From Myxococcus xanthus (GTDB taxonomy: Bacteria; Myxococcota; Myxococcia; Myxococcales; Myxococcaceae), in NCBI RefSeq assembly GCF_006402735.1, contig NZ_CP017174.1, positions 1,677,001 to 1,741,000 on the forward strand: 64,000 nucleotides of DNA, read 5' to 3'. Below are positions 1-64,000 of this stretch, in pieces. The stretch's first letter is position 1. Every line of letters starts with the position of its first letter. Made by a program: the position numbers and the translations under genes. Under the pieces are notes generated by a model. That model was given only the letters and a program-made list of their open reading frames with translations. It had not been told where the DNA came from and did not search any database.

Positions 1-1269
1 GAGGAAGAAGCCAGGGTGTGGCTCGACGAAGAGCGCATGGCGCTGCCCGTCGGCGTATTCGTCCGCGCGTTCCGTGGAGGCGCCCCGCTGCGTCAGGGAC
101 AGCTCGTAGGTCAGCTTGGCCGCGTGACGCCGCAGCAGCGTGAGGGCCTGGAAGGCGGCCAGTCGCACCGTGTCCCGCGCGGCCACGGTGGGCAGTCCCA
201 GGTAGCGCTTGAGCCACTCGGGGGACAGGAGCAGCCGTTCGAAGACGGCGGCGTGGGCCTCCGTCACGGACGCGTCGCCCAGCCGGCGCAGCTCCATGGG
301 CAGCGTGTCGGAGACGTGGGCGCGGTGCTGCGCGTGGCCCATCTCATGGAGCAGGCTGGCCAGCCCGTCGATGCCGCCGCGAGGCTGGAGCACCAGGCGG
401 ATGTCGTCCGGCACGCGCACCACGGCGACGAAGGGGCGCGGTGACTTGCCGGGCCGGGCCTCGTCGTCGATGCGGATGCGGCCTCCGGCGTTGGGCGTCA
501 GGCCCCACTCGCCCAGCCAGCGCACCACGGCGGGGAAGGCGTCCTCGCGCCGGAAGAGGCCGTCCATCCACGGGGCCTGGAGCGCGGCCTGCAAGTCATG
601 CCTGCGGGCCTCTCCGCCGGGCAATGGACGCAGCAGCGGGTCCACCTTCTTGAGGACGTAGGCGAGCACGTCGCGGTAGGCGTCCTCCGTGCGCGCGAGC
701 AGCTTCGCGGCGGACTCGGCCAGCTTGGCGAAGTCGATGCCGGTGACGTCCTGGCGCAGGGCGGGGTAGTTCTTCGCGCCCAACTGCTCCGCGGTGTGCA
801 GGGCCGCATCGCGCCGGTCGCCGTAACGGGTGCGGTTCTGCCAGAGGAACTCGCCGGTGGCACGCTCCAGCAGGGCGCGGCGGCCCCGGGCGGACTCGTG
901 GGGAATGCGGCCCAGCGCCTCGCCGAAGGAGTAGGTCTGGTCGTCCACCATCAGCCGAGCCTGGGCCTCCAGCGAGGCAATGGCCTCCACGTGACGGCCG
1001 GCGAGCGCGTCCTCGACGTGCGAGGCCACCAGCTCACGCACCAGTCGGATGCGGCGGACGGTGAGGGGCTCGTTCTTCGATTGGGCCTTGGCGAGCGCCT
1101 CGTTGGCGGCGGCGAAGGTGTCCGGAGACGACAGCTCGGGGAAGGAGGCGTGGAGCTGGCTGGGGGAAACATCCAGCGCGAGCCCGGCGCCTTGCCGGTA
1201 GTTCAGCGTGGCGAGCTCGGCGAGGAAGTCGTCCAGCCGCGTACGGACGGAGTGCAGGGGACGGTCCAT
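1..1269 (-). CDS. M3-like zinc metallopeptidase, 3' end cut by window
   Basis: This reading frame starts at the ATG whose complement lies at 1267-1269 and runs off the left edge of the window, giving about 423 residues with no stop. Near 320-348 it encodes HEMGHAQHRAH, which matches the HEXGH zinc-binding signature of M3 (thimet oligopeptidase/oligoendopeptidase) enzymes. The two His are expected to bind zinc and the Glu to act as the general base. The long helical N-terminal part also fits that fold. No signal peptide is visible, so a cytoplasmic role in peptide breakdown is likely. The missing C-terminus would hold the third zinc ligand, so activity and subfamily cannot be judged. The M3-like fold is well supported; the substrate is unknown. 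Confidence 0.75.
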   Translation of the reverse strand, partial: MDRPLHSVRTRLDDFLAELATLNYRQGAGLALDVSPSQLHASFPELSSPDTFAAANEALAKAQSKNEPLTVRRIRLVRELVASHVEDALAGRHVEAIASLEAQARLMVDDQTYSFGEALGRIPHESARGRRALLERATGEFLWQNRTRYGDRRDAALHTAEQLGAKNYPALRQDVTGIDFAKLAESAAKLLARTEDAYRDVLAYVLKKVDPLLRPLPGGEARRHDLQAALQAPWMDGLFRREDAFPAVVRWLGEWGLTPNAGGRIRIDDEARPGKSPRPFVAVVRVPDDIRLVLQPRGGIDGLASLLHEMGHAQHRAHVSDTLPMELRRLGDASVTEAHAAVFERLLLSPEWLKRYLGLPTVAARDTVRLAAFQALTLLRRHAAKLTYELSLTQRGASTERADEYADGQRHALFVEPHPGFFL

Positions 1270-1442
1270 GGGGGCGCGGAAGGTAACAGGAAGCGGGCGG
1301 CGCGAAAGGGCGATGCGCGCGTAGAGTGCCGCCGCATGACATCTGCGGTGGACACAGGGATGGGGGGCGGCGTGCCGGAGCACGTGGCGCATGGCGCGGG
1401 CTCGTACGCTGAGGCTGTCCGCCCGGTGGGCGAGGTGGCGGC

Positions 1443-2387
1443 ATGAAGCGCCGGACGTTCCGGGTGGAAGGGGCGCTGGTGGGGAAGGCCGTGGCCCGCG
1501 CGGTCGCGGATGAATTGGGGCTGCCCGAGCCGGGGGCCCGGGGGCTGGTGGAGGTGGGCGCCGTCTACGTGGCGGGCAAGCGGAGCCGGGATGCGAATGC
1601 GCGGCTGACGGCCGGGCAGGTGGTGACGGTGGTGCTGGAGGAGGGCGGGCAGAGCCCTCTATCCGAGGCGCCCCCCGCGCCCGAGCTGCGTGTGCTGTAT
1701 GAGGACGCGGACGTCATCGCCGTGGACAAGCCGGCCGGTGTGTCCGCGCAGCCCACCGAGGGGCGCGTGGGAGACAGCCTGGTGGACCTGGTGGGGGCGA
1801 AGCTGGGACGCCCCGCGGGGTTGGTGCACCGCCTGGACCGGGAGACGTCCGGCGTGACGGTGTTCGGGAAGACGGCGGAGGCCACGTCGGCGCTGGCGGC
1901 CGAGTTCCGGGAGGGACGGGCGCGAAAGCGCTACGTCGCGGCCACCGGGCCGGGTTTGCCCCCGTCGGGCACGGTGGACCTGCCGTTGTCCAAGGACCCG
2001 TCGCGCCCTGGCCGCTGGCGGGCGACTCGGGCGGCCAATGGCGTGCCCGCGCTGACGGACTTCCACACGCTGTCTTCGGGGCCTGCGTTCTGTGTCGTCG
2101 AGCTGCTGCCGCACACGGGCCGCACGCATCAGCTCCGCGCGCACCTGACGGCGCTGGGCGCTCCGATTCTGGGGGACGCGCGCTACGGCGGCGCGGCCCG
2201 GGCGGAAGGCGTGGAGGCCGCGCGGTGCTTGCTGCATGCCCAGGCGCTGGAGCTGGGACATCCGCGCACGGGCACGCTGCTGCGCATCGAGGCGCCGGTG
2301 CCGGAGGACTTGATGCGGTTCTTCCTGGCCGCCGGCGTCCTGGCGCCCTCGGGAGCCATTCGCGGCGCGGGCTCCAGGGCGGAGTGA
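1443..2387 (+). CDS. RluA-family RNA pseudouridine synthase
   Basis: The 314-residue product isomerises uridine to pseudouridine in RNA. An S4-like RNA-binding segment occupies about residues 15-70 (it includes VAGKRSRDANARL), and the RluA catalytic core follows. The core carries the signature HRLDRETSG around residue 124, whose Asp is the catalytic nucleophile of the family, and the later GRTHQLRAHL motif. Length is typical for RluC/RluD-type enzymes. The target could be 23S rRNA or tRNA and cannot be decided by eye. The ATG overlaps the stop of a 36-codon upstream reading frame (1336-1446) by four bases. The gene ends only a few bases before the convergent glycosyltransferase gene. Family assignment is secure; the RluC/RluD/RluA subtype is not. 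Confidence 0.9.
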   Translation: MKRRTFRVEGALVGKAVARAVADELGLPEPGARGLVEVGAVYVAGKRSRDANARLTAGQVVTVVLEEGGQSPLSEAPPAPELRVLYEDADVIAVDKPAGVSAQPTEGRVGDSLVDLVGAKLGRPAGLVHRLDRETSGVTVFGKTAEATSALAAEFREGRARKRYVAATGPGLPPSGTVDLPLSKDPSRPGRWRATRAANGVPALTDFHTLSSGPAFCVVELLPHTGRTHQLRAHLTALGAPILGDARYGGAARAEGVEAARCLLHAQALELGHPRTGTLLRIEAPVPEDLMRFFLAAGVLAPSGAIRGAGSRAE

Positions 2388-2391
2388 GTTC

Positions 2392-3411
2392 TCACGCCGC
2401 GCAGGTGAAGTCGCGGCCCTCCACCCAGCCCCAGCCGATGAGGTCCTCGCGAATCTCCGCGCGGGCCCAGCGGACGCCCACGCACACCAGCAGGTGTCCA
2501 TCTCCAGGAGCGCCGAGCTCCTGGGGAGAGATGACCGGGATGCCATGGATGTGCGTGCCCACCTTGCGAGGGTGGACCTCCACGTAGCGCCGCACGCGGG
2601 CGCCTTCCTGGTGGAGGAAGTACGTCAGCGTCTTGCCGCTCGGGCCCGCGCCCCACACCGTGCAGGGGCGCCCGTCCGCCAGGGGACCGCGGCCTCGTGT
2701 CAGGTAGCGGGCCTTCGTCCACATGAAGCGCTTGCGGGCATAGCGCGGGTCCGTGCGCGTCATCCGTCCGTCGCTGTCGCGCCATCGGAGCAATACCTCG
2801 GGCAGGTTGCGCAGGGCGAAGCCTTGGTCCAGCAGCTCCAGCCACAGCGCGTAGTCCTCCGGGAAGTCGCCGTCCTTCCAGCCTCCCGCGGCCATCAGGG
2901 CGTCCCGGCGCAGGCAGACGGAGGGGTGGCACAGGGGGCTTTCGATGAAGCGCTCCCGGTCGAGTTGCTCGGCGGAGGTCAGCCCGTTGATCCACGTGGC
3001 GTAGGTCTGGAGCGAGGGGCTCACGGGGTGGTCATCCCGGAACACCTCCACGGCCGTGCCCACGCCGGCCAGCTTGGGTTCCGCCTCCAGGGTGGTGAGG
3101 CTCGCCTCCAGGCGTTGGGGCAGGGCTTCGTCATCCGCGTCCATCCGGGCCACGTAGGGAGAGGTGGCTTCCCCCAGCGCCAGGTTCAGCGCCGCCACCA
3201 GGCCTCGGCCCCGGCCGTCAAGGACTTCCACGCGGGAGTCGCTCGCCGCCAGGTCGGTCAGCACTTCGCGCGTACCGTCCGTGGAGCCGTCATCCACCGC
3301 GAGCACACGGAGGTCGCGGAAGGTGCCCGTCAAGAGGCTGCGGACGGCGCGGGCCACGGTGGCTTCGGCGTTTCGCGCGGGGAGGAGGACAGTAACAGCC
3401 GGAACGGGCAT
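2392..3411 (-). CDS. GT2 glycosyltransferase with C-terminal Rossmann-like domain
   Basis: This 339-residue protein starts at the ATG at 3411; the open frame extends further upstream but that would run into the divergent gene. The N-terminal GT-A domain has the typical family 2 opening (VTVLLPARNAEATV), the VDDGSTDGT loop for nucleotide-sugar binding, and a metal-binding MDADDEA (DxD) near residue 95. It should transfer a sugar from a nucleotide-sugar donor to a polysaccharide, lipid or protein acceptor in the cytoplasm. From about residue 240 there is a second domain beginning VWGAGPSGKTL, which reads like a Rossmann nucleotide-binding loop and resembles PglD-type N-terminal domains. No membrane segment is seen. 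Donor and acceptor are unknown. It is divergently transcribed from the large TPR gene with only 24 bases between the starts. Confidence 0.85.
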   Translation of the reverse strand: MPVPAVTVLLPARNAEATVARAVRSLLTGTFRDLRVLAVDDGSTDGTREVLTDLAASDSRVEVLDGRGRGLVAALNLALGEATSPYVARMDADDEALPQRLEASLTTLEAEPKLAGVGTAVEVFRDDHPVSPSLQTYATWINGLTSAEQLDRERFIESPLCHPSVCLRRDALMAAGGWKDGDFPEDYALWLELLDQGFALRNLPEVLLRWRDSDGRMTRTDPRYARKRFMWTKARYLTRGRGPLADGRPCTVWGAGPSGKTLTYFLHQEGARVRRYVEVHPRKVGTHIHGIPVISPQELGAPGDGHLLVCVGVRWARAEIREDLIGWGWVEGRDFTCAA

Positions 3412-3435
3412 CGTTGTGTGTAGACTGCCGCACCC

Positions 3436-6400
3436 ATGGGTGGCGTGAGAAACGGCAAGAACGCCGGCACGCCGGAGCCCGCAGCGGTCCGACAGGAGGC
3501 GCTGCAGCCCGGCGCGTCCGACGTCAAGCCCGCGGAGGATGTCAGCGACGTGGTGGACCGGCACTTCCGGTCCGCGGCCCGGCAGTTGCGAGAGGGCTCC
3601 GCCGCGCGCGCGTTCGGAGAGCTTGCGCGCGCCAGCCGGACCCTCCCGATGACGCCGCGCCTGGCCGCCGGGATTGTGCGCATGGCGCTGCTGGCGGGCA
3701 CCGAGGCGGCGGCCATCACCCTGCTGGAGGTGGCGCCTACGGTGGTCTCCAGCAGGCGCGCGGTCCGGCGTCAGCTCGCGCGGGTACTGCGACGGGTGGA
3801 CCAACTGCCGCGTGCCGCCGCCGCGCTCGAAGCCCTCCTGGTGGAATGGCCCGAGGACCGGCGTGCCCAGCGCGTGCTCCAGGTGCTGCGTGCGCGCATC
3901 GAGGGCAAGGTGTTGCCCGACGCTGGTGCGAGCGCCCCGAAGGTTGATGAGGACGAGCAGGGTGTGCTGGCACAGCTCCCCGCGCGGAAGGAAGGCGCGC
4001 AGGCCGCGGCCTCTTGGGAGAACGACGACGGCGTCTACCTCATCGAAACGGTGGTGGGGCCGCCGCTTTCTGCCAGGACGGCCTCGGCGTCGGCTTCCAC
4101 GGTAGGTGCGACGGAGGCACGTTCGCAGTCGTTGGCGTCGCAGCGCCCGGAGACTGGTGGAGGAGCGCCAGCGGCCGCGTCACCCGAGCGCGGCGCGGAA
4201 GGGCTTCAGGCGGAGGTTCCGCCCGTCTCGGAACAACGTGGGCCCGTGTCGAGTTCGGTCCCGCCGCCTGGGCCTGACGTGAGCGCGACGACTTCGTCCA
4301 AGGTGGGCGAGGCGCCGCCCGATGCCGATGCGCGTATGCCTCAAATAGCCACGATGGATGCCGAGGCGCCTGTCGCGTCTGTCGTGAGCTCGCTCTCGCA
4401 CGTGGCGGAGTTGTCCCCCGTGGTGCCTGCCGCGAGCCCGCAGAAGCGCGCGGCGGAGCTGCCTGCAACAGCCCCGTCGCCAGTGGCGCCCCGTACCAAG
4501 GGGCGCAAGAGCGCGACGGAACTGCCCGCAGTGACGTCACCCGTGAAGACGCCACCCACTGAATCGCTCAAGACGGTGTTGGAGATGCCGGCGGTGGAGT
4601 TGCCAGCGGTGACTCCTCGCGGTGCCTCTGCTCCCGAAGCACCCAGGACCGTCGTGGAAATGCCGGCGGTGGTTGTGCCACCGGGGGGATTTGACTTCGA
4701 GGCGCGCAAGACAGAAGTGGAGATGCCCGCCCTGGGGGACGCCGCCGTGCCCCCGTCTTCAGGTGCGGTCAAAACGTTCGTCCCGGGGCGCGCGCCACTG
4801 TCCGTGCCTTGGGCCGATGCCCCAGACGACGACGCTGCCGCACCCGCGTCGGTCGCCCGCGAAGTACCGCCGGCACCGCGTCCTGCCAGAGCCACCTTCG
4901 ACGACGCCGACGAAAGTGAAGTCACTTCGGAGGCACAGCCCTTTCTCGGCGGCGCTGCCGCATCGAGTCCGCCACCGCGCCAGCAGGCTCCTGCCTCCTC
5001 GAAGAGCGAGCGACGGAAGCCCCCGCCTCCGTCAGAGGTTCTGCCACCTCCAGCCCCCCCCAGTGCCGCACCCGCGCCGGATGCCCGCTCCGGCACCATG
5101 GAGGTGTCGTTGGCGGAGCTGGAGGCCGCGCTCGCCTCGGCTTCTGGCGATGCACCGAACAAGAAAGGCCGCGCTTTCGAGGCGAGCGCGGGGCTTCCTG
5201 GAGAAGACACCGAGGAGCTGACCCGCTCGCAGAAGGTCGAGGCCCAGCTCATCGCTCGACGGGCCTGGGCCGAACTGGCTCAGCTCTACCTCAAGCGGGC
5301 GGACCGGGCGAAGGACGCGTCCCTGCGCGCCGATGCGTTGGCGCGTCTCGCGGAGCTGATGGAGAACGAGCTCCACGACCCCGCGGGCGCCGCGCGCATG
5401 TACCGGGAAATCGTGGAGCTGACGGGGGACCGCGCCGCGCTTCGAGATCAGGTGCGGTTGCTCGCCGCGAGAGGGGACGCGTCCCTTGTGCGCCGTGCGT
5501 TGGACGAGGCCATCCGGCGCGCGCCCGCTGGCCGCGCACGCGCGGGGGCTCTGCTCACGCGGGGCGAGCGCTGGCTCCACATGGGCGAGCTGAAGAAGGC
5601 TCGCGCGGACTTCGAGGCGGCGGAGTCCTCCTCGCCAGGCCTGCTTCCCGTGCTCGCGGGGATGCTCTGCTGCGTGTCGGACGCGGAACGGCCCGCCATC
5701 GCGGAACGGCTCCGGGTGGCACTGGCGGGGGCACCTCGCCGCGCGCCGGACCGTGTGGAAGCGCTGCGCGTCCTGGCCCAGGTCGCGGAGGAGTCGCTGA
5801 GCGATTTGCGGCTCGCGCAGTGGGCCTGGAGTGAGGTGCTCACGGAGAGTCCCGACAGTGAGCAGGCACGCGTACAGCTCACGATACTGACGCGAAAGCT
5901 CGGCGACACGACGGTGCTCAGCCGGCTTCTGCGTGCTCAGCTCGCCCGCGAATCCCGAGGGCCCGCCGCGCGTCAGGCCCGGCTGGAGCTGGTCGCCACG
6001 TTGGATGCCCAGGGCGACGCCGATGCCGCGCTCGATGAGTTGCGTCAGGCCGTGCGCTACGAGCCGGGCCACAAGGAAGCGTGGCTGATGCTCGTGGAGC
6101 GTCTCCTCGAACGCGACCACTTGGGCGAGGCGGCTTGGGCCCTGGAGCACGCGGCCACCGCCATGGACGACGAGGCGGAGCGGGAGCGCACCTGGGACCG
6201 GCTCGCGCGTTTGTGGCGCGAGGTGATGGGCAATCCCGAGCGCGCGCAAGTCTACGCCCGTCGGGCGGAGGGAATCCGGCAGGCACGAGCAGAGCGTGAA
6301 GAGCCGCCTCCCGAGCCGCCGCGCTCCGCGGTCCCTCGCCGTGAGTCGAGCGGCCCCCGTGCGCCACTCATCGCGGCGCCCCCGGTGCTGACGCAAGCAT

Positions 6401-8442
6401 CCGCGAACCTCCAGAGCCTGGCCAAGGAGGAGACGCCCACCACGGACATCGGGGTTGCCCCATCCGCGCCTGAAAGCGTGGTGCCGGCCCTCGATGAAGC
6501 TGGGAGAGATTCTCCGGGCGCCGCGGTGGAGCAGGGCCGCAAGGCCTCGCCGGAGCCCGTTTCTTCGAAGCGGAAGGGGAAGCGGGAGGCCCGTTCCGAC
6601 CGCGAGGCCCTGTCTGGAATGGACGCCGGGGCGCAAGGCGAGCGGTCCACGGAAGCGCCAGTGCGAGGTGAGTCGCGTGCGCTGGCCCCGGATGCATCGC
6701 TTCCCAAGGGCGCGGCGCGCACTGCCGCAGCTTCCGTGCGAGGGGAGGGACGTTCCGCGGCCTCACCCTCGCGGGGGTCCCCCGCTTTGGCGGATGCTTC
6801 CTCGGCTCCCCAGCCCAAGGCGGCGGCCCGCGCCGCTGTGGCCCCGGCGGATGCTTCCGCTGCGCCTCAGCCCAGGGGTGACGCTCGCGCCGCTGCAACC
6901 TCCGCTGACGTGCTTCCCAAGGGCGAGGCACGCGCCACCGTCTCGCCAGCGCAAAGTGAACCGCGCGTTCCAGTGGAAGCCTTCGCCGCATCGCCACCCA
7001 AGGCAGAAGCACGTGCGCCCGCGTCGTCCCCCAGGGGCGAGGCCCGTAACCCGCCTTCATCCCCGGGCAACACAGCGGCCCCGCAGCCACGCGCTCCCGC
7101 TGAGTCCGCGGACGCCGCCGTCTCCCCCAAGGCGCCGGCTGCTCAACGCTCCCCCGCGTCCTCGCGCGGAGACAAGGCCGCGCCACGCGTCGCCGCGTCC
7201 GGAAGCGAAGCGGAGCAAGGGCCCGCTTCTCGCGACGCGGAGGCCCGAGCACGTCGTCCGCGGGCCACCGACCTCATCACGGGCGAGGTCGTGGACCTCG
7301 GTGACGCTCCCGTTCCGGAGACCCGCGTCATCTCCTGGGAAGCGCCACCCGGCCGGATGGACCCGGTGCGCCGCGTCGTCCGCGCGCGTCCGGAGGGCAC
7401 GGTTTCCGCCCCGGCGCCGGGCCGCACGTTCATCGCGAAGCCTCCCGCGGCGCCCGAGCCTCCTCGGCCTGTCCCCGGCGTCATGGACCCGCGCGAATCA
7501 CCCGCGCCCGCCTATGCGCCATCACCGGACACCGAGCCCGATGCCTTCCGGCACATCCGAGAGCGCCCACTCGACGCGCAGCCCTATCGACTCCTCGCCG
7601 AGTACTTCGACCAGCGAGGAGACCCGGCGCGTGCCTCGCTCATGCGCGAAATCGCCGACGCGCTCGATGGGCTCGAAACTCCCGCGCCGCGCGGCCAGCG
7701 TCCACCGCTGACCTCCGACGAGCGCGCCGGCCTGCGTCACCCCGGTCTGCGCACGCCCTCGGGCGAGCTGCTGGCCTGCACCGGAATCGCGCTCTGCCGC
7801 CTGTTCCCAGCGGAGGGCCGCGCCGCTGGTTCCTCGGAGCTGCTGCGCGCCACCGCGGGCCCCTGTGCGCCCTCCGTGCTCGACGCGCTGCACACCGCCG
7901 CGCGGATGCTGGACGTCCACCTGCCCGAGCTCGTGCTCGCCGAGGACGACGGCCCGCCCTTCACCGCCGTGCACGCGGGCCATCCGCGCCTCCTCGTGGG
8001 CCGGCTCCTGCTGCGTGAGCCCATGCCGCTCCCGGAGCTGCGCTTCCACGTGGGCCGCGCCTTGCTGTCCCTGTCGCCGGACCTGCTCGCGCTCCGGGCC
8101 CTCAAGGGGGGCCAGCTCCTCCGCGCCCTGGCGCTGCTGGCCACCGTGCTGAAGGACCCGCGTGCCTCCGGAGCCGAGGCCCGCGTGGTGCGCGAGTCCC
8201 TCTCGCCGCGCGCCCTGGAGCGCGCCATGGCCTTGCTGGAGCCCGGCACCCAGAACTTCAAGGCTTCGGCGCTCGCAGATGCCGCGCGGGATTCCGCCAA
8301 CCGCGCGGGCCTGGTGGCCTGCGGAAGCATTGGCCCCGCGCTGTCCGTCCTGCGGACCCGCCGGGGCAACGAGGCGGAGCTGGTGGAGCTGCTGCGCTTC
8401 GCCGCGTCGGAGCGCTACCTGCCGCTCCGGGCGCCGCGCTGA
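3436..8442 (+). CDS. Very large TPR protein with low-complexity linkers
   Basis: I do not recognise a named gene. The 1668 residues fall into parts. A helical, TPR-like N-terminus spans about 25-165. A long Pro/Ala/Ser/Glu-rich linker (170-590) contains several copies of an E-(L/M)-P-A motif. A helical TPR-like array spans about 595-955 (for example the segment ending in LRQAVRYEPGHKEAW). A second low-complexity linker (960-1350) has repeated P-(K/R)-G-(E/D)-A-R-A units. The C-terminal helical domain (about 1365-1668) matches no family I know. There is no signal peptide or clear membrane segment, so it is probably cytoplasmic. The architecture suggests a scaffold with protein-binding modules joined by flexible tethers; that role is inferred. 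It ends one base before the stop of the convergent outer-membrane protein gene. Confidence 0.8.
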   Translation: MGGVRNGKNAGTPEPAAVRQEALQPGASDVKPAEDVSDVVDRHFRSAARQLREGSAARAFGELARASRTLPMTPRLAAGIVRMALLAGTEAAAITLLEVAPTVVSSRRAVRRQLARVLRRVDQLPRAAAALEALLVEWPEDRRAQRVLQVLRARIEGKVLPDAGASAPKVDEDEQGVLAQLPARKEGAQAAASWENDDGVYLIETVVGPPLSARTASASASTVGATEARSQSLASQRPETGGGAPAAASPERGAEGLQAEVPPVSEQRGPVSSSVPPPGPDVSATTSSKVGEAPPDADARMPQIATMDAEAPVASVVSSLSHVAELSPVVPAASPQKRAAELPATAPSPVAPRTKGRKSATELPAVTSPVKTPPTESLKTVLEMPAVELPAVTPRGASAPEAPRTVVEMPAVVVPPGGFDFEARKTEVEMPALGDAAVPPSSGAVKTFVPGRAPLSVPWADAPDDDAAAPASVAREVPPAPRPARATFDDADESEVTSEAQPFLGGAAASSPPPRQQAPASSKSERRKPPPPSEVLPPPAPPSAAPAPDARSGTMEVSLAELEAALASASGDAPNKKGRAFEASAGLPGEDTEELTRSQKVEAQLIARRAWAELAQLYLKRADRAKDASLRADALARLAELMENELHDPAGAARMYREIVELTGDRAALRDQVRLLAARGDASLVRRALDEAIRRAPAGRARAGALLTRGERWLHMGELKKARADFEAAESSSPGLLPVLAGMLCCVSDAERPAIAERLRVALAGAPRRAPDRVEALRVLAQVAEESLSDLRLAQWAWSEVLTESPDSEQARVQLTILTRKLGDTTVLSRLLRAQLARESRGPAARQARLELVATLDAQGDADAALDELRQAVRYEPGHKEAWLMLVERLLERDHLGEAAWALEHAATAMDDEAERERTWDRLARLWREVMGNPERAQVYARRAEGIRQARAEREEPPPEPPRSAVPRRESSGPRAPLIAAPPVLTQASANLQSLAKEETPTTDIGVAPSAPESVVPALDEAGRDSPGAAVEQGRKASPEPVSSKRKGKREARSDREALSGMDAGAQGERSTEAPVRGESRALAPDASLPKGAARTAAASVRGEGRSAASPSRGSPALADASSAPQPKAAARAAVAPADASAAPQPRGDARAAATSADVLPKGEARATVSPAQSEPRVPVEAFAASPPKAEARAPASSPRGEARNPPSSPGNTAAPQPRAPAESADAAVSPKAPAAQRSPASSRGDKAAPRVAASGSEAEQGPASRDAEARARRPRATDLITGEVVDLGDAPVPETRVISWEAPPGRMDPVRRVVRARPEGTVSAPAPGRTFIAKPPAAPEPPRPVPGVMDPRESPAPAYAPSPDTEPDAFRHIRERPLDAQPYRLLAEYFDQRGDPARASLMREIADALDGLETPAPRGQRPPLTSDERAGLRHPGLRTPSGELLACTGIALCRLFPAEGRAAGSSELLRATAGPCAPSVLDALHTAARMLDVHLPELVLAEDDGPPFTAVHAGHPRLLVGRLLLREPMPLPELRFHVGRALLSLSPDLLALRALKGGQLLRALALLATVLKDPRASGAEARVVRESLSPRALERAMALLEPGTQNFKASALADAARDSANRAGLVACGSIGPALSVLRTRRGNEAELVELLRFAASERYLPLRAPR

Positions 8443-8443
8443 C

Positions 8444-9292
8444 TCAGTTCGTGTTCAGCTTGATGGTGAGCGCCAGCATGCGCCCCTTGGGGCCGCCCAG
8501 GTCGTGGCGGTAGCCGAAGTCCAGGCCGCCTCCGCCCTCGGACATGAAGCCGAGCCCCGTGCTGATTTGCGACGTCCGCGTGAAGCCGTCGTAGGAGTAG
8601 CCCGCGCGCACCGGGAACAGCTCGCCCAGGATGTACTCCAGACCGCCGTGGTACGTGAACGTCTTGGTGTCGTTTGTCGTGAAGTCCGCGCGCACGTCGC
8701 CTGCGAGCGTCAGCAGCCCCGTCATCACCCCGACGTGCGCCGAGTAGTAGCGCGTCAGCTCCTCATTGCCAGTGTCCACGATGTTGTGCGCGGAGAAGCC
8801 CGCCATCAGTGACGGCGATAGCCGGAGTATCAGGCCCGCGTCGCCGGTGACGGAGTTGGCGAACCGCGACTGGCCGCTCATGCGCAGATAACGCACCGTG
8901 GCGCCGAGCATGAGCGCCTGACTGATGGGCAGTCCCACGCCCATCGAGCTGAGGTGGGCGCTGGCACGCGCGCCGCCGCGCCCCACGCTCACCCAGTGGT
9001 AGTCCACGCCCATCCCCAGGCGGCTCGTGGCGGCGTCGATGACGGAGACGCCCAGCAACCCTTCCTTCTGCCGCGTATCCCACGCGCCGGTGCCTTCAAC
9101 CCGGTAGGACGGGTAGAGGACCATCGCCGCTGGATTGCCCATGATGGCATCCGTGCCCAGCCCCAGGGCCCGGTAGGCGCCGCCCATGCCATAGGCGCGT
9201 GCGCTCATGACATCGCGAAGGTCCTCGGCGGGCTGCGCCAGAGCGGTAGTGGACACACAAAGGGCAATCAGCACCAGGGCGCGGAGCAACAT
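8444..9292 (-). CDS. Outer-membrane beta-barrel protein, PorV/FadL-like
   Basis: The 282-residue protein begins with a signal peptide (hydrophobic stretch LRALVLIALCVSTTALA, likely cut before QPAED). The mature part starts with MSARAYGMGGAYRALG and an NPAAM turn, a pattern seen in PorV/PorQ/FadL-like barrels. Alternating hydrophobic residues and Gly-rich turns continue to an end in LALTIKLNTN, as expected for transmembrane beta strands. It therefore probably sits in the outer membrane. The specific cargo or function is unknown. It is transcribed toward the TPR gene and divergent from galU, with about 60 bases between the two starts. A UPF0164-like family assignment is possible. Barrel and signal peptide are well supported; function is not. 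Confidence 0.75.
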   Translation of the reverse strand: MLLRALVLIALCVSTTALAQPAEDLRDVMSARAYGMGGAYRALGLGTDAIMGNPAAMVLYPSYRVEGTGAWDTRQKEGLLGVSVIDAATSRLGMGVDYHWVSVGRGGARASAHLSSMGVGLPISQALMLGATVRYLRMSGQSRFANSVTGDAGLILRLSPSLMAGFSAHNIVDTGNEELTRYYSAHVGVMTGLLTLAGDVRADFTTNDTKTFTYHGGLEYILGELFPVRAGYSYDGFTRTSQISTGLGFMSEGGGGLDFGYRHDLGGPKGRMLALTIKLNTN

Positions 9293-9352
9293 GACAAGTC
9301 CATCCTATCCGGCTTGATGGGGTCAGGGGCCATCAATAGATTCCCAGCCCTC

Positions 9353-10255
9353 ATGGCCTCCAAAACCTCGAAGGTAGAGCCCCTCATCCGCAAGTGTGTC
9401 ATCCCGGCAGCCGGCTTGGGCACGCGCTTCCTGCCGGCGACCAAGGCGGTTCCCAAGGAGATGCTGCCTATCGTCGATACTCCGACGCTCCAGTACATCG
9501 TGGAAGAGGCGGTATCCGCCGGCATCGAGGATGTCGTCCTCATCAATGGCCGCGGCAAGAGCGCCATCGAGGACCACTTCGACATCGGCTTCGAACTGGA
9601 GACGACGCTGCGTGCGCGCGGCAAGGAGTCCGAGGCCGACAAGCTGCGCGCCATCGCGGACCTCGTGCGCGTCGTCAGCATCCGTCAGAAGGAGCCCAAG
9701 GGACTGGGCCACGCGGTGCTGTGCGCCAAGAGCGTCATCGGCGACGAGCCCTTCGGCGTGTTGCTGGGCGACGACATGATTGACGCCGAGGAGCCGGGAA
9801 TCCGCCAGCTCGCTCGCGTGTACCGCCAGTACAACCAGGCGGTCATCGCGCTCATGGAAGTGCCGGAGAGTGAGACGCACATGTACGGCATCGCCGCGGG
9901 CACGGACCTGGGTGATGGCGTCATGCGCATCGACCGCATCGTGGAGAAGCCGAAGAAGGGCACCGCGCCCTCCAACCTCGCCGTCATCGGCCGCTACGTG
10001 CTGCCGCCCGACATCTTCCCCATCCTGGAGAACCAGACGCCGGGTGTGGGCGGCGAAATCCAGCTCACCGACGGCCTGGCCACGCTCCAGCAGTCGAAGG
10101 GGCTGCTCGGCTACCGCTTCAAGGGTCAGCGCTATGACGCGGGCGACAAGGTGGGGTACCTGAAGGCCAACATCGCCTACGCGCTCAAGCGTCCGGACCT
10201 GCGTGCCGGGCTGCTCGAGTACATGCGTGAAGTCGTGAAGACGGAGAAGCCGTGA
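9353..10255 (+). CDS. galU: UTP--glucose-1-phosphate uridylyltransferase
   Basis: The enzyme makes UDP-glucose from UTP and glucose 1-phosphate, feeding polysaccharide, LPS and glycolipid synthesis in the cytoplasm. The 300-residue product has the nucleotidyltransferase signature AAGLGTRFLPATK at residues 19-31, the following KEMLPIVD, and VEEAVSAGI, all characteristic of bacterial GalU. The open frame continues upstream, but the ATG at 9353 leaves a normal short lead before the signature. The last codons overlap the next gene by four bases (GTGA), so the two are probably translationally coupled. Confidence 0.93.
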   Translation: MASKTSKVEPLIRKCVIPAAGLGTRFLPATKAVPKEMLPIVDTPTLQYIVEEAVSAGIEDVVLINGRGKSAIEDHFDIGFELETTLRARGKESEADKLRAIADLVRVVSIRQKEPKGLGHAVLCAKSVIGDEPFGVLLGDDMIDAEEPGIRQLARVYRQYNQAVIALMEVPESETHMYGIAAGTDLGDGVMRIDRIVEKPKKGTAPSNLAVIGRYVLPPDIFPILENQTPGVGGEIQLTDGLATLQQSKGLLGYRFKGQRYDAGDKVGYLKANIAYALKRPDLRAGLLEYMREVVKTEKP

Positions 10256-11007
10256 AGCGCACCGTTGCACTCCTCGCTGTCCTGGTCTCCTTCGCCGCGG
10301 CGGCCTACGTGCTGCCCGGCAGCTCCATCATCCGCCGCATGTCGGCGGAGCGCGCCGAGCTGAGGCTGTCCACGTTGCGCGTGGAAGGCTCCCTCAGCTT
10401 CGGAGGCCCGGCCGTCAAGGAGGCCGGCGCCGCGCTGGGGACGCCCACGGACCGCCCGGAGGTGCAGGGTGACGGCGTGCTGTCCATCCGCGTTCCCGGC
10501 CGCTGCCGCTTCGAGGCCTCCGTGCCCGACGGCAACGCCCAGTCCGCGGTGGTCCAGTCGGGTGGCCGCCGTCGCGTGCAGGGGACCGAGATTCCCTCCA
10601 TGTCGGCGCTCGTCTCGCAGGTGTGCCCGCTGCTCGCCACGGGCAGCGGCAACGTGCAGGAGCTGAAGGAGGCGGTGATTCGCCACCTCCAGAACCTGGG
10701 CATCGAGACGGGGCGCACCGGACTGGCGCGCTTCGGCGGCGAGGTGGCCTACGTCATCGGCGACATGGCCGAGGGCCGCCCTCAGTTCTGGGTCTACAAG
10801 GATTCCTTCCGCCCGGCCCGGTTGCGTTACTCGGACGCGTCGGGGACGGCTTGGGATGTCCGCTTCCTGGACTACAACTCGCCCGCCACGGGGGAGTGGC
10901 TGCCCCGCACCATCGAGGTGTGGCGCGGCGGTCAGCGCAACCTGCGCTTCACCGCCTTGAAGGGGGACAACCGGGCCAACCTGCCCGACTCGCTCTTCGC
11001 CCTGTAG
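10252..11007 (+). CDS. Secreted protein of unknown function downstream of galU
   Basis: The GTG start overlaps the galU stop by four bases, indicating one transcript. The 251-residue product has a short basic N-terminus and a hydrophobic stretch (VALLAVLVSFAAAAYVL), a probable signal peptide or anchor, so it is likely exported. The remainder is rich in beta-strand-like alternation. The C-terminal part (the stretch around YKDSFRPARLRYSDASG through the TIEVWRGG segment) loosely recalls LolA-type lipoprotein-binding folds, but I cannot support that assignment firmly. No catalytic motif is evident. Coupling to galU hints at envelope biogenesis, which is inference from position only. Confidence 0.65.
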   Translation: MKRTVALLAVLVSFAAAAYVLPGSSIIRRMSAERAELRLSTLRVEGSLSFGGPAVKEAGAALGTPTDRPEVQGDGVLSIRVPGRCRFEASVPDGNAQSAVVQSGGRRRVQGTEIPSMSALVSQVCPLLATGSGNVQELKEAVIRHLQNLGIETGRTGLARFGGEVAYVIGDMAEGRPQFWVYKDSFRPARLRYSDASGTAWDVRFLDYNSPATGEWLPRTIEVWRGGQRNLRFTALKGDNRANLPDSLFAL

Positions 11008-11115
11008 TCAAAGCCGGCACTTTCCTGAAGTCCTTGCGGCGCTGGCGGCGGCCATGAAGAGTCTGGCCCCGCCTGGCCGGGACTTTCCCCGGCCCGCCAC
11101 GCAGAGGAATGTCCC

Positions 11116-11742
11116 ATGAAGGTGTACGGCCTCCCGATGAGCACTGCCACGCGTTCGGTCCTCACCACCCTGGCGGAGAAGGGCCAGGAGGCGGAGCTCG
11201 TCCTCGTCGACCTCACGAAGGGGGAGCAGAAGAGCCCCGCGCACATGGAGCGCCACCCCTTCGGCGTCATCCCCGCCTTCGAGGACGATGACGGCTTCCG
11301 GCTCTACGAGTCGCGCGCCATCATCCGCTATCTGGACCGCAAGCTGCCGGGGACCTCGCTGACGCCGTCCGACGTGCATGCGTACGCGCGCATGGAGCAG
11401 TTCATCAGCGTGGAGCAGTGTTACTTCTCGCCCTCCGCGATGAAGGTCATCTGGGAGCGCCTCTTCAAGAAGTTGATGGGCGGCGGCGCGCCGGACGAGG
11501 CGCGCATCAGCGACGGCCTGCAGGGCGTCGAGCGCGTCTTCGGCATCATCGAGCCGGTGCTGGGCAAGCAGCAGTACCTGGCGGGAGACGGCTTCTCGCT
11601 CGCCGAGGTGACGTGGATGCCCTACATGGACTTCTTCGTCGCCGCGGGCGGCGCGGAGCTCGTCGGCAAGTACCCGAACGTGGCGGCCTGGTGGGAGCGC
11701 GTCCGGAGCCGTCCTTCGTGGAAGAAGGTCACCGGGGCCTGA
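11116..11742 (+). CDS. Glutathione S-transferase, phi-class-like
   Basis: The 208-residue protein has the two GST domains. The N-terminal thioredoxin-like domain starts MKVYGLPMSTATRSVL, close to the phi-class active-site pattern in which the Ser of the STAT segment activates glutathione. The glutathione-binding segment FGVIPAFEDDDGF then LYESRAIIRYLD follows. The C-terminal helical domain contains YLAGDGFSLAEV and ends with an ARPSW-like motif (SRPSWKKV). The expected reaction is conjugation or reduction with glutathione in the cytoplasm. Length is standard for the family. It stands alone between the galU pair and priA. The GST call is secure; the phi class assignment rests on motif recognition. 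Confidence 0.88.
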   Translation: MKVYGLPMSTATRSVLTTLAEKGQEAELVLVDLTKGEQKSPAHMERHPFGVIPAFEDDDGFRLYESRAIIRYLDRKLPGTSLTPSDVHAYARMEQFISVEQCYFSPSAMKVIWERLFKKLMGGGAPDEARISDGLQGVERVFGIIEPVLGKQQYLAGDGFSLAEVTWMPYMDFFVAAGGAELVGKYPNVAAWWERVRSRPSWKKVTGA

Positions 11743-11802
11743 GCCCCGAAGTGGCCTGCTGACACCCCCGGGTTTCCGTCCCACGGCGGGACCCGGCGGG
11801 GA

Positions 11803-14265
11803 ATGTCAGACCCTTCGCGCACTGTGGACCCCGGTAGCAGGACGGATGGGGCCGGGGTGGTGGTTGAAGGGAGTGTCATGGAACAGCGACCCTTGTGGAG
11901 CGGGGCGGACGCGGCGCCCGCGAAGGCCCCCACGACGCGGGGTTCCAGGGCGGTGCGCACCTCCGGTGTGAAAAGCCGCCGGGAACTGTCCGAGCCCGCC
12001 GCCGCCGCTACAGTGCGCGCCGAAGTGAGCACTCCCGTCCTGGCCTCCATCGCCGTTGGCCGCCCCGTCCGGGGCGAGTTCACCTACACCCTGCCGGACG
12101 AGCTGGCGGGCCGCCTGGAGCCGGGGCAGCGCGTGCTGGTGCCCTTCGGCCGGGGCACGGCGCTGGGCTTCTACCTGGGGCCCGCGTCTCCGCCGACTGG
12201 CGAGAAGGTGAGGCTCAAGGCCGTCCAGCGCGTGCTGGAGGACTCGCCGTCGCTGCCCAAGGACCTCATCGCGCTGCTGCGCTTCGCGGCCGTGCACTAC
12301 CGCTACCCGCTGGGTGAGGTGATTCGCGGCGCGCTGCCGCCCGGCCTGTCGAAGGCCGTGGATGAGAAGGAAGCCAGGCCGGAGGTGCAGCACTTCGCGG
12401 TGGCGCTCGTCAACGAGGTGCCGCCGGAGCTGTCGCGCGCGCCCGCCCAGTCCGCCGCGCTCGCGTACCTGCTGGCGGTGGGAGGCCGCGCGCCGCTGGA
12501 AGAGGTCGCCCACGCGATTCCGGGCGCGCGAGAGACGCTGAAGAAGCTGGCCACGCGCGGCTTCGCCCGTCTGGAGGAGAAGACGGTGGAGGCCAGCGTG
12601 AAGGAGGGTCTGATTCAGGGCCGTCCGGACCACCTCACGCCGGAGCAGGACGCGGCGGGCGTGGTGCTGCGCGCGGCCCTGGACGCGGCGGCCTTCCAAC
12701 CCTTCCTCCTGCACGGCGTCACCGGCAGCGGGAAGACGGAGGTGTACCTGCGCGCGGCCGAGCATGCGCTGTCGCTGGGGAAGGGCAGCCTCATCCTGGT
12801 GCCGGAAATCGCGCTGACGCCGCAGCTGGTGGGCCGCTTCCGCAGCCGCTTCGGCGCGGAGGTGGCGGTGCTGCACTCGGCGCTGAAGGACCGGGAGCGG
12901 CTCTTCCACTGGCAGGCGCTGCGCCGGGGCGACGTGAAGATCGCCGTGGGCGTGCGCTCGGCGGTGTTCGCGCCGGTGGACAACCTGGGGCTCATCGTCG
13001 TGGACGAGGAGCACGACCCGTCCTTCAAGCAGGAGGAGAAGCTGCGCTACCAGGCGCGCGACCTGGCCGTCGTGCGCGGCAAGCAGGCCGGCGCGGTGGT
13101 GGTGCTGGGCTCGGCCACGCCCGCGCTGGAGACGCTGGAGAACGTGAAGCGCGGGCGCTACCAGCTGCTGGAGCTGAAGCGCCGCGTGGATGACCGGCCC
13201 ATGCCCACCATCGAGCTGGTGGACCTGCGCGTGGAGCGTCCGCGCGAGGGCGTGGTGACGGAAGAGGCGCCCATCCTCAGCCCGCCGCTGTTGGAGGCGA
13301 TGGCGGAGACGATTGGCCGCGGCCAGCAGGTCATCCTCTTCCTCAACCGCCGGGGCCACAGCACCGTCCTCCTGTGCGAGGTGTGCGGCCTGTCGCTCAA
13401 GTGCAGCGAGTGTGACGTGTGCCTCACGCACCACCGCTCGCAGAACCGGGTGGTGTGCCACTACTGCGGCTTGGCCATGCCGGTGCCGGAGCAGTGCCTG
13501 GAGTGCACGGGCCCCCTGCTCAAGCTGGGCATCGGCACCGAGCGCGTGGAAGCGGAGGTGCTGGAGCGCATCCCCACCGCGCGTGTCGCCCGGTTGGACC
13601 GGGACTCGGCCAGCAGCGCCGAGCGGCTGACGGAGATGCTGGCCTCGTTCGCGCGCCGGGAGCTGGACGTCCTGGTAGGCACGCAGATGGTGGCCAAGGG
13701 GCACGACTTCCCGGGCGTGACGTTGGTGTGTGTCGTCATGGCGGACACGTCGCTGTCCATTCCGGACTTCCGTGCCGCCGAGCGCACCTTCCATTTGCTC
13801 ACCCAGGTGTCCGGCCGCGCGGGCCGGGGCAAGGACCCGGGGCGGGTGCTGGTGCAGACCTACAATCCGGACGCGGAGCCGGTGCGGCGCGTGCTGGCCC
13901 ATGACTTCGACGGCTTCGCCAATCAAGAACTGGAGTGGCGCAAGGCGCTGGCCTACCCTCCCTATTCGCGCATGGCCGCCGTCCGCCTGGAGGGGGAGCA
14001 TCCCGAACAGACGGCCAGTGTGGCGCGCTCCCTGGGGAACATCGTCTCCCGGCACATGCCCCCTGCGTCCGCCGGGGTCCGCATGCTGGGGCCAGCCTTG
14101 GCGCCCATCTCCCGCATCCGTGGCAAGACGCGCTGGCAACTCCTCTTGAAGGGGCCAACGCATACGGCGCTCGCCCCGCTGCTCGCCCGGGTGGAAGCGG
14201 CCCTGGTCGATGTTCCTTCCGCGGTGAAGGTCGTGATCGACGTGGATCCGGGGGCCATGCTGTAG
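11803..14265 (+). CDS. priA: Primosomal protein N' (replication restart helicase)
   Basis: PriA recognises stalled or repaired forks, unwinds the lagging-strand arm and loads the primosome. From the first ATG the product is 820 residues. The N-terminal 3'-BD domain begins near residue 76 (VLASIAVGRPVRGEF). Walker A is GVTGSGKTEVY near 304, the Walker B box is DEEHD near 400, and a zinc-binding block with nine Cys lies at about 524-570 (begins CEVCGLSLKC). Helicase lobe 2 holds the GTQMVAKGHDFPGV segment. E. coli PriA has 732 residues, so the first 75 residues are an extension. A second ATG at 11878 preceded by GAAGGGAG is a good alternative start. It ends 15 bases before the giant coiled-coil gene. 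Confidence 0.93.
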   Translation: MSDPSRTVDPGSRTDGAGVVVEGSVMEQRPLWSGADAAPAKAPTTRGSRAVRTSGVKSRRELSEPAAAATVRAEVSTPVLASIAVGRPVRGEFTYTLPDELAGRLEPGQRVLVPFGRGTALGFYLGPASPPTGEKVRLKAVQRVLEDSPSLPKDLIALLRFAAVHYRYPLGEVIRGALPPGLSKAVDEKEARPEVQHFAVALVNEVPPELSRAPAQSAALAYLLAVGGRAPLEEVAHAIPGARETLKKLATRGFARLEEKTVEASVKEGLIQGRPDHLTPEQDAAGVVLRAALDAAAFQPFLLHGVTGSGKTEVYLRAAEHALSLGKGSLILVPEIALTPQLVGRFRSRFGAEVAVLHSALKDRERLFHWQALRRGDVKIAVGVRSAVFAPVDNLGLIVVDEEHDPSFKQEEKLRYQARDLAVVRGKQAGAVVVLGSATPALETLENVKRGRYQLLELKRRVDDRPMPTIELVDLRVERPREGVVTEEAPILSPPLLEAMAETIGRGQQVILFLNRRGHSTVLLCEVCGLSLKCSECDVCLTHHRSQNRVVCHYCGLAMPVPEQCLECTGPLLKLGIGTERVEAEVLERIPTARVARLDRDSASSAERLTEMLASFARRELDVLVGTQMVAKGHDFPGVTLVCVVMADTSLSIPDFRAAERTFHLLTQVSGRAGRGKDPGRVLVQTYNPDAEPVRRVLAHDFDGFANQELEWRKALAYPPYSRMAAVRLEGEHPEQTASVARSLGNIVSRHMPPASAGVRMLGPALAPISRIRGKTRWQLLLKGPTHTALAPLLARVEAALVDVPSAVKVVIDVDPGAML

Positions 14266-14280
14266 ACTCGGTGCCCCCCC

Positions 14281-17200
14281 ATGGGCGCACCGGTCCTTCT
14301 CGTCCACGACGACATCGCCAATATCGCCGCCGTGCGGCGCCTGCTCACGCGTGAAGGGTACGAGGTCATCCTCGCCACCTCCGCCGCGGATGCCCTCATT
14401 GCGTACGGGCACCACCTGCCCGTGCTGCTCGTGCTCGCGCCCGGCGTGGAGAGTGGCCGGGGCCACCTCGTGCTGGAGGAGTTGCTCCAGCACCCGGATG
14501 GCAAGTCGGCCCGGGTGTTGCTCCTGGGCGAGTCCATCCCCGGCTTCAGCGCCCCCGTGGCCCAGCTGCCCCTGGAAGGGGCGGCCTTCGTCGAACTGGT
14601 GGATTCGCTGGTCAAGGCCCCCGCGGATGCGGACGCCTGGCACGTGGTGGAGAACCGGGAGCTGCCTCCGTCTGGTGGTGGTGTCTCGGCGGCCACGGGT
14701 GTGGAGTCGGAGTCCTGGCACGCAACCCCGCCGCCCTCGGTGGCGGGCGACCCCGCGCTGGCGAATGCGCTCTTCGGGGACCTGGCGCCGCTGCACCAGA
14801 CGGACTGGGAGCTGGCGGCCATGACGGACGCGGAGCGCTCCGCCCACGAGGCGGCGCAGCAACGCGAGCGTCAGAGCACGCGCGACTTGGACACCGCCAT
14901 GGAGCGGGCGCACCTGGAGGTGGAAGCCCAGGCGATGGCCTCCATCGACTCGGCACTTGCTCCGGACGCGGCGGATGGGTGGGGCGAGCCTTCGCAGGGG
15001 CAGGACTGGGGCTCGGCGGTGGACGCTGAGACGGCCGCCGAGGTGCCCGGAGACGACGCGCAGGGAGCGTCCGTGGGGCTTGAGGGAGAGGACGCCGCGC
15101 CGGCTGAGGATGCGCCGCCGGTGGGACAGCTGGCATGGACGGAGGAGGCTGTTTCTCAGCCTTCGATGCGCACGGCGGCCCTGGCGCCTCGGTTGGGCGA
15201 TGAGGGGTTCTTCGACGTCGACACGCCGGAGGGCCCGACGGGAGACGCCCTCTCCGCGGCGGAGGCGGAGCTGGCCGCCATGCGTGGGGGGCCTTCTTTC
15301 GACTCCGTGAGCGCGGAGGGCTCGCCCTGGACGGAGCTGCCTCCGGACCCCGAGATGGCGCACGCTGGGCGTGTGGGCCCGAGGGGGGATGGGGCGGGCG
15401 ATGTACCCGGTGAGGCGCCGTCCACGGAGCCCGAGCCCGAGCAGGCGGTGGACGCCGAGCCGCAATCGCCGTCATCGGAGACGGAAGACACGTGGGGCAC
15501 GGAGGCGGCGCTCGGTGAGCCCGCGGGCACGCCGGAGCCGGAACAGGCCGCTGAGGAGCCGGACGCGGCGGCGGTCTCCGCGTCCAACTGGGAGTTGCTG
15601 GAGGCGGAGCTGCAATCCGCGTCAGCCCAGTCCCAGGATGACGAGGCGCCGCAGGCGTCGGGCGTGGGGGATGACTGGTTCGACGGGGAGTCCACCGAGA
15701 CGCCGAAGGAGGAGCCTCGCAGCATCGGGGAGGATTGGTTCGACTCGGATGCGGAGGCGTCGAGCCCCGCGCCAGAGGCGCCGCCCGTCGCCGAGACGCC
15801 CGCCCCGGGCGCCGGTGGTTTCGCGGTCCCCGCGCTGATGGCGCAGTGGCAGGCTCAGCAGGAGGAGGCGGAGCGCCAGCTCGAGGAAGCTCACGCGCGT
15901 GTGAGCGCCGTCACCGAGGCGCTGGAGCGGGAAGCCGCGCTGCGCCGCGAACTCGCGCAGCAGGTCCAGGGGCTCCAGGAGCGGCTCGCGGCGGAAGAAG
16001 AGGAGCACTCGCGGGAGTCCTTGCTGCGGGCGGAAGCCGAGGCGGAGCTGGAAGGGCTCCGTCAGCGGGAGTCGCCTTCGTCCATGGACGCCGCCACAAG
16101 GGCGGCCCTGGCGCGCGACGCGCAGGAGACTGGCGACCTGTCGGCGCTGCGCGAGGAGCTGGAAGCGCAAGTCCGGCTCCGTGAGGAAGCGGAGACGCTC
16201 ACCGCCGAGGTCGAGGCCCAGGTCCGCCAGTTCGAGGATGCCTGCGCGGAGGCGGAGCTGCGGGCCATCGACGCGGAGGCCCGCGCGGAGGCCGAGACGC
16301 AGGCCCGTGAGGCAGCGGAGCTTCGCGCAGCGGCGAGCACGCAGGCGTTGCAGGCGCTCGAAGCGCGCCTGGAGTCAGAGGCCGCGGGGCGTGTCGTTTC
16401 GGAGGCCCGCGCCGAGTCGGAGTCCAAGGCCCGTCAGGCCGCGGAGAGCCGGGTCGAGTCCGCCGAGGACCTGACCTCGGTGTCGGAAGCGCGTATCGAC
16501 GCGGAAGCCCGTGCCCGCGAGGCCGCGGAGGCCCGTGCTGATGTGGAAGCACAGGCCCGGCTCGAAGCGGATACGCGTGCGCGGAGCCTGTCGCGAGCCC
16601 TTGAGGAAGCAGAGACGCGTGCGGAGCTGGCGGCGCGTGCACAGGCGGAGGCCGAGGCGCGCGCGGAGCTGGCTGCGCGTGCGTTGGCGGAAGCGGAAGC
16701 CCAATCGGAACTGGTTGCTCGGGCCCTGGCGGACGCCGAGGCGCGTGTGCAGGCGGAAGTCGGTGCGGACGCCCGTGTGGAGTCCGTGGCCACTGCGCTA
16801 GCCGAAGCGGAGGCCCGAGCGGAGATTGAATCCACGGCCCGCGTGGATGCCGAAGCACGGCTTGCGTCCGCGGAGGCAGCGCGTGCCGAAGCCTCGGCGC
16901 GGTCGGAGATTGAGGCCACGGCGCGCGCCGAGGCCGACGCCCGGGTTGAATCGGTCGCGACGGCCCTGGCTGAGGCGGATGCGCGGGCAGAGATTGAGTC
17001 CGCGGCCCGTGTGGATGCTGAGGCGCGTCTGGAGTCCATTGCCACGGCGCGTGCGGAGGCAGAGGCGCGAGCCGAGATTGAGGCAACGGCGCGAGTGGAA
17101 GCTGAGGCGCGTGCTGAAGCCGAGGCGCTGGCTCGCCAGGCGGCGGATGCCCGAGCCGACGCCGAGGCACGCGCACGTGAGGAAGTGGAAGCCCGCGTCA

Positions 17201-19785
17201 CCTCCGAGTCTGATGCGCGCACCGGACAGGAAGCGGAGGCCCGTGCGAACGAGGAGGCTCGCGCGAAGAAGGCGGAAGCCCGGGCTCAGCAAGAAGCGGA
17301 GCGACGTGCAAACGCGGAGGCCCAGGCTAACAGCGAGGCTGCGGCCCGGACGGAGGCCGAAGCCCGTGCGGAGCAAGAAGCCGCTGCACGACTTGAGGCC
17401 GAAGCCCGCGCTGAGCGAGCGACAGCTGCGCTGAAAGACGCCGAGGCCCGAGCCGAGACTGCGGCAGCCGCACTGAAGGACGCCGAGGCCCGAGCCGAGA
17501 GCGCATCGGCCGCGTTGCATGAAGCGGAGGCCCGAACCGAGAGTGCTGTCGCTGCGCAGCAAGCGGCCGAAGCCCGAGTTGAGAGCACAGTAGCCGCATT
17601 GCAAGCCGCGGAGGCCCGCGCCGAGGCAGCGGCGGTCGCAAGACAAGCCGCGGAGGCCCAAACCGAAATTGAGGCCGTCGCGCGACGCGAAGCCGAAGCC
17701 CGCGCGGAAATCGAGGCCGAGGCCCGAGCCGCAGCCGAGACCCGAGCAGAAGCCGAGGTGGCCGCACGGTCCGAAATCGAGGCCCGCGCCGAGCGCGAGG
17801 CGAAGCTGCGTGCGGCAATCGAGGTCCGTGCGGAAAGCGAGGCGTCCTCGCGAACCGATGCGGACACGCGTGCTTCCCGTGAGGCCGAGGCTCGAGCAGA
17901 AGCCGAGGCACGTGCCGAGCACGAAGCCACGTTGCGCGCCGAAGCCGAGGTGCTAGCGAAGGCGGAGACCCAGGCACGCGCGGAGGCTGAAGCCCAGGCC
18001 ACCGCGGAGGCGGAGCGGCGCGCGGAAGCCGAAGCCCGTGCCGAACGTGAAGCGCAGGCCCGTGCCGAAGCCGAAGCCCGCGCCGAACGCGAAGCGCAGG
18101 CCCGTGCCGAAGCGGAAGCTCGCGCCGAGCAGGAGGCCCAGCAGCGCGCCGAAGCGGAAGCACAGGCCAGGCGAGAAGGAGAGTCCCTCGCCGCCGAGAA
18201 GGCACGCGCCCGAACGGAAGAAGAACACCGCGTCACCCAGGCCGAAGCCGAGTCCCAGGCCCGTGCCGAAGCGGAAGCCCGCGCCGATGCCGAGGCGAAG
18301 CGCCGTGCCGAGGCCGAAGCCCGCGTCCAGCAGTCCGCCCAGGCCGAAGCCGAAGCGACCGCCCGTGCGAAGGCCGAAGGCCGCCACCGAACGGCCCTCG
18401 AAGTCCGCCTGGACGCGGAGGCAAAGCAGCGCACGACGCTGGAATCCAGGCTCGAAGAAGAGTCCCGTGCCCGCAACCAATCCGAGTCCCGGCTCCTCGC
18501 GGAGAACGCCAGAATCTCCGAGGAACTCGCCGCGCTCCGCCTCGAGCACCAGCAGTCCCGAGAGAACCTGGCGAAGGAGCGCGAAGCACGCGAGTCCCTC
18601 GAGCAAGCCTTGGAGACACTGCGCACCGAGTCCGCCGAACAGCGGGCCCGCTCCGAGCGCGAGCGCCTGGAACTGGAGGAGCGCGCGCTCCGAGACGCGG
18701 AGGAGGCCGCCGCACAGGCCCGAGCATCCATGCTTCCCCTGGAAGCACCTCCCGGCAGACCCGAGCTGGCCGTGGCCCGCAGTGGCAGCGTCACCCAGGA
18801 TGGCCTGACGAAGCTGGTGCTCCGGCTCTGCGAGGCCCGCATGGAGATGCGGCTGGAGCTGAAGGTGATGAACGCCCTGCGCGTCCTCTGGCTGCGGGAT
18901 GGAGCGCTCGTGGGAGCCGTCTCCTCCGCGCAGGGGGAGTCGTTGGTCGACCGGGCCCGCGCGGACGGACTCATCGACGCGCGACAGGAAGGGGAGCTGC
19001 GGCTGGTGCGCAGCGCCACCACGGCCGCGCTGCTGGACGCGCTGCGGGGCCGGGGCTACCTGCGGGAATCCGAAGCCGTGCCCCTGGTCCAGCGCTACAC
19101 CGAGCAGGTCTTCCTGGACGCGCTGGCGGAGCCCTCGACGCTCTACCGCCTGGTGCCGGAGCCAGCGCCGCACGAGGTGGCGCTCGCCGCCGCCACGCGT
19201 CCGCCGCTGCACCTGTTGGCCGAGGCACTGCGCAACACCCTCACCTCCGAATCCCTGCTGGAGGCCGCCGGAAGCCTGCGCGCGCGCGTCACTCGCGGCG
19301 ACATCCACCTGGCCCCGGATGACTTCGGCCTGCCTTCGCGGGACCTCCAGCTCCTGTCCCAGGTGGATGGAGAGCACACGCTGGAGGCGCTGCTCCTGGG
19401 GGCGGGGCTGCCGCAGGACTCGGCCTTGAAGTCGCTCGCGGTGGCGCGGACGCTGGGGCTCGTCTCGCTGGCGCCCGCCACGGACGAAGACGCCGGGGAC
19501 CTGCCGCCGGAGCTGGACGTCCGGCGCCTGGAATCCAAGTTCGAGGAGATCCAGGACGCGGACTACTTCACGGTGCTGGGGCTGGCCCGCTCGGCGGGGG
19601 GCGAGGAGGTCAAACGCGCCTACGAGCTGCTGGCCGCCGAGTTCCACCCGCTGCGCTTCGCGGGGCACCCCGACCCGGCGCTCCAGCACCGCGCGCAGCA
19701 GATTCGCACCGTGCTCGCCGAGGCCGCTCAGGCCCTGGGAGACGACCGGCTGCGCGCGGAGTACGCCCGAAGCCTGCTCGACTGA
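14281..19785 (+). CDS. Giant pseudo-receiver / coiled-coil / PATAN-like / J-like protein
   Basis: I cannot name this 1834-residue protein. Residues 3-115 look like a response-regulator receiver: VLLVHDD gives the acidic pair at 10-11, but where the phospho-acceptor Asp belongs the sequence reads LLVLAPG. An acidic, Glu/Ala/Pro-rich linker runs to about 515 and contains two WFDS/WFDG motifs. Residues about 520-1485 are one long Ala/Glu/Arg coiled coil, much of it in 14-residue units. A DUF4388/PATAN-like domain follows at about 1500-1720. The last 75 residues (from [13 protein letters not shown]) look like a J domain, but the HPD motif reads HPL. No export signal is present. Layout recalls Myxococcus motility scaffolds with a pseudo-receiver and coiled coil (AglZ, FrzS); a polarity or signalling scaffold role is inference. 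Confidence 0.85.
16250..18340 (+). repeat. Degenerate 42-base (14-residue) tandem coiled-coil repeats
   Basis: Within the giant gene the coding sequence is built from degenerate 42-base units encoding 14-residue, two-heptad blocks. Clear examples are three consecutive units around 18040-18165 ([14 protein letters not shown] repeated with small changes) and the [10 protein letters not shown]-type units at 17430-17640. Third-position differences between units show that the array is old rather than freshly amplified. Confidence 0.75.
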
Positions 19786-19801
19786 CGCCCGTCGGACGGA
19801 C

Positions 19802-19855
19802 GGCCTCCCGGGAGTGCAGGGAGGCCCACCCGGAGCGGTTGCCCGTCCGCTCCGG
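19802..19855 (+). terminator. Two tandem hairpins before def
   Basis: Hairpin 1 pairs GGCCTCCC (19802-19809) with GGGAGGCC (19819-19826) around a 9-base loop. Hairpin 2 pairs CCGGAGCGG (19830-19838) with CCGCTCCGG (19847-19855) around an 8-base loop. They lie just after the giant gene and just before the def start. There is no long T run, so they may be a terminator of the upstream gene or structure in the def leader; the second stem touches the GGGGAG at 19854-19859. Confidence 0.5.
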
Positions 19856-19874
19856 GGAGATTAAGACGGCGTCC

Positions 19875-20408
19875 ATGGTCCGCGAGATCCTCATCTGGCC
19901 CGACCCTGTCCTGAAGCAGAAGGCCAAGCCGGTGGCGAAGGTGGATGACTCCACCCGCACGCTGGTGAAGGACATGTTCGAAACGATGTACTCCGCTGAA
20001 GGCGTGGGCCTGGCCGCCCCGCAAATCGGCGTGCTCCAGCGCGTCATCGTGCTGGACACCACGCACAGCCAGCCGGAGCTGAAGCCCATTGCGATGATCA
20101 ATCCGGAGATCATCGCCATGGAAGGCGACACGACCTACAACGAAGGCTGCCTGTCCATCCCCGGCGAGGCCGCGGATGTCGACCGGGCCGCCGTGGTCAC
20201 CGTGAAGTTCCTGGACCCGGACGGCCAGGAGCAGACGCTGCGCTGTGACGGGCTGCTGTCCATCGCGGTGCAGCACGAGACGGACCACCTCGACGGCACC
20301 GTCTTCGTGGACCACATCTCGTCCCTGAAGCGCGAGTTCATCCGCAAGCGGATGAAGCGCCTCAAGACTTCGCGCGAGCGCGAGGCGAGCGCGCCGGCGT
20401 CTCCGTAG
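19875..20408 (+). CDS. def: Peptide deformylase
   Basis: The enzyme removes the N-formyl group from nascent proteins at the ribosome exit. The 177-residue product contains all three family motifs: GVGLAAPQIG, EGCLSIP (metal-binding Cys) and QHETDHLDG (two metal-binding His and the catalytic Glu). I start it at the ATG at 19875, which gives the usual MVREILIWPDPVL opening; an in-frame TTG at 19839 would add 12 residues that fall inside a hairpin. The C-terminal 47 bases overlap the convergent nth gene. Confidence 0.93.
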   Translation: MVREILIWPDPVLKQKAKPVAKVDDSTRTLVKDMFETMYSAEGVGLAAPQIGVLQRVIVLDTTHSQPELKPIAMINPEIIAMEGDTTYNEGCLSIPGEAADVDRAAVVTVKFLDPDGQEQTLRCDGLLSIAVQHETDHLDGTVFVDHISSLKREFIRKRMKRLKTSREREASAPASP

Positions 20409-21117
20409 CGCCCGCGTCCTTCTGGACCTTCACGCCCTTCTTCGGGCACAGGTCCGCGACGACGCAGCGCTCACACGCGGGCGAGCGGGCAAAGCAGGTC
20501 CGCCGCCCGTGCCACACCAGGAGCTGGTGGCCCAGGGTCCACCGCTCCGACGGCAGCACGACCTGCATGTCGGCTTCCACCTTGTCCGGGTCCGCCTTCG
20601 TGGTGAACCCGAGCCGGAAGGCGAGCCGCTTCACGTGCGTATCCACGGGGAAGGCCGCGTCGCCTCCCAGGTGGATGCACACCACGCCCGCTGTCTTGCG
20701 GCCCACGCCTGGCAGCTTCTCCAGCGCGTCCCGCTGCAAGGGAATCTGCCCGGCGTGCTCCTGCACCAGCGACCGGGCGGCCGCGACGATGTTCTTCGCC
20801 TTGGCGCGGTACAGGCCGCAGGTGCGGATGAAGGGCTCCACGTCCGACGGTTCTGCTTCCGCATAGGCCTGGGCGTCGGAGAAGCGCTGGAAGAGGGCAG
20901 GCGTCACCATGTTGACGCGCTTGTCCGTGCACTGCGCGGAGAGGATGACGGCCACCAGCAATTCCAGGGGCGTCCGGTAGTCCAGCTCGATGCGGGCATC
21001 CGGCATGTCCGCGGCCAGGCGGTCCATCACCAGCAACGCGCGCTTTCGCTTCTCCGCGACCGTCTCACGTCCAGGCACGGCGCCGTTGTATGTCACACCG
21101 GCTGCGAGCCCAAGCAC
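20362..21117 (-). CDS. nth: Endonuclease III, DNA glycosylase/AP lyase
   Basis: This enzyme excises oxidised pyrimidines and cleaves the abasic site in base-excision repair. The product has the helix-hairpin-helix [12 protein letters not shown] with the catalytic Lys, the VDTHVKR segment with the catalytic Asp, and a C-terminal 4Fe-4S loop with Cys spacing C-x6-C-x2-C-x5-C ([17 protein letters not shown]). The longest frame (GTG at 21117) gives 251 residues against about 211 in E. coli; GTG codons at 21096 and 21078 are plausible alternative starts and none has a strong ribosome site. The 3' end overlaps def on the other strand by 47 bases. The 5' end faces ltaE across a very short shared promoter region. 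Confidence 0.92.
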
Positions 21118-21146
21118 CGGTTGGACGCACCCATTCGGGGAGATTC

Positions 21147-22172
21147 ATGAAGCGCATCGACTTCCGTTCCGACACCGTCACCCAGCCCACGGCCGCCATG
21201 CGGCGCGCCATCGCCGAAGCGGAAGTGGGGGATGACGTCTATGGCGAAGACCCCACCGTGCTCCGTCTGGAGGCACTGGTGGCCGAGCGGCTCGGCTTGG
21301 AGGCCGCCGTCTTCGTGCCCTCGGGTACGCAGGCCAACCAGCTGGCCATCGGCGCGCATTGCCGGGCGGGCGACGAGGTGCTCACCGAAGCAGGCAGCCA
21401 CATCCTCCACTACGAAGGAGGCGCGGTGCCCGCCTTGTGGGGCGTGCAGCCGCAGCCGCTGCCAGGACAGCGCGGTCTGCTGTCGCCGGAGGACGTGAGC
21501 GCGGCCGTGCGCGAGGACAACATCCACAACCCGCGCACGCGCCTGCTGTCGCTGGAGAACACGCACAACCGGGGGGGTGGTTCGGTATGGCCGGTGGAGC
21601 GCTTCCGAGCCGTCGTGGAAGCGGCGCGCAAGGCGGGGCTGGCCGTCCACCTGGATGGCGCCAGGCTCTTCAACGCCGGTGTCGCCCTGGGCGTGCCGGT
21701 GTCCGCCTGGGCCGCGCTGACGGACACGACGTCCGTGTGTTTCTCGAAGGGCCTGGGCGCTCCGGTGGGCTCGGCCCTGGCGGGGCGCGCGGACGTCATT
21801 CGCGAGGCGCGCCGGCTGCGCAAGCGGCTGGGCGGTGGCATGCGGCAGGCAGGCATCCTGGCGGCGGCCGCGCTGCATGCACTGGAGCACCATGTGGAGC
21901 GGCTGGCGGACGACCATGCGAACGCCCGCAGGCTGGCCGCAGGGCTGGCGGAGCTGCCTGGCGTGAAGGTGGACACTTCGCGGGTGGAGACCAACATGGT
22001 CTTCGCGGAGTTCTCCCGGTCCGCTCTGGAGATGGTGGCGCAACTGGAGCAGCACGGGGTCTTGACGAACCCCGCGGGCGCTCCGCGGACGCTGCGCCTC
22101 GTCACCCACCTGGATGTGTCCGCTGCCGACATCGACGAAGCCCTGCAGCGCATCCGCCGCGCCGTGGGCTGA
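21147..22172 (+). CDS. ltaE: Low-specificity L-threonine aldolase
   Basis: This PLP-dependent fold-type I enzyme splits threonine or allo-threonine into glycine and acetaldehyde. The product has 341 residues. It opens with [15 protein letters not shown], has [13 protein letters not shown], and carries the PLP-binding Lys in [13 protein letters not shown] at residue 201. These three segments are characteristic of the family. The ATG at 21147 is preceded by GGGGAG with a 4-base gap, so I prefer it over the longer frame. Divergent from nth. The role is glycine/threonine catabolism in the cytoplasm. The exact stereo-preference cannot be read from the sequence. Confidence 0.9.
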
Positions 22173-22273
22173 GCACGGCCTTGGGGTGAAACGCGCGCCC
22201 GTGGACATCCCTGGGCGCGCACACGGGGTGGGGAAGGAGCGCTCCGGGCGGGCCATGGTAGGCTCGCGCCGCC

Positions 22274-23236
22274 GTGCGCCGCCTCAGCCTCCTCGCCTTC
22301 GCTACAGCTTGTGCCTGCGCTACCCGTGGCGCGGAGCCGAAGATGAGTTTCGAGGAACTCTACGCCACCTCGGCTTCACGGTCGCGCGCGCCAGATGCAG
22401 CGCCAGCGCCCCTCCGAGTGCGACCGCCCGCGCCTGAGACTGCTCCGGAGCTGCATGCCGTGCTCGCCGCCTTCGCGTCGCGAGCACAGGGCCTTCGTCA
22501 GCAGGTGGCGCGAGGCGGGACGATGCCCGCCGCCCAGGTGGAGAACTGGGAGCAGGTGACCTTCGCATTGGACGGCTTCCTGTCGCGTCCCTCGGCGCCG
22601 CGCGTCGGCTCGGGTGATTTGCTGCAGGCCCAGAGCGTCCTGGAAGCCGAGCTGGAGCGGGACGGCTTCACCTATGGCGACATGCCGGCCCCGCTGGCCG
22701 AGGCGGTGGTGTTGCGCGTGGGCCGACTGGCGCTGCGCACCGCCGAGCTGCGCCGCCTGGAGCAGCCGCCCGAGCCGGCCGAGGATGCGCTTCCGCGCTT
22801 CTCCTGGCCGGTGGCGCCGGTGTCCGTCACCAGCCTCTTCGGCTACCGCTGGCACCCCGTGACAGGCGTGCACCGGCGCCACCTGGGCGTCGACCTGGCC
22901 GCGACGCAAGGCCAGCCCATCTACACGGCGGACAAGGGCGTGGTGCTGCGTGCGGGCCACAATGGCGACCATGGCCTCCAGGTGGAGGTCCAGCATGAGG
23001 GTCGCTGGGTGACGCGCTACAGCCACTTGTCCCGCGTGCTGGTGGACCCTGGCGAGGTGCTGGAGCGAGGCAACGCCGTGGGGCTGGCCGGGGAGACAGG
23101 GCTGGCCACCGGCGTCCACCTCCACTTCGAGCTGTGGCGTGACGGCCAGCCCATGGACCCGCTGGAGGCGCTGGGTGACGCGGAGCCGCCTCCGGAGCCC
23201 GTGCCGTCGGTAGCCCGTGGGCCCGTAAGCCGCTAG
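22274..23236 (+). CDS. M23 (LytM-type) peptidase lipoprotein
   Basis: The GTG-initiated 320-residue protein starts with a lipoprotein-like signal (LLAFATACAC), so it is probably anchored in the outer membrane facing the periplasm. A helical middle region (about 55-165) is followed by an M23 metallopeptidase domain at about 185-295. The domain contains HLGVDLAATQG (first zinc His and Asp), a YSHLSRV segment and HLHFELWRDG (the HxH zinc motif). All zinc-ligand positions seem present, so it should be an active peptidoglycan endopeptidase rather than an EnvC-like activator. It is followed by a strong hairpin shared with the convergent HU gene. The gene stands alone, with about 100 bases after ltaE. 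Confidence 0.87.
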   Translation: MRRLSLLAFATACACATRGAEPKMSFEELYATSASRSRAPDAAPAPLRVRPPAPETAPELHAVLAAFASRAQGLRQQVARGGTMPAAQVENWEQVTFALDGFLSRPSAPRVGSGDLLQAQSVLEAELERDGFTYGDMPAPLAEAVVLRVGRLALRTAELRRLEQPPEPAEDALPRFSWPVAPVSVTSLFGYRWHPVTGVHRRHLGVDLAATQGQPIYTADKGVVLRAGHNGDHGLQVEVQHEGRWVTRYSHLSRVLVDPGEVLERGNAVGLAGETGLATGVHLHFELWRDGQPMDPLEALGDAEPPPEPVPSVARGPVSR

Positions 23237-23248
23237 CCCGCAATGCAA

Positions 23249-23280
23249 CAGGGGCGCCCCCTTTCGGGTGAGCGCCCCTG
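23249..23280. terminator. Bidirectional hairpin between M23 peptidase and HU genes
   Basis: CAGGGGCGC (23249-23257) pairs perfectly with GCGCCCCTG (23272-23280) around a 14-base loop. It lies between two convergent stop codons, the normal place for a bidirectional terminator. No long T run is present on either side. Confidence 0.7.
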
Positions 23281-23302
23281 CGCGAAATCCCTCAGCGGTG
23301 GC

Positions 23303-23572
23303 CTAGAGGGAGTTCTTCAACTCCTTGGCGGGCCGGAAGCCGATCGTCTTCGACGCCTTGAGCTTCATCATCTCGTTGGTCTGGGGGTTGCGAATCTTGC
23401 GAGCCTTGCGCGACCGAACCGACCAGGTTCCAAAGCCGGGGTAGCTGAAGCGGGCGTCCTTCTTCACCGCCTTACCGATATTGGTGAAGACGATGTCGAG
23501 GATCTGCGCCGCCGACTTCTTGGTGAGACGTGTCTGCGCCGCCACCACCTCGACGAGTTCTGCCTTGGTCAT
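23303..23572 (-). CDS. HU/IHF-family DNA-binding protein
   Basis: The 89-residue protein is a histone-like nucleoid protein that bends DNA as a dimer. It starts MTKAELVEVVAAQTRLTKK, the usual HU helix 1-2. It has FSYPGFGTWSV leading into the beta arm and a basic arm RSRKARKIRNPQT, then MKLKASKTIGFRPAKELK, the family signature. Length is standard. A strong ribosome site (GGAGGGG) precedes the ATG. The upstream region is less GC-rich and contains a perfect TTGACA, in keeping with high expression. It could be HU or an IHF-like paralogue; the sequence does not separate them with certainty. Confidence 0.93.
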   Translation of the reverse strand: MTKAELVEVVAAQTRLTKKSAAQILDIVFTNIGKAVKKDARFSYPGFGTWSVRSRKARKIRNPQTNEMMKLKASKTIGFRPAKELKNSL

Positions 23573-23885
23573 TACGCCCCTCCGTCCGTTGTCTGGCCTT
23601 GAAGTGCTTTAACCCGGCCGGTGGTAACAAATCGCTCTTTTCCCTGTCAATGCCGGCCGCGGTTTGGAGCCGGAAAATCGGCCTCCAGACGAAAAGTTGG
23701 CCCTCTGAAACACCGGGCGTAGGAAGAGCGTGGAGAGTCGATTCCGATACATCAGCGCGACCCACTCGCGGTGAATTGGAAAAAAGCTGTGTGTGATCGT
23801 GTTTTGAAGAAAGTCTTTGGAATATTGATCACTTGCGAAGGGGGTCTGATCGCGTTCGCGTGAGCCCCGGCGGGAAGGCGCTAGG
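23573..23885. other. Intergenic region, AT-richer than its surroundings
   Basis: This 313-base gap separates two divergent genes: HU (-) and the beta-helix lipoprotein (+). It holds the probable HU promoter near 23624-23650. An AT-richer stretch at about 23770-23835 could carry the promoter of the lipoprotein gene, although I see no convincing -35/-10 pair there. I see no coding frame with family resemblance and no RNA gene. Confidence 0.6.
23624..23650 (-). promoter_or_regulatory. Probable sigma-70-type promoter of the HU gene
   Basis: Read on the minus strand, a perfect TTGACA (complement of 23645-23650) is followed after 15 bases by TGTTAC (complement of 23624-23629). The -10 is a weak match and the spacing is short, but the site lies about 50 bases upstream of the HU start in an unusually AT-rich tract. 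Confidence 0.4.
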
Positions 23886-25514
23886 ATGCTTGCTTGCGTG
23901 CGTTTTCGAACCTTCCTGCCCTTGATCCTGCTGCTCGCCAGCGCCTGTCGGATCCCTTCGCATCGCGAGGCGCAACCAACCGCGTCGTCCACGGCCCCCG
24001 GCACCCTCTGGGTGGACGCGGCTGGCGCGGAGCCTGGCGACGGCTCGCGTGAGCGCCCGCTGCGCCAGCTCGGCGAGGCACTGGCGCGGCCCGGAGCCCT
24101 GACCGTGCGGGTAGCCCCTGGGCGCTACACAGGGCCGTTCCTGATCCCACCCGGAGTTCGGGTGGAGGGGCAGGGGCCGGGGGTGGTGCTGCAAGCGGAG
24201 GGCGCTGCCCGCACGGTCATTCAGGTGAGTGAGGGTGCGGATCTGTCGGATTTTGTCGTCCGAGGTGGGCTCTGGGGGTTGGAGCTCACGGACGGCGGCC
24301 ATGTCCGGCTGGCGCGAGTGGGCTTCAGCGGGCAGGTGACGGGAGCGGTGCGAGTGGAGGCCGGGCGGCTGGACGTGGAGGACAGCCGGTTCGAGGCGGC
24401 GCCAGCAGCCACGGTGGGGGTGCTGCTCGAAAGCGGACGGGCCGCGTCTCCGGATAGCGGCGAGCAATCGTCCCCACACGACGCCTCGTCCAAGCCCGAG
24501 GTGCTGTCGAACACGGACGGATCCATGCAGGCGCCTCACGACAGCGAGGCCGCCACGGGCGCTGGAGGGCAGCAGGAAGGCCCGAAACATGCCGGAGCCA
24601 TCGTGGAGGCCCACATCCGAGCGAGCACCTTCACCGGCCCCTATCGTCGAGCCGTGCGGCTGCGCGGCGCGGACGTGCGGGCCACGTTGGAGGACCTCCA
24701 GTTCACTGGTGCCGCGACAGCGGTCGGCGTGGACGGTGCGTACGCTGAGGTGCGGCGCTCCACCGCGGAAGGTGGGCAGGCGGCGGCTTTCTCGGTGATG
24801 GACGGCACCCTCATCCTGGATGACGTCTCCGTGACGGGGCACGAGTACGGCGTGTCCTCCATGCAAGCACGCAGGCTCGACGTGCACCGCTTCACGTCGG
24901 TGCGGGCCATTCGGGCCGGAATGGGACTGCTGATGTCACGCGTCCGGCTCCGGGACATCGTGGTGCGGGACAGCGGCGCCTATGGCGGGCTTCAGTTCTC
25001 GGGAGGGGACCTGGACGTCCAGGGCGTTCGGGTGGACGGCGCCGCCGAGTACGGGGTGATGGCGCTGCGTGGGAAGCTGCGGCTCCGTGACGTGGACATC
25101 CGCCGGGTGCACACAGCGGACGGTGTCACCGGGGATGGCCTGCACCTTCGCCAGGTCGAAGCGGACGTGGAGGGCGTCGTGGTGCGCGATGCGCAGGGCG
25201 CGTGTGTCCTCGCGGCGCAGAATGCCCGCGTGTCACTGCGGGGCGCGAAGCTGGAGACCTGCGGGTACGTGGGCCTGCTGACGGACACCCTGGCGCGCAT
25301 GAACGCCGCCAACGTGGACATTCAAGGGGCGGCGACGGCGCTGGGCGCTCTGGGAAACGGTGAGCTGCGTGTGGAATCCCTCTCCGCGAGTGGCCTGGAG
25401 ACGGGGTTCGTCCATGCGGAGTGCGAGGGTGCCACTCAGGTGCACCTGAAGGCGTTCCGCTCCGAGGACACGCGGGGCCTGTCGGCGCGCTGTGTCCACG
25501 CCAGTCCGAAGTGA
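23886..25514 (+). CDS. Lipoprotein with right-handed parallel beta-helix
   Basis: The 542-residue product starts with a lipoprotein signal (FLPLILLLASAC; Cys 21 is the likely lipidation site). It then reads GTLWVDAAGAEPGDGSRERPLRQLGEAL, the typical opening of Pel-1-like beta-helix proteins (a short strand, then a repeated pattern of coils). Alternating hydrophobic strands with Gly/Asp turns continue to the end. These folds occur in polysaccharide lyases, epimerases and surface adhesins, but no catalytic cluster is obvious, so I give no enzyme activity. A 50-60 residue Ser/Pro/Glu-rich insert (about 24430-24600) interrupts the helix. It probably lies on the outer membrane. Convergent with the hydrolase gene, 40 bases apart. 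Confidence 0.75.
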   Translation: MLACVRFRTFLPLILLLASACRIPSHREAQPTASSTAPGTLWVDAAGAEPGDGSRERPLRQLGEALARPGALTVRVAPGRYTGPFLIPPGVRVEGQGPGVVLQAEGAARTVIQVSEGADLSDFVVRGGLWGLELTDGGHVRLARVGFSGQVTGAVRVEAGRLDVEDSRFEAAPAATVGVLLESGRAASPDSGEQSSPHDASSKPEVLSNTDGSMQAPHDSEAATGAGGQQEGPKHAGAIVEAHIRASTFTGPYRRAVRLRGADVRATLEDLQFTGAATAVGVDGAYAEVRRSTAEGGQAAAFSVMDGTLILDDVSVTGHEYGVSSMQARRLDVHRFTSVRAIRAGMGLLMSRVRLRDIVVRDSGAYGGLQFSGGDLDVQGVRVDGAAEYGVMALRGKLRLRDVDIRRVHTADGVTGDGLHLRQVEADVEGVVVRDAQGACVLAAQNARVSLRGAKLETCGYVGLLTDTLARMNAANVDIQGAATALGALGNGELRVESLSASGLETGFVHAECEGATQVHLKAFRSEDTRGLSARCVHASPK

Positions 25515-25554
25515 ACCGGCACGACAGCAACGGTTGCTCCATCCCGCTGGATGC

Positions 25555-26718
25555 TCAGGGGACGGAGCGCTCCGGCTCGCGAGGCTCCTCTTCCACTGGG
25601 TCGGGAGCGGGGTCGGTGATGGCGGCGGGCAGGGCGGAGGCATGTCGCTCCAGCCACTCGCGGATGACGGGGTAGACTTCGGTCGGCGCGCCGGTGCCGA
25701 AGATGAGGTCCCCGTGCCCGTAGTTCATCTTGTCGCCGTGGTCCGTGCCGAAGATGTGGAGCGTGCGGTCGGGCGCGGTGGCGAGCGCGAACTGCGACTC
25801 CACGTTGGTCGGCGTGGCCAGTCGGTCCGAACTGCCGCCCATGACGAGCAGCGGAAGCTGGAGCTGTGCGATACCGGCGCGCCAGTCCTTCGTGCGGTCG
25901 AAGGAGCGGAACATGTCGTGCTCAATCCAGTCCTGGAACTGAAGCAGCACCTTGCGGCTCATCGACGACATCATGTTCGCGTAGACCTGCCGCTGGATGC
26001 GCGGAGGGATGTGCTCGGGGTTCACCAGCAGGTCCGACAGGGGCAGGGTGACGTAGCCCAGGAAGGGCGCGAGGCTGGCGCTCATCCACTCCTGCCGGAA
26101 GCGTGCGGGCCAGGCGGCACGGACGCCCATGGAGATGAGCGTGCGCAGGAAGGGCTCCGACTTGAAGTGCACGGGAGCGCCCAGCGCGAGCAACCCCGCA
26201 AGCTTCTCCCCGTGCGGGCCTTGCGCGACGCCGTAGCCCACCAGCCCGCCCAGGGAATGGCCGAGCCAGAAGGCGCGTTTCGCACCCGTCTCCTTCAACG
26301 CCAGCTCCAACAGCGCGGGTCCATCCTGGAGGATGTGGTCGTCGATGGTGAAGTCCGTGTACCTCCGGCCTCGAGGCGGCCGGCGTGAGTGCCCGGTGCC
26401 GCGCCACTCGACGCTGAAGCAGTCGAAACCCGCTTCGGTCAGGTAGTGCGCGACGGAGTAGGGGGGCTCGAAGTCGAAGGTGAACCGGTTCGCCGCGAGC
26501 CCGTGGCACAGCAGCACGGGTTCCTCGAACCGGCGCACGGCCGCGCGTCGCGCGTGAATCACCAGCTCCCATCCGTCCTCGCAGCGGGCGCGGAGGACCT
26601 GGGGCAACTCCGCCCTGGGTCGGTACCATCGTCGCACGGCCACGACCCAAAGGACGTTCCACAGAACGAGTGCGACCCCAGCGACCAGTACCCACACCAC
26701 CCACTGCGAAGAGTCCAT
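25555..26718 (-). CDS. Membrane-anchored alpha/beta hydrolase
   Basis: The 387-residue protein has one N-terminal membrane segment (WVVWVLVAGVALVLWNVLWVV) and then an alpha/beta-hydrolase domain. The oxyanion-loop motif is LLCHGLAANRF, the nucleophile elbow is LGHSLGG (catalytic Ser), and a late GHGDLIFG provides the likely catalytic His. It should hydrolyse an ester or amide; the substrate is not evident, although lipase-like enzymes with such anchors are common. The ATG at 26718 has a close GGAGG ribosome site. The tail is a Glu/Pro-rich segment. It is divergent from pssA across a 93-base AT-richer gap. Confidence 0.83.
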   Translation of the reverse strand: MDSSQWVVWVLVAGVALVLWNVLWVVAVRRWYRPRAELPQVLRARCEDGWELVIHARRAAVRRFEEPVLLCHGLAANRFTFDFEPPYSVAHYLTEAGFDCFSVEWRGTGHSRRPPRGRRYTDFTIDDHILQDGPALLELALKETGAKRAFWLGHSLGGLVGYGVAQGPHGEKLAGLLALGAPVHFKSEPFLRTLISMGVRAAWPARFRQEWMSASLAPFLGYVTLPLSDLLVNPEHIPPRIQRQVYANMMSSMSRKVLLQFQDWIEHDMFRSFDRTKDWRAGIAQLQLPLLVMGGSSDRLATPTNVESQFALATAPDRTLHIFGTDHGDKMNYGHGDLIFGTGAPTEVYPVIREWLERHASALPAAITDPAPDPVEEEPREPERSVP

Positions 26719-26811
26719 GCATCCTCCTTTTCAAAAATAAAACCCTGCTAAGGTCGGTTCACCCGCCGTCCTGCCGCCGGGAAGTCACGGCCATCAGAGG
26801 AAGTCGAGGGA

Positions 26812-27678
26812 ATGATGAAGTTGCGGAAACTGATGTTCGTGCTGCCGAATCTCTTCACCGTCACGTCCATTTTCTGCGGCTTCTACGCCATCACCTTGTG
26901 CACGGGGGACGCCGAACCGGTGCAGCTGTACCAGGCGGCCCTGGCCATCTTCTTCGCCATGTTCTTCGACGGCTTCGATGGCCGGGTGGCCCGGTTGACG
27001 AAGACGCAGAGCGACTTCGGCGTGCAGCTCGACAGTCTGGCGGACGTCATCTCCTTCGGGGCGGCGCCCTCCCTCCTGGTGTACAAGTGGGCGCTCGAGC
27101 CCCTGGGCTTCATGGGGCTGTTCATCGCGTTCTCCTTCGCGGCCTGTGGCGCATTGCGTCTGGCGCGCTTCAACGTGCTGGCGGCGCGCAACCCGCACGG
27201 AGGCGGTGGCAGCTTCTTCGTGGGCCTGCCCATCCCCGTAGCGGCCGGAATGCTGGTCTCCGTCATCATCTCCCACCATGCGGCGACGCAGGGGGAGCCC
27301 CTGGCCGAGAGCGCCGTGGTGCCCATGGCGGTGGCGGTGGCGGGCCTGGCGCTGCTGATGGTGTCGACGGTGCGCTACCGCACCTTCAAGGACACGCGGC
27401 CCAACCGGAAGAGCGCGCTGGCCTTCATGCTCGTGGTGGTGGGCGGCACGGTGATCGCCACGCAGCTGCACCCGGCCTGGGTGCTGGTGGCGTGCTGCGG
27501 CGCCTACCTCGCGCTGGGGCTGGTGGAGTCGGCGGTGCTGGTCCGCAGCCGGCTGGTCGCTCGCAAGGTGGCGGACCCCTGCGCGGTGGCCGCGGTCGCG
27601 GTGGCCACGGTCATCGACGACGAGGAAGAAGAGGACGCGGAGTCCACCCAGGGCAACGACGGGCCCGCGTACCTCTGA
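26812..27678 (+). CDS. pssA: CDP-diacylglycerol--serine O-phosphatidyltransferase
   Basis: The enzyme makes phosphatidylserine from CDP-diacylglycerol and serine, the precursor of phosphatidylethanolamine, at the inner membrane. The 288-residue protein has multiple membrane segments and the complete CDP-alcohol phosphatidyltransferase signature D56-G57-x2-A60-R61-x8-G70-x3-D74-x3-D78. The opening LPNLFTVTSIFCGF is typical of the Bacillus-type PssA. The C-terminal tail is acidic (DDEEEEDAES) and cytoplasmic by inference. Two adjacent ATG codons (26812, 26815) are possible starts. PgsA is the main alternative, but the N-terminal motif favours PssA. Confidence 0.87.
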   Translation: MMKLRKLMFVLPNLFTVTSIFCGFYAITLCTGDAEPVQLYQAALAIFFAMFFDGFDGRVARLTKTQSDFGVQLDSLADVISFGAAPSLLVYKWALEPLGFMGLFIAFSFAACGALRLARFNVLAARNPHGGGGSFFVGLPIPVAAGMLVSVIISHHAATQGEPLAESAVVPMAVAVAGLALLMVSTVRYRTFKDTRPNRKSALAFMLVVVGGTVIATQLHPAWVLVACCGAYLALGLVESAVLVRSRLVARKVADPCAVAAVAVATVIDDEEEEDAESTQGNDGPAYL

Positions 27679-27789
27679 CCTGGAGGACGCTGTTTCCCGC
27701 TCGGCCCCCTTCCAGACCAGGGGGCGTTGCGGCTTGGGTGCGCTTCGGTCCGTGCCCAGCCGTCCGGCTGCCGCTAGGATGCGCGGCCC

Positions 27790-29055
27790 ATGCGCGTCGA
27801 GCTGCTGTGCACCGGTGACGAGCTCGTCACCGGCCTCATTACGGACACGAACAGCACGTACCTGGAGGCCCGCCTCTTCGACCTTGGCGTCAAGGTGGAG
27901 CGCGTGGTCCTGGTGGGAGACGTGCGGCCGGACATCACCCAGGCGCTGAAGGAAGCCGCTTCGCGCGCGGACGTGGTGGTGGTGTCGGGAGGACTGGGGC
28001 CCACGGCGGACGACTTCACCCTCGAATGTGCCGCGGAGGCCGCGGGTGTGCCGCTGGAGGAGGATGCCCAGGTCCTCGACTGGCTGCACCAGCGCTACGC
28101 CGCGCGAGGTCTGTCTCCCAACCCGAGCGCCCTGCGCATGGCCCGCGTCCCCCGGGGCTCCGAACCCGTGAGGAACCCCGAGGGCTCCGCCCCGCTCGTC
28201 GTGATGAAGCTGGGTGGCGCCCAGTTGTTCTTCCTTCCAGGGGTGCCCCGTGAGTTCAAGGCGCTCCTGGAGGGCGAGGTGCTGCCGCGAATCCGCGCGA
28301 CGCTGGACGCCCGCCCCGAGCGCACCTACCGGGCCTTCCGGCTGCTGCGCACGGTGGGTATCCCGGAGTCGGAGCTCGACATGGCGGTTGCCCCCATGGG
28401 ACCCCGGCATCCCCGCATCGTGTTCGGCTTCCGCACCCACGCCCCCGAAAACCACCTGAAGCTGATGGCGGAGGCCTCCTCCCAGTCGGAGGCGGATGCC
28501 GCGCTCGCCGCCGTGGAGGTGGAGTGCCGCCAGATGCTGGGCACGAAGCTCTTCGGTGTGGACTCGGAAGCGTACGCCGCGGTGGTCCTCGAAACGCTTC
28601 GTCGGGCGGGCGCCACGCTGGCGGTGGCGGAGAGCTGCACCGGCGGCCTCATCGCCCAGCAGCTCACGGCCGTGCCGGGCTCCAGCGAGGTCTTCGTCGG
28701 CGGCGCGGTGGTGTATTCGGAGAAGATGAAATCCGCATGGGTGGGCGTTCCTCCCGACGTGCTCGCACGGCACACGGCTGTCTCGCGCGAGACGGCCGAA
28801 GCCATGGCGGAGGGCGTGCGCGATGCCTGCGGCACGACCTACGGCCTGTCGGTGACGGGATACGCGGGCCCTGGTGGCGGCACGCCGGAGGACCCCGTCG
28901 GCACCGTGTACTGCGCGCTGTCGGCGCCTGGCGTGCCCACCCGCTGTGAGCGCATCTCTGTCACCGGCGACCGCGACCGCGTGCGCCTGTTCGCCGCTTC
29001 CCACACGCTTGAAATGCTGCGGCAGCACCTGCTCGCCGCGCCCGCCACCCCATGA
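27790..29055 (+). CDS. cinA: CinA-family protein (nicotinamide mononucleotide deamidase)
   Basis: The 421-residue product has the two CinA domains. The N-terminal MoaB/MogA-like part (about 1-170) contains LCTGDELVTG and VVVSGGLGPTADDFT. The C-terminal amidohydrolase part (about 260-421) contains AVAESCTGGLIAQQLT and SVTGYAGPGGGTPEDPVGTVY. CinA enzymes deamidate NMN to nicotinic acid mononucleotide and cleave ADP-ribose, salvaging pyridine nucleotides. The name also reflects competence in some bacteria, which I do not infer here. The stop overlaps the next gene's ATG by four bases (ATGA), so the two genes are probably coupled. Confidence 0.92.
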   Translation: MRVELLCTGDELVTGLITDTNSTYLEARLFDLGVKVERVVLVGDVRPDITQALKEAASRADVVVVSGGLGPTADDFTLECAAEAAGVPLEEDAQVLDWLHQRYAARGLSPNPSALRMARVPRGSEPVRNPEGSAPLVVMKLGGAQLFFLPGVPREFKALLEGEVLPRIRATLDARPERTYRAFRLLRTVGIPESELDMAVAPMGPRHPRIVFGFRTHAPENHLKLMAEASSQSEADAALAAVEVECRQMLGTKLFGVDSEAYAAVVLETLRRAGATLAVAESCTGGLIAQQLTAVPGSSEVFVGGAVVYSEKMKSAWVGVPPDVLARHTAVSRETAEAMAEGVRDACGTTYGLSVTGYAGPGGGTPEDPVGTVYCALSAPGVPTRCERISVTGDRDRVRLFAASHTLEMLRQHLLAAPATP

Positions 29056-30581
29056 GCCGTTCCAAGTCCAAGCGCCCCCGTCCGTCCTCCTCCGAACCGG
29101 GAGCTTCCAATCCGGCCACGTCAGGAGCGGTCGCGCCCATCGCTCCGCACCAGGAGGCGGGGCTCGCAGCCGCCAGCGCGCCAGCCCCTTCCGCCGAGCC
29201 TGACGCCGCCTCGCCTTCGGTGTCACCCGAGCCCGCGTCCGCACCGGGCACCCCCGTGTCGGGAGGCCTGCCGCTGAACGTCGCGCGCGTGTGGCTGTCC
29301 GCCTACCGCGTCGAGGTGGTGCTGTTCGTGGTCGCCTTCGTGGTGCTCGCCAGCTTCAGCTCCCAGCGCTTCCTGCGCCAGAGCGCCGCGCCTCACTTCG
29401 TCTACCAGGCCCAGGCGTGGATGGAGGGACGGCTGGATGTGGACCCGCAGGTGCTGCCCAACATGGAGGACTGGGCCTGCGTCCGCATGGTGAACGGCGA
29501 CAAGGTCCGTTGCACCGGACGCCCGCTCCCAACGGACCGCTGGTTCGTGAGCTTCCCGTCCTTCCCCGCGGTGGCGATGTTGCCCTTCGTCGCACTGCAC
29601 GGCTACCAGTTCAACGACACTTCGTTCGGCGTCATCGTCGGTGCGCTGGCGGTGGCGCTCTTCTTCTCGCTGCTGCGCTTCCTGGCGAAGGAAGGGGAGA
29701 CGGAGCGCAACCGCAATGAGAACGTGGCCCTGGCGCTCATCCTCGCCTTCGGCACCCTGTTCTTCTACTGCGCCATCCGGGGAGAGGTCTGGTTCAGCGC
29801 CGAGGTGATGGGCGTGGCGCTCACCTGTCTCTACGTGCGCAACTCCGTCCGGGCGCATCGTCCGCTGCTCGCGGGCCTGTTCTTCTCCATGGCGACGCTC
29901 ACGCGGACGCCCTTGCTCTTCACGGGGCTCTTCTTCGTGCTGGAGGCGCTGTGTCCCGGGCCGGAGCCTCGCCTGGCGCAGCTCAAGGCCCTGGCGCGGA
30001 ACTGGAAGCCCGCCGCGAAGAAGCTGGGCCTCTTCACGTTGGGCGCCGCGCCGCTGGCGGGGCTCGCGGCCGCGTACAACGTCTACCGCTACGGCCGGCT
30101 GAGCGAGTTCGGGCACGCGTATCTCTTCAACAACCGCGTCAACGCGGACATCGACCGCACGGGGCTCTTCAATTGGGAGTACCTGCCACGAAACCTGGAG
30201 GCGGCCTTCTTCAAGCTGCCCTCGGTGTCCTTGTCTCCGCTGAAGCTGGGATATGACCCGCACGGGCTGACGCTGCTGCTGACGCTGCCGCTGCTCGTCT
30301 TCCTGTTGGTGCCGAAGACGCGCCCGCGCCTGCATTGGCCGGTGTGGCTCACCGTGGCGGTGTGTGCGCTGCCTGGGCTCTTCTATCAGAACACCGGTTA
30401 CATGCAGTTCGGCTTCCGGTTCAGCCTCGACTACACGCCCTACCTCCTCCTGCTCTTCGCATTGGGTGGTTGGTCCCTGCGGAATCGGGCGGTGCTGGCC
30501 GCGGTGGCGCTTGGCGTGCTGGTGAACTTCTGGGGGGCCGTGGCCTTCCGCGGCTACACGGAACTTGTCCGGAACTGGTAG
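29052..30581 (+). CDS. Polytopic membrane protein, possible PMT/ArnT-like glycosyltransferase
   Basis: The ATG overlaps the cinA stop. The 509-residue protein begins with about 70 cytoplasmic residues rich in Pro/Ser/Ala, then shows eight or more membrane segments. One follows directly (VEVVLFVVAFVVLASF) and a dense set runs to the C-terminus. The first large loop after it contains aromatic residues and a DVDPQ segment. The late motif FGFRFSLDYTPYLLLL, in the last third, is similar to C-terminal segments of GT-C-type membrane glycosyltransferases. No Asp pair can be assigned as catalytic by eye, so the enzymatic call is tentative. Function is unknown. Confidence 0.65.
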   Translation: MSRSKSKRPRPSSSEPGASNPATSGAVAPIAPHQEAGLAAASAPAPSAEPDAASPSVSPEPASAPGTPVSGGLPLNVARVWLSAYRVEVVLFVVAFVVLASFSSQRFLRQSAAPHFVYQAQAWMEGRLDVDPQVLPNMEDWACVRMVNGDKVRCTGRPLPTDRWFVSFPSFPAVAMLPFVALHGYQFNDTSFGVIVGALAVALFFSLLRFLAKEGETERNRNENVALALILAFGTLFFYCAIRGEVWFSAEVMGVALTCLYVRNSVRAHRPLLAGLFFSMATLTRTPLLFTGLFFVLEALCPGPEPRLAQLKALARNWKPAAKKLGLFTLGAAPLAGLAAAYNVYRYGRLSEFGHAYLFNNRVNADIDRTGLFNWEYLPRNLEAAFFKLPSVSLSPLKLGYDPHGLTLLLTLPLLVFLLVPKTRPRLHWPVWLTVAVCALPGLFYQNTGYMQFGFRFSLDYTPYLLLLFALGGWSLRNRAVLAAVALGVLVNFWGAVAFRGYTELVRNW

Positions 30582-30626
30582 CGCCCCACGCTTCATGAGC
30601 TTGAATCCTTCGCGCTCCACGCGCAG

Positions 30627-31148
30627 ATGAGAGACGTCATGCAACCACCCACTGGACAGCCGCCCCCCGGCAAGCGCTGGCATACCCGTGAGGACAGCGG
30701 CATCCGCCTCGACGCCAGGATGCGCTGGTGGCACGACGACGAGCCCATCCTCCATCCCAAGATCATCGAGCTCTTCAACGCCTCGCTCGTGCTGGACGAC
30801 ACGGACCGCTACCAGCTCCGCATTGGCAACGACTGGTGCTTCATCCAGGTGGAAGGCGCCGCCTACGAGGTTCGGACGGTGGACGTCACCCCCGACGAGC
30901 GGGTGTCTGTGCGTCTGAGCGACCGCACCGCCGAGGCGCTGGACGTCGCCAGCCTGTATCTGGACGCGGACGGCGTGTTGTCCTGCCGAGTGAAGCAGGG
31001 GCGGGCCCAGGCGCGCCTCTCGCGCGACGCGCAGTACCAGCTCGGACAGCTCCTGGAGGAAGGGCCCGACGGCGGGCTCGTGCTGAATGTCGGTCAGCGC
31101 AAGCTCGCCGTCCCGGTCGAGTTGGACGCGTTGGCGTCCTCCGTCTAG
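30627..31148 (+). CDS. DUF1285-like protein
   Basis: The 173-residue cytoplasmic protein contains, in the first half, the pattern of DUF1285: [15 protein letters not shown], then [14 protein letters not shown], then [21 protein letters not shown]. The middle and C-terminal parts are beta-rich. No catalytic residues are evident. DUF1285 function is not established. A second in-frame ATG lies four codons in (30639). The stop codon shares bases with the stop of the convergent recA gene (CTAG at 31145-31148). Confidence 0.7.
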
Positions 31149-32173
31149 GCCGCGACCTCCACAGGCGCGGGCGAGGAGGGCAGGGCGGAAGTCCCCGTAA
31201 TCTCCTTGCCCAGCGCTTCCAGCACGTCTGGATGTTCGCGCAGCCACTCGGCGGCGCGCTCCCGGCCCTGGCCGATGCGCTCTCCGCGCAGGCTGAAGTG
31301 GCTCCCCGACTTCTCGATGAGGCCCGTGGCCACGCCGAGGTCGAGCACTTCCCCCACGCGGTGGATGCCGCTGCCGTACATGAGGTCGAACTCCGCTTCC
31401 TGGAAGGGCGGGGCGACCTTGTTCTTCACCACCTTCACTCGGGCCTTCGAGCCCACGACGGCATCACCGTCCTTGATGTTGCCCGTGCGGCGAATCTCCA
31501 TCCGCACGGATGCGTAGAACTTCAGCGCATTGCCACCGGTGGTGGTTTCCGGATTGCCGAACATCACGCCAATCTTCATCCGAATCTGGTTGATGAAGAT
31601 GATGCACGTGCCCGAGCGGCTCACCGCGCCTGTCAGCTTGCGCAGCGCCTGACTCATCAGCCTCGCCTGGACGCCCATGTGCGCGTCCCCCATCTCGCCC
31701 TCGATTTCGGCCCGCGGCACCAGGGCCGCCACCGAGTCGACGACGATGAGGTCCACCGCGCCGGAGCGCACCAGGTGCTCGGTGATTTCCAGCGCCTGTT
31801 CGCCGGTGTCGGGCTGCGACACGAGCAATTCCTCCACACGGACGCCCAGCTTTCGCGCGTAGGACACGTCCAGCGCGTGCTCCGCGTCGATGAAGGCCGC
31901 CACGCCTCCCGCCGCCTGCACCTGGGCAATCGCATGCAGGGTGAGCGTCGTCTTGCCCGAGGACTCGTTCCCGAAGACCTCCACCACGCGGCCCCGCGGA
32001 TAGCCGCCCACGCCCAGCGCGCGGTCCACTCCCACCGAGCCGGAGGGGATGACGGCGACCTTTTGTTCGCGCGCTTCCCCGCCCAACGTCATCACCGAGC
32101 CTCGTCCGAACTGCTTCTCGATGCTCGCTACCGCCGCCGCCACCGCCTTCAGCTTCTCCGCCAGCTTGCTCAT
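31145..32173 (-). CDS. recA: RecA recombinase (342 residues, probably the RecA1 paralogue)
   Basis: RecA forms filaments on single-stranded DNA, drives strand exchange and activates the SOS response. From the ATG at 32173 the protein has 342 residues. Walker A is GNESSGKT at 68-75, Walker B includes [10 protein letters not shown], and the [22 protein letters not shown] segment covers loop 2 in part. A GTG four codons upstream (32185) sits against the GGAG and is a less likely start. I recall M. xanthus carrying two recA genes with products of 342 and 358 residues; the length here suggests the first, but I cannot check. No good LexA box was found upstream. Confidence 0.95.
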
Positions 32174-32417
32174 CGCGTCTGTCACTCCCTCGCCGCCCTT
32201 GCTGTGTTGGGTGCCGCATCCAGGGACGCCGTCATGGCGCCGTCAGCGCGGCGGGCAGACAGGTGAGCAACGCCTGTGCCGCCCGCTCCTCCCTGAGAGA
32301 CGGGAGTTCAGGCGTCCGGGTACGTGGCTGTGTGTCCAGTAGTGTGGAGTGTGCGCACGCCATCCCGGGAGTCGCATGAGAAACAAGTATGGGAGCCCAC
32401 GCTTGGCGGCATAGCGG

Positions 32418-33842
32418 ATGGCGCTTTGCGTTGAAGATGGGCTGGGCAGGCATGACCTTCCCTGCGTGAGCCCGAAATCAAAGCGCGAAGACCTGCCCCA
32501 CGTGGTCATCCTCGGCGGTGGTTTTGCCGGCCTCTACGCCGCCCGCCATCTCTACAAGGCACCCGTGCGTGTCACGATGGTGGACCGGCAGAATCATCAC
32601 CTGTTCCAGCCCCTGCTCTACCAGGTGGCCACGGCGACGCTGAGTCCCAGCGAGATTGCGGCGCCGCTCCGGGCGGTGGTGGGGCCCCATCAGGTGGCGG
32701 TGGTGCTGGCGGAAGTGACGGGGGTGGATACCGCCGGCAAGCGCGTGCTGCTCTCTGACGGAGAGCTGAAGTACGACTACCTCATCATCGCCACGGGAGC
32801 CACGCACTCCTACTTCGGCAATGACGCCTGGGCTCAGTTCGCCCCCGGCCTGAAGTCCATTGAGGACGCGGTGGAGATTCGCCGGCGGATCCTGGTGGCT
32901 TTCGAGCTGGCGGAGCGGGAGACGGACCCGGAGATTCGCCGCTCGCTGCTCAACTTCGTCATCATCGGAGCCGGCCCCACGGGGGTGGAGCTCGCGGGCT
33001 CGTTGGCGGAAATCAGCCGGCATTCGCTTCCAGGCGACTTCCGGAACATCGACCCGCGGGATGCGCGCATCATCCTCATCGAGGGCGTGGACAGGGTCCT
33101 CCCCGTCTATCCGGATGACCTGTCACAGAAGGCCTGCCGCACGCTCGAGAAGCTGGGGGTGGAGGTCCGCACGGGGGCTCGGGTCACGAACATCACCGAG
33201 CAAGGGGTCTTCATCGGCAAGGAGTTCATCCCCGCGCGGACGGTGTTGTGGGCCGCGGGCGTGGCGGCGTCGCCGGTGGCACGGTCGCTGGGTGTCGAAC
33301 TCGACCGAGCTGGGCGCGTCCTGGTCACGCCCGAGCTGACCGTGCCGGGCCACAACGACGTCTTCGTCGTAGGCGACCTGGCGTCGCTCAATGATGCGGA
33401 GGGCAAGCCGGTGCCAGGCCTTGCTCCCGTGGCCATGCAGGAAGGCAAGCAGGCCGCCCACAACATCCGCCGCCAGTTGCAGGGCAAGCCGATGGAGCCC
33501 TTCTCGTACTGGGACCGTGGCTCCTACGCGGTGATTGGCCGAGGCCACGCGGTGGGCATTGCCTTCCGTCGCTTCAAGCAAACGGGCTTCGTCGCCTGGC
33601 TGGCCTGGCTGCTCATCCACATCACCTTCCTCATCGGCTTCCGCAGCAGGCTGGCGGTGCTGCTCAACTGGGCCTACTCGTACCTGACGTTTGGCAAGTC
33701 GGCGCGCATCATCACCGGCCCTGCGCCTCGCCTGGACCGGCTCCAGCCCGCTCACGCGTTGCCGGAGGGTGGAGAGACACCGTCCATTCCGGAGACCCAC
33801 TTCCAGACGACGGCGTCTCATGCGACGCCCGTGACGCACTGA
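32418..33842 (+). CDS. ndh: Type II NADH:quinone oxidoreductase
   Basis: NDH-2 passes electrons from NADH to quinone at the inner membrane without pumping protons. The 474-residue product has the FAD-binding motif VVILGGGFAGLYAARHL, an NAD-binding motif FVIIGAGPTGVELAG near residue 175, and the later DVFVVGDLASL segment that contacts FAD. The C-terminal part has an amphipathic/hydrophobic stretch (AWLAWLLIHITFLIGF) that would bind the membrane. An in-frame GTG at 32466 gives a 458-residue protein with a more usual N-terminus; neither start has a strong ribosome site. Divergent from recA across about 230 bases. Confidence 0.9.
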   Translation: MALCVEDGLGRHDLPCVSPKSKREDLPHVVILGGGFAGLYAARHLYKAPVRVTMVDRQNHHLFQPLLYQVATATLSPSEIAAPLRAVVGPHQVAVVLAEVTGVDTAGKRVLLSDGELKYDYLIIATGATHSYFGNDAWAQFAPGLKSIEDAVEIRRRILVAFELAERETDPEIRRSLLNFVIIGAGPTGVELAGSLAEISRHSLPGDFRNIDPRDARIILIEGVDRVLPVYPDDLSQKACRTLEKLGVEVRTGARVTNITEQGVFIGKEFIPARTVLWAAGVAASPVARSLGVELDRAGRVLVTPELTVPGHNDVFVVGDLASLNDAEGKPVPGLAPVAMQEGKQAAHNIRRQLQGKPMEPFSYWDRGSYAVIGRGHAVGIAFRRFKQTGFVAWLAWLLIHITFLIGFRSRLAVLLNWAYSYLTFGKSARIITGPAPRLDRLQPAHALPEGGETPSIPETHFQTTASHATPVTH

Positions 33843-33857
33843 CGCGCGCGGTGGCCC

Positions 33858-35501
33858 TCAGCCATCCAGGTCCTCCAGCGGGCTGGCCCTGCCGGAGGGC
33901 CCGGTGTTCCGCCAGGCGGCGTCCTCGGGCGGAGGGGCAGGGCGGGCTCCGTGAAGCTTGCCTTGCATCGCCCCTCGCCGGTCCAGCATGCGGCAATTGA
34001 TGGCGAGCTGCATGTCGGTCTGGTCGATGCGGTCGCGTCCCTCGAGGTCTGCCCGCGTGAGCGCCAGTTTCATGATGCGGTCATGGGCTCGCGCGGACAG
34101 GCCGAACATTCGCACCGCTTGCTGCAGCATGTGCTCGGCCCGTTCGCTCATGGCGCAGTACCGGCGCAGCAGGTGCGCGGGAAGCTGCGCGTTGCAGTGG
34201 ATTCCCGGCTCATCGCGATAGCGGGCGCGTTGACGCTCGCGCGCGACCTGGGCCCGCTCGCGGTAGTAGCGGCTCGAGGGCTCTTGGACCGTCGAGCGGG
34301 CCATGTGGTGATACTCCACCGGGCGCGTCTGCAGGCTGATGTCGATGCGGTCCAACAGGGGCCCGCTCACGCGCGTCATGTAGTCGAAGACGCGCTGCTC
34401 GCCGCAAGTGCAGGAGCGGCTGGGGACGTTGTAGTAGCCGCAGGGGCAGGGGTTCATCGCGGCCACCAACATGACCCGGCAGGGATAGGTGATGTTCTGG
34501 TTGGCGCGTGCCAGGTGGATGACGCCTTCCTCCATGGGCTGGCGCAGAACCTCCAGCACGTTCTTCCGGAACTCCGGAAGCTCGTCGAGGAAGAGCACGC
34601 CATTGTGCGCCAACGAGAGTTCGCCAGGCCTCGCCGAGAGGCCGCCGCCCACCAGGCCCGCGTCGGAGAGGGTGTGGTGGGGCGCGCGGAAGGGGCGCTC
34701 GCGCATCAATGCGTGGCCTTCGCCCAGCAAACCCAGCACCGAGTAGACCTTCGTCACCTCCATGGCCTCGGTGAACGTCATCTCCGGAAGGATGCCGGGC
34801 AGGCGCCGCGCCAGCATCGTCTTCCCCGAGCCCGGTGGCCCGGACATCAAGACGTTGTGGCCTCCCGCCGCGGCGATTTCGAGGGCGAGCTTCAGGTCGG
34901 CCTGCCCACGGACATCGGACATGTCAGGTGCCTGGCCCGTGGGCGCCTGAAGACTGGGTTCACGCTGCCGCGTGTACGGCGTGATGCTGCAGGCCCCCGT
35001 CAGGTGGTCCACCGCCTCCCGCAGGGTCTTCACGGGAAAGACGCGCAGTTCTTCGACGAGCGCGGCCTCCGCGGCATTGGCCCAGGGCACCATGACGCCT
35101 TCGAAGCCGCCGTTGAGCGCCGCCACCGCCAACGGAAGCACTCCTTTGATGGGGCGGAGCGTGCCGTCCAGGGACAGCTCGCCTCCGAAGAGAAGCCGTC
35201 CCAGCGGGGCTTCATCCATCAGCTTCGCCGCCGCTAGGACGCCCAATGCAATCGGCAGCTCGAACGCCGCGCCTTCCTTCTTCAAATCCGCGGGCGCCAG
35301 ATTCACGGTGATTCGCTTCTGAGGAAGCTCGAAGCCCGTGTTCTTCAGCGCGGAGATGACGCGCACTTTCGATTCCCGGACCGCGCCCTCCGCCTGCCCC
35401 ACGACGTTGAAGTAGGGGAGGCCGAGCGCCATGTCGACCTCACACTCCACCACCACCACGTCGATACCCATCAACGCCCCCGACCGCACCCTCGCCAACA
35501 T
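33858..35501 (-). CDS. YifB/ComM-family Mg-chelatase-like AAA ATPase
   Basis: The 547-residue protein matches the YifB/ComM family end to end. An N-terminal ChlI-like (Lon protease-like fold) domain spans about 1-170 and includes NLAPADLKKEGAAFELPIALG. The AAA module has Walker A SGPPGSGKTMLARRLP and Walker B GVLFLDELPEF. The C-terminal domain ends with CRMLDRRGAMQGK. In Vibrio and Haemophilus, ComM is a helicase that helps branch migration during natural transformation; by family the same activity is likely here. The C-terminal tail is Pro/Ala-rich. It ends 15 bases from the convergent ndh stop. Confidence 0.9.
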   Translation of the reverse strand: MLARVRSGALMGIDVVVVECEVDMALGLPYFNVVGQAEGAVRESKVRVISALKNTGFELPQKRITVNLAPADLKKEGAAFELPIALGVLAAAKLMDEAPLGRLLFGGELSLDGTLRPIKGVLPLAVAALNGGFEGVMVPWANAAEAALVEELRVFPVKTLREAVDHLTGACSITPYTRQREPSLQAPTGQAPDMSDVRGQADLKLALEIAAAGGHNVLMSGPPGSGKTMLARRLPGILPEMTFTEAMEVTKVYSVLGLLGEGHALMRERPFRAPHHTLSDAGLVGGGLSARPGELSLAHNGVLFLDELPEFRKNVLEVLRQPMEEGVIHLARANQNITYPCRVMLVAAMNPCPCGYYNVPSRSCTCGEQRVFDYMTRVSGPLLDRIDISLQTRPVEYHHMARSTVQEPSSRYYRERAQVARERQRARYRDEPGIHCNAQLPAHLLRRYCAMSERAEHMLQQAVRMFGLSARAHDRIMKLALTRADLEGRDRIDQTDMQLAINCRMLDRRGAMQGKLHGARPAPPPEDAAWRNTGPSGRASPLEDLDG

Positions 35502-35711
35502 GACCCGTCCTCTCGCCGTTCCGCGCGGAGTCCTTCAGCAACGCACGTACCGAGAGCCACCCCAGGCGTAGACCCGCGCTCGCCAATCCGCGGCGGCGGA
35601 TGCCCATCCCAGCCTCGGGAGGTTTGAGTTTCAGTGTCCTGGTATTTGTGAAGCCGGGACTAGCCATGCCCTGATGAGTCCGGTAGCGTTTCACCCACCT
35701 TGGGGGACGCG

Positions 35712-36374
35712 ATGGGGGCAAAGGCCGCAGTGGAATCGGGGGTCGTTCGTCAGCGCCGGCAGGTTCGTATCCGCAGGGCGGACATCAAGCGGGGCCAACG
35801 GATGAAGGTGGCGTTCGGGGTGTTCCGCTTCTGCCTCTACGGCATGGTGGGGCTCAGCGCCGAAATCTTCTTCTACAACCTGGTGCGGATTGCCCAGCAC
35901 GTGCCGCTGCTGGAGGCGCTCTTCCGCTTCCAATGGCGCGTGGACGACCGGTTGGGACTCAACGCCATCTGGGATACGCCCATCTCCACGGCGTATGGAC
36001 AGTGCTCGTTGTGGATGTTCGTCATCTATGGCGTGGCGTGCTTCTGTTTCATCGAGCCGCTCTACCGCTGGATGCTGTACCAGCACACGGGCCTGCGAGC
36101 CGCTGTGTACGGCGTGGTCATCCTGCTCTTTGAAGGCTTCTCCGGGGTCCTGCTGGAGCGGCTCACGGGATACCGCATCTGGTACTACGCGGATGCCGGC
36201 GCCATTCTCTGGCAGATGACCTCGCTCTACATCCTGCCCATCTGGATGGTGACGGGCCTGCTGGCGGAGTTCATCTACAGGGAGCTGATGGACCCCGACC
36301 TCCTGGCGGCCTTGGAGTCTCCGCTGCCCGCCACGCCGGAAGAGACCGAGGCCTCGTTCCAGTTGATTCGGTAG
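35712..36374 (+). CDS. Polytopic membrane protein of unknown function
   Basis: I start this at the ATG at 35712, which has GGGGGA five bases upstream; the frame opens earlier at a TTG. The 220-residue protein is basic at the N-terminus (RQRRQVRIRRADIKRGQR) and has about five membrane segments, including YGMVGLSAEIFFYNLV and the LLFEGFSGVLLERLTG block. The spacing of Glu and aromatic residues in those helices loosely recalls the CmpB-like ABC-type IV membrane family (PF06541), but I would not insist. Its 3' 100 bases overlap the convergent DUF2378 gene. Function unknown. Confidence 0.7.
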   Translation: MGAKAAVESGVVRQRRQVRIRRADIKRGQRMKVAFGVFRFCLYGMVGLSAEIFFYNLVRIAQHVPLLEALFRFQWRVDDRLGLNAIWDTPISTAYGQCSLWMFVIYGVACFCFIEPLYRWMLYQHTGLRAAVYGVVILLFEGFSGVLLERLTGYRIWYYADAGAILWQMTSLYILPIWMVTGLLAEFIYRELMDPDLLAALESPLPATPEETEASFQLIR

Positions 36375-36898
36375 ACGCAGGCGTGGCCGTCGTAGCCGGA
36401 CATCTCGATGACGATGTCCTGCGCACCGGCCACCCGCAGCCCCGCGTGGATGATGCCCGCGGTGAAGGCAGGGTAGGGGCCTACCTCGTTCATCCAGAGC
36501 TCGAACTGGGTGGGCCCCAGCTCACGCAGCTTGGATTCCGTGTAGTTGTTGCCAGCCCGGAAGTTCTGCGTGGCCCGCATCAGCGTCCTGCGGGGCCCCA
36601 GCACGCGAAGCAATGAGAGGACGGCGCGTCCCAGCATCGTCTCGCGGAAGCCTTCGATATAGGCCTCACCCAGCTTCCAGGTTCCCTGCTCGAGCGAGAG
36701 TTGGGGAAAGAGCTCCTCCGACGTGATGCGAAGGAACGTCATCCACGCATCGAAGGTGTAGGCTGGCCGGAGCTTCTGGTCCACATCGAGCCCTGCCTGA
36801 CGCAGGCGTGCCTTGCACTCAGGCGTCAGGCGCCCGTGCAGTGCCCGCAGGAACAGGGCTTCGATGGTCTGCTCGAAAATGAGAAGCTCGTCGGCCAT
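36275..36898 (-). CDS. DUF2378 family protein (Myxococcales-specific)
   Basis: The 207-residue cytoplasmic protein belongs to the DUF2378/TIGR02265 family, a set of paralogues largely confined to myxobacteria. Visible family features are the helical N-terminus FEQTIEALFLRAL, the AYTFDAWMTFLR segment, LGEAYIEGFRETMLGRAVL, and the C-terminal beta region around ATQNFRAGNNYTE and TAGIIHAGLRVAG. The biochemical function of the family is unknown. The final 25 or so residues are a Ser/Gly-rich tail encoded opposite the end of the membrane-protein gene. It lies upstream of none of its neighbours on the same strand; a short gap separates it from the exbD genes. Confidence 0.85.
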   Translation of the reverse strand: MADELLIFEQTIEALFLRALHGRLTPECKARLRQAGLDVDQKLRPAYTFDAWMTFLRITSEELFPQLSLEQGTWKLGEAYIEGFRETMLGRAVLSLLRVLGPRRTLMRATQNFRAGNNYTESKLRELGPTQFELWMNEVGPYPAFTAGIIHAGLRVAGAQDIVIEMSGYDGHACVYRINWNEASVSSGVAGSGDSKAARRSGSISSL

Positions 36899-36976
36899 GA
36901 GGAGTGAACTCTAGCCGACGAGCTTCTCGATGTGAACCACGTACCCACCCGGAGCGTAGGCTCCGGAAGAGGAGTC

Positions 36977-37477
36977 TCAGGGCGTGGGTGCGGGGGGCGG
37001 GGTCGGCGTATCGACCGAGGTGCCCTGGATGATGGCGTTCTGCGGCAGCTCCGTGGCCATGCCCAGCACCTTCGCGCCAGCGGCCTTCGCGCCGTCCAGC
37101 GCGGTGATGAGCCGCCCGTAGTTGGTGGCGTCATCCGCCATGAAGAAGACGACCTTGTCGTCCGCCTTCTTGGCCGCCAGCATGCGCTTGAGCCGCGTCA
37201 CGTAGTCGGCGGGGGCAATCTTCTCCGTGTTGATGGAGTAGCCACCGTCCTTGTCGAGCTGGACCACCAACTGCTGGTCGTTCGGGTCGGGAGGCGTCGG
37301 CTCCTGTTCGACCTCGGTGTCCGGCACGCGCACCACGATGTCCTTCTCGAGGAGCGGCGTGACGACCATGAAGATGATGAGGAGCACCAGCACCACGTCG
37401 ACCAGCGGCGTGACGTTGATCTCCGAGTTCGGCTGCGCCTGGGGCTTGACCCACTGTCGTTGCTTGCGGCCGGCCAT
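36977..37477 (-). CDS. ExbD/TolR-family proton-channel subunit (second copy)
   Basis: This 166-residue inner-membrane protein has one N-terminal membrane helix with the proton-conducting Asp in NVTPLVDVVLVLLIIFMVV, then a periplasmic domain of about 100 residues. A Pro/Ala/Thr-rich C-terminal tail (TPTPPPAPTP) is unusual in length. Its start codon overlaps the stop of the upstream exbD by one base (TAATG), so the two are co-translated. With ExbB it should convert proton motive force into movement of TonB. Both ExbD copies share the same helix motif, suggesting duplication and possible heteromeric channels. Confidence 0.9.
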   Translation of the reverse strand: MAGRKQRQWVKPQAQPNSEINVTPLVDVVLVLLIIFMVVTPLLEKDIVVRVPDTEVEQEPTPPDPNDQQLVVQLDKDGGYSINTEKIAPADYVTRLKRMLAAKKADDKVVFFMADDATNYGRLITALDGAKAAGAKVLGMATELPQNAIIQGTSVDTPTPPPAPTP

Positions 37478-37893
37478 TACTTCTTCTCCTCGACGCCCAG
37501 GGAGATCTGCTTGGCCTTGGACTTGCGGGCCACGTCCAGCACCTTGCGCACGTCACCGACGCTGAGCGCGTTGTCGCCCTTGAGCAGGATCTTCTTGCCT
37601 GGATCCTTCAACATCTCCTCGGTGAGCTTCTCCTGGAGCCCCTTCTCATCCACCTGGTCATTCTCCACGAACACCTTCTTGTCCGGGGTGATGGAGAGGA
37701 TGAGCGGGTCGGCTTCCTTCCCTTTTCCTTCCTTCTCGATCTCGGTGGCCTTCGGGAGCTCCACGGACTTGCCACGCTGGAGCATCGGGGTGACGACCAT
37801 GAAGATGATGAGGAGCACGAGCACCACGTCGACCAGCGGCGTGACGTTGATGTCGCTCTTGACGCCCCCCTTGGGGCCTGCTGACATTCCCAT
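37477..37893 (-). CDS. ExbD/TolR-family proton-channel subunit (first copy)
   Basis: The 138-residue protein has the same NVTPLVDVVLVLLIIFMVV helix as its neighbour, with the membrane Asp that carries protons. A periplasmic domain rich in Lys/Glu follows (ILSITPDKKVFVEND). It lies downstream of exbB on the same strand, with 125 bases containing a hairpin between them, and its stop overlaps the next exbD by one base. ExbD subunits partner ExbB to power TonB. It could equally be classed as TolR, but the tonB-exbB-exbD-exbD order argues for a TonB system. Confidence 0.9.
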   Translation of the reverse strand: MGMSAGPKGGVKSDINVTPLVDVVLVLLIIFMVVTPMLQRGKSVELPKATEIEKEGKGKEADPLILSITPDKKVFVENDQVDEKGLQEKLTEEMLKDPGKKILLKGDNALSVGDVRKVLDVARKSKAKQISLGVEEKK

Positions 37894-37940
37894 GTCTTTA
37901 CCTGTTTCCTGGTAAGGAGGTGCCCGCCTTCACGGTGGGC

Positions 37941-37967
37941 CTCCAGCTCCCCGAAGAAGAGCTGGAG
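37941..37967 (-). terminator. Intercistronic hairpin between exbB and exbD
   Basis: CTCCAGCTC (37941-37949) pairs with GAGCTGGAG (37959-37967) around a 9-base loop. It lies in the 125-base gap between exbB and the first exbD on the transcribed strand. It could reduce read-through and set a higher ExbB to ExbD ratio, or protect the upstream message; this is inference from position. Confidence 0.45.
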
Positions 37968-38018
37968 ACAGAGTCACCGTGAAGGGCATCGGGTCGTCCC
38001 CGGCTCGCCCGGGACGTC

Positions 38019-38702
38019 TCAGGCGGCGTTCGAGGAGTGCGCGCCACCACCCAGGTGGCGGGCAACCACGTCCAGGAACTCGTTGGACGACTCGGAGATG
38101 TCCACCGAGCGCGCGTCCACCCAGCCCTGCAGGAAGTTGTACGCCATCACCGCGGGGATGGCCACGAGCAGACCGAAGGCCGTGGTGATGAGCGCCTCGG
38201 CGATACCGGCGGAGATGGTGCCGAGACCGCCGGAGCCCGCCTGCGCCATCAGCTGGAAGGCGTTGACGATACCCATCGTGGTGCCGAGCAGACCGACGAA
38301 CGGCGCCGTGGAGCCGACCGTGGCCAGCAGGCCCAGACCGCGCTTCATGCTCTGGACCTCACGCTGCGCCTGACGCTCCAGCGCGCGCGCCACCGACTCC
38401 ACCGCCACGTCCTTGTTGTTCGGGCTGATCCGGTACGCCGTCAGTCCGGAGTTGATCACCCGGCCCAGGTGGCCCACGTCCTTGCCCAGGTTGGTGTTGG
38501 CGGCCGTGTTCAGGTCGCCTTTGGCCAGGATGGCACCCATCTTCGCGGCGAAGTTGCGGCTGTCGGACCGCGTCTTGCGGAAGACGATCATGCGCTCCGC
38601 CATCACGACCAGCGAGGCGATGGACATGATGCCCAAGGTGAAGATGATCATTCGGGCGAAGAGGCCCGTGTGCGCCCAGATTTCTGCGAGAGTGAATTGC
38701 AT
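38019..38702 (-). CDS. exbB: ExbB/TolQ/MotA-family proton-channel protein
   Basis: The 227-residue inner-membrane protein begins MQFTLAEIWAHTG and has a first helix (MIIFTLGIMSIASLVVMAERM), a large cytoplasmic loop, and two further helices near the C-terminus. These include the family segment LATVGSTAPFVGLLGTTMGIV and then LITTAFGLLVAIPAVMAYN. ExbB pentamers form the channel in which ExbD sits. It lies between tonB and the two exbD genes, in the same transcription direction, so it is part of the TonB energiser. Length is typical (about 230). Confidence 0.92.
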   Translation of the reverse strand: MQFTLAEIWAHTGLFARMIIFTLGIMSIASLVVMAERMIVFRKTRSDSRNFAAKMGAILAKGDLNTAANTNLGKDVGHLGRVINSGLTAYRISPNNKDVAVESVARALERQAQREVQSMKRGLGLLATVGSTAPFVGLLGTTMGIVNAFQLMAQAGSGGLGTISAGIAEALITTAFGLLVAIPAVMAYNFLQGWVDARSVDISESSNEFLDVVARHLGGGAHSSNAA

Positions 38703-38773
38703 GGTTGGGTTGAGCGCTCCTCCTCACGAGCGCGGGGTAGTCGGCAATACGCCTCTAAACGACGCGCCCTGAC

Positions 38774-39526
38774 TCAGCGCGGCAGCTTGAAGTTCAGGGT
38801 GAAGGTGTAGTCCACCTGCACAGGACGGCCCTGGAACGTGACCGGCTTGTAGCGCGACGATGCCAGCGCGTCCAGGACGGCCCGGTCCATGTGGGGCAGG
38901 GGCTTGATGATCCGGCAGTTCTCCACTCGACCTTCCACGGTGACGATGCACTTCACGATCATCGTTCCCTGGACGCGAGCCTCGAGCGCCTCACGAGAGT
39001 ACTCGGGCTGAGGACCGGAAAGCTTCTCTGGACGCGTCATGCCCGCGCCGAACGGAAGCACGTCGGTTCCCGTCCCGCCCAACTGGCCGCCGACCACGCC
39101 GCCAATCACACCACCGACCACGCCACCGACGACGCCGCCGACCACGCCACCCTCCACGCCGCCCTCGACGACTTCTTCGCTCGCCTCTTCTTCAGCGGGA
39201 GGCTCGTCGGAGGGCTCCACTTCCTTCGGGACCTCCTTCGGAATCTCCTTCGGCTGGACGATGGCGTCCGGCTTCTTGGGCTTCTTCGGCTCCGTCTTCG
39301 GCTTGCTCGAAGAGGCAGGAGGAGGCGGAGGCGGAGGGGGCGGCGGAGGCGGTGCCATGGTCGCCTTCAGCGTGACCTCAATCTCCTTCTCCTCTTCGAC
39401 GGGCGGCCGCGTCGACAGCCAGACGGCGAGGCCGAACAGCGCCACATGGAGGATAACCGAGACAGTAGCCCCGACGCCGAATCGCGACTTGGGCCCCTGA
39501 CCACGGTCAAGGACTGAATCGAACAT
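38774..39526 (-). CDS. tonB: TonB-family energy transducer
   Basis: The 250-residue protein has a short cytoplasmic lead, one membrane helix (VGATVSVILHVALFGLAVWLS), then a Pro-rich region (a run of 12 Pro after KATMA) and a Lys/Pro block. A Val-Gly repeat (VVGG units) spans about 39074-39171. The C-terminal domain starts near EYSREALEARVQG and contains IVKCIVTVEGRVENCRI and the RYKPVTFQGRPVQVDYTFTL tail of TonB domains. TonB couples the ExbBD motor to outer-membrane transporters. It is divergent from oar and heads the exbB-exbD-exbD operon. Cys in the two strands could form a disulfide. Confidence 0.93.
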   Translation of the reverse strand: MFDSVLDRGQGPKSRFGVGATVSVILHVALFGLAVWLSTRPPVEEEKEIEVTLKATMAPPPPPPPPPPPPASSSKPKTEPKKPKKPDAIVQPKEIPKEVPKEVEPSDEPPAEEEASEEVVEGGVEGGVVGGVVGGVVGGVIGGVVGGQLGGTGTDVLPFGAGMTRPEKLSGPQPEYSREALEARVQGTMIVKCIVTVEGRVENCRIIKPLPHMDRAVLDALASSRYKPVTFQGRPVQVDYTFTLNFKLPR

Positions 39527-39689
39527 GCACTAGACTCCTCTTCACCAATGGACACCCATCGGCGACGCTCCGCCCGGATGAAAGGGCGCGCTACCATACA
39601 GAAACGCGTTCCGGGTTCAAGCAAGCATGGTCGACGGTTGTGGCGTGATCGGGCAATTGCCCCACTGGTTACCAAAAAGCAACGGTCTA

Positions 39690-39717
39690 TTGACAACTGC
39701 TCGACCTCGGATATTTT
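39690..39717 (+). promoter_or_regulatory. Sigma-70-type promoter of oar
   Basis: TTGACA at 39690-39695 and TATTTT at 39712-39717 are separated by 16 bases, a good match to the housekeeping consensus in an otherwise GC-rich region. Transcription would start near 39724, about 37 bases before the ATG of oar. A GGAGGGG ribosome site lies close to that ATG. Confidence 0.6.
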
Positions 39718-39760
39718 CCCGGGTCATTTTCACTTGCAGCCCACCTTGGAGGGGTCTGGT

Positions 39761-42700
39761 ATGCACTTGAACCGAGTGCTCCGGGAAACCGGAGTTGTTG
39801 TCGCCGCAGGTCTGCTGTACGGATCCGCGGCTTTCGCACAGTCGAGCACGATCATCGGTACGGTGATCGACGCTCAGAGTCGGCAGCCTGCCGCTGACGT
39901 CGTTGTGACCGCCACCTCGCCCAACCTTCAGGGTGAGCAGACGGTCGTCACCGACGCGCAGGGTAACTACCGCATCCCCCAGTTGCCCCCCGGCGACTAT
40001 ACCCTGCGGTTCGAGAAGGAGCAGTTCAAGCCGTACGCTCGTTCGGCCATCCAGCTGCGCCTCAACCGCACCATCCGTGTCAACGTGGAGCTGCTCCCCG
40101 AGGCGCTCGGTGAGGTGGTGGAGATCGTCGGCGCGCCCCCGACCATCGACGTGGGTTCCACGACGATGGGCGTGAACGTCGATCAGGAGTTCATCAAGCG
40201 CATCGCCGTTGCGCGTCCGGGTGGTAAGGGCGGCGCAACCCGCTCCTTCGAGTCCCTGGCCGAGCTCGCGCCTGGCGCCCAGAACGACAACTACGGCGTG
40301 TCCATCAACGGCTCGACCTCGCCTGAGAACGGCTACGTGGTGGACGGCCTGTCCACGAACGACCCGGCCTTCGGCGTGAACGCCAGCCCGTTGAGCATCG
40401 AGTTCGTGCAGGACGTGAACATCATCACCGGCGGTTACATGCCGGAGTTCGGCCGGTCCACCGGCGGCGTCATCAACGCGGTCACCCGGTCGGGCTCCAA
40501 CGAGTTCCACGGCTCCGTGTTCGCGAACTGGACGCCGGGCACCCTCGAGGGCACCCGCAAGCAGGTTCGTGAAGAGGGCACGGTCATCACCGGCCTGAAC
40601 CAGCTGCGGAACCTGGGCGACTTCGGCGCCACCCTCGGTGGTCCGATCCTCAAGGACAAGCTGTGGTTCTTCGCCGGCTTCGCGCCGTCGTTCACCCGCT
40701 ACCAGCACACCCGCACGCTCAATGCGCTGCGCGTCGATGACGAAGGCAACACCATCAAGGACGAGACCGACTTCACGGTCGCGGACGCGATCCCCGGTTC
40801 CGCCAGGAACTACTACGCCGACTCGCGTACCATTCAGTACATGGGTAAGTTGACGTACCTCATCAACCAGGACCACAACGTGTCGTTCGCCCTGAACGGC
40901 ACGCCGACGTCGACGGGTGGCCTTGGGAAGCTGAGCGTCAATCCCCAGTCGGGTGGTCTGCCGGGCGTGCTGGCTACCCGTCCGGGTGACTTCGGTCTCA
41001 CGGAGACGAAGGCCAACACGACGTCGCTGGCTCTGAAGTACGCCGGTGCCTTCGCGGACAAGAAGGTCCTCGTTGATGCGAACCTCGGCTGGTTCCACCA
41101 GACCGCGTCCACCCTGCCGGGTGACGGCAGCAACCTGGGCGATCGCACGGGCTTGGCCGGCTACTCGCGGATGGTGTACACCACCCCGCGCGCGCTGACC
41201 CTGTTCGAAGCCCTGCCCGAAGGGCAGGAGGGTGCCTGCGGCAGCACGCCTGCAGAGCAGCTGCTCCGCTGCCCGGTGACGGGCTACGGGGTGGGCGGCC
41301 CTGGCTTCATGAGCGACCAGACGCTGGATCGCTACCAGGCCAACGCGAAGGCCACCTACCTGCTGAACGCGCTGGGTACCCACGTGTTCAAGGCAGGCGT
41401 GGACGTCGAGTTGCTGTCGTTCGACCAGGTGAAGGCGTACGGCGGCGGCGTGTTCTTCCAGGAGGGTGGGAACTACGGGGTTGCTGGCCAGGGCCCCGCC
41501 GTGCACGATGCGCGTCGCTACGGGTATCAGACCGGTCCTGACTCTGCGGTGACGCAGTTCACCCAGGTTGCCAAGACGACCAGCACCACGGTCGGTGGCT
41601 TCCTCCAGGACTCCTGGTCCATCGCGAACCGGGTGACCCTGAACCTGGGCGTCCGCTACGACGTGCAGGCGCTCTACGGCGGCAACGGCGACCTCTCTCT
41701 GCTGCTCGGCAATCAGTGGTCGCCGCGTATCGGCGCGATCGTCGACCCGTTCGCCAACGGCCGCGCGAAGGTGTTCGTGAACTTCGCTCGTTACTACGAG
41801 CAGGTCCCGCTCAACCTGATGGACCGCGCGTTCCCGGGTGAGAACCGCATCTCCGCGCGTCGCTCCCTCGCGGAGCCGGGCCAGGGCACGACGACCTCGT
41901 GCGACCCGTCCAGCTTCGAGAGCCAGCAGGCTACGTGCAACTCCGACTCGAACCTGCTTGCCATTCCGGAGAGCAGCCGCAACGTGAACCGCTTCTACAC
42001 GGGCGGCACGGTTGGCGGGACGCCGGTCGACCCGGACATCAAGGCCCAGTCCTCTGACGAAATCGTGGTCGGCGCCGAGTACGAAGTGCTGGCGAACACC
42101 CGCCTGGGTGCGAGCTACACGCACAAGGACATGAACTCGGTCATCGAGGACATGAGCCGCGACGACGGCAACACGTACTTCCTCGGTAACCCCGGCAGCG
42201 GCTTCGCCGGTGAGTTCCCGACGCCGGTTCGTAACTACGACAACGTCACCGTCTACCTGAACCGTACGTTCGCCGACGGCTGGCTCGCCCAGGCCAACTA
42301 CACCTGGTCGCGCCTGTACGGTAACTACCCTGGTCTGTTCCGTCCTGAGACGGGCCAGCTCGACCCGAACATCCTCTCGGACTTCGATCTCATCGAGCTC
42401 CTGGAGAACCGCACGGGTCTGCTGCCGTTCGACCGCACGCACCAGATCAAGGTCTTCGGTGCGAAGGAGTTCAACATCTCGAACGCCCTGTCGGCGAGCG
42501 TGGGTGTCTCCTATCGCGGTAGCTCTGGTACGCCGATCAACTACTGGGGTAGCCACTGGGCCTACCTCCAGGACGAGTCCTTCGTCCTCCCCCGTGGCGC
42601 TGGCGGCCGTACGCCGTGGATCAACACCATCGACTCCAACATTGGCGTGAACTACCGCGTCAGCAAGGACAGCGTGGTGTCGTTCACCCTGGACGTGTTC

Positions 42701-42952
42701 AACCTCTTCAACTTCCAGGGCGTGAACACGGTCGACCAGACGTATACCGTGCGCGACATCAAGCCCATCCCGGGTGGAACGCCTGCCGACCTCGAGCCGG
42801 GTAACCTGCCGGGTCGCGTGGAGTTCCAGGACCAAGCGCCGCGTGATGAGCCCTTCGGCAGTGTCGACGGCGACGTGAACAAGAACTTCAAGAACCCGCT
42901 CTCGTACCAGGCGCCCCGTCAGGTCCGCTTCGGCATCCGGTACACGTTCTAA
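39761..42952 (+). CDS. oar: Oar-type TonB-dependent outer-membrane transporter
   Basis: The 1063-residue protein has a signal peptide (cut after AAFA), a carboxypeptidase-regulatory-like domain (about 30-115, from TIIGTVIDAQSRQPAADV), a plug domain (about 125-260, with VVDGLSTNDPAFG and the FGRSTGGVINAVTRSGSNEFHG segment), and a long beta-barrel ending in RFGIRYTF with terminal Phe. In M. xanthus, Oar is needed for development and is a TonB-dependent transporter required for secretion of the protease PopC. The match in size and layout makes this its orthologue. The codons are strongly biased with more GGT and CGT than neighbours, a sign of high expression. The start at 39761 is chosen for the signal peptide and the GGAGGGG site. 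Confidence 0.92.
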   Translation: MHLNRVLRETGVVVAAGLLYGSAAFAQSSTIIGTVIDAQSRQPAADVVVTATSPNLQGEQTVVTDAQGNYRIPQLPPGDYTLRFEKEQFKPYARSAIQLRLNRTIRVNVELLPEALGEVVEIVGAPPTIDVGSTTMGVNVDQEFIKRIAVARPGGKGGATRSFESLAELAPGAQNDNYGVSINGSTSPENGYVVDGLSTNDPAFGVNASPLSIEFVQDVNIITGGYMPEFGRSTGGVINAVTRSGSNEFHGSVFANWTPGTLEGTRKQVREEGTVITGLNQLRNLGDFGATLGGPILKDKLWFFAGFAPSFTRYQHTRTLNALRVDDEGNTIKDETDFTVADAIPGSARNYYADSRTIQYMGKLTYLINQDHNVSFALNGTPTSTGGLGKLSVNPQSGGLPGVLATRPGDFGLTETKANTTSLALKYAGAFADKKVLVDANLGWFHQTASTLPGDGSNLGDRTGLAGYSRMVYTTPRALTLFEALPEGQEGACGSTPAEQLLRCPVTGYGVGGPGFMSDQTLDRYQANAKATYLLNALGTHVFKAGVDVELLSFDQVKAYGGGVFFQEGGNYGVAGQGPAVHDARRYGYQTGPDSAVTQFTQVAKTTSTTVGGFLQDSWSIANRVTLNLGVRYDVQALYGGNGDLSLLLGNQWSPRIGAIVDPFANGRAKVFVNFARYYEQVPLNLMDRAFPGENRISARRSLAEPGQGTTTSCDPSSFESQQATCNSDSNLLAIPESSRNVNRFYTGGTVGGTPVDPDIKAQSSDEIVVGAEYEVLANTRLGASYTHKDMNSVIEDMSRDDGNTYFLGNPGSGFAGEFPTPVRNYDNVTVYLNRTFADGWLAQANYTWSRLYGNYPGLFRPETGQLDPNILSDFDLIELLENRTGLLPFDRTHQIKVFGAKEFNISNALSASVGVSYRGSSGTPINYWGSHWAYLQDESFVLPRGAGGRTPWINTIDSNIGVNYRVSKDSVVSFTLDVFNLFNFQGVNTVDQTYTVRDIKPIPGGTPADLEPGNLPGRVEFQDQAPRDEPFGSVDGDVNKNFKNPLSYQAPRQVRFGIRYTF

Positions 42953-42988
42953 TCCCAGGCCCAGTCACGGAATCGGAACATCAGTCAC

Positions 42989-43699
42989 ATGACCAAGAAC
43001 ATCGTCAATACTGCGTTGGTTCTCGTGGGCGCGGGAAGCCTGCTGACGGGCTGCAGCTTCGAACAACCTGAGACCAACTGCTTCGTGCAAGAGTCTCCCA
43101 GCTGGGCGGTGAAGTACGACGTCGTGGATTCCCCCAAGGACGCGAATGGCGACGCGTGCACCACGACTGCGCCGCTCGTGGAGTTGATGGGTGTCTACAA
43201 GTACGTGAACCCGGAGACGGGGGCCGCGCAGCTCGCACTTCGTCCCGCGACTCTGGCGAGCCGCGCGATTGCTGATACGACGACCACGTCGGCGGATCAG
43301 ACTTCGCTCGGTTCTCTGGACACCGAACCCAAGGACCATGGCTTCTGCCACGCGAACGACTTCGCTCCTGCGTTCGTCAACGTGGCGGCCTCGGATACTG
43401 CGGCGGCGAACACCATCCGCTACGAGTTCTCTAATGTTCGCGTGTACTCGGCGGCTGTGGCGCCGGGAACCCAGTTCACGGGCGAGGTCAAGTACACCAG
43501 CAATGGTTGCACTTCGTCCTACGTGATGCGCGCTGTGTGGCCGCCCGCACCGTGCGATACCGCCTCGACGGAGCCCGCAGAGAACTGCGGTGTGGGGTCC
43601 GGCCTGAACCCGGAATTCGCCGTGGTGTGCCAGCCGACCAGCGCGACTGGAACCACGGGCTACTGCGTGCCGGCGGGTGACATCCCGTCGTTCAAGTAG
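42989..43699 (+). CDS. Cys-rich lipoprotein downstream of oar
   Basis: The 236-residue protein starts with a lipoprotein signal (LVLVGAGSLLTGC) and lies 36 bases after oar on the same strand, so it is probably co-transcribed. The mature part holds about eight further Cys in pairs, spread from NCFVQES to TGYCVPAG, suggesting disulfides in an exported protein. Many Thr/Ala residues and short beta-like stretches are seen, and I recognise no domain. The position suggests a partner of Oar, perhaps on the periplasmic or surface side, but that is inference. A strong hairpin follows. Confidence 0.78.
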   Translation: MTKNIVNTALVLVGAGSLLTGCSFEQPETNCFVQESPSWAVKYDVVDSPKDANGDACTTTAPLVELMGVYKYVNPETGAAQLALRPATLASRAIADTTTTSADQTSLGSLDTEPKDHGFCHANDFAPAFVNVAASDTAAANTIRYEFSNVRVYSAAVAPGTQFTGEVKYTSNGCTSSYVMRAVWPPAPCDTASTEPAENCGVGSGLNPEFAVVCQPTSATGTTGYCVPAGDIPSFK

Positions 43700-43722
43700 T
43701 CGAACAAGTCGTCTGCTGAACC

Positions 43723-43745
43723 GCGCCACCCCACCTGGGTGGCGC
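43723..43745 (+). terminator. Hairpin after the oar-lipoprotein operon
   Basis: GCGCCACCC (43723-43731) pairs with GGGTGGCGC (43737-43745) around a 5-base loop, about 25 bases past the lipoprotein stop. No T run follows directly. Confidence 0.6.
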
Positions 43746-43749
43746 ACCT

Positions 43750-43795
43750 CGGCCCCGGCGGTCTCTCCCCACATGGGAGTGGCTGACCGGGGCCG
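43750..43795 (+). terminator. Second, longer hairpin before the radical SAM gene
   Basis: CGGCCCCGG (43750-43758) pairs with CCGGGGCCG (43787-43795); inside it CTCCC (43765-43769) pairs with GGGAG (43775-43779). It is followed by CGGTGTTTAAAAGG. Together with the preceding hairpin it makes a likely double terminator for oar. Confidence 0.6.
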
Positions 43796-43830
43796 CGGTG
43801 TTTAAAAGGCTGGACCTGTACTGGAGGCAC

Positions 43831-45375
<1,545 letters not shown>

Positions 45376-45471
45376 CGCGGGAGTGCACGTGGTGGTGCAC
45401 GTCCGCCCCGGCTTCCGCTAGAAGGCCGCTTGGCGCGCCGATGGCCGGCGTCCAGGGCAGCGGAGAACCAG

Positions 45472-46389
45472 GTGAGCACGCAGCGAGTGGACAAGTCGTG
45501 GCAGCAGAAGGGCCTGAAGGAGTACTCGACGGAAGCCCTGCTCGGGACGCTCGGCCACTACGGCATTGCCGTGGGCGAGGACGACTTCCGCAAGCTGGCG
45601 GAGTCGGCCTTCCCGATTGGCATTGCCCAGCAGTGGCGGCCGCAGTGGAAGGGCACCGGCCCCTTCAAGGACTTCGCGGTGGCGGCGGCGGTGGAGCTGT
45701 GGAGCCGCTGGCTGCCGGACCGCGTGGCGCCCATGGAGATGGCCGACACGCTTGCGAACCTGATGCAGCAACTGTCGTTCCTGTTGGGTGGGCGGCAGGA
45801 CGCGGCGGTGGACGCCGCCTTCGAGAAGATGAACGCGGTGCGCGCGAAGATGCCGCTCGACGAGAAGGGGGCGCCGCAGGAGCGCTTCATGCGCGAGGCG
45901 CTGGCGCCCTTCACGGAGAAGCAGGCCGAAATCTTCGACAGCCTCGCGGAGGCGCTGGCGTCCTCGGGCCACGTGGGCCACGCGGAGTCCTTTGCGGACC
46001 TGGAGGAGTTCCTCCTGCCGGACCGCCGTGGAATCTCGCGCGCCATCGTCCGTGCGGCGAAGGGCGAGCTTGGACCCGCCACCGAGGACATGGTGAAGCT
46101 CACCGAGGACACCGAGCGCTCGCCCATCGCGCGCCTGCTGGCGGTGGACGGCCTCATCCACATCAAGGCGCACGGTCAGGCGGCGGCGGCGGCCCGCACG
46201 CTGCTCGCGGCGGCGGAGCAGGGTGGGGATTTGCACCTCGCGCTGGACCTCGTTCCCCGCCTGGAGCACGTCTACAAGGCGCAGAACGACCGCGAGTCGC
46301 TGCTGGAGCTGATGGGCATCTCCGAGCGCCTGGAGGCGGCCCACGACAAGATTCACCCCGGCCACCGCCGTCACCGTCACGGTCGCTGA
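45472..46389 (+). CDS. Conserved helical protein of unknown function
   Basis: I start it at the GTG at 45472, which has a GGAG six bases upstream. The 305-residue product is almost wholly helical and cytoplasmic by appearance, with no signal or membrane segment. The N-terminus reads VSTQRVDKSWQQKGLKEYST. The C-terminal third (from about residue 225) looks like TPR or related helical repeats (AHGQAAAAARTLLAAAEQG). The very end is His/Arg-rich (HPGHRRHRHGR). I recognise no family. It lies about 100 bases after the radical SAM gene, possibly in the same unit, and ends before a strong hairpin. Confidence 0.7.
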   Translation: MSTQRVDKSWQQKGLKEYSTEALLGTLGHYGIAVGEDDFRKLAESAFPIGIAQQWRPQWKGTGPFKDFAVAAAVELWSRWLPDRVAPMEMADTLANLMQQLSFLLGGRQDAAVDAAFEKMNAVRAKMPLDEKGAPQERFMREALAPFTEKQAEIFDSLAEALASSGHVGHAESFADLEEFLLPDRRGISRAIVRAAKGELGPATEDMVKLTEDTERSPIARLLAVDGLIHIKAHGQAAAAARTLLAAAEQGGDLHLALDLVPRLEHVYKAQNDRESLLELMGISERLEAAHDKIHPGHRRHRHGR

Positions 46390-46398
46390 GGCACGCGC

Positions 46399-46429
46399 GT
46401 GACAGGGGGCCTGCGTGGCCTCCTGTCAC
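46399..46429. terminator. Strong bidirectional hairpin
   Basis: A 13-bp stem (46399-46411 with 46417-46429) has perfect complementarity apart from one G-U pair, around a 5-base TGCGT loop. It lies between convergent genes, nine bases past the stop of the upstream one. This is the strongest hairpin found in the window. Confidence 0.7.
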
Positions 46430-46507
46430 AGCCCGTGGGAAGTGGGGCCGTTCGCCGGCTCCGCCAAGGAAGAGGGCGCCAGGGAGCCGCGCTTCCGCCC
46501 CTCCGTC

Positions 46508-47089
46508 CTAGCTGTTCGTCTCCTGTCCTTGAGGAGATTCGGAGGCGGGCGGCACCTCTTCCGGCACGTCCTTCGCGCCGCCCCTGCGCTTCAGCGGAAC
46601 GCGAAGCACGCCGGGGACACCTTCGGCCACGTCTCGTACGGAAACCACGGCGCCCACGGTGGTGTAGCGGATGGCGCCCGTCTGCGTGAAGGCGTGCTTG
46701 AGCGGGTACTCCTTCGCCCGGGGGAGGAACCACTCGCGCGCCGCCTTCATGGGCACGACGTGCAGCTCTCCCTGCGAGAGGAAGACGTACACCAGCAGGT
46801 CCGCGCCGCTGTAGAGGAAGCAGCCCGGGGTGTCCTTCTCCAGGTTGGACACCAGCTCGAAGAAGTAGCGGCGGCGGGTGGCGTTGCGGTCGCCTTTCAC
46901 CTCGATGCCGCGCACCTCTCCCGAGGGGAGCTCCCAGAGCAGGTCCACACCCCGGTGCTGGAAGCGCGGGTCCAACTGCACGTCATGCACGCGCGAGCCC
47001 GGCTCCGTCTCCAACATCCATGCGCGGGCGTGCTGCACGGCGCGGTCCGCCGCGCTCTGCACGCCGCGCATGCTGAAGCTTCGTGCCAT
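46508..47089 (-). CDS. PD-(D/E)XK nuclease-like protein
   Basis: The 193-residue protein has, near residues 45-70, GVDLLWELPSGEVRGIEVKGD: an Asp, then a Glu-x-Lys on the next strand. This is the arrangement of the PD-(D/E)XK nuclease fold (as in restriction and Holliday-junction enzymes). The pattern is conserved enough to suggest a Mg-dependent fold, but the protein may not be a nuclease; it could be a VRR-like or an accessory fold. The C-terminal tail is Pro/Glu-rich. It lies six bases downstream of the DUF4920 gene on the same strand, so is likely co-transcribed. Confidence 0.6.
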   Translation of the reverse strand: MARSFSMRGVQSAADRAVQHARAWMLETEPGSRVHDVQLDPRFQHRGVDLLWELPSGEVRGIEVKGDRNATRRRYFFELVSNLEKDTPGCFLYSGADLLVYVFLSQGELHVVPMKAAREWFLPRAKEYPLKHAFTQTGAIRYTTVGAVVSVRDVAEGVPGVLRVPLKRRGGAKDVPEEVPPASESPQGQETNS

Positions 47090-47095
47090 GTCGTC

Positions 47096-47677
47096 TCAGC
47101 GGCGCAGTTCGACGCCCGTGGCCACCAACTGCACCTCACGCGGCTTGCCGTCGGCGCCGCGGGGGACGATGGCGCCCTCCGACTCGTAGTGCTGGGCGCG
47201 GCTGTCGGTCAGCTCGGCCACCTTCAGGACGCCTTCCACACGCGCCTGCGCGCCCGCGGAGTCCAGGGGGACGAAGAAGCCGTAATCCTTGAACGTCACG
47301 CGCACGCCCGGGCCCTTGTCCTGGCCGTTCGCCGCCAACTCCATCCAGCAGCCCTTGCGCTCACACGCCTTGCGCACCTGGCCCTCGAGCAGCACCGTCT
47401 TGCCGTCGTGAGCCTGCGGCTTGGCCAGCACGTCCGCGAGCTTCACCGCCTTGGCGCCCTTGAGGGGATCGCCGCGGGTGAGCTTCCAGCCATCGTTCGC
47501 GGGGGCCGCCGCAGCGGGCGCGCCTTCGGCCTTGGGCGCGGTCTGCGCCTGCGGGGCGGGCGGGTGGTGGCAGTCGGCCTCGGCGGCCTTGCCCGCCTTG
47601 GCGGACGACTTGTCGCCCGCGAGGGCAACCAGGGGAACGGCGACCAGCAGCATCAGGGACGTGCGGAGCGTGTTCAT
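47096..47677 (-). CDS. DUF4920 protein, exported
   Basis: From the ATG at 47677 the product has 193 residues. The N-terminus is a signal peptide (MNTLRTSLMLLVAVPLVALA), then an Ala/Pro-rich linker that contains a CHHPP motif. The DUF4920 domain occupies about 80-193, with the segment GKTVLLEGQVRKACERKGCWMEL, whose two Cys in CERKGCW are the hallmark of the family. DUF4920 domains are OB-fold-like and found in exported proteins; the function is unknown. Metal binding via the Cys pair and the His pair is a guess. Divergent from the DUF2752 gene. Confidence 0.75.
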   Translation of the reverse strand: MNTLRTSLMLLVAVPLVALAGDKSSAKAGKAAEADCHHPPAPQAQTAPKAEGAPAAAAPANDGWKLTRGDPLKGAKAVKLADVLAKPQAHDGKTVLLEGQVRKACERKGCWMELAANGQDKGPGVRVTFKDYGFFVPLDSAGAQARVEGVLKVAELTDSRAQHYESEGAIVPRGADGKPREVQLVATGVELRR

Positions 47678-47759
47678 ACCCCGTCCGCTTAGCCAAAAGT
47701 CTTTGCTCCGGCAAGGCGACCCCCGTACTAAAGTCCATCCATCCGCACATGCTGACGAG

Positions 47760-48197
47760 GTGCGCTTGAAGGTCGTCATCCCTCCCCGCAACCGCCGTTT
47801 CAGCACCGTGGACGCCATGGGCCTCGCCGGCGTGGTGGGGCTGCTCGTGGCGCGCTACATCCCGGTGGCCCGCATCATCCCCTTCTGGGGCTGTGTGCTC
47901 AGAGAGCAGACAGGGTGGCCCTGCCTTGGCTGCGGTCTGACGCGCGTGGCCGACCGGGTATCGCACCTCAACTTCGCTGGCGCCTGGGAGGCCAACCCCC
48001 TGGGAACGGTGGCGGCCATCGTGTTCGCCCTGGCGGCGGTGGTCATGGTGCTGCACCTGGTGTTCGCGATGCCCATCCCCCAGGTGGAGCTCTCCCCCCG
48101 CGAGTGGAGCGTCCTGGGCGTCCTGACGCCCATCATCATCCTGGTCAACTACGCCTACGTGGTGGTGAAGACGCGCTTCCCCCACCTGCTGCTGTAG
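47760..48197 (+). CDS. DUF2752 membrane protein
   Basis: The frame is open far upstream, but the real start is probably the GTG at 47760 or the TTG at 47766 (GAGG five bases before it). The 145-residue protein has three to four membrane segments. It contains the DUF2752 signature WPCLGCGLTRV, followed by a helix and HLNFAGAWEANPLG, where His and Asn-Pro are typical of the family. The function of this family is unknown. It ends 10 bases before plsY and is probably co-transcribed with it. Confidence 0.75.
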   Translation: MRLKVVIPPRNRRFSTVDAMGLAGVVGLLVARYIPVARIIPFWGCVLREQTGWPCLGCGLTRVADRVSHLNFAGAWEANPLGTVAAIVFALAAVVMVLHLVFAMPIPQVELSPREWSVLGVLTPIIILVNYAYVVVKTRFPHLLL

Positions 48198-48207
48198 CCT
48201 CTGCGTC

Positions 48208-48786
48208 GTGACTTCCGCGCTCGTCCTGCTGGGCTACCTCGCCGGCTCCATTCCCTTCGGTGTGTTGCTGACGCGGTGGCTGCGCGGGGTGGACGTGCGC
48301 AAGGGCGGGAGCGGGAACATCGGCGCCACCAACGTCACGCGCGTGGCGGGCAAGAAGCTGGGCGCGGTGGTGTTGCTGCTGGATGCCATCAAGGGCGCGT
48401 TGCCCGTGGTCCTGGCGGTGCGCCTGCTGCCGGATGCGCCCACCGTGCACGTGGCGGTGGGGCTGGCCGCGGTGCTGGGCCACATCTACCCGGTGTGGCT
48501 CAAGCTCCAGGGTGGCAAGGGCGTGGCCACCGCGCTGGGCGTGCTGCTGGTGCTGGTGCCCCAGGCCGCGCTGGCGGGCGCGCTGGCGTACGTCGCCGTC
48601 TTCGCCGTGTCGCGCGTGAGCTCGCTGGGCTCGCTGGCGGCGGGGGCCACGGCGGTGGGCACGTCGGCACTCACCGCGCGGGCCGTGGAGTACGCGGGAC
48701 TCTCAGCCTTCCTCTTCGCCCTCATGCTGTGGACGCACAGGGGCAACATCCTCCGGCTGGCGCGGCGCACCGAGCGGCGCTTCTGA
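48208..48786 (+). CDS. plsY: Glycerol-3-phosphate acyltransferase
   Basis: PlsY transfers an acyl group from acyl-phosphate to glycerol 3-phosphate, the first step of phospholipid synthesis, at the inner membrane. The 192-residue GTG-initiated protein has about five membrane segments and all three signature motifs: GSIPFGVLLTRW, then RKGGSGNIGATNVTR, and HIYPVWLKLQGGKGVAT. Length is normal for the family. Its final 84 bases overlap the end of the convergent methyltransferase gene. Confidence 0.92.
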   Translation: MTSALVLLGYLAGSIPFGVLLTRWLRGVDVRKGGSGNIGATNVTRVAGKKLGAVVLLLDAIKGALPVVLAVRLLPDAPTVHVAVGLAAVLGHIYPVWLKLQGGKGVATALGVLLVLVPQAALAGALAYVAVFAVSRVSSLGSLAAGATAVGTSALTARAVEYAGLSAFLFALMLWTHRGNILRLARRTERRF

Positions 48787-49959
48787 GCCGTCCCCGGTGT
48801 CACCCCGAGCGCTGCCACCGTCTGGCGGCCGGTAGCCCAGCAGCGAGCAGGCGATGGGGCCGTTCCAGAGGTCCCGCTTCGCGGAGGGGCGCGCGTGGAA
48901 GGCGCTCTCGAAGCCGGGGTTGCCGCAGATGACCCACACACGCCAGCCTGGCACGCGGAGCGACTCCCCCAGCTTGAAGTAGAAGCTCTTCATTCCCTTC
49001 TGGCCGCCCGTGCCGAGCCGGTCGCCGTAGGGCGGGTTGGTGACGAGCAATCCGCCTGTTTCCGGCAACGGCGGCAGCCGGGTCGCATCACCTTCGGCCA
49101 ACTGGATTTCCTCCGTCAGTCGCGCGGCGCGCACGTTGCGGCTGGCGGCCTCCAGCGCCTCCGGGTCCTTGTCGAAGCCGAGCAGCGGTACTTCCACCTT
49201 CCGCTCGTTGCGGCGGGCATCCGCGCGCATGTCCGCGAGCAGCTCGCGGGCCCGGGCGCCCAGCTCCGGCCAGCGCTCCACCGCGAAGTCCCGGTTGAGC
49301 CCGGGCGCGCGTCGGCGGGCGATGAGGCCTGCCTCGATGAGCAACGTGCCGGAGCCGCACATCGGGTCCACCAGGCCCTCGGTCCCGGTGTAATTCGCCG
49401 CGCGCAGCACCGCCGCGGCGAGCGTCTCCTTCAGGGGGGCGGGCGTGGGGCGCACGCGGTAGCCCCGGCGGTGCAGCGGCTCGCCGCACAAATCCAGGGA
49501 GAGGGACAGCGTTTCACGGGAGAGGTGCGCCACCACGCGGATGTCCGGGTCCCTCGTATTCACGTCCGGCCGGGCGCCCTTCGTATCGCGCATCCGGTCG
49601 ACGATGGCGTCTTTCACCTTGAGGGCCACGAACCCGGAGTGGCTGTGCTCGCTGTCCTTCAGCGTGGCATCCACCGCGAAGGTGTGTTCGGGGGTGAGGT
49701 GCTCCTCCCAGGGGACGCTGGCGGCGGCTTCGTACAGGCCTTCCGCGCCCCGGGCCTCGAAGGCGCCCAGCGGGTAGAGCACGCGCATGGCGATGCGGGA
49801 CCAGAGCGCCACCATGAGCGCCTCGTCGAGCGTGGCCATGAAGCGGACACCGCCGCGGTCCTGGCGGATGCGGCGGGCGCCGAGCTCCTTCAGCTCGTCG
49901 GCCAGGAGGTCCTCGGTGCCGCGAGCGGCGGTGGCGAAAAGGGCAATGCGTTCAGCCAT
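48703..49959 (-). CDS. THUMP-domain rRNA guanine-N2 methyltransferase (RlmL/YcbY-like)
   Basis: From the ATG at 49959 the product has 418 residues. It starts IALFATAARGTEDLLADEL, typical of the RlmL/RlmKL N-terminus, then a THUMP domain (about 45-165) for RNA binding. The methyltransferase domain has LVDPMCGSGTLLIEA (SAM-binding) and the catalytic TNPPYGDRLG. It methylates a guanine N2 in 23S rRNA by family analogy (G2445). It lacks the RlmK half, so it is the separate RlmL form. The disordered 50-residue tail is encoded opposite the 3' end of plsY. A longer frame starts at 50004. Confidence 0.88.
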   Translation of the reverse strand: MAERIALFATAARGTEDLLADELKELGARRIRQDRGGVRFMATLDEALMVALWSRIAMRVLYPLGAFEARGAEGLYEAAASVPWEEHLTPEHTFAVDATLKDSEHSHSGFVALKVKDAIVDRMRDTKGARPDVNTRDPDIRVVAHLSRETLSLSLDLCGEPLHRRGYRVRPTPAPLKETLAAAVLRAANYTGTEGLVDPMCGSGTLLIEAGLIARRRAPGLNRDFAVERWPELGARARELLADMRADARRNERKVEVPLLGFDKDPEALEAASRNVRAARLTEEIQLAEGDATRLPPLPETGGLLVTNPPYGDRLGTGGQKGMKSFYFKLGESLRVPGWRVWVICGNPGFESAFHARPSAKRDLWNGPIACSLLGYRPPDGGSARGDTGDGSEAPLGAPRQPEDVAPVRPQHEGEEEG

Positions 49960-50010
49960 GGGATTCCGCCCATAGACGACACCGGGCCGCTTGGGAACCG
50001 GCATCGCGTT

Positions 50011-50295
50011 TCATGTGCCCACCACCTCGTAGAGGGCGAAGGTGGCGTCCTCTTGCTGGGCGCTCGCCTCCCGGGCCCGCTGGAAGTCCTCAGACTGGAA
50101 ATAGGCCCGCATGGAGGCCTTGTCCCGCCAGCGCGTCACCAGCATCAGCTCCGGCGGCCGCTCGAAGGAGCGCAGCACCTCCAGCCCCAGGAAGCCCGGG
50201 TAGCCGTCCACCGCCCGCGTGCGCGCCTGGAAGCGGGCGACCAGGCGGTCCGCTTCCTCGGGGGCCGGCCGGAAGCGGGAGATGGCGACAATCAT
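50011..50295 (-). CDS. Antibiotic-biosynthesis-monooxygenase (ABM) domain protein
   Basis: The frame opens earlier, but I place the start at the ATG at 50295. The 94-residue protein begins MIVAISRFRPAPEEADRLVAR, a ferredoxin-like ABM fold, and has FLGLEVLRSFERPPELMLVTRW and ASMRAYFQSEDF, the usual ABM helices and strands. ABM proteins include quinone-forming monooxygenases, haem-degrading enzymes (IsdG) and small stress proteins. No haem His is obvious and the function is unknown. It lies between ftsK and the methyltransferase gene, on the same strand. Confidence 0.75.
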   Translation of the reverse strand: MIVAISRFRPAPEEADRLVARFQARTRAVDGYPGFLGLEVLRSFERPPELMLVTRWRDKASMRAYFQSEDFQRAREASAQQEDATFALYEVVGT

Positions 50296-50414
50296 GGGCA
50301 CGCCTCGGTGGAAAACAGCGAGGGCGTCCGGGCCGAGCCAGGACGCCCCCGTGAAGTGGAACCGCCAGCGCCACCGCCTCCCATCCAATCCGGGAGAAGG
50401 CGGCCACGCGGGCC

Positions 50415-53400
50415 TTACATGGCCCCGGCGCCGGGCATGTCGCCGAGGCCCCGGATGAGCACCTCGCGGGGCTTGGCACCATCCGCCGCGCCCACCACGC
50501 CGTCGCGCTCCATCCGCTCAATCATGCGCGCCGCGCGGTTGTAGCCGATGCGCATCTTGCGCTGGAGCATGGAGATGGAGACGGCGCGCATCTCGCTGAC
50601 CGTCGCGAGCGCCTGGTCGTACAGCTCGTCGGACAGCTCGTCCTCCTCGCCGCCACCTTCCACGTCCTCGTCGCGCGGCTTGAGGATGGAATCGTCGTAG
50701 ACGGGCTTGCCCTGGGCCTTGAGGTGGTCCACCGCCTTCTTGATTTCGTTCTCCGAAACGAAGGCGCCGTGCACGCGCTGCAGGTGCGCGCTGGTGGGCG
50801 GCATGATGAGCATGTCGCCCATGCCCAGCAGGGCCTCGGCGCCCACCGTGCCCAGAATCGTCATCGAGTCCGGCTTCGAGCGCAGCATGAAGCTGACGCG
50901 CGTGGGGAAGTTGGCCTTGATGACGCCGGTGACGACGTCCGTGGACGGGCGCTGCGTGGCGACCATCAGGTGGATGCCGGCCGCGCGGGCCATCTGCGCC
51001 AGGCGAGCGACGTAGGTCTCCACCTCGCGGCTGGCCACCATCATCAGGTCGGCGAGCTCGTCGATGATGACCACGATGTAGGGCAGCTTCTTGAGCTGCT
51101 TCTTCTCCGGCTCGGTGGACTCGCTGGCCTCCAGCGCCTCGGTGTCCTCGGACTCTGCCTCCAACTCCGGAGCCTCGGCGTCCTCGGACGCCTGCGCGTC
51201 GAGCACGTCGTCCTCGTCGTCCCGGGGTGCGGCGACGCCCAGGCTCTCGCCGCCCGCGGGCATGGAGGACTTGGGGCTCTCGCCGTCGAGCACGAGCACG
51301 TTCTTCGGCTTCGCCTTCTTCTTCGGCGCGGACTCGGTGGTCGTCTTCACCTCCACCGCGGTGCTCTCCACCAGCTTGTTGAAGCCGGCGATGTTGCGCA
51401 CGCCCGCCTCGGACAGCATCTGGTAGCGGCGCTCCATCTCCTCCACGGCCCAGCGCAGCGCGAGCGCCGCCTTCTTCGGGTCCGTCACCACCGGCAGCAG
51501 CAGGTGGGGGATGCCCTCGTAGACGGAGAGCTCCAACATCTTCGGATCCACCATGATGAAGCGGACCTCCTCGGGCGTGGCCTTGAGGAGGATGCTCATG
51601 ATCATGGAGTTCACCGCCACCGACTTACCGGAGCCGGTGGTGCCTGCGATGAGCAGGTGGGGCGCCTTGGCCAGGTCGAGGACGTACGGCATGCCCTCGA
51701 TGTCCTTGCCCACGCACATGGTCAGCTTGCTGGCGCCCTTGTTGAAGGCGTCCTGCTCGGCGATCTCCTTGAGGTAGACGGTCTCGCGGTCCCTGTTCGG
51801 CACCTCGATGCCCACCACGCCCTTGCCGGGGATGGGGGCGACGATGCGCACGCGCATGGCCTCCATGGCCATGGCGAGGTCGTCCGCGAGCGCGGCAATC
51901 TTGCTCACCTTGATGCCGGGCCCCGGGAGGAACTCGTACATGGTGACGACGGGGCCGGGGCGAATCTCCACCACCTCGCCGACGATGCCGAAGTCCGCCA
52001 GCTTCGCGCGCAGCTTCTCCGCCGTGGACAGGTACACGTCCTTGTCCAGCGCGGAGCGCTCCGTCTTGTCGCACTCGAGCACGTCGAGCGGCGGCAGCGA
52101 GAAGCTCTTGCGGTCGCCGACGAACTCGAACTGGTCCTGGCTCTTCTTGACGGTGGGCTTGGGCGGGGCCTTGGGCTCCACGATGAGCGGCATGCGCGCC
52201 AGCGCGGACGGCTGCGCGGGAACGATGTCGGCCGGCGCGGCGGGGGCGGGCGCCACCGGCGCCACGGGGGCGGCGATGACGGGCGCGACAGGCTCGGTCT
52301 CCACGTCGGCCATGGGGACCGGCGCCGGGCCGGTGACGATGTTCGGCTTGCGGCGGGCGCGCGGCGTTTCGGTGGCGTCGGCGCCGTCGGCGGGAATGAT
52401 GAGGTTGGGCGAGGGCGGCAGGAAGGACGCGGCCCAGGCCGGGTCGGCACCCAGGGCCGGGCGCTTCTCCGCCTTCGCCGGAGCCTTCTCGGGAAGGGCC
52501 AGCACGGGCGCGGGGGCGGGCGGCAGCGAGTCGGCCTCGCGGGTCGGCGGGAGCAGCTTCTTCTCCAGCTTCTCCGCCTTCTCGCGCTCGCGAGACTCCT
52601 TGAGCGCCAGCTTCGCGGCGACGGCCTGCTCCTTCTCCTGCTGCTTCGACAGCCGGAAGGCCTCCTCCGCCATGGCCTCGGCCTCGGCGGCCTCGGCCTC
52701 TTCGGCCAGGCGCTCGGCTTCGGCGAGCTCTTCCTCGTCAGCCTCGAGCTGCGCGAGGAAGGCGGCCTCCTCCAGCTTCTCCTCGGCGGCGCGCTCCTGG
52801 CGCTCCTGGTAGGCCACCTTCTGCGCTTCCCAGAACACGCTGGCGGATTCCTGGACGCGGCGGCCCACCACGCACAGCCCGGCCCAGGCCAGCGAGCACA
52901 GCTTGAGGAAGGTGTATTGGGTGCCCACGATGAGGGCGGCCGCGCTGATGGCCGTCACCAGGATGACGGTGCCCACCGTGGAGAACAGGCCGGACATGAC
53001 GCCGCCCAGGCTGGCGCCCAGCGCGCCACCCGGCGGGTGTGCCCAGCCCTTGTCACCGGCGAACATCAGCTGCGCCAGGACGGACACGCTGACCGTCAGC
53101 AGCGCCAGGCTGATGATTTGCGGTCCTCGCTTCCGGTCCCGGCTGCCCACGAAGAGCACCATGGCCGTGTAGATGCCGCCCACCGGGATGAGGTAGGCGC
53201 ACACGCCCAACAGGCCGCGCAGCGACTCCGCGATGAGGTGCCCCATGGGGCCCACCGCGTTGTTGAAGCCCGGGCCCACCCGGTCCTTCGCATCGAAAGT
53301 GGCCACCGCCAGCAGGGCAATCAACGACGCCGCCAGCAGGAACACGCCGATGATGGCTCGGGTGGCGACGTCTCCGCCCTTGCCGGCCTTCATCCGCTTG

Positions 53401-53480
53401 TCCGCCAGCGCCCTGCGGCGCGTCGCGATTTCCTGCCGGGACAGGACCGCCTTCTCCGCCCGACCCTTCTTCGCCGTCAT
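50415..53480 (-). CDS. ftsK: FtsK/SpoIIIE DNA translocase
   Basis: FtsK pumps chromosomal DNA at the division septum and activates XerCD at dif. The 1021-residue protein (ATG at 53480) has four N-terminal membrane segments within the first 190 or so residues and a long Glu/Ala/Pro-rich linker. The motor domain has Walker A LIAGTTGSGKSVAVN and Walker B YIVVIIDELADLMM, followed by ATQRPSTDVVTGVIKANFPTRV. The C-terminal gamma winged helix recognises KOPS sites (RKMRIGYNRAARMIERME). Between the Walker boxes an acidic insert of about 95 residues is present. The upstream frame that opens at 53606 is non-coding in my view. Confidence 0.92.
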   Translation of the reverse strand: MTAKKGRAEKAVLSRQEIATRRRALADKRMKAGKGGDVATRAIIGVFLLAASLIALLAVATFDAKDRVGPGFNNAVGPMGHLIAESLRGLLGVCAYLIPVGGIYTAMVLFVGSRDRKRGPQIISLALLTVSVSVLAQLMFAGDKGWAHPPGGALGASLGGVMSGLFSTVGTVILVTAISAAALIVGTQYTFLKLCSLAWAGLCVVGRRVQESASVFWEAQKVAYQERQERAAEEKLEEAAFLAQLEADEEELAEAERLAEEAEAAEAEAMAEEAFRLSKQQEKEQAVAAKLALKESREREKAEKLEKKLLPPTREADSLPPAPAPVLALPEKAPAKAEKRPALGADPAWAASFLPPSPNLIIPADGADATETPRARRKPNIVTGPAPVPMADVETEPVAPVIAAPVAPVAPAPAAPADIVPAQPSALARMPLIVEPKAPPKPTVKKSQDQFEFVGDRKSFSLPPLDVLECDKTERSALDKDVYLSTAEKLRAKLADFGIVGEVVEIRPGPVVTMYEFLPGPGIKVSKIAALADDLAMAMEAMRVRIVAPIPGKGVVGIEVPNRDRETVYLKEIAEQDAFNKGASKLTMCVGKDIEGMPYVLDLAKAPHLLIAGTTGSGKSVAVNSMIMSILLKATPEEVRFIMVDPKMLELSVYEGIPHLLLPVVTDPKKAALALRWAVEEMERRYQMLSEAGVRNIAGFNKLVESTAVEVKTTTESAPKKKAKPKNVLVLDGESPKSSMPAGGESLGVAAPRDDEDDVLDAQASEDAEAPELEAESEDTEALEASESTEPEKKQLKKLPYIVVIIDELADLMMVASREVETYVARLAQMARAAGIHLMVATQRPSTDVVTGVIKANFPTRVSFMLRSKPDSMTILGTVGAEALLGMGDMLIMPPTSAHLQRVHGAFVSENEIKKAVDHLKAQGKPVYDDSILKPRDEDVEGGGEEDELSDELYDQALATVSEMRAVSISMLQRKMRIGYNRAARMIERMERDGVVGAADGAKPREVLIRGLGDMPGAGAM

Positions 53481-53694
53481 GTCCGTCTTCCCTCTGCGCG
53501 TCTCAGCCGCGTAGCGGGCTGTAGCAATGCCCGCAGCGAGTGTAGGGAGGGCGGGGGACCGGTCAATTTTCCAGCCCCGGACGGGGGACCTACATTTCGG
53601 CTGCACCCCTCCGCAGAGGGGGTATGGTGCCGCCCAACATCGCCGTCCGGGCGCGCATGCCGCGCGGCGGCGGGACTTCGTGGAGGAACATCAC

Positions 53695-54030
53695 ATGGCC
53701 GACGCTCGTACCGACAAGCCGTCATCCACCGAGGAGGAGTACTTCGCCCGGGAGGAGATTGAGAAGAAGCGCAAGCTGGCCCTGGAGCAGGCCGCGGCGA
53801 ACGCGGCGCAGCAGCGCGAGGAGCTCAAGAAGCTCCACTGGATGAAGTGCCCCAAGTGCGGCATGGACCTCCAGACGCTGAAGCAGGGGAATGTCGAAAT
53901 CGAGACCTGCTTCAACTGCCACGGCATCTTCCTGGACGCCGGGGAGCTGGACCAGCTGGTCGCCCAGCACGGCCACGAGGGCAGTGGCAAGGTGATGGGG
54001 GCCATCCTCAACCTCTTCAAGAAGAAGTAG
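53695..54030 (+). CDS. Zinc-ribbon protein (TFIIB-type zinc finger)
   Basis: The 111-residue protein has a highly charged coiled N-terminus (EEIEKKRKLALEQAAANAAQQ) and a zinc ribbon near the C-terminus: MKCPKCGMDL, then ETCFNCHGIFLDAGELDQL, a zf-TFIIB-like pattern with two CxxC pairs. It should bind one zinc ion. Zinc ribbons of this type often bind nucleic acid or protein; the function is unknown. A GGAGG ribosome site lies eight bases before the ATG. It lies six bases before gatC and is probably co-transcribed with gatCAB. Confidence 0.8.
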   Translation: MADARTDKPSSTEEEYFAREEIEKKRKLALEQAAANAAQQREELKKLHWMKCPKCGMDLQTLKQGNVEIETCFNCHGIFLDAGELDQLVAQHGHEGSGKVMGAILNLFKKK

Positions 54031-54036
54031 GCCGCC

Positions 54037-54324
54037 GTGGCGCTCACGCTCGAGCAGGTGCGCCATGTGGCCACACTGGCGCGGCTGTCGCTGACTCCGG
54101 AAGAGGAGCAGCGCTTCACCACCCAGCTGTCCGCGGTGCTGGACGCGGTGGAGCAGCTCCAGTCGCTCGACGTGGAGTCCGTGGAGCCCACTTCCCACGC
54201 CACGCTCACGTCCTCACGGTTGCGTGAGGACGTGACGCGGCCGTCCCTGCCACCAGAGAAGTCCCTGGCCAACGCGCCGGCGAAGTCGGACACGTCCTTC
54301 GCCGTGCCGAAAATCATCGAGTAG
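54037..54324 (+). CDS. gatC: Asp/Glu-tRNA amidotransferase subunit C
   Basis: GatC is the small subunit of the GatCAB complex that converts Glu-tRNA(Gln) to Gln-tRNA(Gln) and Asp-tRNA(Asn) to Asn-tRNA(Asn). The 95-residue, GTG-initiated protein shows the usual LEQVRHVATLARLSLTPEE start, then the LSAVLDAVEQLQSLDVESVEPT helix and LREDV. It wraps GatA and GatB together. It lies 6 bases after the zinc-ribbon gene and 18 bases before gatA. Length is standard. Confidence 0.93.
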   Translation: MALTLEQVRHVATLARLSLTPEEEQRFTTQLSAVLDAVEQLQSLDVESVEPTSHATLTSSRLREDVTRPSLPPEKSLANAPAKSDTSFAVPKIIE

Positions 54325-54342
54325 TCCCGGAGATTCCACGCC

Positions 54343-55803
54343 ATGCAGCTCACGGACCTCACGATGCTGGAGCTGGCCGCGAAGCTGGCCGCGGGAGAGG
54401 TCTCCTCCGAGGAGGCCACCCGCGCGAGCCTGGCGCGCATCCAGCAGGTGGATCCGAAGGTGCGCGCCTTCTTGCGCGTGGATGAAGCCGGTGCCCTGGC
54501 CGCCGCTCGCGCCAGTGACGTGCGCCGCAAGTCGGGCAGTCCCGCCAGTGCCCTGGACGGCGTGCCGTTGGGGCTCAAGGACATCTTCCTCACCGAGGGC
54601 GTGGAGACCACCGCCGGCTCGCGCATCCTGGAGGGCTTCGTTCCGCCCTATGACGCCACGGTGGTGCGCCTGCTGAAGGAGGCGGGCCTGCCGCTGGTGG
54701 GCAAGCTGAACATGGATGAGTTCGCGATGGGCTCGTCCAACGAATCCAGCGCCTTCTTCCCCTGCCACAACCCGTGGGATGTGTCGCGCACGCCGGGCGG
54801 TTCGTCAGGTGGCTCGGCGGCGGCGGTGGCCGCGCGCGAGGTGTTCGGCGCGCTGGGAACGGACACGGGCGGCTCCATCCGCCAGCCCGCGGCGCTCACC
54901 AACACCGTGGGGCTGAAGCCCACCTACGGCCGGGTGTCGCGTTTTGGCGTCATCGCCTTCGCTTCGTCGCTGGACCAGCCGGGCCCGATGACGCGCACGG
55001 TGGCGGACGCGGCGGCGCTGCTCCAGGTGATTGCGCGGCCGGACGCACGGGACGCCACGTCCGCGGACGCGCCCGTGCCGGATTATTCGGCGGACCTGGA
55101 GGCTGGCGTGCGGGGCCTGAAGCTGGGCGTTCCGCGCGAGTACTTCACCGAGGGCATGGACCCGGAGGTGGAGGCCGCGGTGCGCGAGGCCCTGCGCGAG
55201 TACGAGCGTCTGGGCGCGACGCTGGTGGACGTGTCGCTGCCCCACACGAAGTACGCGCTGGCGACGTACTACCTCATCGCGCCCGCGGAGGCGTCCAGCA
55301 ACCTGGCTCGTTACGATGGCGTGCGCTTCGGCCTGCGGGCGAAGGACGCGCGCAGCCTGCGGGATGTGTACGCGCTGACGCGGGAGCAGGGCTTCGGCGC
55401 GGAGGTGAAGCGCCGCATCATGCTGGGGACCTTCGCGCTGTCCTCCGGCTACTACGACGCTCACTACCTGCGCGCGCAGAAGGTCCGCACGCTCATCCGC
55501 GAGGACTTCACGCGGGCGTTCCAGCAAGTGGACGCGCTGCTGTCACCCACCTCGCCGGTGCCGGCCTTCAAGCTGGGTGAGAAGGTGGAGGACCCGCTGT
55601 CCATGTACCTCATGGACATCTACACGCTGCCTTGCAACCTGGCGGGCCTGCCCGGCCTGTCGGTGCCCTGCGGCTTCACGAAGGCGGGCCTGCCCGTGGG
55701 CCTGCAGATTCTGGGACGGCCCTTCGACGAGGCTGGCCTGCTGCGAATCGCCCGCGCGTACGAGCGCGAGCACGACTTCTTCCGTCGCTCCGCGCCCCTG
55801 TAG
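54343..55803 (+). CDS. gatA: Asp/Glu-tRNA amidotransferase subunit A
   Basis: GatA releases ammonia from glutamine for the amidation step. The 486-residue amidase-signature protein has the catalytic Lys in [10 protein letters not shown], the Ser cluster [12 protein letters not shown], and [11 protein letters not shown] with the catalytic Ser; ammonia then passes to GatB. Sequence [22 protein letters not shown] is a recognisable family segment. It follows gatC by 18 bases, and the operon continues to gatB. The amidase catalytic residues are all present. Confidence 0.95.
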
Positions 55804-55835
55804 GGCCCGCGAGCGTCCGCCCTGGTGACACCGCC

Positions 55836-57271
<1,436 letters not shown>

Positions 57272-57275
<4 letters not shown>

Positions 57276-58306
57276 GGCGTGCCTGGTGCCGTGGTGGGCA
57301 CGGTGGCGTGCACCACGTCCTCCTCTTGCGTCGTCTGGGCCTGGGCGAGCACTCGCACGTCGCCGGAGGCCGTGCGCTCCAGGATGTGCGAGGTGGCCTC
57401 GAAGGTGCCGCCGAGCAGACTGCCCACCTGCTGCGCGCTCACCACGTAGCGCACGTTCCGGAGCGTGCGCAGCTGCGCGGGCAGGCCTTCGTGTCGCCAG
57501 CGCTCGCCTTGGGCAGGGCGTGTCCACGGCCCGGCGTGGAGGTCGGGATGGGCGAGGACGTCCACTCGCATGGCGTCGAGGTATTGCGCGCAGGGGACGA
57601 ACCAGGGCTCGTCGCGGGTATGCGGCTGGGCGAAGCCGTCATAGCCGATGAGGGTCGCCAGCTTGCCGAAGGGCGTCTGGAGCACGGGCAGGTCCTCCGG
57701 GCGGCCAGGGCTGAGGTGCAGCCCGTCCTCCCAGGAGGGCACCAGATTGGCCTTGCGCGAGGCCGCGACGCAGTTGCCTTCGGGGGAGAAGGTGTAGCTG
57801 GTGTTGTAGGTGCGAGCGCTGAAGGGCTCGAAGTCTGGCGAGTCCTCCCCCCGGCGGCTGGCGGGCAGCAGCGCACTGCCCGCCACCACCCACAGGCCGA
57901 AATCCCGCGCGATGCCAGAGAAGGTGTTCCACAGCGTCCGGTGCACGAGGGGCGCTCGCGCGGCGTAGAGGCACTCCGTCAGCGACGGCGGCCGGAAGTC
58001 GCTCCAGGCATTCCACACGCCCCAGACCTCGGAGAGGACCACGCGTTTCAGTGCACCCTGGAGTGAGGTGCTTCGTCGCACGCGGTGCACGTGGCCCAGG
58101 AACAGCAGCGGTGCCCCCACCGACTCCGGCCACACGACGAGCGCCGGGTAGCGCGGCTGGCCTGCCGCATCCCGGGCGCGCAGGGCATCCACCTTCGCCG
58201 CCAGCGCACGGTGTCGCGCGGCGAAGGCGGCCGGAGAGGCGTAGTCCTCCAGCGAGACGCGGGGCTGGAGGGCGAACAGTTCGACGATGTCGGTGGCCGT
58301 GTCCAC
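57272..58306 (-). CDS. Nitrilase-superfamily protein with Gly in place of the catalytic Cys
   Basis: The 344-residue protein aligns with carbon-nitrogen hydrolases: Glu61 in VVWPES is the general base and Lys185 in [13 protein letters not shown] is the next triad residue. At the expected nucleophile the sequence is [10 protein letters not shown], with Gly221 where the family has Cys (ICYD). This was read from the raw sequence (codon complement at 57644-57646). It is therefore predicted to be unable to act as a normal amidase or nitrilase and may bind a substrate or partner instead. It is six bases downstream of the 2OG-oxygenase-like gene on the same strand. A sequencing error cannot be excluded but is not suggested by the frame. 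Confidence 0.75.
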
Positions 58307-58312
58307 GGTGCG

Positions 58313-59275
58313 TTACTTCAGGAGGCCATTCTCGCGCAGCCGCTGCTTGAGGAAGGCATCCGCGGTGATGGGCGCGTGGCGCGCCGGGGTGTCCGCCGTC
58401 TGGGTGCAGGGCAGCGCTTGGAGCACGCAGTCCGCGTAGGGATGGACGAAGAAGGGCATCGAGTAGCGCACCGTGTCCTCTTCCTTGCTGCGCGGGTTCA
58501 CCACCCGGTGCGTGGTGGCGGGGATGATTTCGTTCGTCACGCGGCTGAGCATGTCGCCCGAGTCGACGACAATCTGTCCGCGCAGCGTGTCCACCGGCAG
58601 CCATTCCCCGTCGCGGGTGAGCAGCTCCAGGCCGGACGCGGTGCCCTCGCAGAGCAGGGTGATGAGGTTGATGTCCTCATGCTCGGCGGCGCGCACGCCC
58701 CCCGGGATGAAGCGCTCCTTCAGCGGCGGGTAGTGGATGAGCCGCAGCACGGAGTTGCCGTCCGTGGCCATGCCGCTGAAGGTGTCGCGCGCCACGCCAA
58801 AGTACTCGGCGAGCGCCTGGAGCATGACGCCCGCCGCGCCATCCAGCGCGTTGAAGAGCGACAGCGTGTGCTCGCGGAAGGTGGACACCTCGGTGGGCCA
58901 CACGTTGGGACCGTAGAGCGCGTGGTACTGGTGGTCAGGCGGCAGCTCGCGGCCCACGTGCCAGAACTCCTTCAGGTCCCCCACCTGGCGGTTCTTCGCG
59001 TGCTCCTGGCCATAGCCGATGTAGCCGCGCTGGCCGCCGTGCCCCGCTTGGGCGTACTGGGCCTTGGTGGCCTCGGGCAGGGCGAAGAAGCGCTCCACGT
59101 CCGTGTACGTGCGGCGGATGAGGCCGTCGTCGATGCCGTGGCCTTCCACCGTGACGAAGCCGAACTCCTTGATGCCGTCGCCGAACACCTGAACGAAGCG
59201 GGCGCGCTCCTGGGGCGTGCCCGTGCGGTAATGGGACAGGTTGACGACGGGGATGCGGCGCTGGGTTGGCGACAT
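58313..59275 (-). CDS. 2-oxoglutarate/Fe(II) oxygenase-like, isopenicillin N synthase family
   Basis: From the ATG at 59275 the product has 320 residues. The N-terminal DIOX_N-like part (IPVVNLSHYRTG, with FGFVTVEGHGID) is followed by the jelly-roll core: the iron ligands His199 and Asp201 in AEHEDINLITLL and His256 in TTHRVVNP, and the 2OG- or substrate-binding RxS (RYSMPF). The iron facial triad is complete, so an active oxygenase is expected. Substrate unknown; related enzymes hydroxylate or cyclise amino acids and secondary metabolites. It forms a two-gene unit with the nitrilase-like gene and is divergent from the kinase gene. Confidence 0.88.
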   Translation of the reverse strand: MSPTQRRIPVVNLSHYRTGTPQERARFVQVFGDGIKEFGFVTVEGHGIDDGLIRRTYTDVERFFALPEATKAQYAQAGHGGQRGYIGYGQEHAKNRQVGDLKEFWHVGRELPPDHQYHALYGPNVWPTEVSTFREHTLSLFNALDGAAGVMLQALAEYFGVARDTFSGMATDGNSVLRLIHYPPLKERFIPGGVRAAEHEDINLITLLCEGTASGLELLTRDGEWLPVDTLRGQIVVDSGDMLSRVTNEIIPATTHRVVNPRSKEEDTVRYSMPFFVHPYADCVLQALPCTQTADTPARHAPITADAFLKQRLRENGLLK

Positions 59276-59419
59276 GGCGCCGCACTCTAACCACCGTGAT
59301 GGATTGTCGGCACGCACAGCGTCCGCCAGAGGACCCTGTTCTCCGACTGTGGCTTCGAGGGTGCGGCACCATCGGACATCCGCCCTCATCCTCTGTGGAA
59401 GTCAGTGCTCCCGGAGTCC

Positions 59420-61531
59420 ATGTTGGGCGAGCAGGTTGGGGGGAGGCGGATGCCCGAGGTGAGCAGCGGTGGTGGGTGTGGGGCGTGTGGCCGGCGGCAT
59501 GGGGCGGATGCCTCGTGTTCGACGCTGGTGCGCGCGGACGTGGGGGCCGGGGGAACGGCGCGTCCCAGGTGTGCCCCCGTGGTGGAGGCGCAGGACCCCC
59601 TGGTGGGCGTCCGGTGCGGCAGCTTCCGGCTGGTGCGGCGCCTGGGCCGGGGTGGCATGGGGGCCGTCTACCTGGGCGAGCACGTCTCCATTGGCAGCCG
59701 GGTCGCGGTGAAGGTGCTGCACGCGCACCTGACGATGTACCCGGAGCTGGTCCAGCGCTTCCATGCGGAGGCGCGGGCGGTGAACCTCATCGGCCACGAG
59801 AACATCGTCAGCATCTTCGACATGGATGCCACGCCGCCGCGCCCCTACCTCATCATGGAGTTCCTGGATGGGGCGCCGTTGTCCGCGTGGGTGGGGACGC
59901 CCCTGGCCGCGGGCGCGGTCGTCTCGGTGCTGTCGCAGGTGTGCGACGCGCTCCATGCCGCGCATGCGCGAGGCATCGTCCACCGCGACCTGAAGCCGGA
60001 CAACATCTTCCTGGTCCGGCGCAAGCGCAACGCGCCCTTCGTCAAGGTGCTGGACTTCGGCATCGCCAAGCTGGCGGACGCGCACATGCCCCAGACGCAC
60101 GCGGGCATCATCGTGGGGACGCCCGAGTACATGGCCCCCGAGCAGTCCATGGGGCGCGGCGTGGATGGCCGCGCGGACCTGTATGCGCTGGGTGTCATCG
60201 CCTACCAGCTCCTCACCGGCCGGCTTCCCTTCAACGATGAGGGACTGGCCGCGCAGCTGGTGGCCCATCAGCTGCGGCCACCGCCGCCCCCCCGCTCCGT
60301 GTACCCGGCCGTGTCCGCCGCGTTGGAGCACGTCATCCTGCGCGCCCTGGCCAAGAAGCCCGAGGACCGATACGCCTCCATCGCATCGTTCCGGAACGCG
60401 CTGCAGGTGGCGCTCGCCGAGCACGTGCGCGTGTCGGCGCGGAAGACGAGTCCCGGAGGACTCGCGGTGCTCGAGCGGGCGCCCGTCGCGCCAGGAATGC
60501 CCACCGAAGGCCAGGCGCGGGGGCGGCTTGCCGTGGGCGCGCGGGCGGGGCAGGTGCCTTCCTTGCTCGCGAGCACGTCCCAGCGGCGTCTTGCCCCCGC
60601 CGTGCCGACGGCGCCCCGCGCCTCCACCGTGGAAGTGCCGGTGCAGGTCGTGCTGCGGCCAGGGGAAAGCCCTGTGCGGCTCAGGGGCAGTGGCCTGTCC
60701 CGGGGTGGCTTGTTCCTTCACGGTGGGCGCGTACTGCCGCCGCTGTGCTCGCGGCTGCCCGTGGTGCTGGAGCTGGCGTCCGGGCCCCTGTCGGTCATGT
60801 GTGAAGTGGTGCGGCTCGTTCCGCCCGCGCAAGCGCGCGTCTGGGGGATGCCCACTGGCTTCGGCGTCCAGTTCGTGGAGGCCACCGCCGTGCTCAAGGC
60901 CGCGGTGGATGCGCTCCTCCAGGGCGAGCCGGTACGTGCTGTCCCGCAAGTTCCGCCCACGGAAGACCCGGCCGTGGCGCGCCTGCTGGAGGCCTGGCGT
61001 CAGCGCTCGGCGGGAGACGCGTATGCGGTGCTGGCGCTGGAGCCGGACTCGGACATGGGCACGGTGCGCCTGCGGACCCGCGAGGCCTGGCGCTCGCTGG
61101 AGTCCCTGGAACAGCACTCGCTGACGCCTCCCCAACGCGCGCAGGTGGACGCGTTGCGCGTACGCGTCCGCGAGGCGGCCGAGGCGTTGGGCGCCACGGT
61201 GCAGCGGGCCCTCTACGATGCCTGGCGCGGCAATCACCGCGGGGTGGCGAAGTGCCTGGAAGCCGGGCTGACCGCCGAGCAACTGGAGTCCCTGCGGCGC
61301 GAGTTCCTGGCGCGCAGGCCCCAGGCCATGGGCACGGCGCGGATCCACTTCCAGTCTGGTGGCGCGCTGGAGCGCGACGGCCAGCTCTCCCAGGCGCTGG
61401 AGCAGTACGAACGGGGGCTGAAGCTCGCGCCGCTGGAGGTGGACATGCTCCAGCGCTACCGGCGGCTCCGCCGGGTGCTGGGCGGGCGGGCGACAGCGGC
61501 GGCCGGACATGACAGGGCCCGGTCACCTTGA
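59420..61531 (+). CDS. Ser/Thr protein kinase with PilZ-like, J-like and TPR segments
   Basis: From the ATG at 59420 (GGAG four bases upstream) the product has 703 residues. A Cys-rich N-terminal lead (GCGACGRRHGADASC) is followed by a Hanks-type kinase at about 70-336: the Gly loop GRGGMGAVYLGEH, the VAVKVL Lys, HRDLKPDN, DFGIAK and APEQ. All catalytic residues are present. A Myxococcus-style PilZ domain (TIGR02266-like; SGLSRGGLFLHGGR then GFGVQFVE) lies at about 405-497. A J-like segment (DAYAVLALEPDSD to YDAWRGN) lies at 530-604 with no HPD. A TPR-like helix pair follows at about 650-685. No membrane segment is evident, so it is cytoplasmic. The role is a guess: phosphorylation signalling possibly linked to c-di-GMP. 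Confidence 0.87.
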   Translation: MLGEQVGGRRMPEVSSGGGCGACGRRHGADASCSTLVRADVGAGGTARPRCAPVVEAQDPLVGVRCGSFRLVRRLGRGGMGAVYLGEHVSIGSRVAVKVLHAHLTMYPELVQRFHAEARAVNLIGHENIVSIFDMDATPPRPYLIMEFLDGAPLSAWVGTPLAAGAVVSVLSQVCDALHAAHARGIVHRDLKPDNIFLVRRKRNAPFVKVLDFGIAKLADAHMPQTHAGIIVGTPEYMAPEQSMGRGVDGRADLYALGVIAYQLLTGRLPFNDEGLAAQLVAHQLRPPPPPRSVYPAVSAALEHVILRALAKKPEDRYASIASFRNALQVALAEHVRVSARKTSPGGLAVLERAPVAPGMPTEGQARGRLAVGARAGQVPSLLASTSQRRLAPAVPTAPRASTVEVPVQVVLRPGESPVRLRGSGLSRGGLFLHGGRVLPPLCSRLPVVLELASGPLSVMCEVVRLVPPAQARVWGMPTGFGVQFVEATAVLKAAVDALLQGEPVRAVPQVPPTEDPAVARLLEAWRQRSAGDAYAVLALEPDSDMGTVRLRTREAWRSLESLEQHSLTPPQRAQVDALRVRVREAAEALGATVQRALYDAWRGNHRGVAKCLEAGLTAEQLESLRREFLARRPQAMGTARIHFQSGGALERDGQLSQALEQYERGLKLAPLEVDMLQRYRRLRRVLGGRATAAAGHDRARSP

Positions 61532-61549
61532 AGAAGGAGCCGGGCCCTG
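61513..61549. terminator. Hairpin overlapping the kinase stop codon
   Basis: CAGGGCCCGG (61513-61522) pairs with CCGGGCCCTG (61540-61549) around a 17-base loop that contains the kinase stop (61529-61531). It lies between the kinase and the convergent lipoprotein gene, so it may act in both directions. Confidence 0.65.
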
Positions 61550-61581
61550 GACCATTTCCTGGGATGGAAGGTCGCTCGAAA

Positions 61582-61971
61582 TTACGGCTCTTCGTCCAGG
61601 TCTTCCACGGTAACAGCGGCCCGGCAGGCCTCGCTGATCCCGGAGAGCTGTGCCGCACAGCCGATCAGTTCGCCAAAGTACTGCATCTCGTTGCCCTCGG
61701 AGCAGGTGTTGACCCCGTCGAGGCACTTGACGGCTCGCTCGATCTTCTCCTTGTCGCTATCGGTGCACTTGTCGAGGCCGCTCTTGCATTGCTGGATGGC
61801 GGCGTCCATCTCGTTATCCGATAGTCCAGTAACTCCGCAGGCACGGCCCTTTTTGTCAACCTCGTTGCTGCTGTTGTACAGGTCTTCGCAAAGGTCATCA
61901 TCGCCACCGCCACAGCCGGTGCCGAAGGCAAGGGCGCTGCTGGCCACGAGGCCGATCAGGAGCTTCTTCAT
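61582..61971 (-). CDS. Small Cys-rich lipoprotein
   Basis: The 129-residue protein has a lipoprotein signal (MKKLLIGLVASSALAFGTGC) followed by a Gly/Asp-rich tether (GGGDDD). The mature part has about seven Cys spread over the domain (for example LCEDLYNSS, RACGVTG, QQCKSGLDKC, VKCLDG). These probably form disulfides in a small helical domain. I know no family; such Cys-rich lipoproteins are common in myxobacteria. It looks lower in GC than its neighbours. Function unknown. It is convergent with the kinase gene and divergent from rplU across about 250 bases. Confidence 0.75.
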   Translation of the reverse strand: MKKLLIGLVASSALAFGTGCGGGDDDLCEDLYNSSNEVDKKGRACGVTGLSDNEMDAAIQQCKSGLDKCTDSDKEKIERAVKCLDGVNTCSEGNEMQYFGELIGCAAQLSGISEACRAAVTVEDLDEEP

Positions 61972-62101
61972 AGTGTCCCCCTCTGGACGAGGTTAAGAGG
62001 CCGGGTTGCGGAAGGGCGGCCGAAAGCCCGGTTTCCGAGTTAGCATTGACCCAGGGGTCGAGTAAACGGCCGGGGAGTCGCGTTCTGATCCTTCAACCGC
62101 C

Positions 62102-62130
62102 TTGACTCCCCAGGGTATCTCCCGTAAATC
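62102..62130 (+). promoter_or_regulatory. Candidate promoter of the rplU-rpmA-obgE operon
   Basis: TTGACT (62102-62107) and TAAATC (62125-62130) are 17 bases apart, the ideal spacing. The -35 matches five of six bases; the -10 is weak. Transcription would start near 62137, about 90 bases before rplU. Confidence 0.45.
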
Positions 62131-62225
62131 CCGCCGCCTTTGGCGCGATTGGATGGTCCACCCGTCCGAAATGCGCGGTCGATTCCACGGGTTGACCCAA
62201 CCCGACAGATGACAGGGGTTTGACG

Positions 62226-62534
62226 ATGTACGCAGTGATTCGCACGGGCGGGAAGCAGTACCGCGTCGCCGAGGGCGATGTGGTCCGGATCGAGAAGATC
62301 GCGGGCGACGTCGGGGCCGAAGTGACCTTCACGGAGATTCTGCTGGTCGGTGGTTCGGAGAGCCCGAAGGTGGGCCAGCCGACCGTCGCCGGCGCGAAGG
62401 TCGTGGGCAAGGTCCTGGCTCAGGACAAGCACCGCCGCGTCCTCCACTTCCGGAAGGAGAAGGAGGGCTGGACCCGCCGCCGCGGTCACCGTCAGCCGTA
62501 CACCGAGGTGAAGGTCACCTCCATCGCCGGCTAG
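62226..62534 (+). CDS. rplU: 50S ribosomal protein L21
   Basis: The 102-residue protein reads [18 protein letters not shown] at the N-terminus, the L21 signature. The C-terminal part has [14 protein letters not shown], also conserved. L21 binds 23S rRNA near L20 in the large subunit. The start at 62226 is chosen for family length and the upstream AGGGG; an in-frame TTG lies two codons earlier. It is followed by rpmA after 39 bases and by obgE, the classical order. Confidence 0.96.
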
Positions 62535-62573
62535 TCTGGGCGGTTTCACCTCAAACTTCAGGAGCACGGTGTC

Positions 62574-62849
62574 ATGGCTCATAAAAAAGGACAGGGTTCT
62601 TCGCGCAACGGTCGCGATTCCAACCCGCAGTATCGTGGCGTGAAGGTGTACGGCGGTGAGACGGTGTCGGCGGGCAGCATCCTCGTTCGCCAGGTCGGCA
62701 CGGTCATCCACGCCGGCGCCAACGTGAAGCTCGGCCGCGACTTCACCCTCTACTCGGTGGTGGACGGCGTGGTGAAGTACGAGCGCCTGGGCCGCGACCG
62801 GAAGAAGGTTTCGGTCTACCCGGCCGCCGCTGAGCAGGCGATCGCCTGA
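62574..62849 (+). CDS. rpmA: 50S ribosomal protein L27
   Basis: L27 sits near the peptidyl-transferase centre. The 91-residue protein starts [20 protein letters not shown], the conserved N-terminal arm, and continues with [20 protein letters not shown] and the [14 protein letters not shown] core. The AHKKG N-terminus needs no extra cleavage in this lineage, as no Firmicutes-like prepeptide is seen. A small hairpin (62856-62874) separates it from obgE. Confidence 0.96.
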
Positions 62850-62855
62850 CGGCTG

Positions 62856-64000
<1,145 letters not shown>

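Follow-up and report, generated by a model that had tools for sequence, protein, structure and literature searches.

Organization of the priA-def locus

The window analyzed here is a 64,000-nucleotide stretch of NZ_CP017174.1, the single 9.3-Mb contig of a Myxococcus xanthus genome. Between priA and the peptide deformylase gene def lies an intact open reading frame that begins with ATG and encodes a single protein of 1834 residues, exactly as the original prediction had it (Table 1). This gene and priA are possibly carried on one transcript. The closest loci in our contig scan, from Myxococcus xanthus AM003 and Myxococcus sp. CA023, share 99% identity with the protein across its last 340 residues. 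Long open reading frames on the minus strand overlap the gene (for example, 11806-15465 and 17953-19689), and the GC content by codon position does not decide between the strands because the values for the gene (0.83/0.54/0.81) and for the antisense frame 17953-19689 (0.85/0.50/0.83) are alike. The plus strand is preferred, and the antisense frames were set aside, because the plus-strand protein has domain matches and conserved orthologs. No motility family was found among the neighboring genes that were scanned. Elsewhere in the window, positions 3436-8442 encode a Pro/Ser/Ala-rich protein of 1668 residues with weak TPR matches.

Phage records gave no match to the N-terminal 120 residues of the 1834-residue protein. 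A literature search, with most subscription papers outside its scope, returned no description of the protein among the matches listed; for DUF4388, the same search returned one paper, which in the part available concerns a Chloroflexi nitrite reductase.

Table 1. Coordinates, in the window, of the 1834-residue protein, its predicted parts and the flanking genes
Feature	Position	Strand	Basis
priA	11803..14265	+	15 bp upstream of the 1834-residue gene
CDS, whole protein	14281..19785	+	1834 aa; orthologs found
Pseudo-receiver, residues 1-115, alpha4 region deleted	14281..14625	+	Alignment, AlphaFold2, Foldseek, Pfam
Acidic pair Asp10-Asp11, kept	14308..14313	+	Family alignment
Ala53 replacing the phospho-acceptor Asp	14437..14439	+	Family alignment
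Acidic Pro/Gly-rich linker, probably disordered, residues 116-515	14626..15825	+	Composition
Ala/Glu/Arg helical rod, residues about 516-1487 (Pro-free 600-1485)	15826..18741	+	Composition, helix propensity
42-bp (14-residue) tandem repeat arrays of the rod	16605..18161	+	Repeat analysis
PATAN/DUF4388 domain, residues 1502-1652	18784..19236	+	Pfam, model
Winged-helix-like segment, residues about 1655-1733	19243..19479	+	Model secondary structure; weak structural matches
J-like domain, residues 1761-1828	19561..19764	+	Pfam, Foldseek, VIA
HPL replacing HPD, residues 1789-1791	19645..19653	+	Family alignment
def (peptide deformylase)	19839..20408	+	First listed start codon 53 bp past the stop

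The N-terminal end is a receiver fold that lacks the phospho-acceptor

In the whole-protein Pfam search, Response_reg matches residues 5-81 below its cut-off (E = 0.0035; 17.9 bits against 30.2), and the same profile matches 46 of 48 N-terminal segments of relatives at E ≤ 0.01. The AlphaFold2 model of the N-terminal 130 residues, built from an alignment of orthologs, has a receiver fold (pLDDT 87.2), and a Foldseek search with the predicted receiver returned RR468 as the best match (1.9e-7), with the FrzS receiver 2i6f at rank 5 (4.5e-7). The (beta/alpha)5 architecture is present, with the alpha4 part missing. The Asp and Lys expected of a phosphorylatable response regulator are both gone, with Ala53 at the phospho-Asp position and Leu96 at that of the conserved Lys. 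Among the 68 resolved receivers of the family, a count that includes the window protein and two miniature relatives but not L138 and L139, which gave no receiver match, the phospho-Asp is lost in 64 and the Lys is kept in three. The residue at the site is Ala in 39, Ser in 11, Gln in nine, Asp in four (L091, L108, L111, and L140), Gly in two, Asn in two, and Thr in one. In L091, L108, and L111, which belong to family f11, the Asp is kept and the acidic pair is altered. The placement of Ala53 holds across the family alignment, so that the receiver fold without a phospho-acceptor that had been read from this one sequence is confirmed, and a misplaced Asp does not account for it.

The acidic pair of the family receivers is mostly retained, with Asp10 present in 62 of the 68 and Asp11 in 52. 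A receiver with no remaining activity would have no use for this pair, and its retention counts against reading this end as a dead one.

The C-terminal head combines a PATAN domain with a J fold that lacks HPD

Pfam places DUF4388 at residues 1502-1652 of the whole protein with 23.8 bits (E = 4.9e-5), against a cut-off of 25; the isolated C-terminal module exceeds this cut-off at 27.0 bits, and the genome search gave 28.7 bits. Among 58 C-terminal modules of relatives, DUF4388 is matched in 57 and DnaJ in 50 at E ≤ 0.01. The PATAN-like domain that had been proposed is thereby borne out by a curated profile; the Foldseek and VIA lists for this module consist mainly of matches to the J part. The helical segment between PATAN and J resembles a winged helix in the model, a label that we hold weakly. 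KICSTOR/GATOR matches to this segment have middling Z scores and were not used.

The J-like domain is recognized by Pfam above the cut-off (DnaJ, residues 1761-1828, E = 6.4e-7, 29.8 bits against 27.8). The AlphaFold2 model of the C-terminal module, from the ortholog alignment, contains a J fold of the Hsp40 type (pLDDT 92.3), and VIA aligns 70 residues of the J-like part at an rmsd of 2.0 with Z scores of up to 10.2. Foldseek matches to the J-like part reach a probability of 1.00 and a TM score of up to 0.83 on the target, none of them below an E value of 0.001. The HPD motif required of an Hsp70 co-chaperone is missing, reading HPL in this protein, and it is absent from 86 of 88 J-like domains of the family, a set that includes the window protein and leaves out the two miniature relatives. 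The triplets at this site are HPL in 33 rows, DPL in 10, DPI in five, NPL in four, HPM and HPA in three each, and HPD in two (L082 and L105); the remaining triplets occur once or twice each, for at least 30 different triplets overall. Since the replacements vary at both the J site and the receiver site, the trait that these sequences share is suggested to be loss of function, not the acquisition of one particular new residue. Within the same genome, 15 J-domain matches were found, and the 1834-residue protein is the only one without the Asp of HPD; of the other 14, 12 read HPD, one SPD, and one TPD.

A second HPD occurs at residues 1796-1798, at the start of helix III. It was rejected as the true motif because HPL directly follows helix II and because the Pro-Asp that matches the downstream HPD is not general in the family, being present in 47 of 88 rows among the matches listed. 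The J-like domain reading HPL thus stands as originally described, with the alignment holding across the family. Helix II of J domains carries a basic patch that faces Hsp70. Its charge is −2 in the window protein, against means of −1.19 in the family and −0.11 in the sister group described below, a comparison that is weak because the sister group is also near zero.

The rod is helix-prone but differs from a leucine-heptad coiled coil

Residues 600-1485 contain no proline and consist of 33% Ala, 24% Asp/Glu, 16% Arg/Lys, and 11% Leu/Ile/Val/Met/Phe. The coiled coil of 960 residues that had been predicted is accordingly upheld in part: a helix-prone region spans residues about 516-1487, but its coiled-coil nature is not established because of this composition, with only 11% LIVMF. 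At the best a/d register, LIVMF residues occupy a fraction of 0.26 in the rod, compared with 0.53 for AglZ and 0.51 for FrzS, both taken from this genome, so the rod is not a long Leu-heptad coil; when Ala is counted as well, the value rises to 0.63, level with that of AglZ (0.62). Glu-Arg pairs four residues apart are 2.6 times as frequent as expected in the rod, against 1.3 times in AglZ and 1.4 times in FrzS. The Glu/Arg spacing favors a self-supporting helix and the Ala-rich a/d positions are compatible with an alanine coil, so that by composition the rod appears closer to a helix that supports itself or packs through alanine than to a Leu coiled coil. Relative to two close relatives, the rod differs by insertions or deletions of 14 and 56 residues, in addition to ones of 1, 2, 3, 17, and 20. 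NCBIfam matches of the rod to ClfA/ClfB/Sdr adhesins (37-58 bits against cut-offs of at least 999) reflect composition and were rejected.

Resemblance to FrzS, AglZ, and other known systems

The original prediction placed the protein on the plan of AglZ and FrzS, a pseudo-receiver followed by a coiled coil. FrzS of this genome (P0004) was recognized through a match to 2gkg (1.4e-74), and locus L151 is presumably AglZ. Like the 1834-residue protein, FrzS begins with a receiver fold that lacks the phospho-Asp, which a low-complexity linker joins to a long helical rod; AglZ likewise has an Asp-less receiver at its N terminus and a rod about 1,100 residues long. The kinship is nonetheless weak. 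The receivers of AglZ and FrzS match each other at 71 bits, whereas the window receiver matches AglZ at 30 and FrzS at 34 bits. The rod of FrzS is of the Leu-heptad type and that of AglZ is Leu/Gln-rich with LIVMF at a/d, and a search of both proteins with the PATAN-J profile found no match in either. Passages of PMC1974792 describe His92 and Tyr102 of FrzS as essential and report equivalents in AglZ; in the window receiver, the alignment shows that the alpha4 segment with these residues is deleted.

Two further comparisons concern the other parts. Pam16/Tim16, a small HPD-less J-like protein of mitochondrial import that pairs with Pam18, resembles the 1834-residue protein in keeping a J fold without HPD and differs from it in that it is not known to have a receiver, PATAN, or rod. 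The PATAN-CheY regulators of Synechocystis (PixE, PixG, LsiR, PilG, and TaxP2), as described in the available passages of PMC7690835 and PMC10519157, likewise combine PATAN and a receiver in one protein. In PixG, PilG, and TaxP2, however, PATAN is N-terminal according to the part of PMC10519157 at hand, unlike its C-terminal position here, and the descriptions of these regulators in the passages available to us mention no rod or J domain.

A family at the priA-def locus and a sister group that mostly keeps both active sites

Relatives were collected in a first contig scan, which required exact short peptides, and in profile searches that covered Myxococcota genomes. The scan supplied 25 of its 26 loci; L034, an ordinary J protein and the only match outside Myxococcota, was dropped. 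Another 60 from the Myxococcota genomes brought the set to 85 loci. Modules were extracted with a first profile from 84 of the 85, and L116 and L138-L140 were added later through a deeper profile. L124, which reads HPD, was dropped as doubtful, as it adjoins neither priA nor def and matches only the last part of the module. A locus at 95% identity, L012 (BNCN01000002.1), is titled Comamonas sp. KCTC 72670; the assembly is probably mislabeled and myxobacterial. A profile of close relatives matched 138 of 195 Myxococcota genomes at 1e-10, and the deeper profile matched 186 of 195 at 1e-12, a count that includes paralogs (up to 12 matches per genome, with ten candidates scored in most). The search for orthologs that the original prediction had called for found relatives in many families of the phylum. 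Of 82 N-terminal parts besides that of the window protein, 17 gave no receiver match, and 16 of these frames run past the available stretch.

The gene order is recurrent. Where 300 bp or more of sequence precedes the receiver, priA lies within 700 bp upstream in 52 of 62 loci (in the exceptions L074 and L115, the priA match falls beyond this limit), and where 700 bp or more follows the stop, def lies downstream in 70 of 81 loci. Both ends are at least 70% identical among close relatives, and the linker ranges from 64 to 1,864 residues across resolved members, some of which have almost none. Judged by sequence, the 1834-residue protein is the long version of a family that occupies the priA-def locus in many Myxococcota families, and its giant size is a variable trait. 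Two miniature relatives of roughly 290 and 235 residues, L154 and L161 (genomes G040 and G191), occupy the site between priA and def and consist of only the receiver and J-like ends, without PATAN/winged-helix; their receiver sites read Ala and Thr, and their J sites APE and SPI. Pfam by itself detects a single end of each, and that weakly (J at 0.0034 in G191, receiver at 0.0098 in G040), and the family profiles match both ends (1.1e-5 to 2e-26). Because these miniatures lack the PATAN/winged-helix part and some members are almost without linker, neither part is indispensable.

A sister group, comprising L066 of the same genome and L141-L148, arranges receiver, PATAN, winged-helix-like part, and J domain in the order seen in the family (no receiver was found in L147) and differs from the family in extending past J, with a longer C terminus that we take to be TPR. 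We know of no name for such receiver-PATAN-winged helix-J-TPR proteins of Myxococcota. In contrast to the family, these proteins keep the Asp in seven of eight resolved receivers and HPD in nine of nine J domains. The exception, L066 (G000:C1:5881500-5886500), has Ser at the receiver site with HPD kept, which amounts to the loss of one of the two active sites. Neither priA nor def was matched in the sister-group stretches that were fetched. The genome also encodes a second long frame, of 1871 residues, at L067 (G000:C1:2325000-2335000), with a weak DUF4388 match near the start, an HPD J domain at 1643-1709, and TPRs; nearby is a frame of 958 residues whose receiver retains both Asp and Lys.

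In a quick, unrooted tree of 68 of 97 modules (the 29 left out are mostly near-duplicates or cut frames), the sister group is the one nearest to the family, and a branch with an SH-aLRT of 98 separates its 9 rows from 59 family rows, the family label resting on the profile match and not on a priA-def setting checked row by row. L066, L102, and L148 have long branches; that of L066 is very long and its placement unsure. Since no root was inferred, the direction of change, namely loss of active sites and of the C-terminal extension and gain of the rod, is something that we infer from the state usual for receivers and J domains. The losses are not universal, because four receivers keep the Asp and two J-like domains read HPD, and they may have occurred more than once.

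Possible roles in binding, in polarity, or with the neighboring genes

Because both ends retain their folds but not the residues on which their usual chemistry depends, a function by binding is what one would naturally infer, and the original prediction to this effect is supported at that level by the 68 receivers, the 88 J-like domains, and the sister group as control. One version of such a function is that of a polarity factor like FrzS or AglZ, in which the pseudo-receiver would mark a pole, the rod would dimerize as a coiled coil, and PATAN would recruit the pilus extension ATPase or MglA-linked proteins. The FrzS-like fold returned by Foldseek speaks for this, as do reports, in passages of PMC10519157 and PMC7690835, that PATAN regulators bind the pilus motor PilB in Synechocystis and, in part of PMC4316618, that some mglA and mglB genes have PATAN genes in their vicinity. 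PilB was matched in 193 of 195 Myxococcota genomes, 167 of them with a score above the family cut-off, and MglA in 182 of these 195, but these genes are equally at home where the family is not strongly matched: among 26 such genomes, PilB is present in 26 and MglA in 24. Co-occurrence with PilB or MglA was rejected as a clue to a partner, since both are near-universal in Myxococcota, including genomes without a strong family match, and so do not discriminate. With the His92/Tyr102 segment missing, a rod that is not of the Leu-heptad type, receivers only distantly alike, and no motility family among the scanned neighbors, we consider this polarity role unlikely. The pilus and polarity machinery is nonetheless the first place to look for partners, as a candidate only, because PATAN binds PilB elsewhere and at times sits near mglA/mglB, and because SgmX, FrzS, and SopA are polar regulators acting on M. 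xanthus pili. We read the passages of PMC11580455 that describe these three regulators as saying that they have no enzymatic activity of their own.

The recurrent order priA-gene-def, with the 15-bp gap to priA in the window, could instead point to a factor of replication restart or translation start-up that acts with PriA or peptide deformylase. Gene order alone, however, may merely reflect shared housekeeping expression, and priA and def can do without an intervening gene, as is seen in genomes chosen for lacking a strong family match. In 20 stretches after priA, examined from these 26 genomes, the two genes adjoin with nothing between them in nine; seven have no def, two carry a miniature relative at the site (G040 and G191), one has about 750 bp without a profile match between priA and def (G055), and in one def is present with priA unmatched (G166). 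A functional tie to PriA or deformylase therefore strikes us as quite improbable. Least probable of the three, in our estimation, is a regulator of Hsp70, whose HPD-less J domain would pair with or compete against active J proteins such as L066, in the manner of Pam16 with Pam18. In its favor, a J fold is kept without HPD, the genome also encodes a sister-group protein in which receiver, PATAN, and presumed TPR accompany a J domain with HPD, and the two miniature relatives retain the J-like end. A conserved docking motif, however, would not be expected to vary as widely by lineage as the residues at the HPD site do.

A putative two-headed tether

With both active sites lost, the signal is unlikely to be either phosphate or Hsp70, and since the dead ends sit on a helical rod and relatives in many families of the phylum share its gene address, the protein is probably a tether, not a switch or chaperone. 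The conservation of both ends, around a middle that varies freely, is consistent with a tether carrying two binding heads. On balance, and with a little more than even confidence, we regard the 1834-residue protein as a nonenzymatic intracellular tether that would act independently of phosphorylation and Hsp70, a member of a locus family in which dead heads have been reused. Counted against the tether is that several indels of the rod are not multiples of seven.

Under the tether model, the ancestor would have been an intact receiver-PATAN-winged helix-J-TPR protein, perhaps a phosphorylation-gated J protein, that settled between priA and def. There it would have lost phosphorylation and Hsp70 stimulation and taken on a new use as an adaptor with two heads, expressed together with the housekeeping genes beside it. 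The receiver-like head would bind one partner and the PATAN/J-like head another, with the rod setting the spacing of the heads, at up to about 130 nm if it forms one continuous helix (886 residues × 0.15 nm). Rod length would change partly in 14-residue steps, and regulation would come from the binding partners instead of phosphorylation.

A broader proposal, which we offer as a speculative possibility, is that the priA-def family as a whole consists of pseudo-signaling tethers in which receiver and J serve as pure binding heads and the middle as an evolvable ruler of 64 to 1,864 residues, grown partly by 42-bp repeats, and that it may be a general spatial organizer of the myxobacterial cell.

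Significance

Pseudo-receivers are common. How the bacterial ones switch is said, in the part of PMC12632262 available, to remain a mystery. What is new here is the evolution of a family, spread over many Myxococcota families and mostly at the priA-def locus, with its sister group as a natural control. That the giant size is a variable trait of the family makes the find less exotic than first stated; that it belongs to a locus family of wide distribution, for which a control group comes built in, makes it a better one. Because the sister group shares the domain order and has mostly kept both active sites, comparison of the two could show what roles receiver and J domains take on once their chemistry is gone. 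If the protein is a tether, its lineage-specific linker lengths would provide a natural series for studying spacing as a function.
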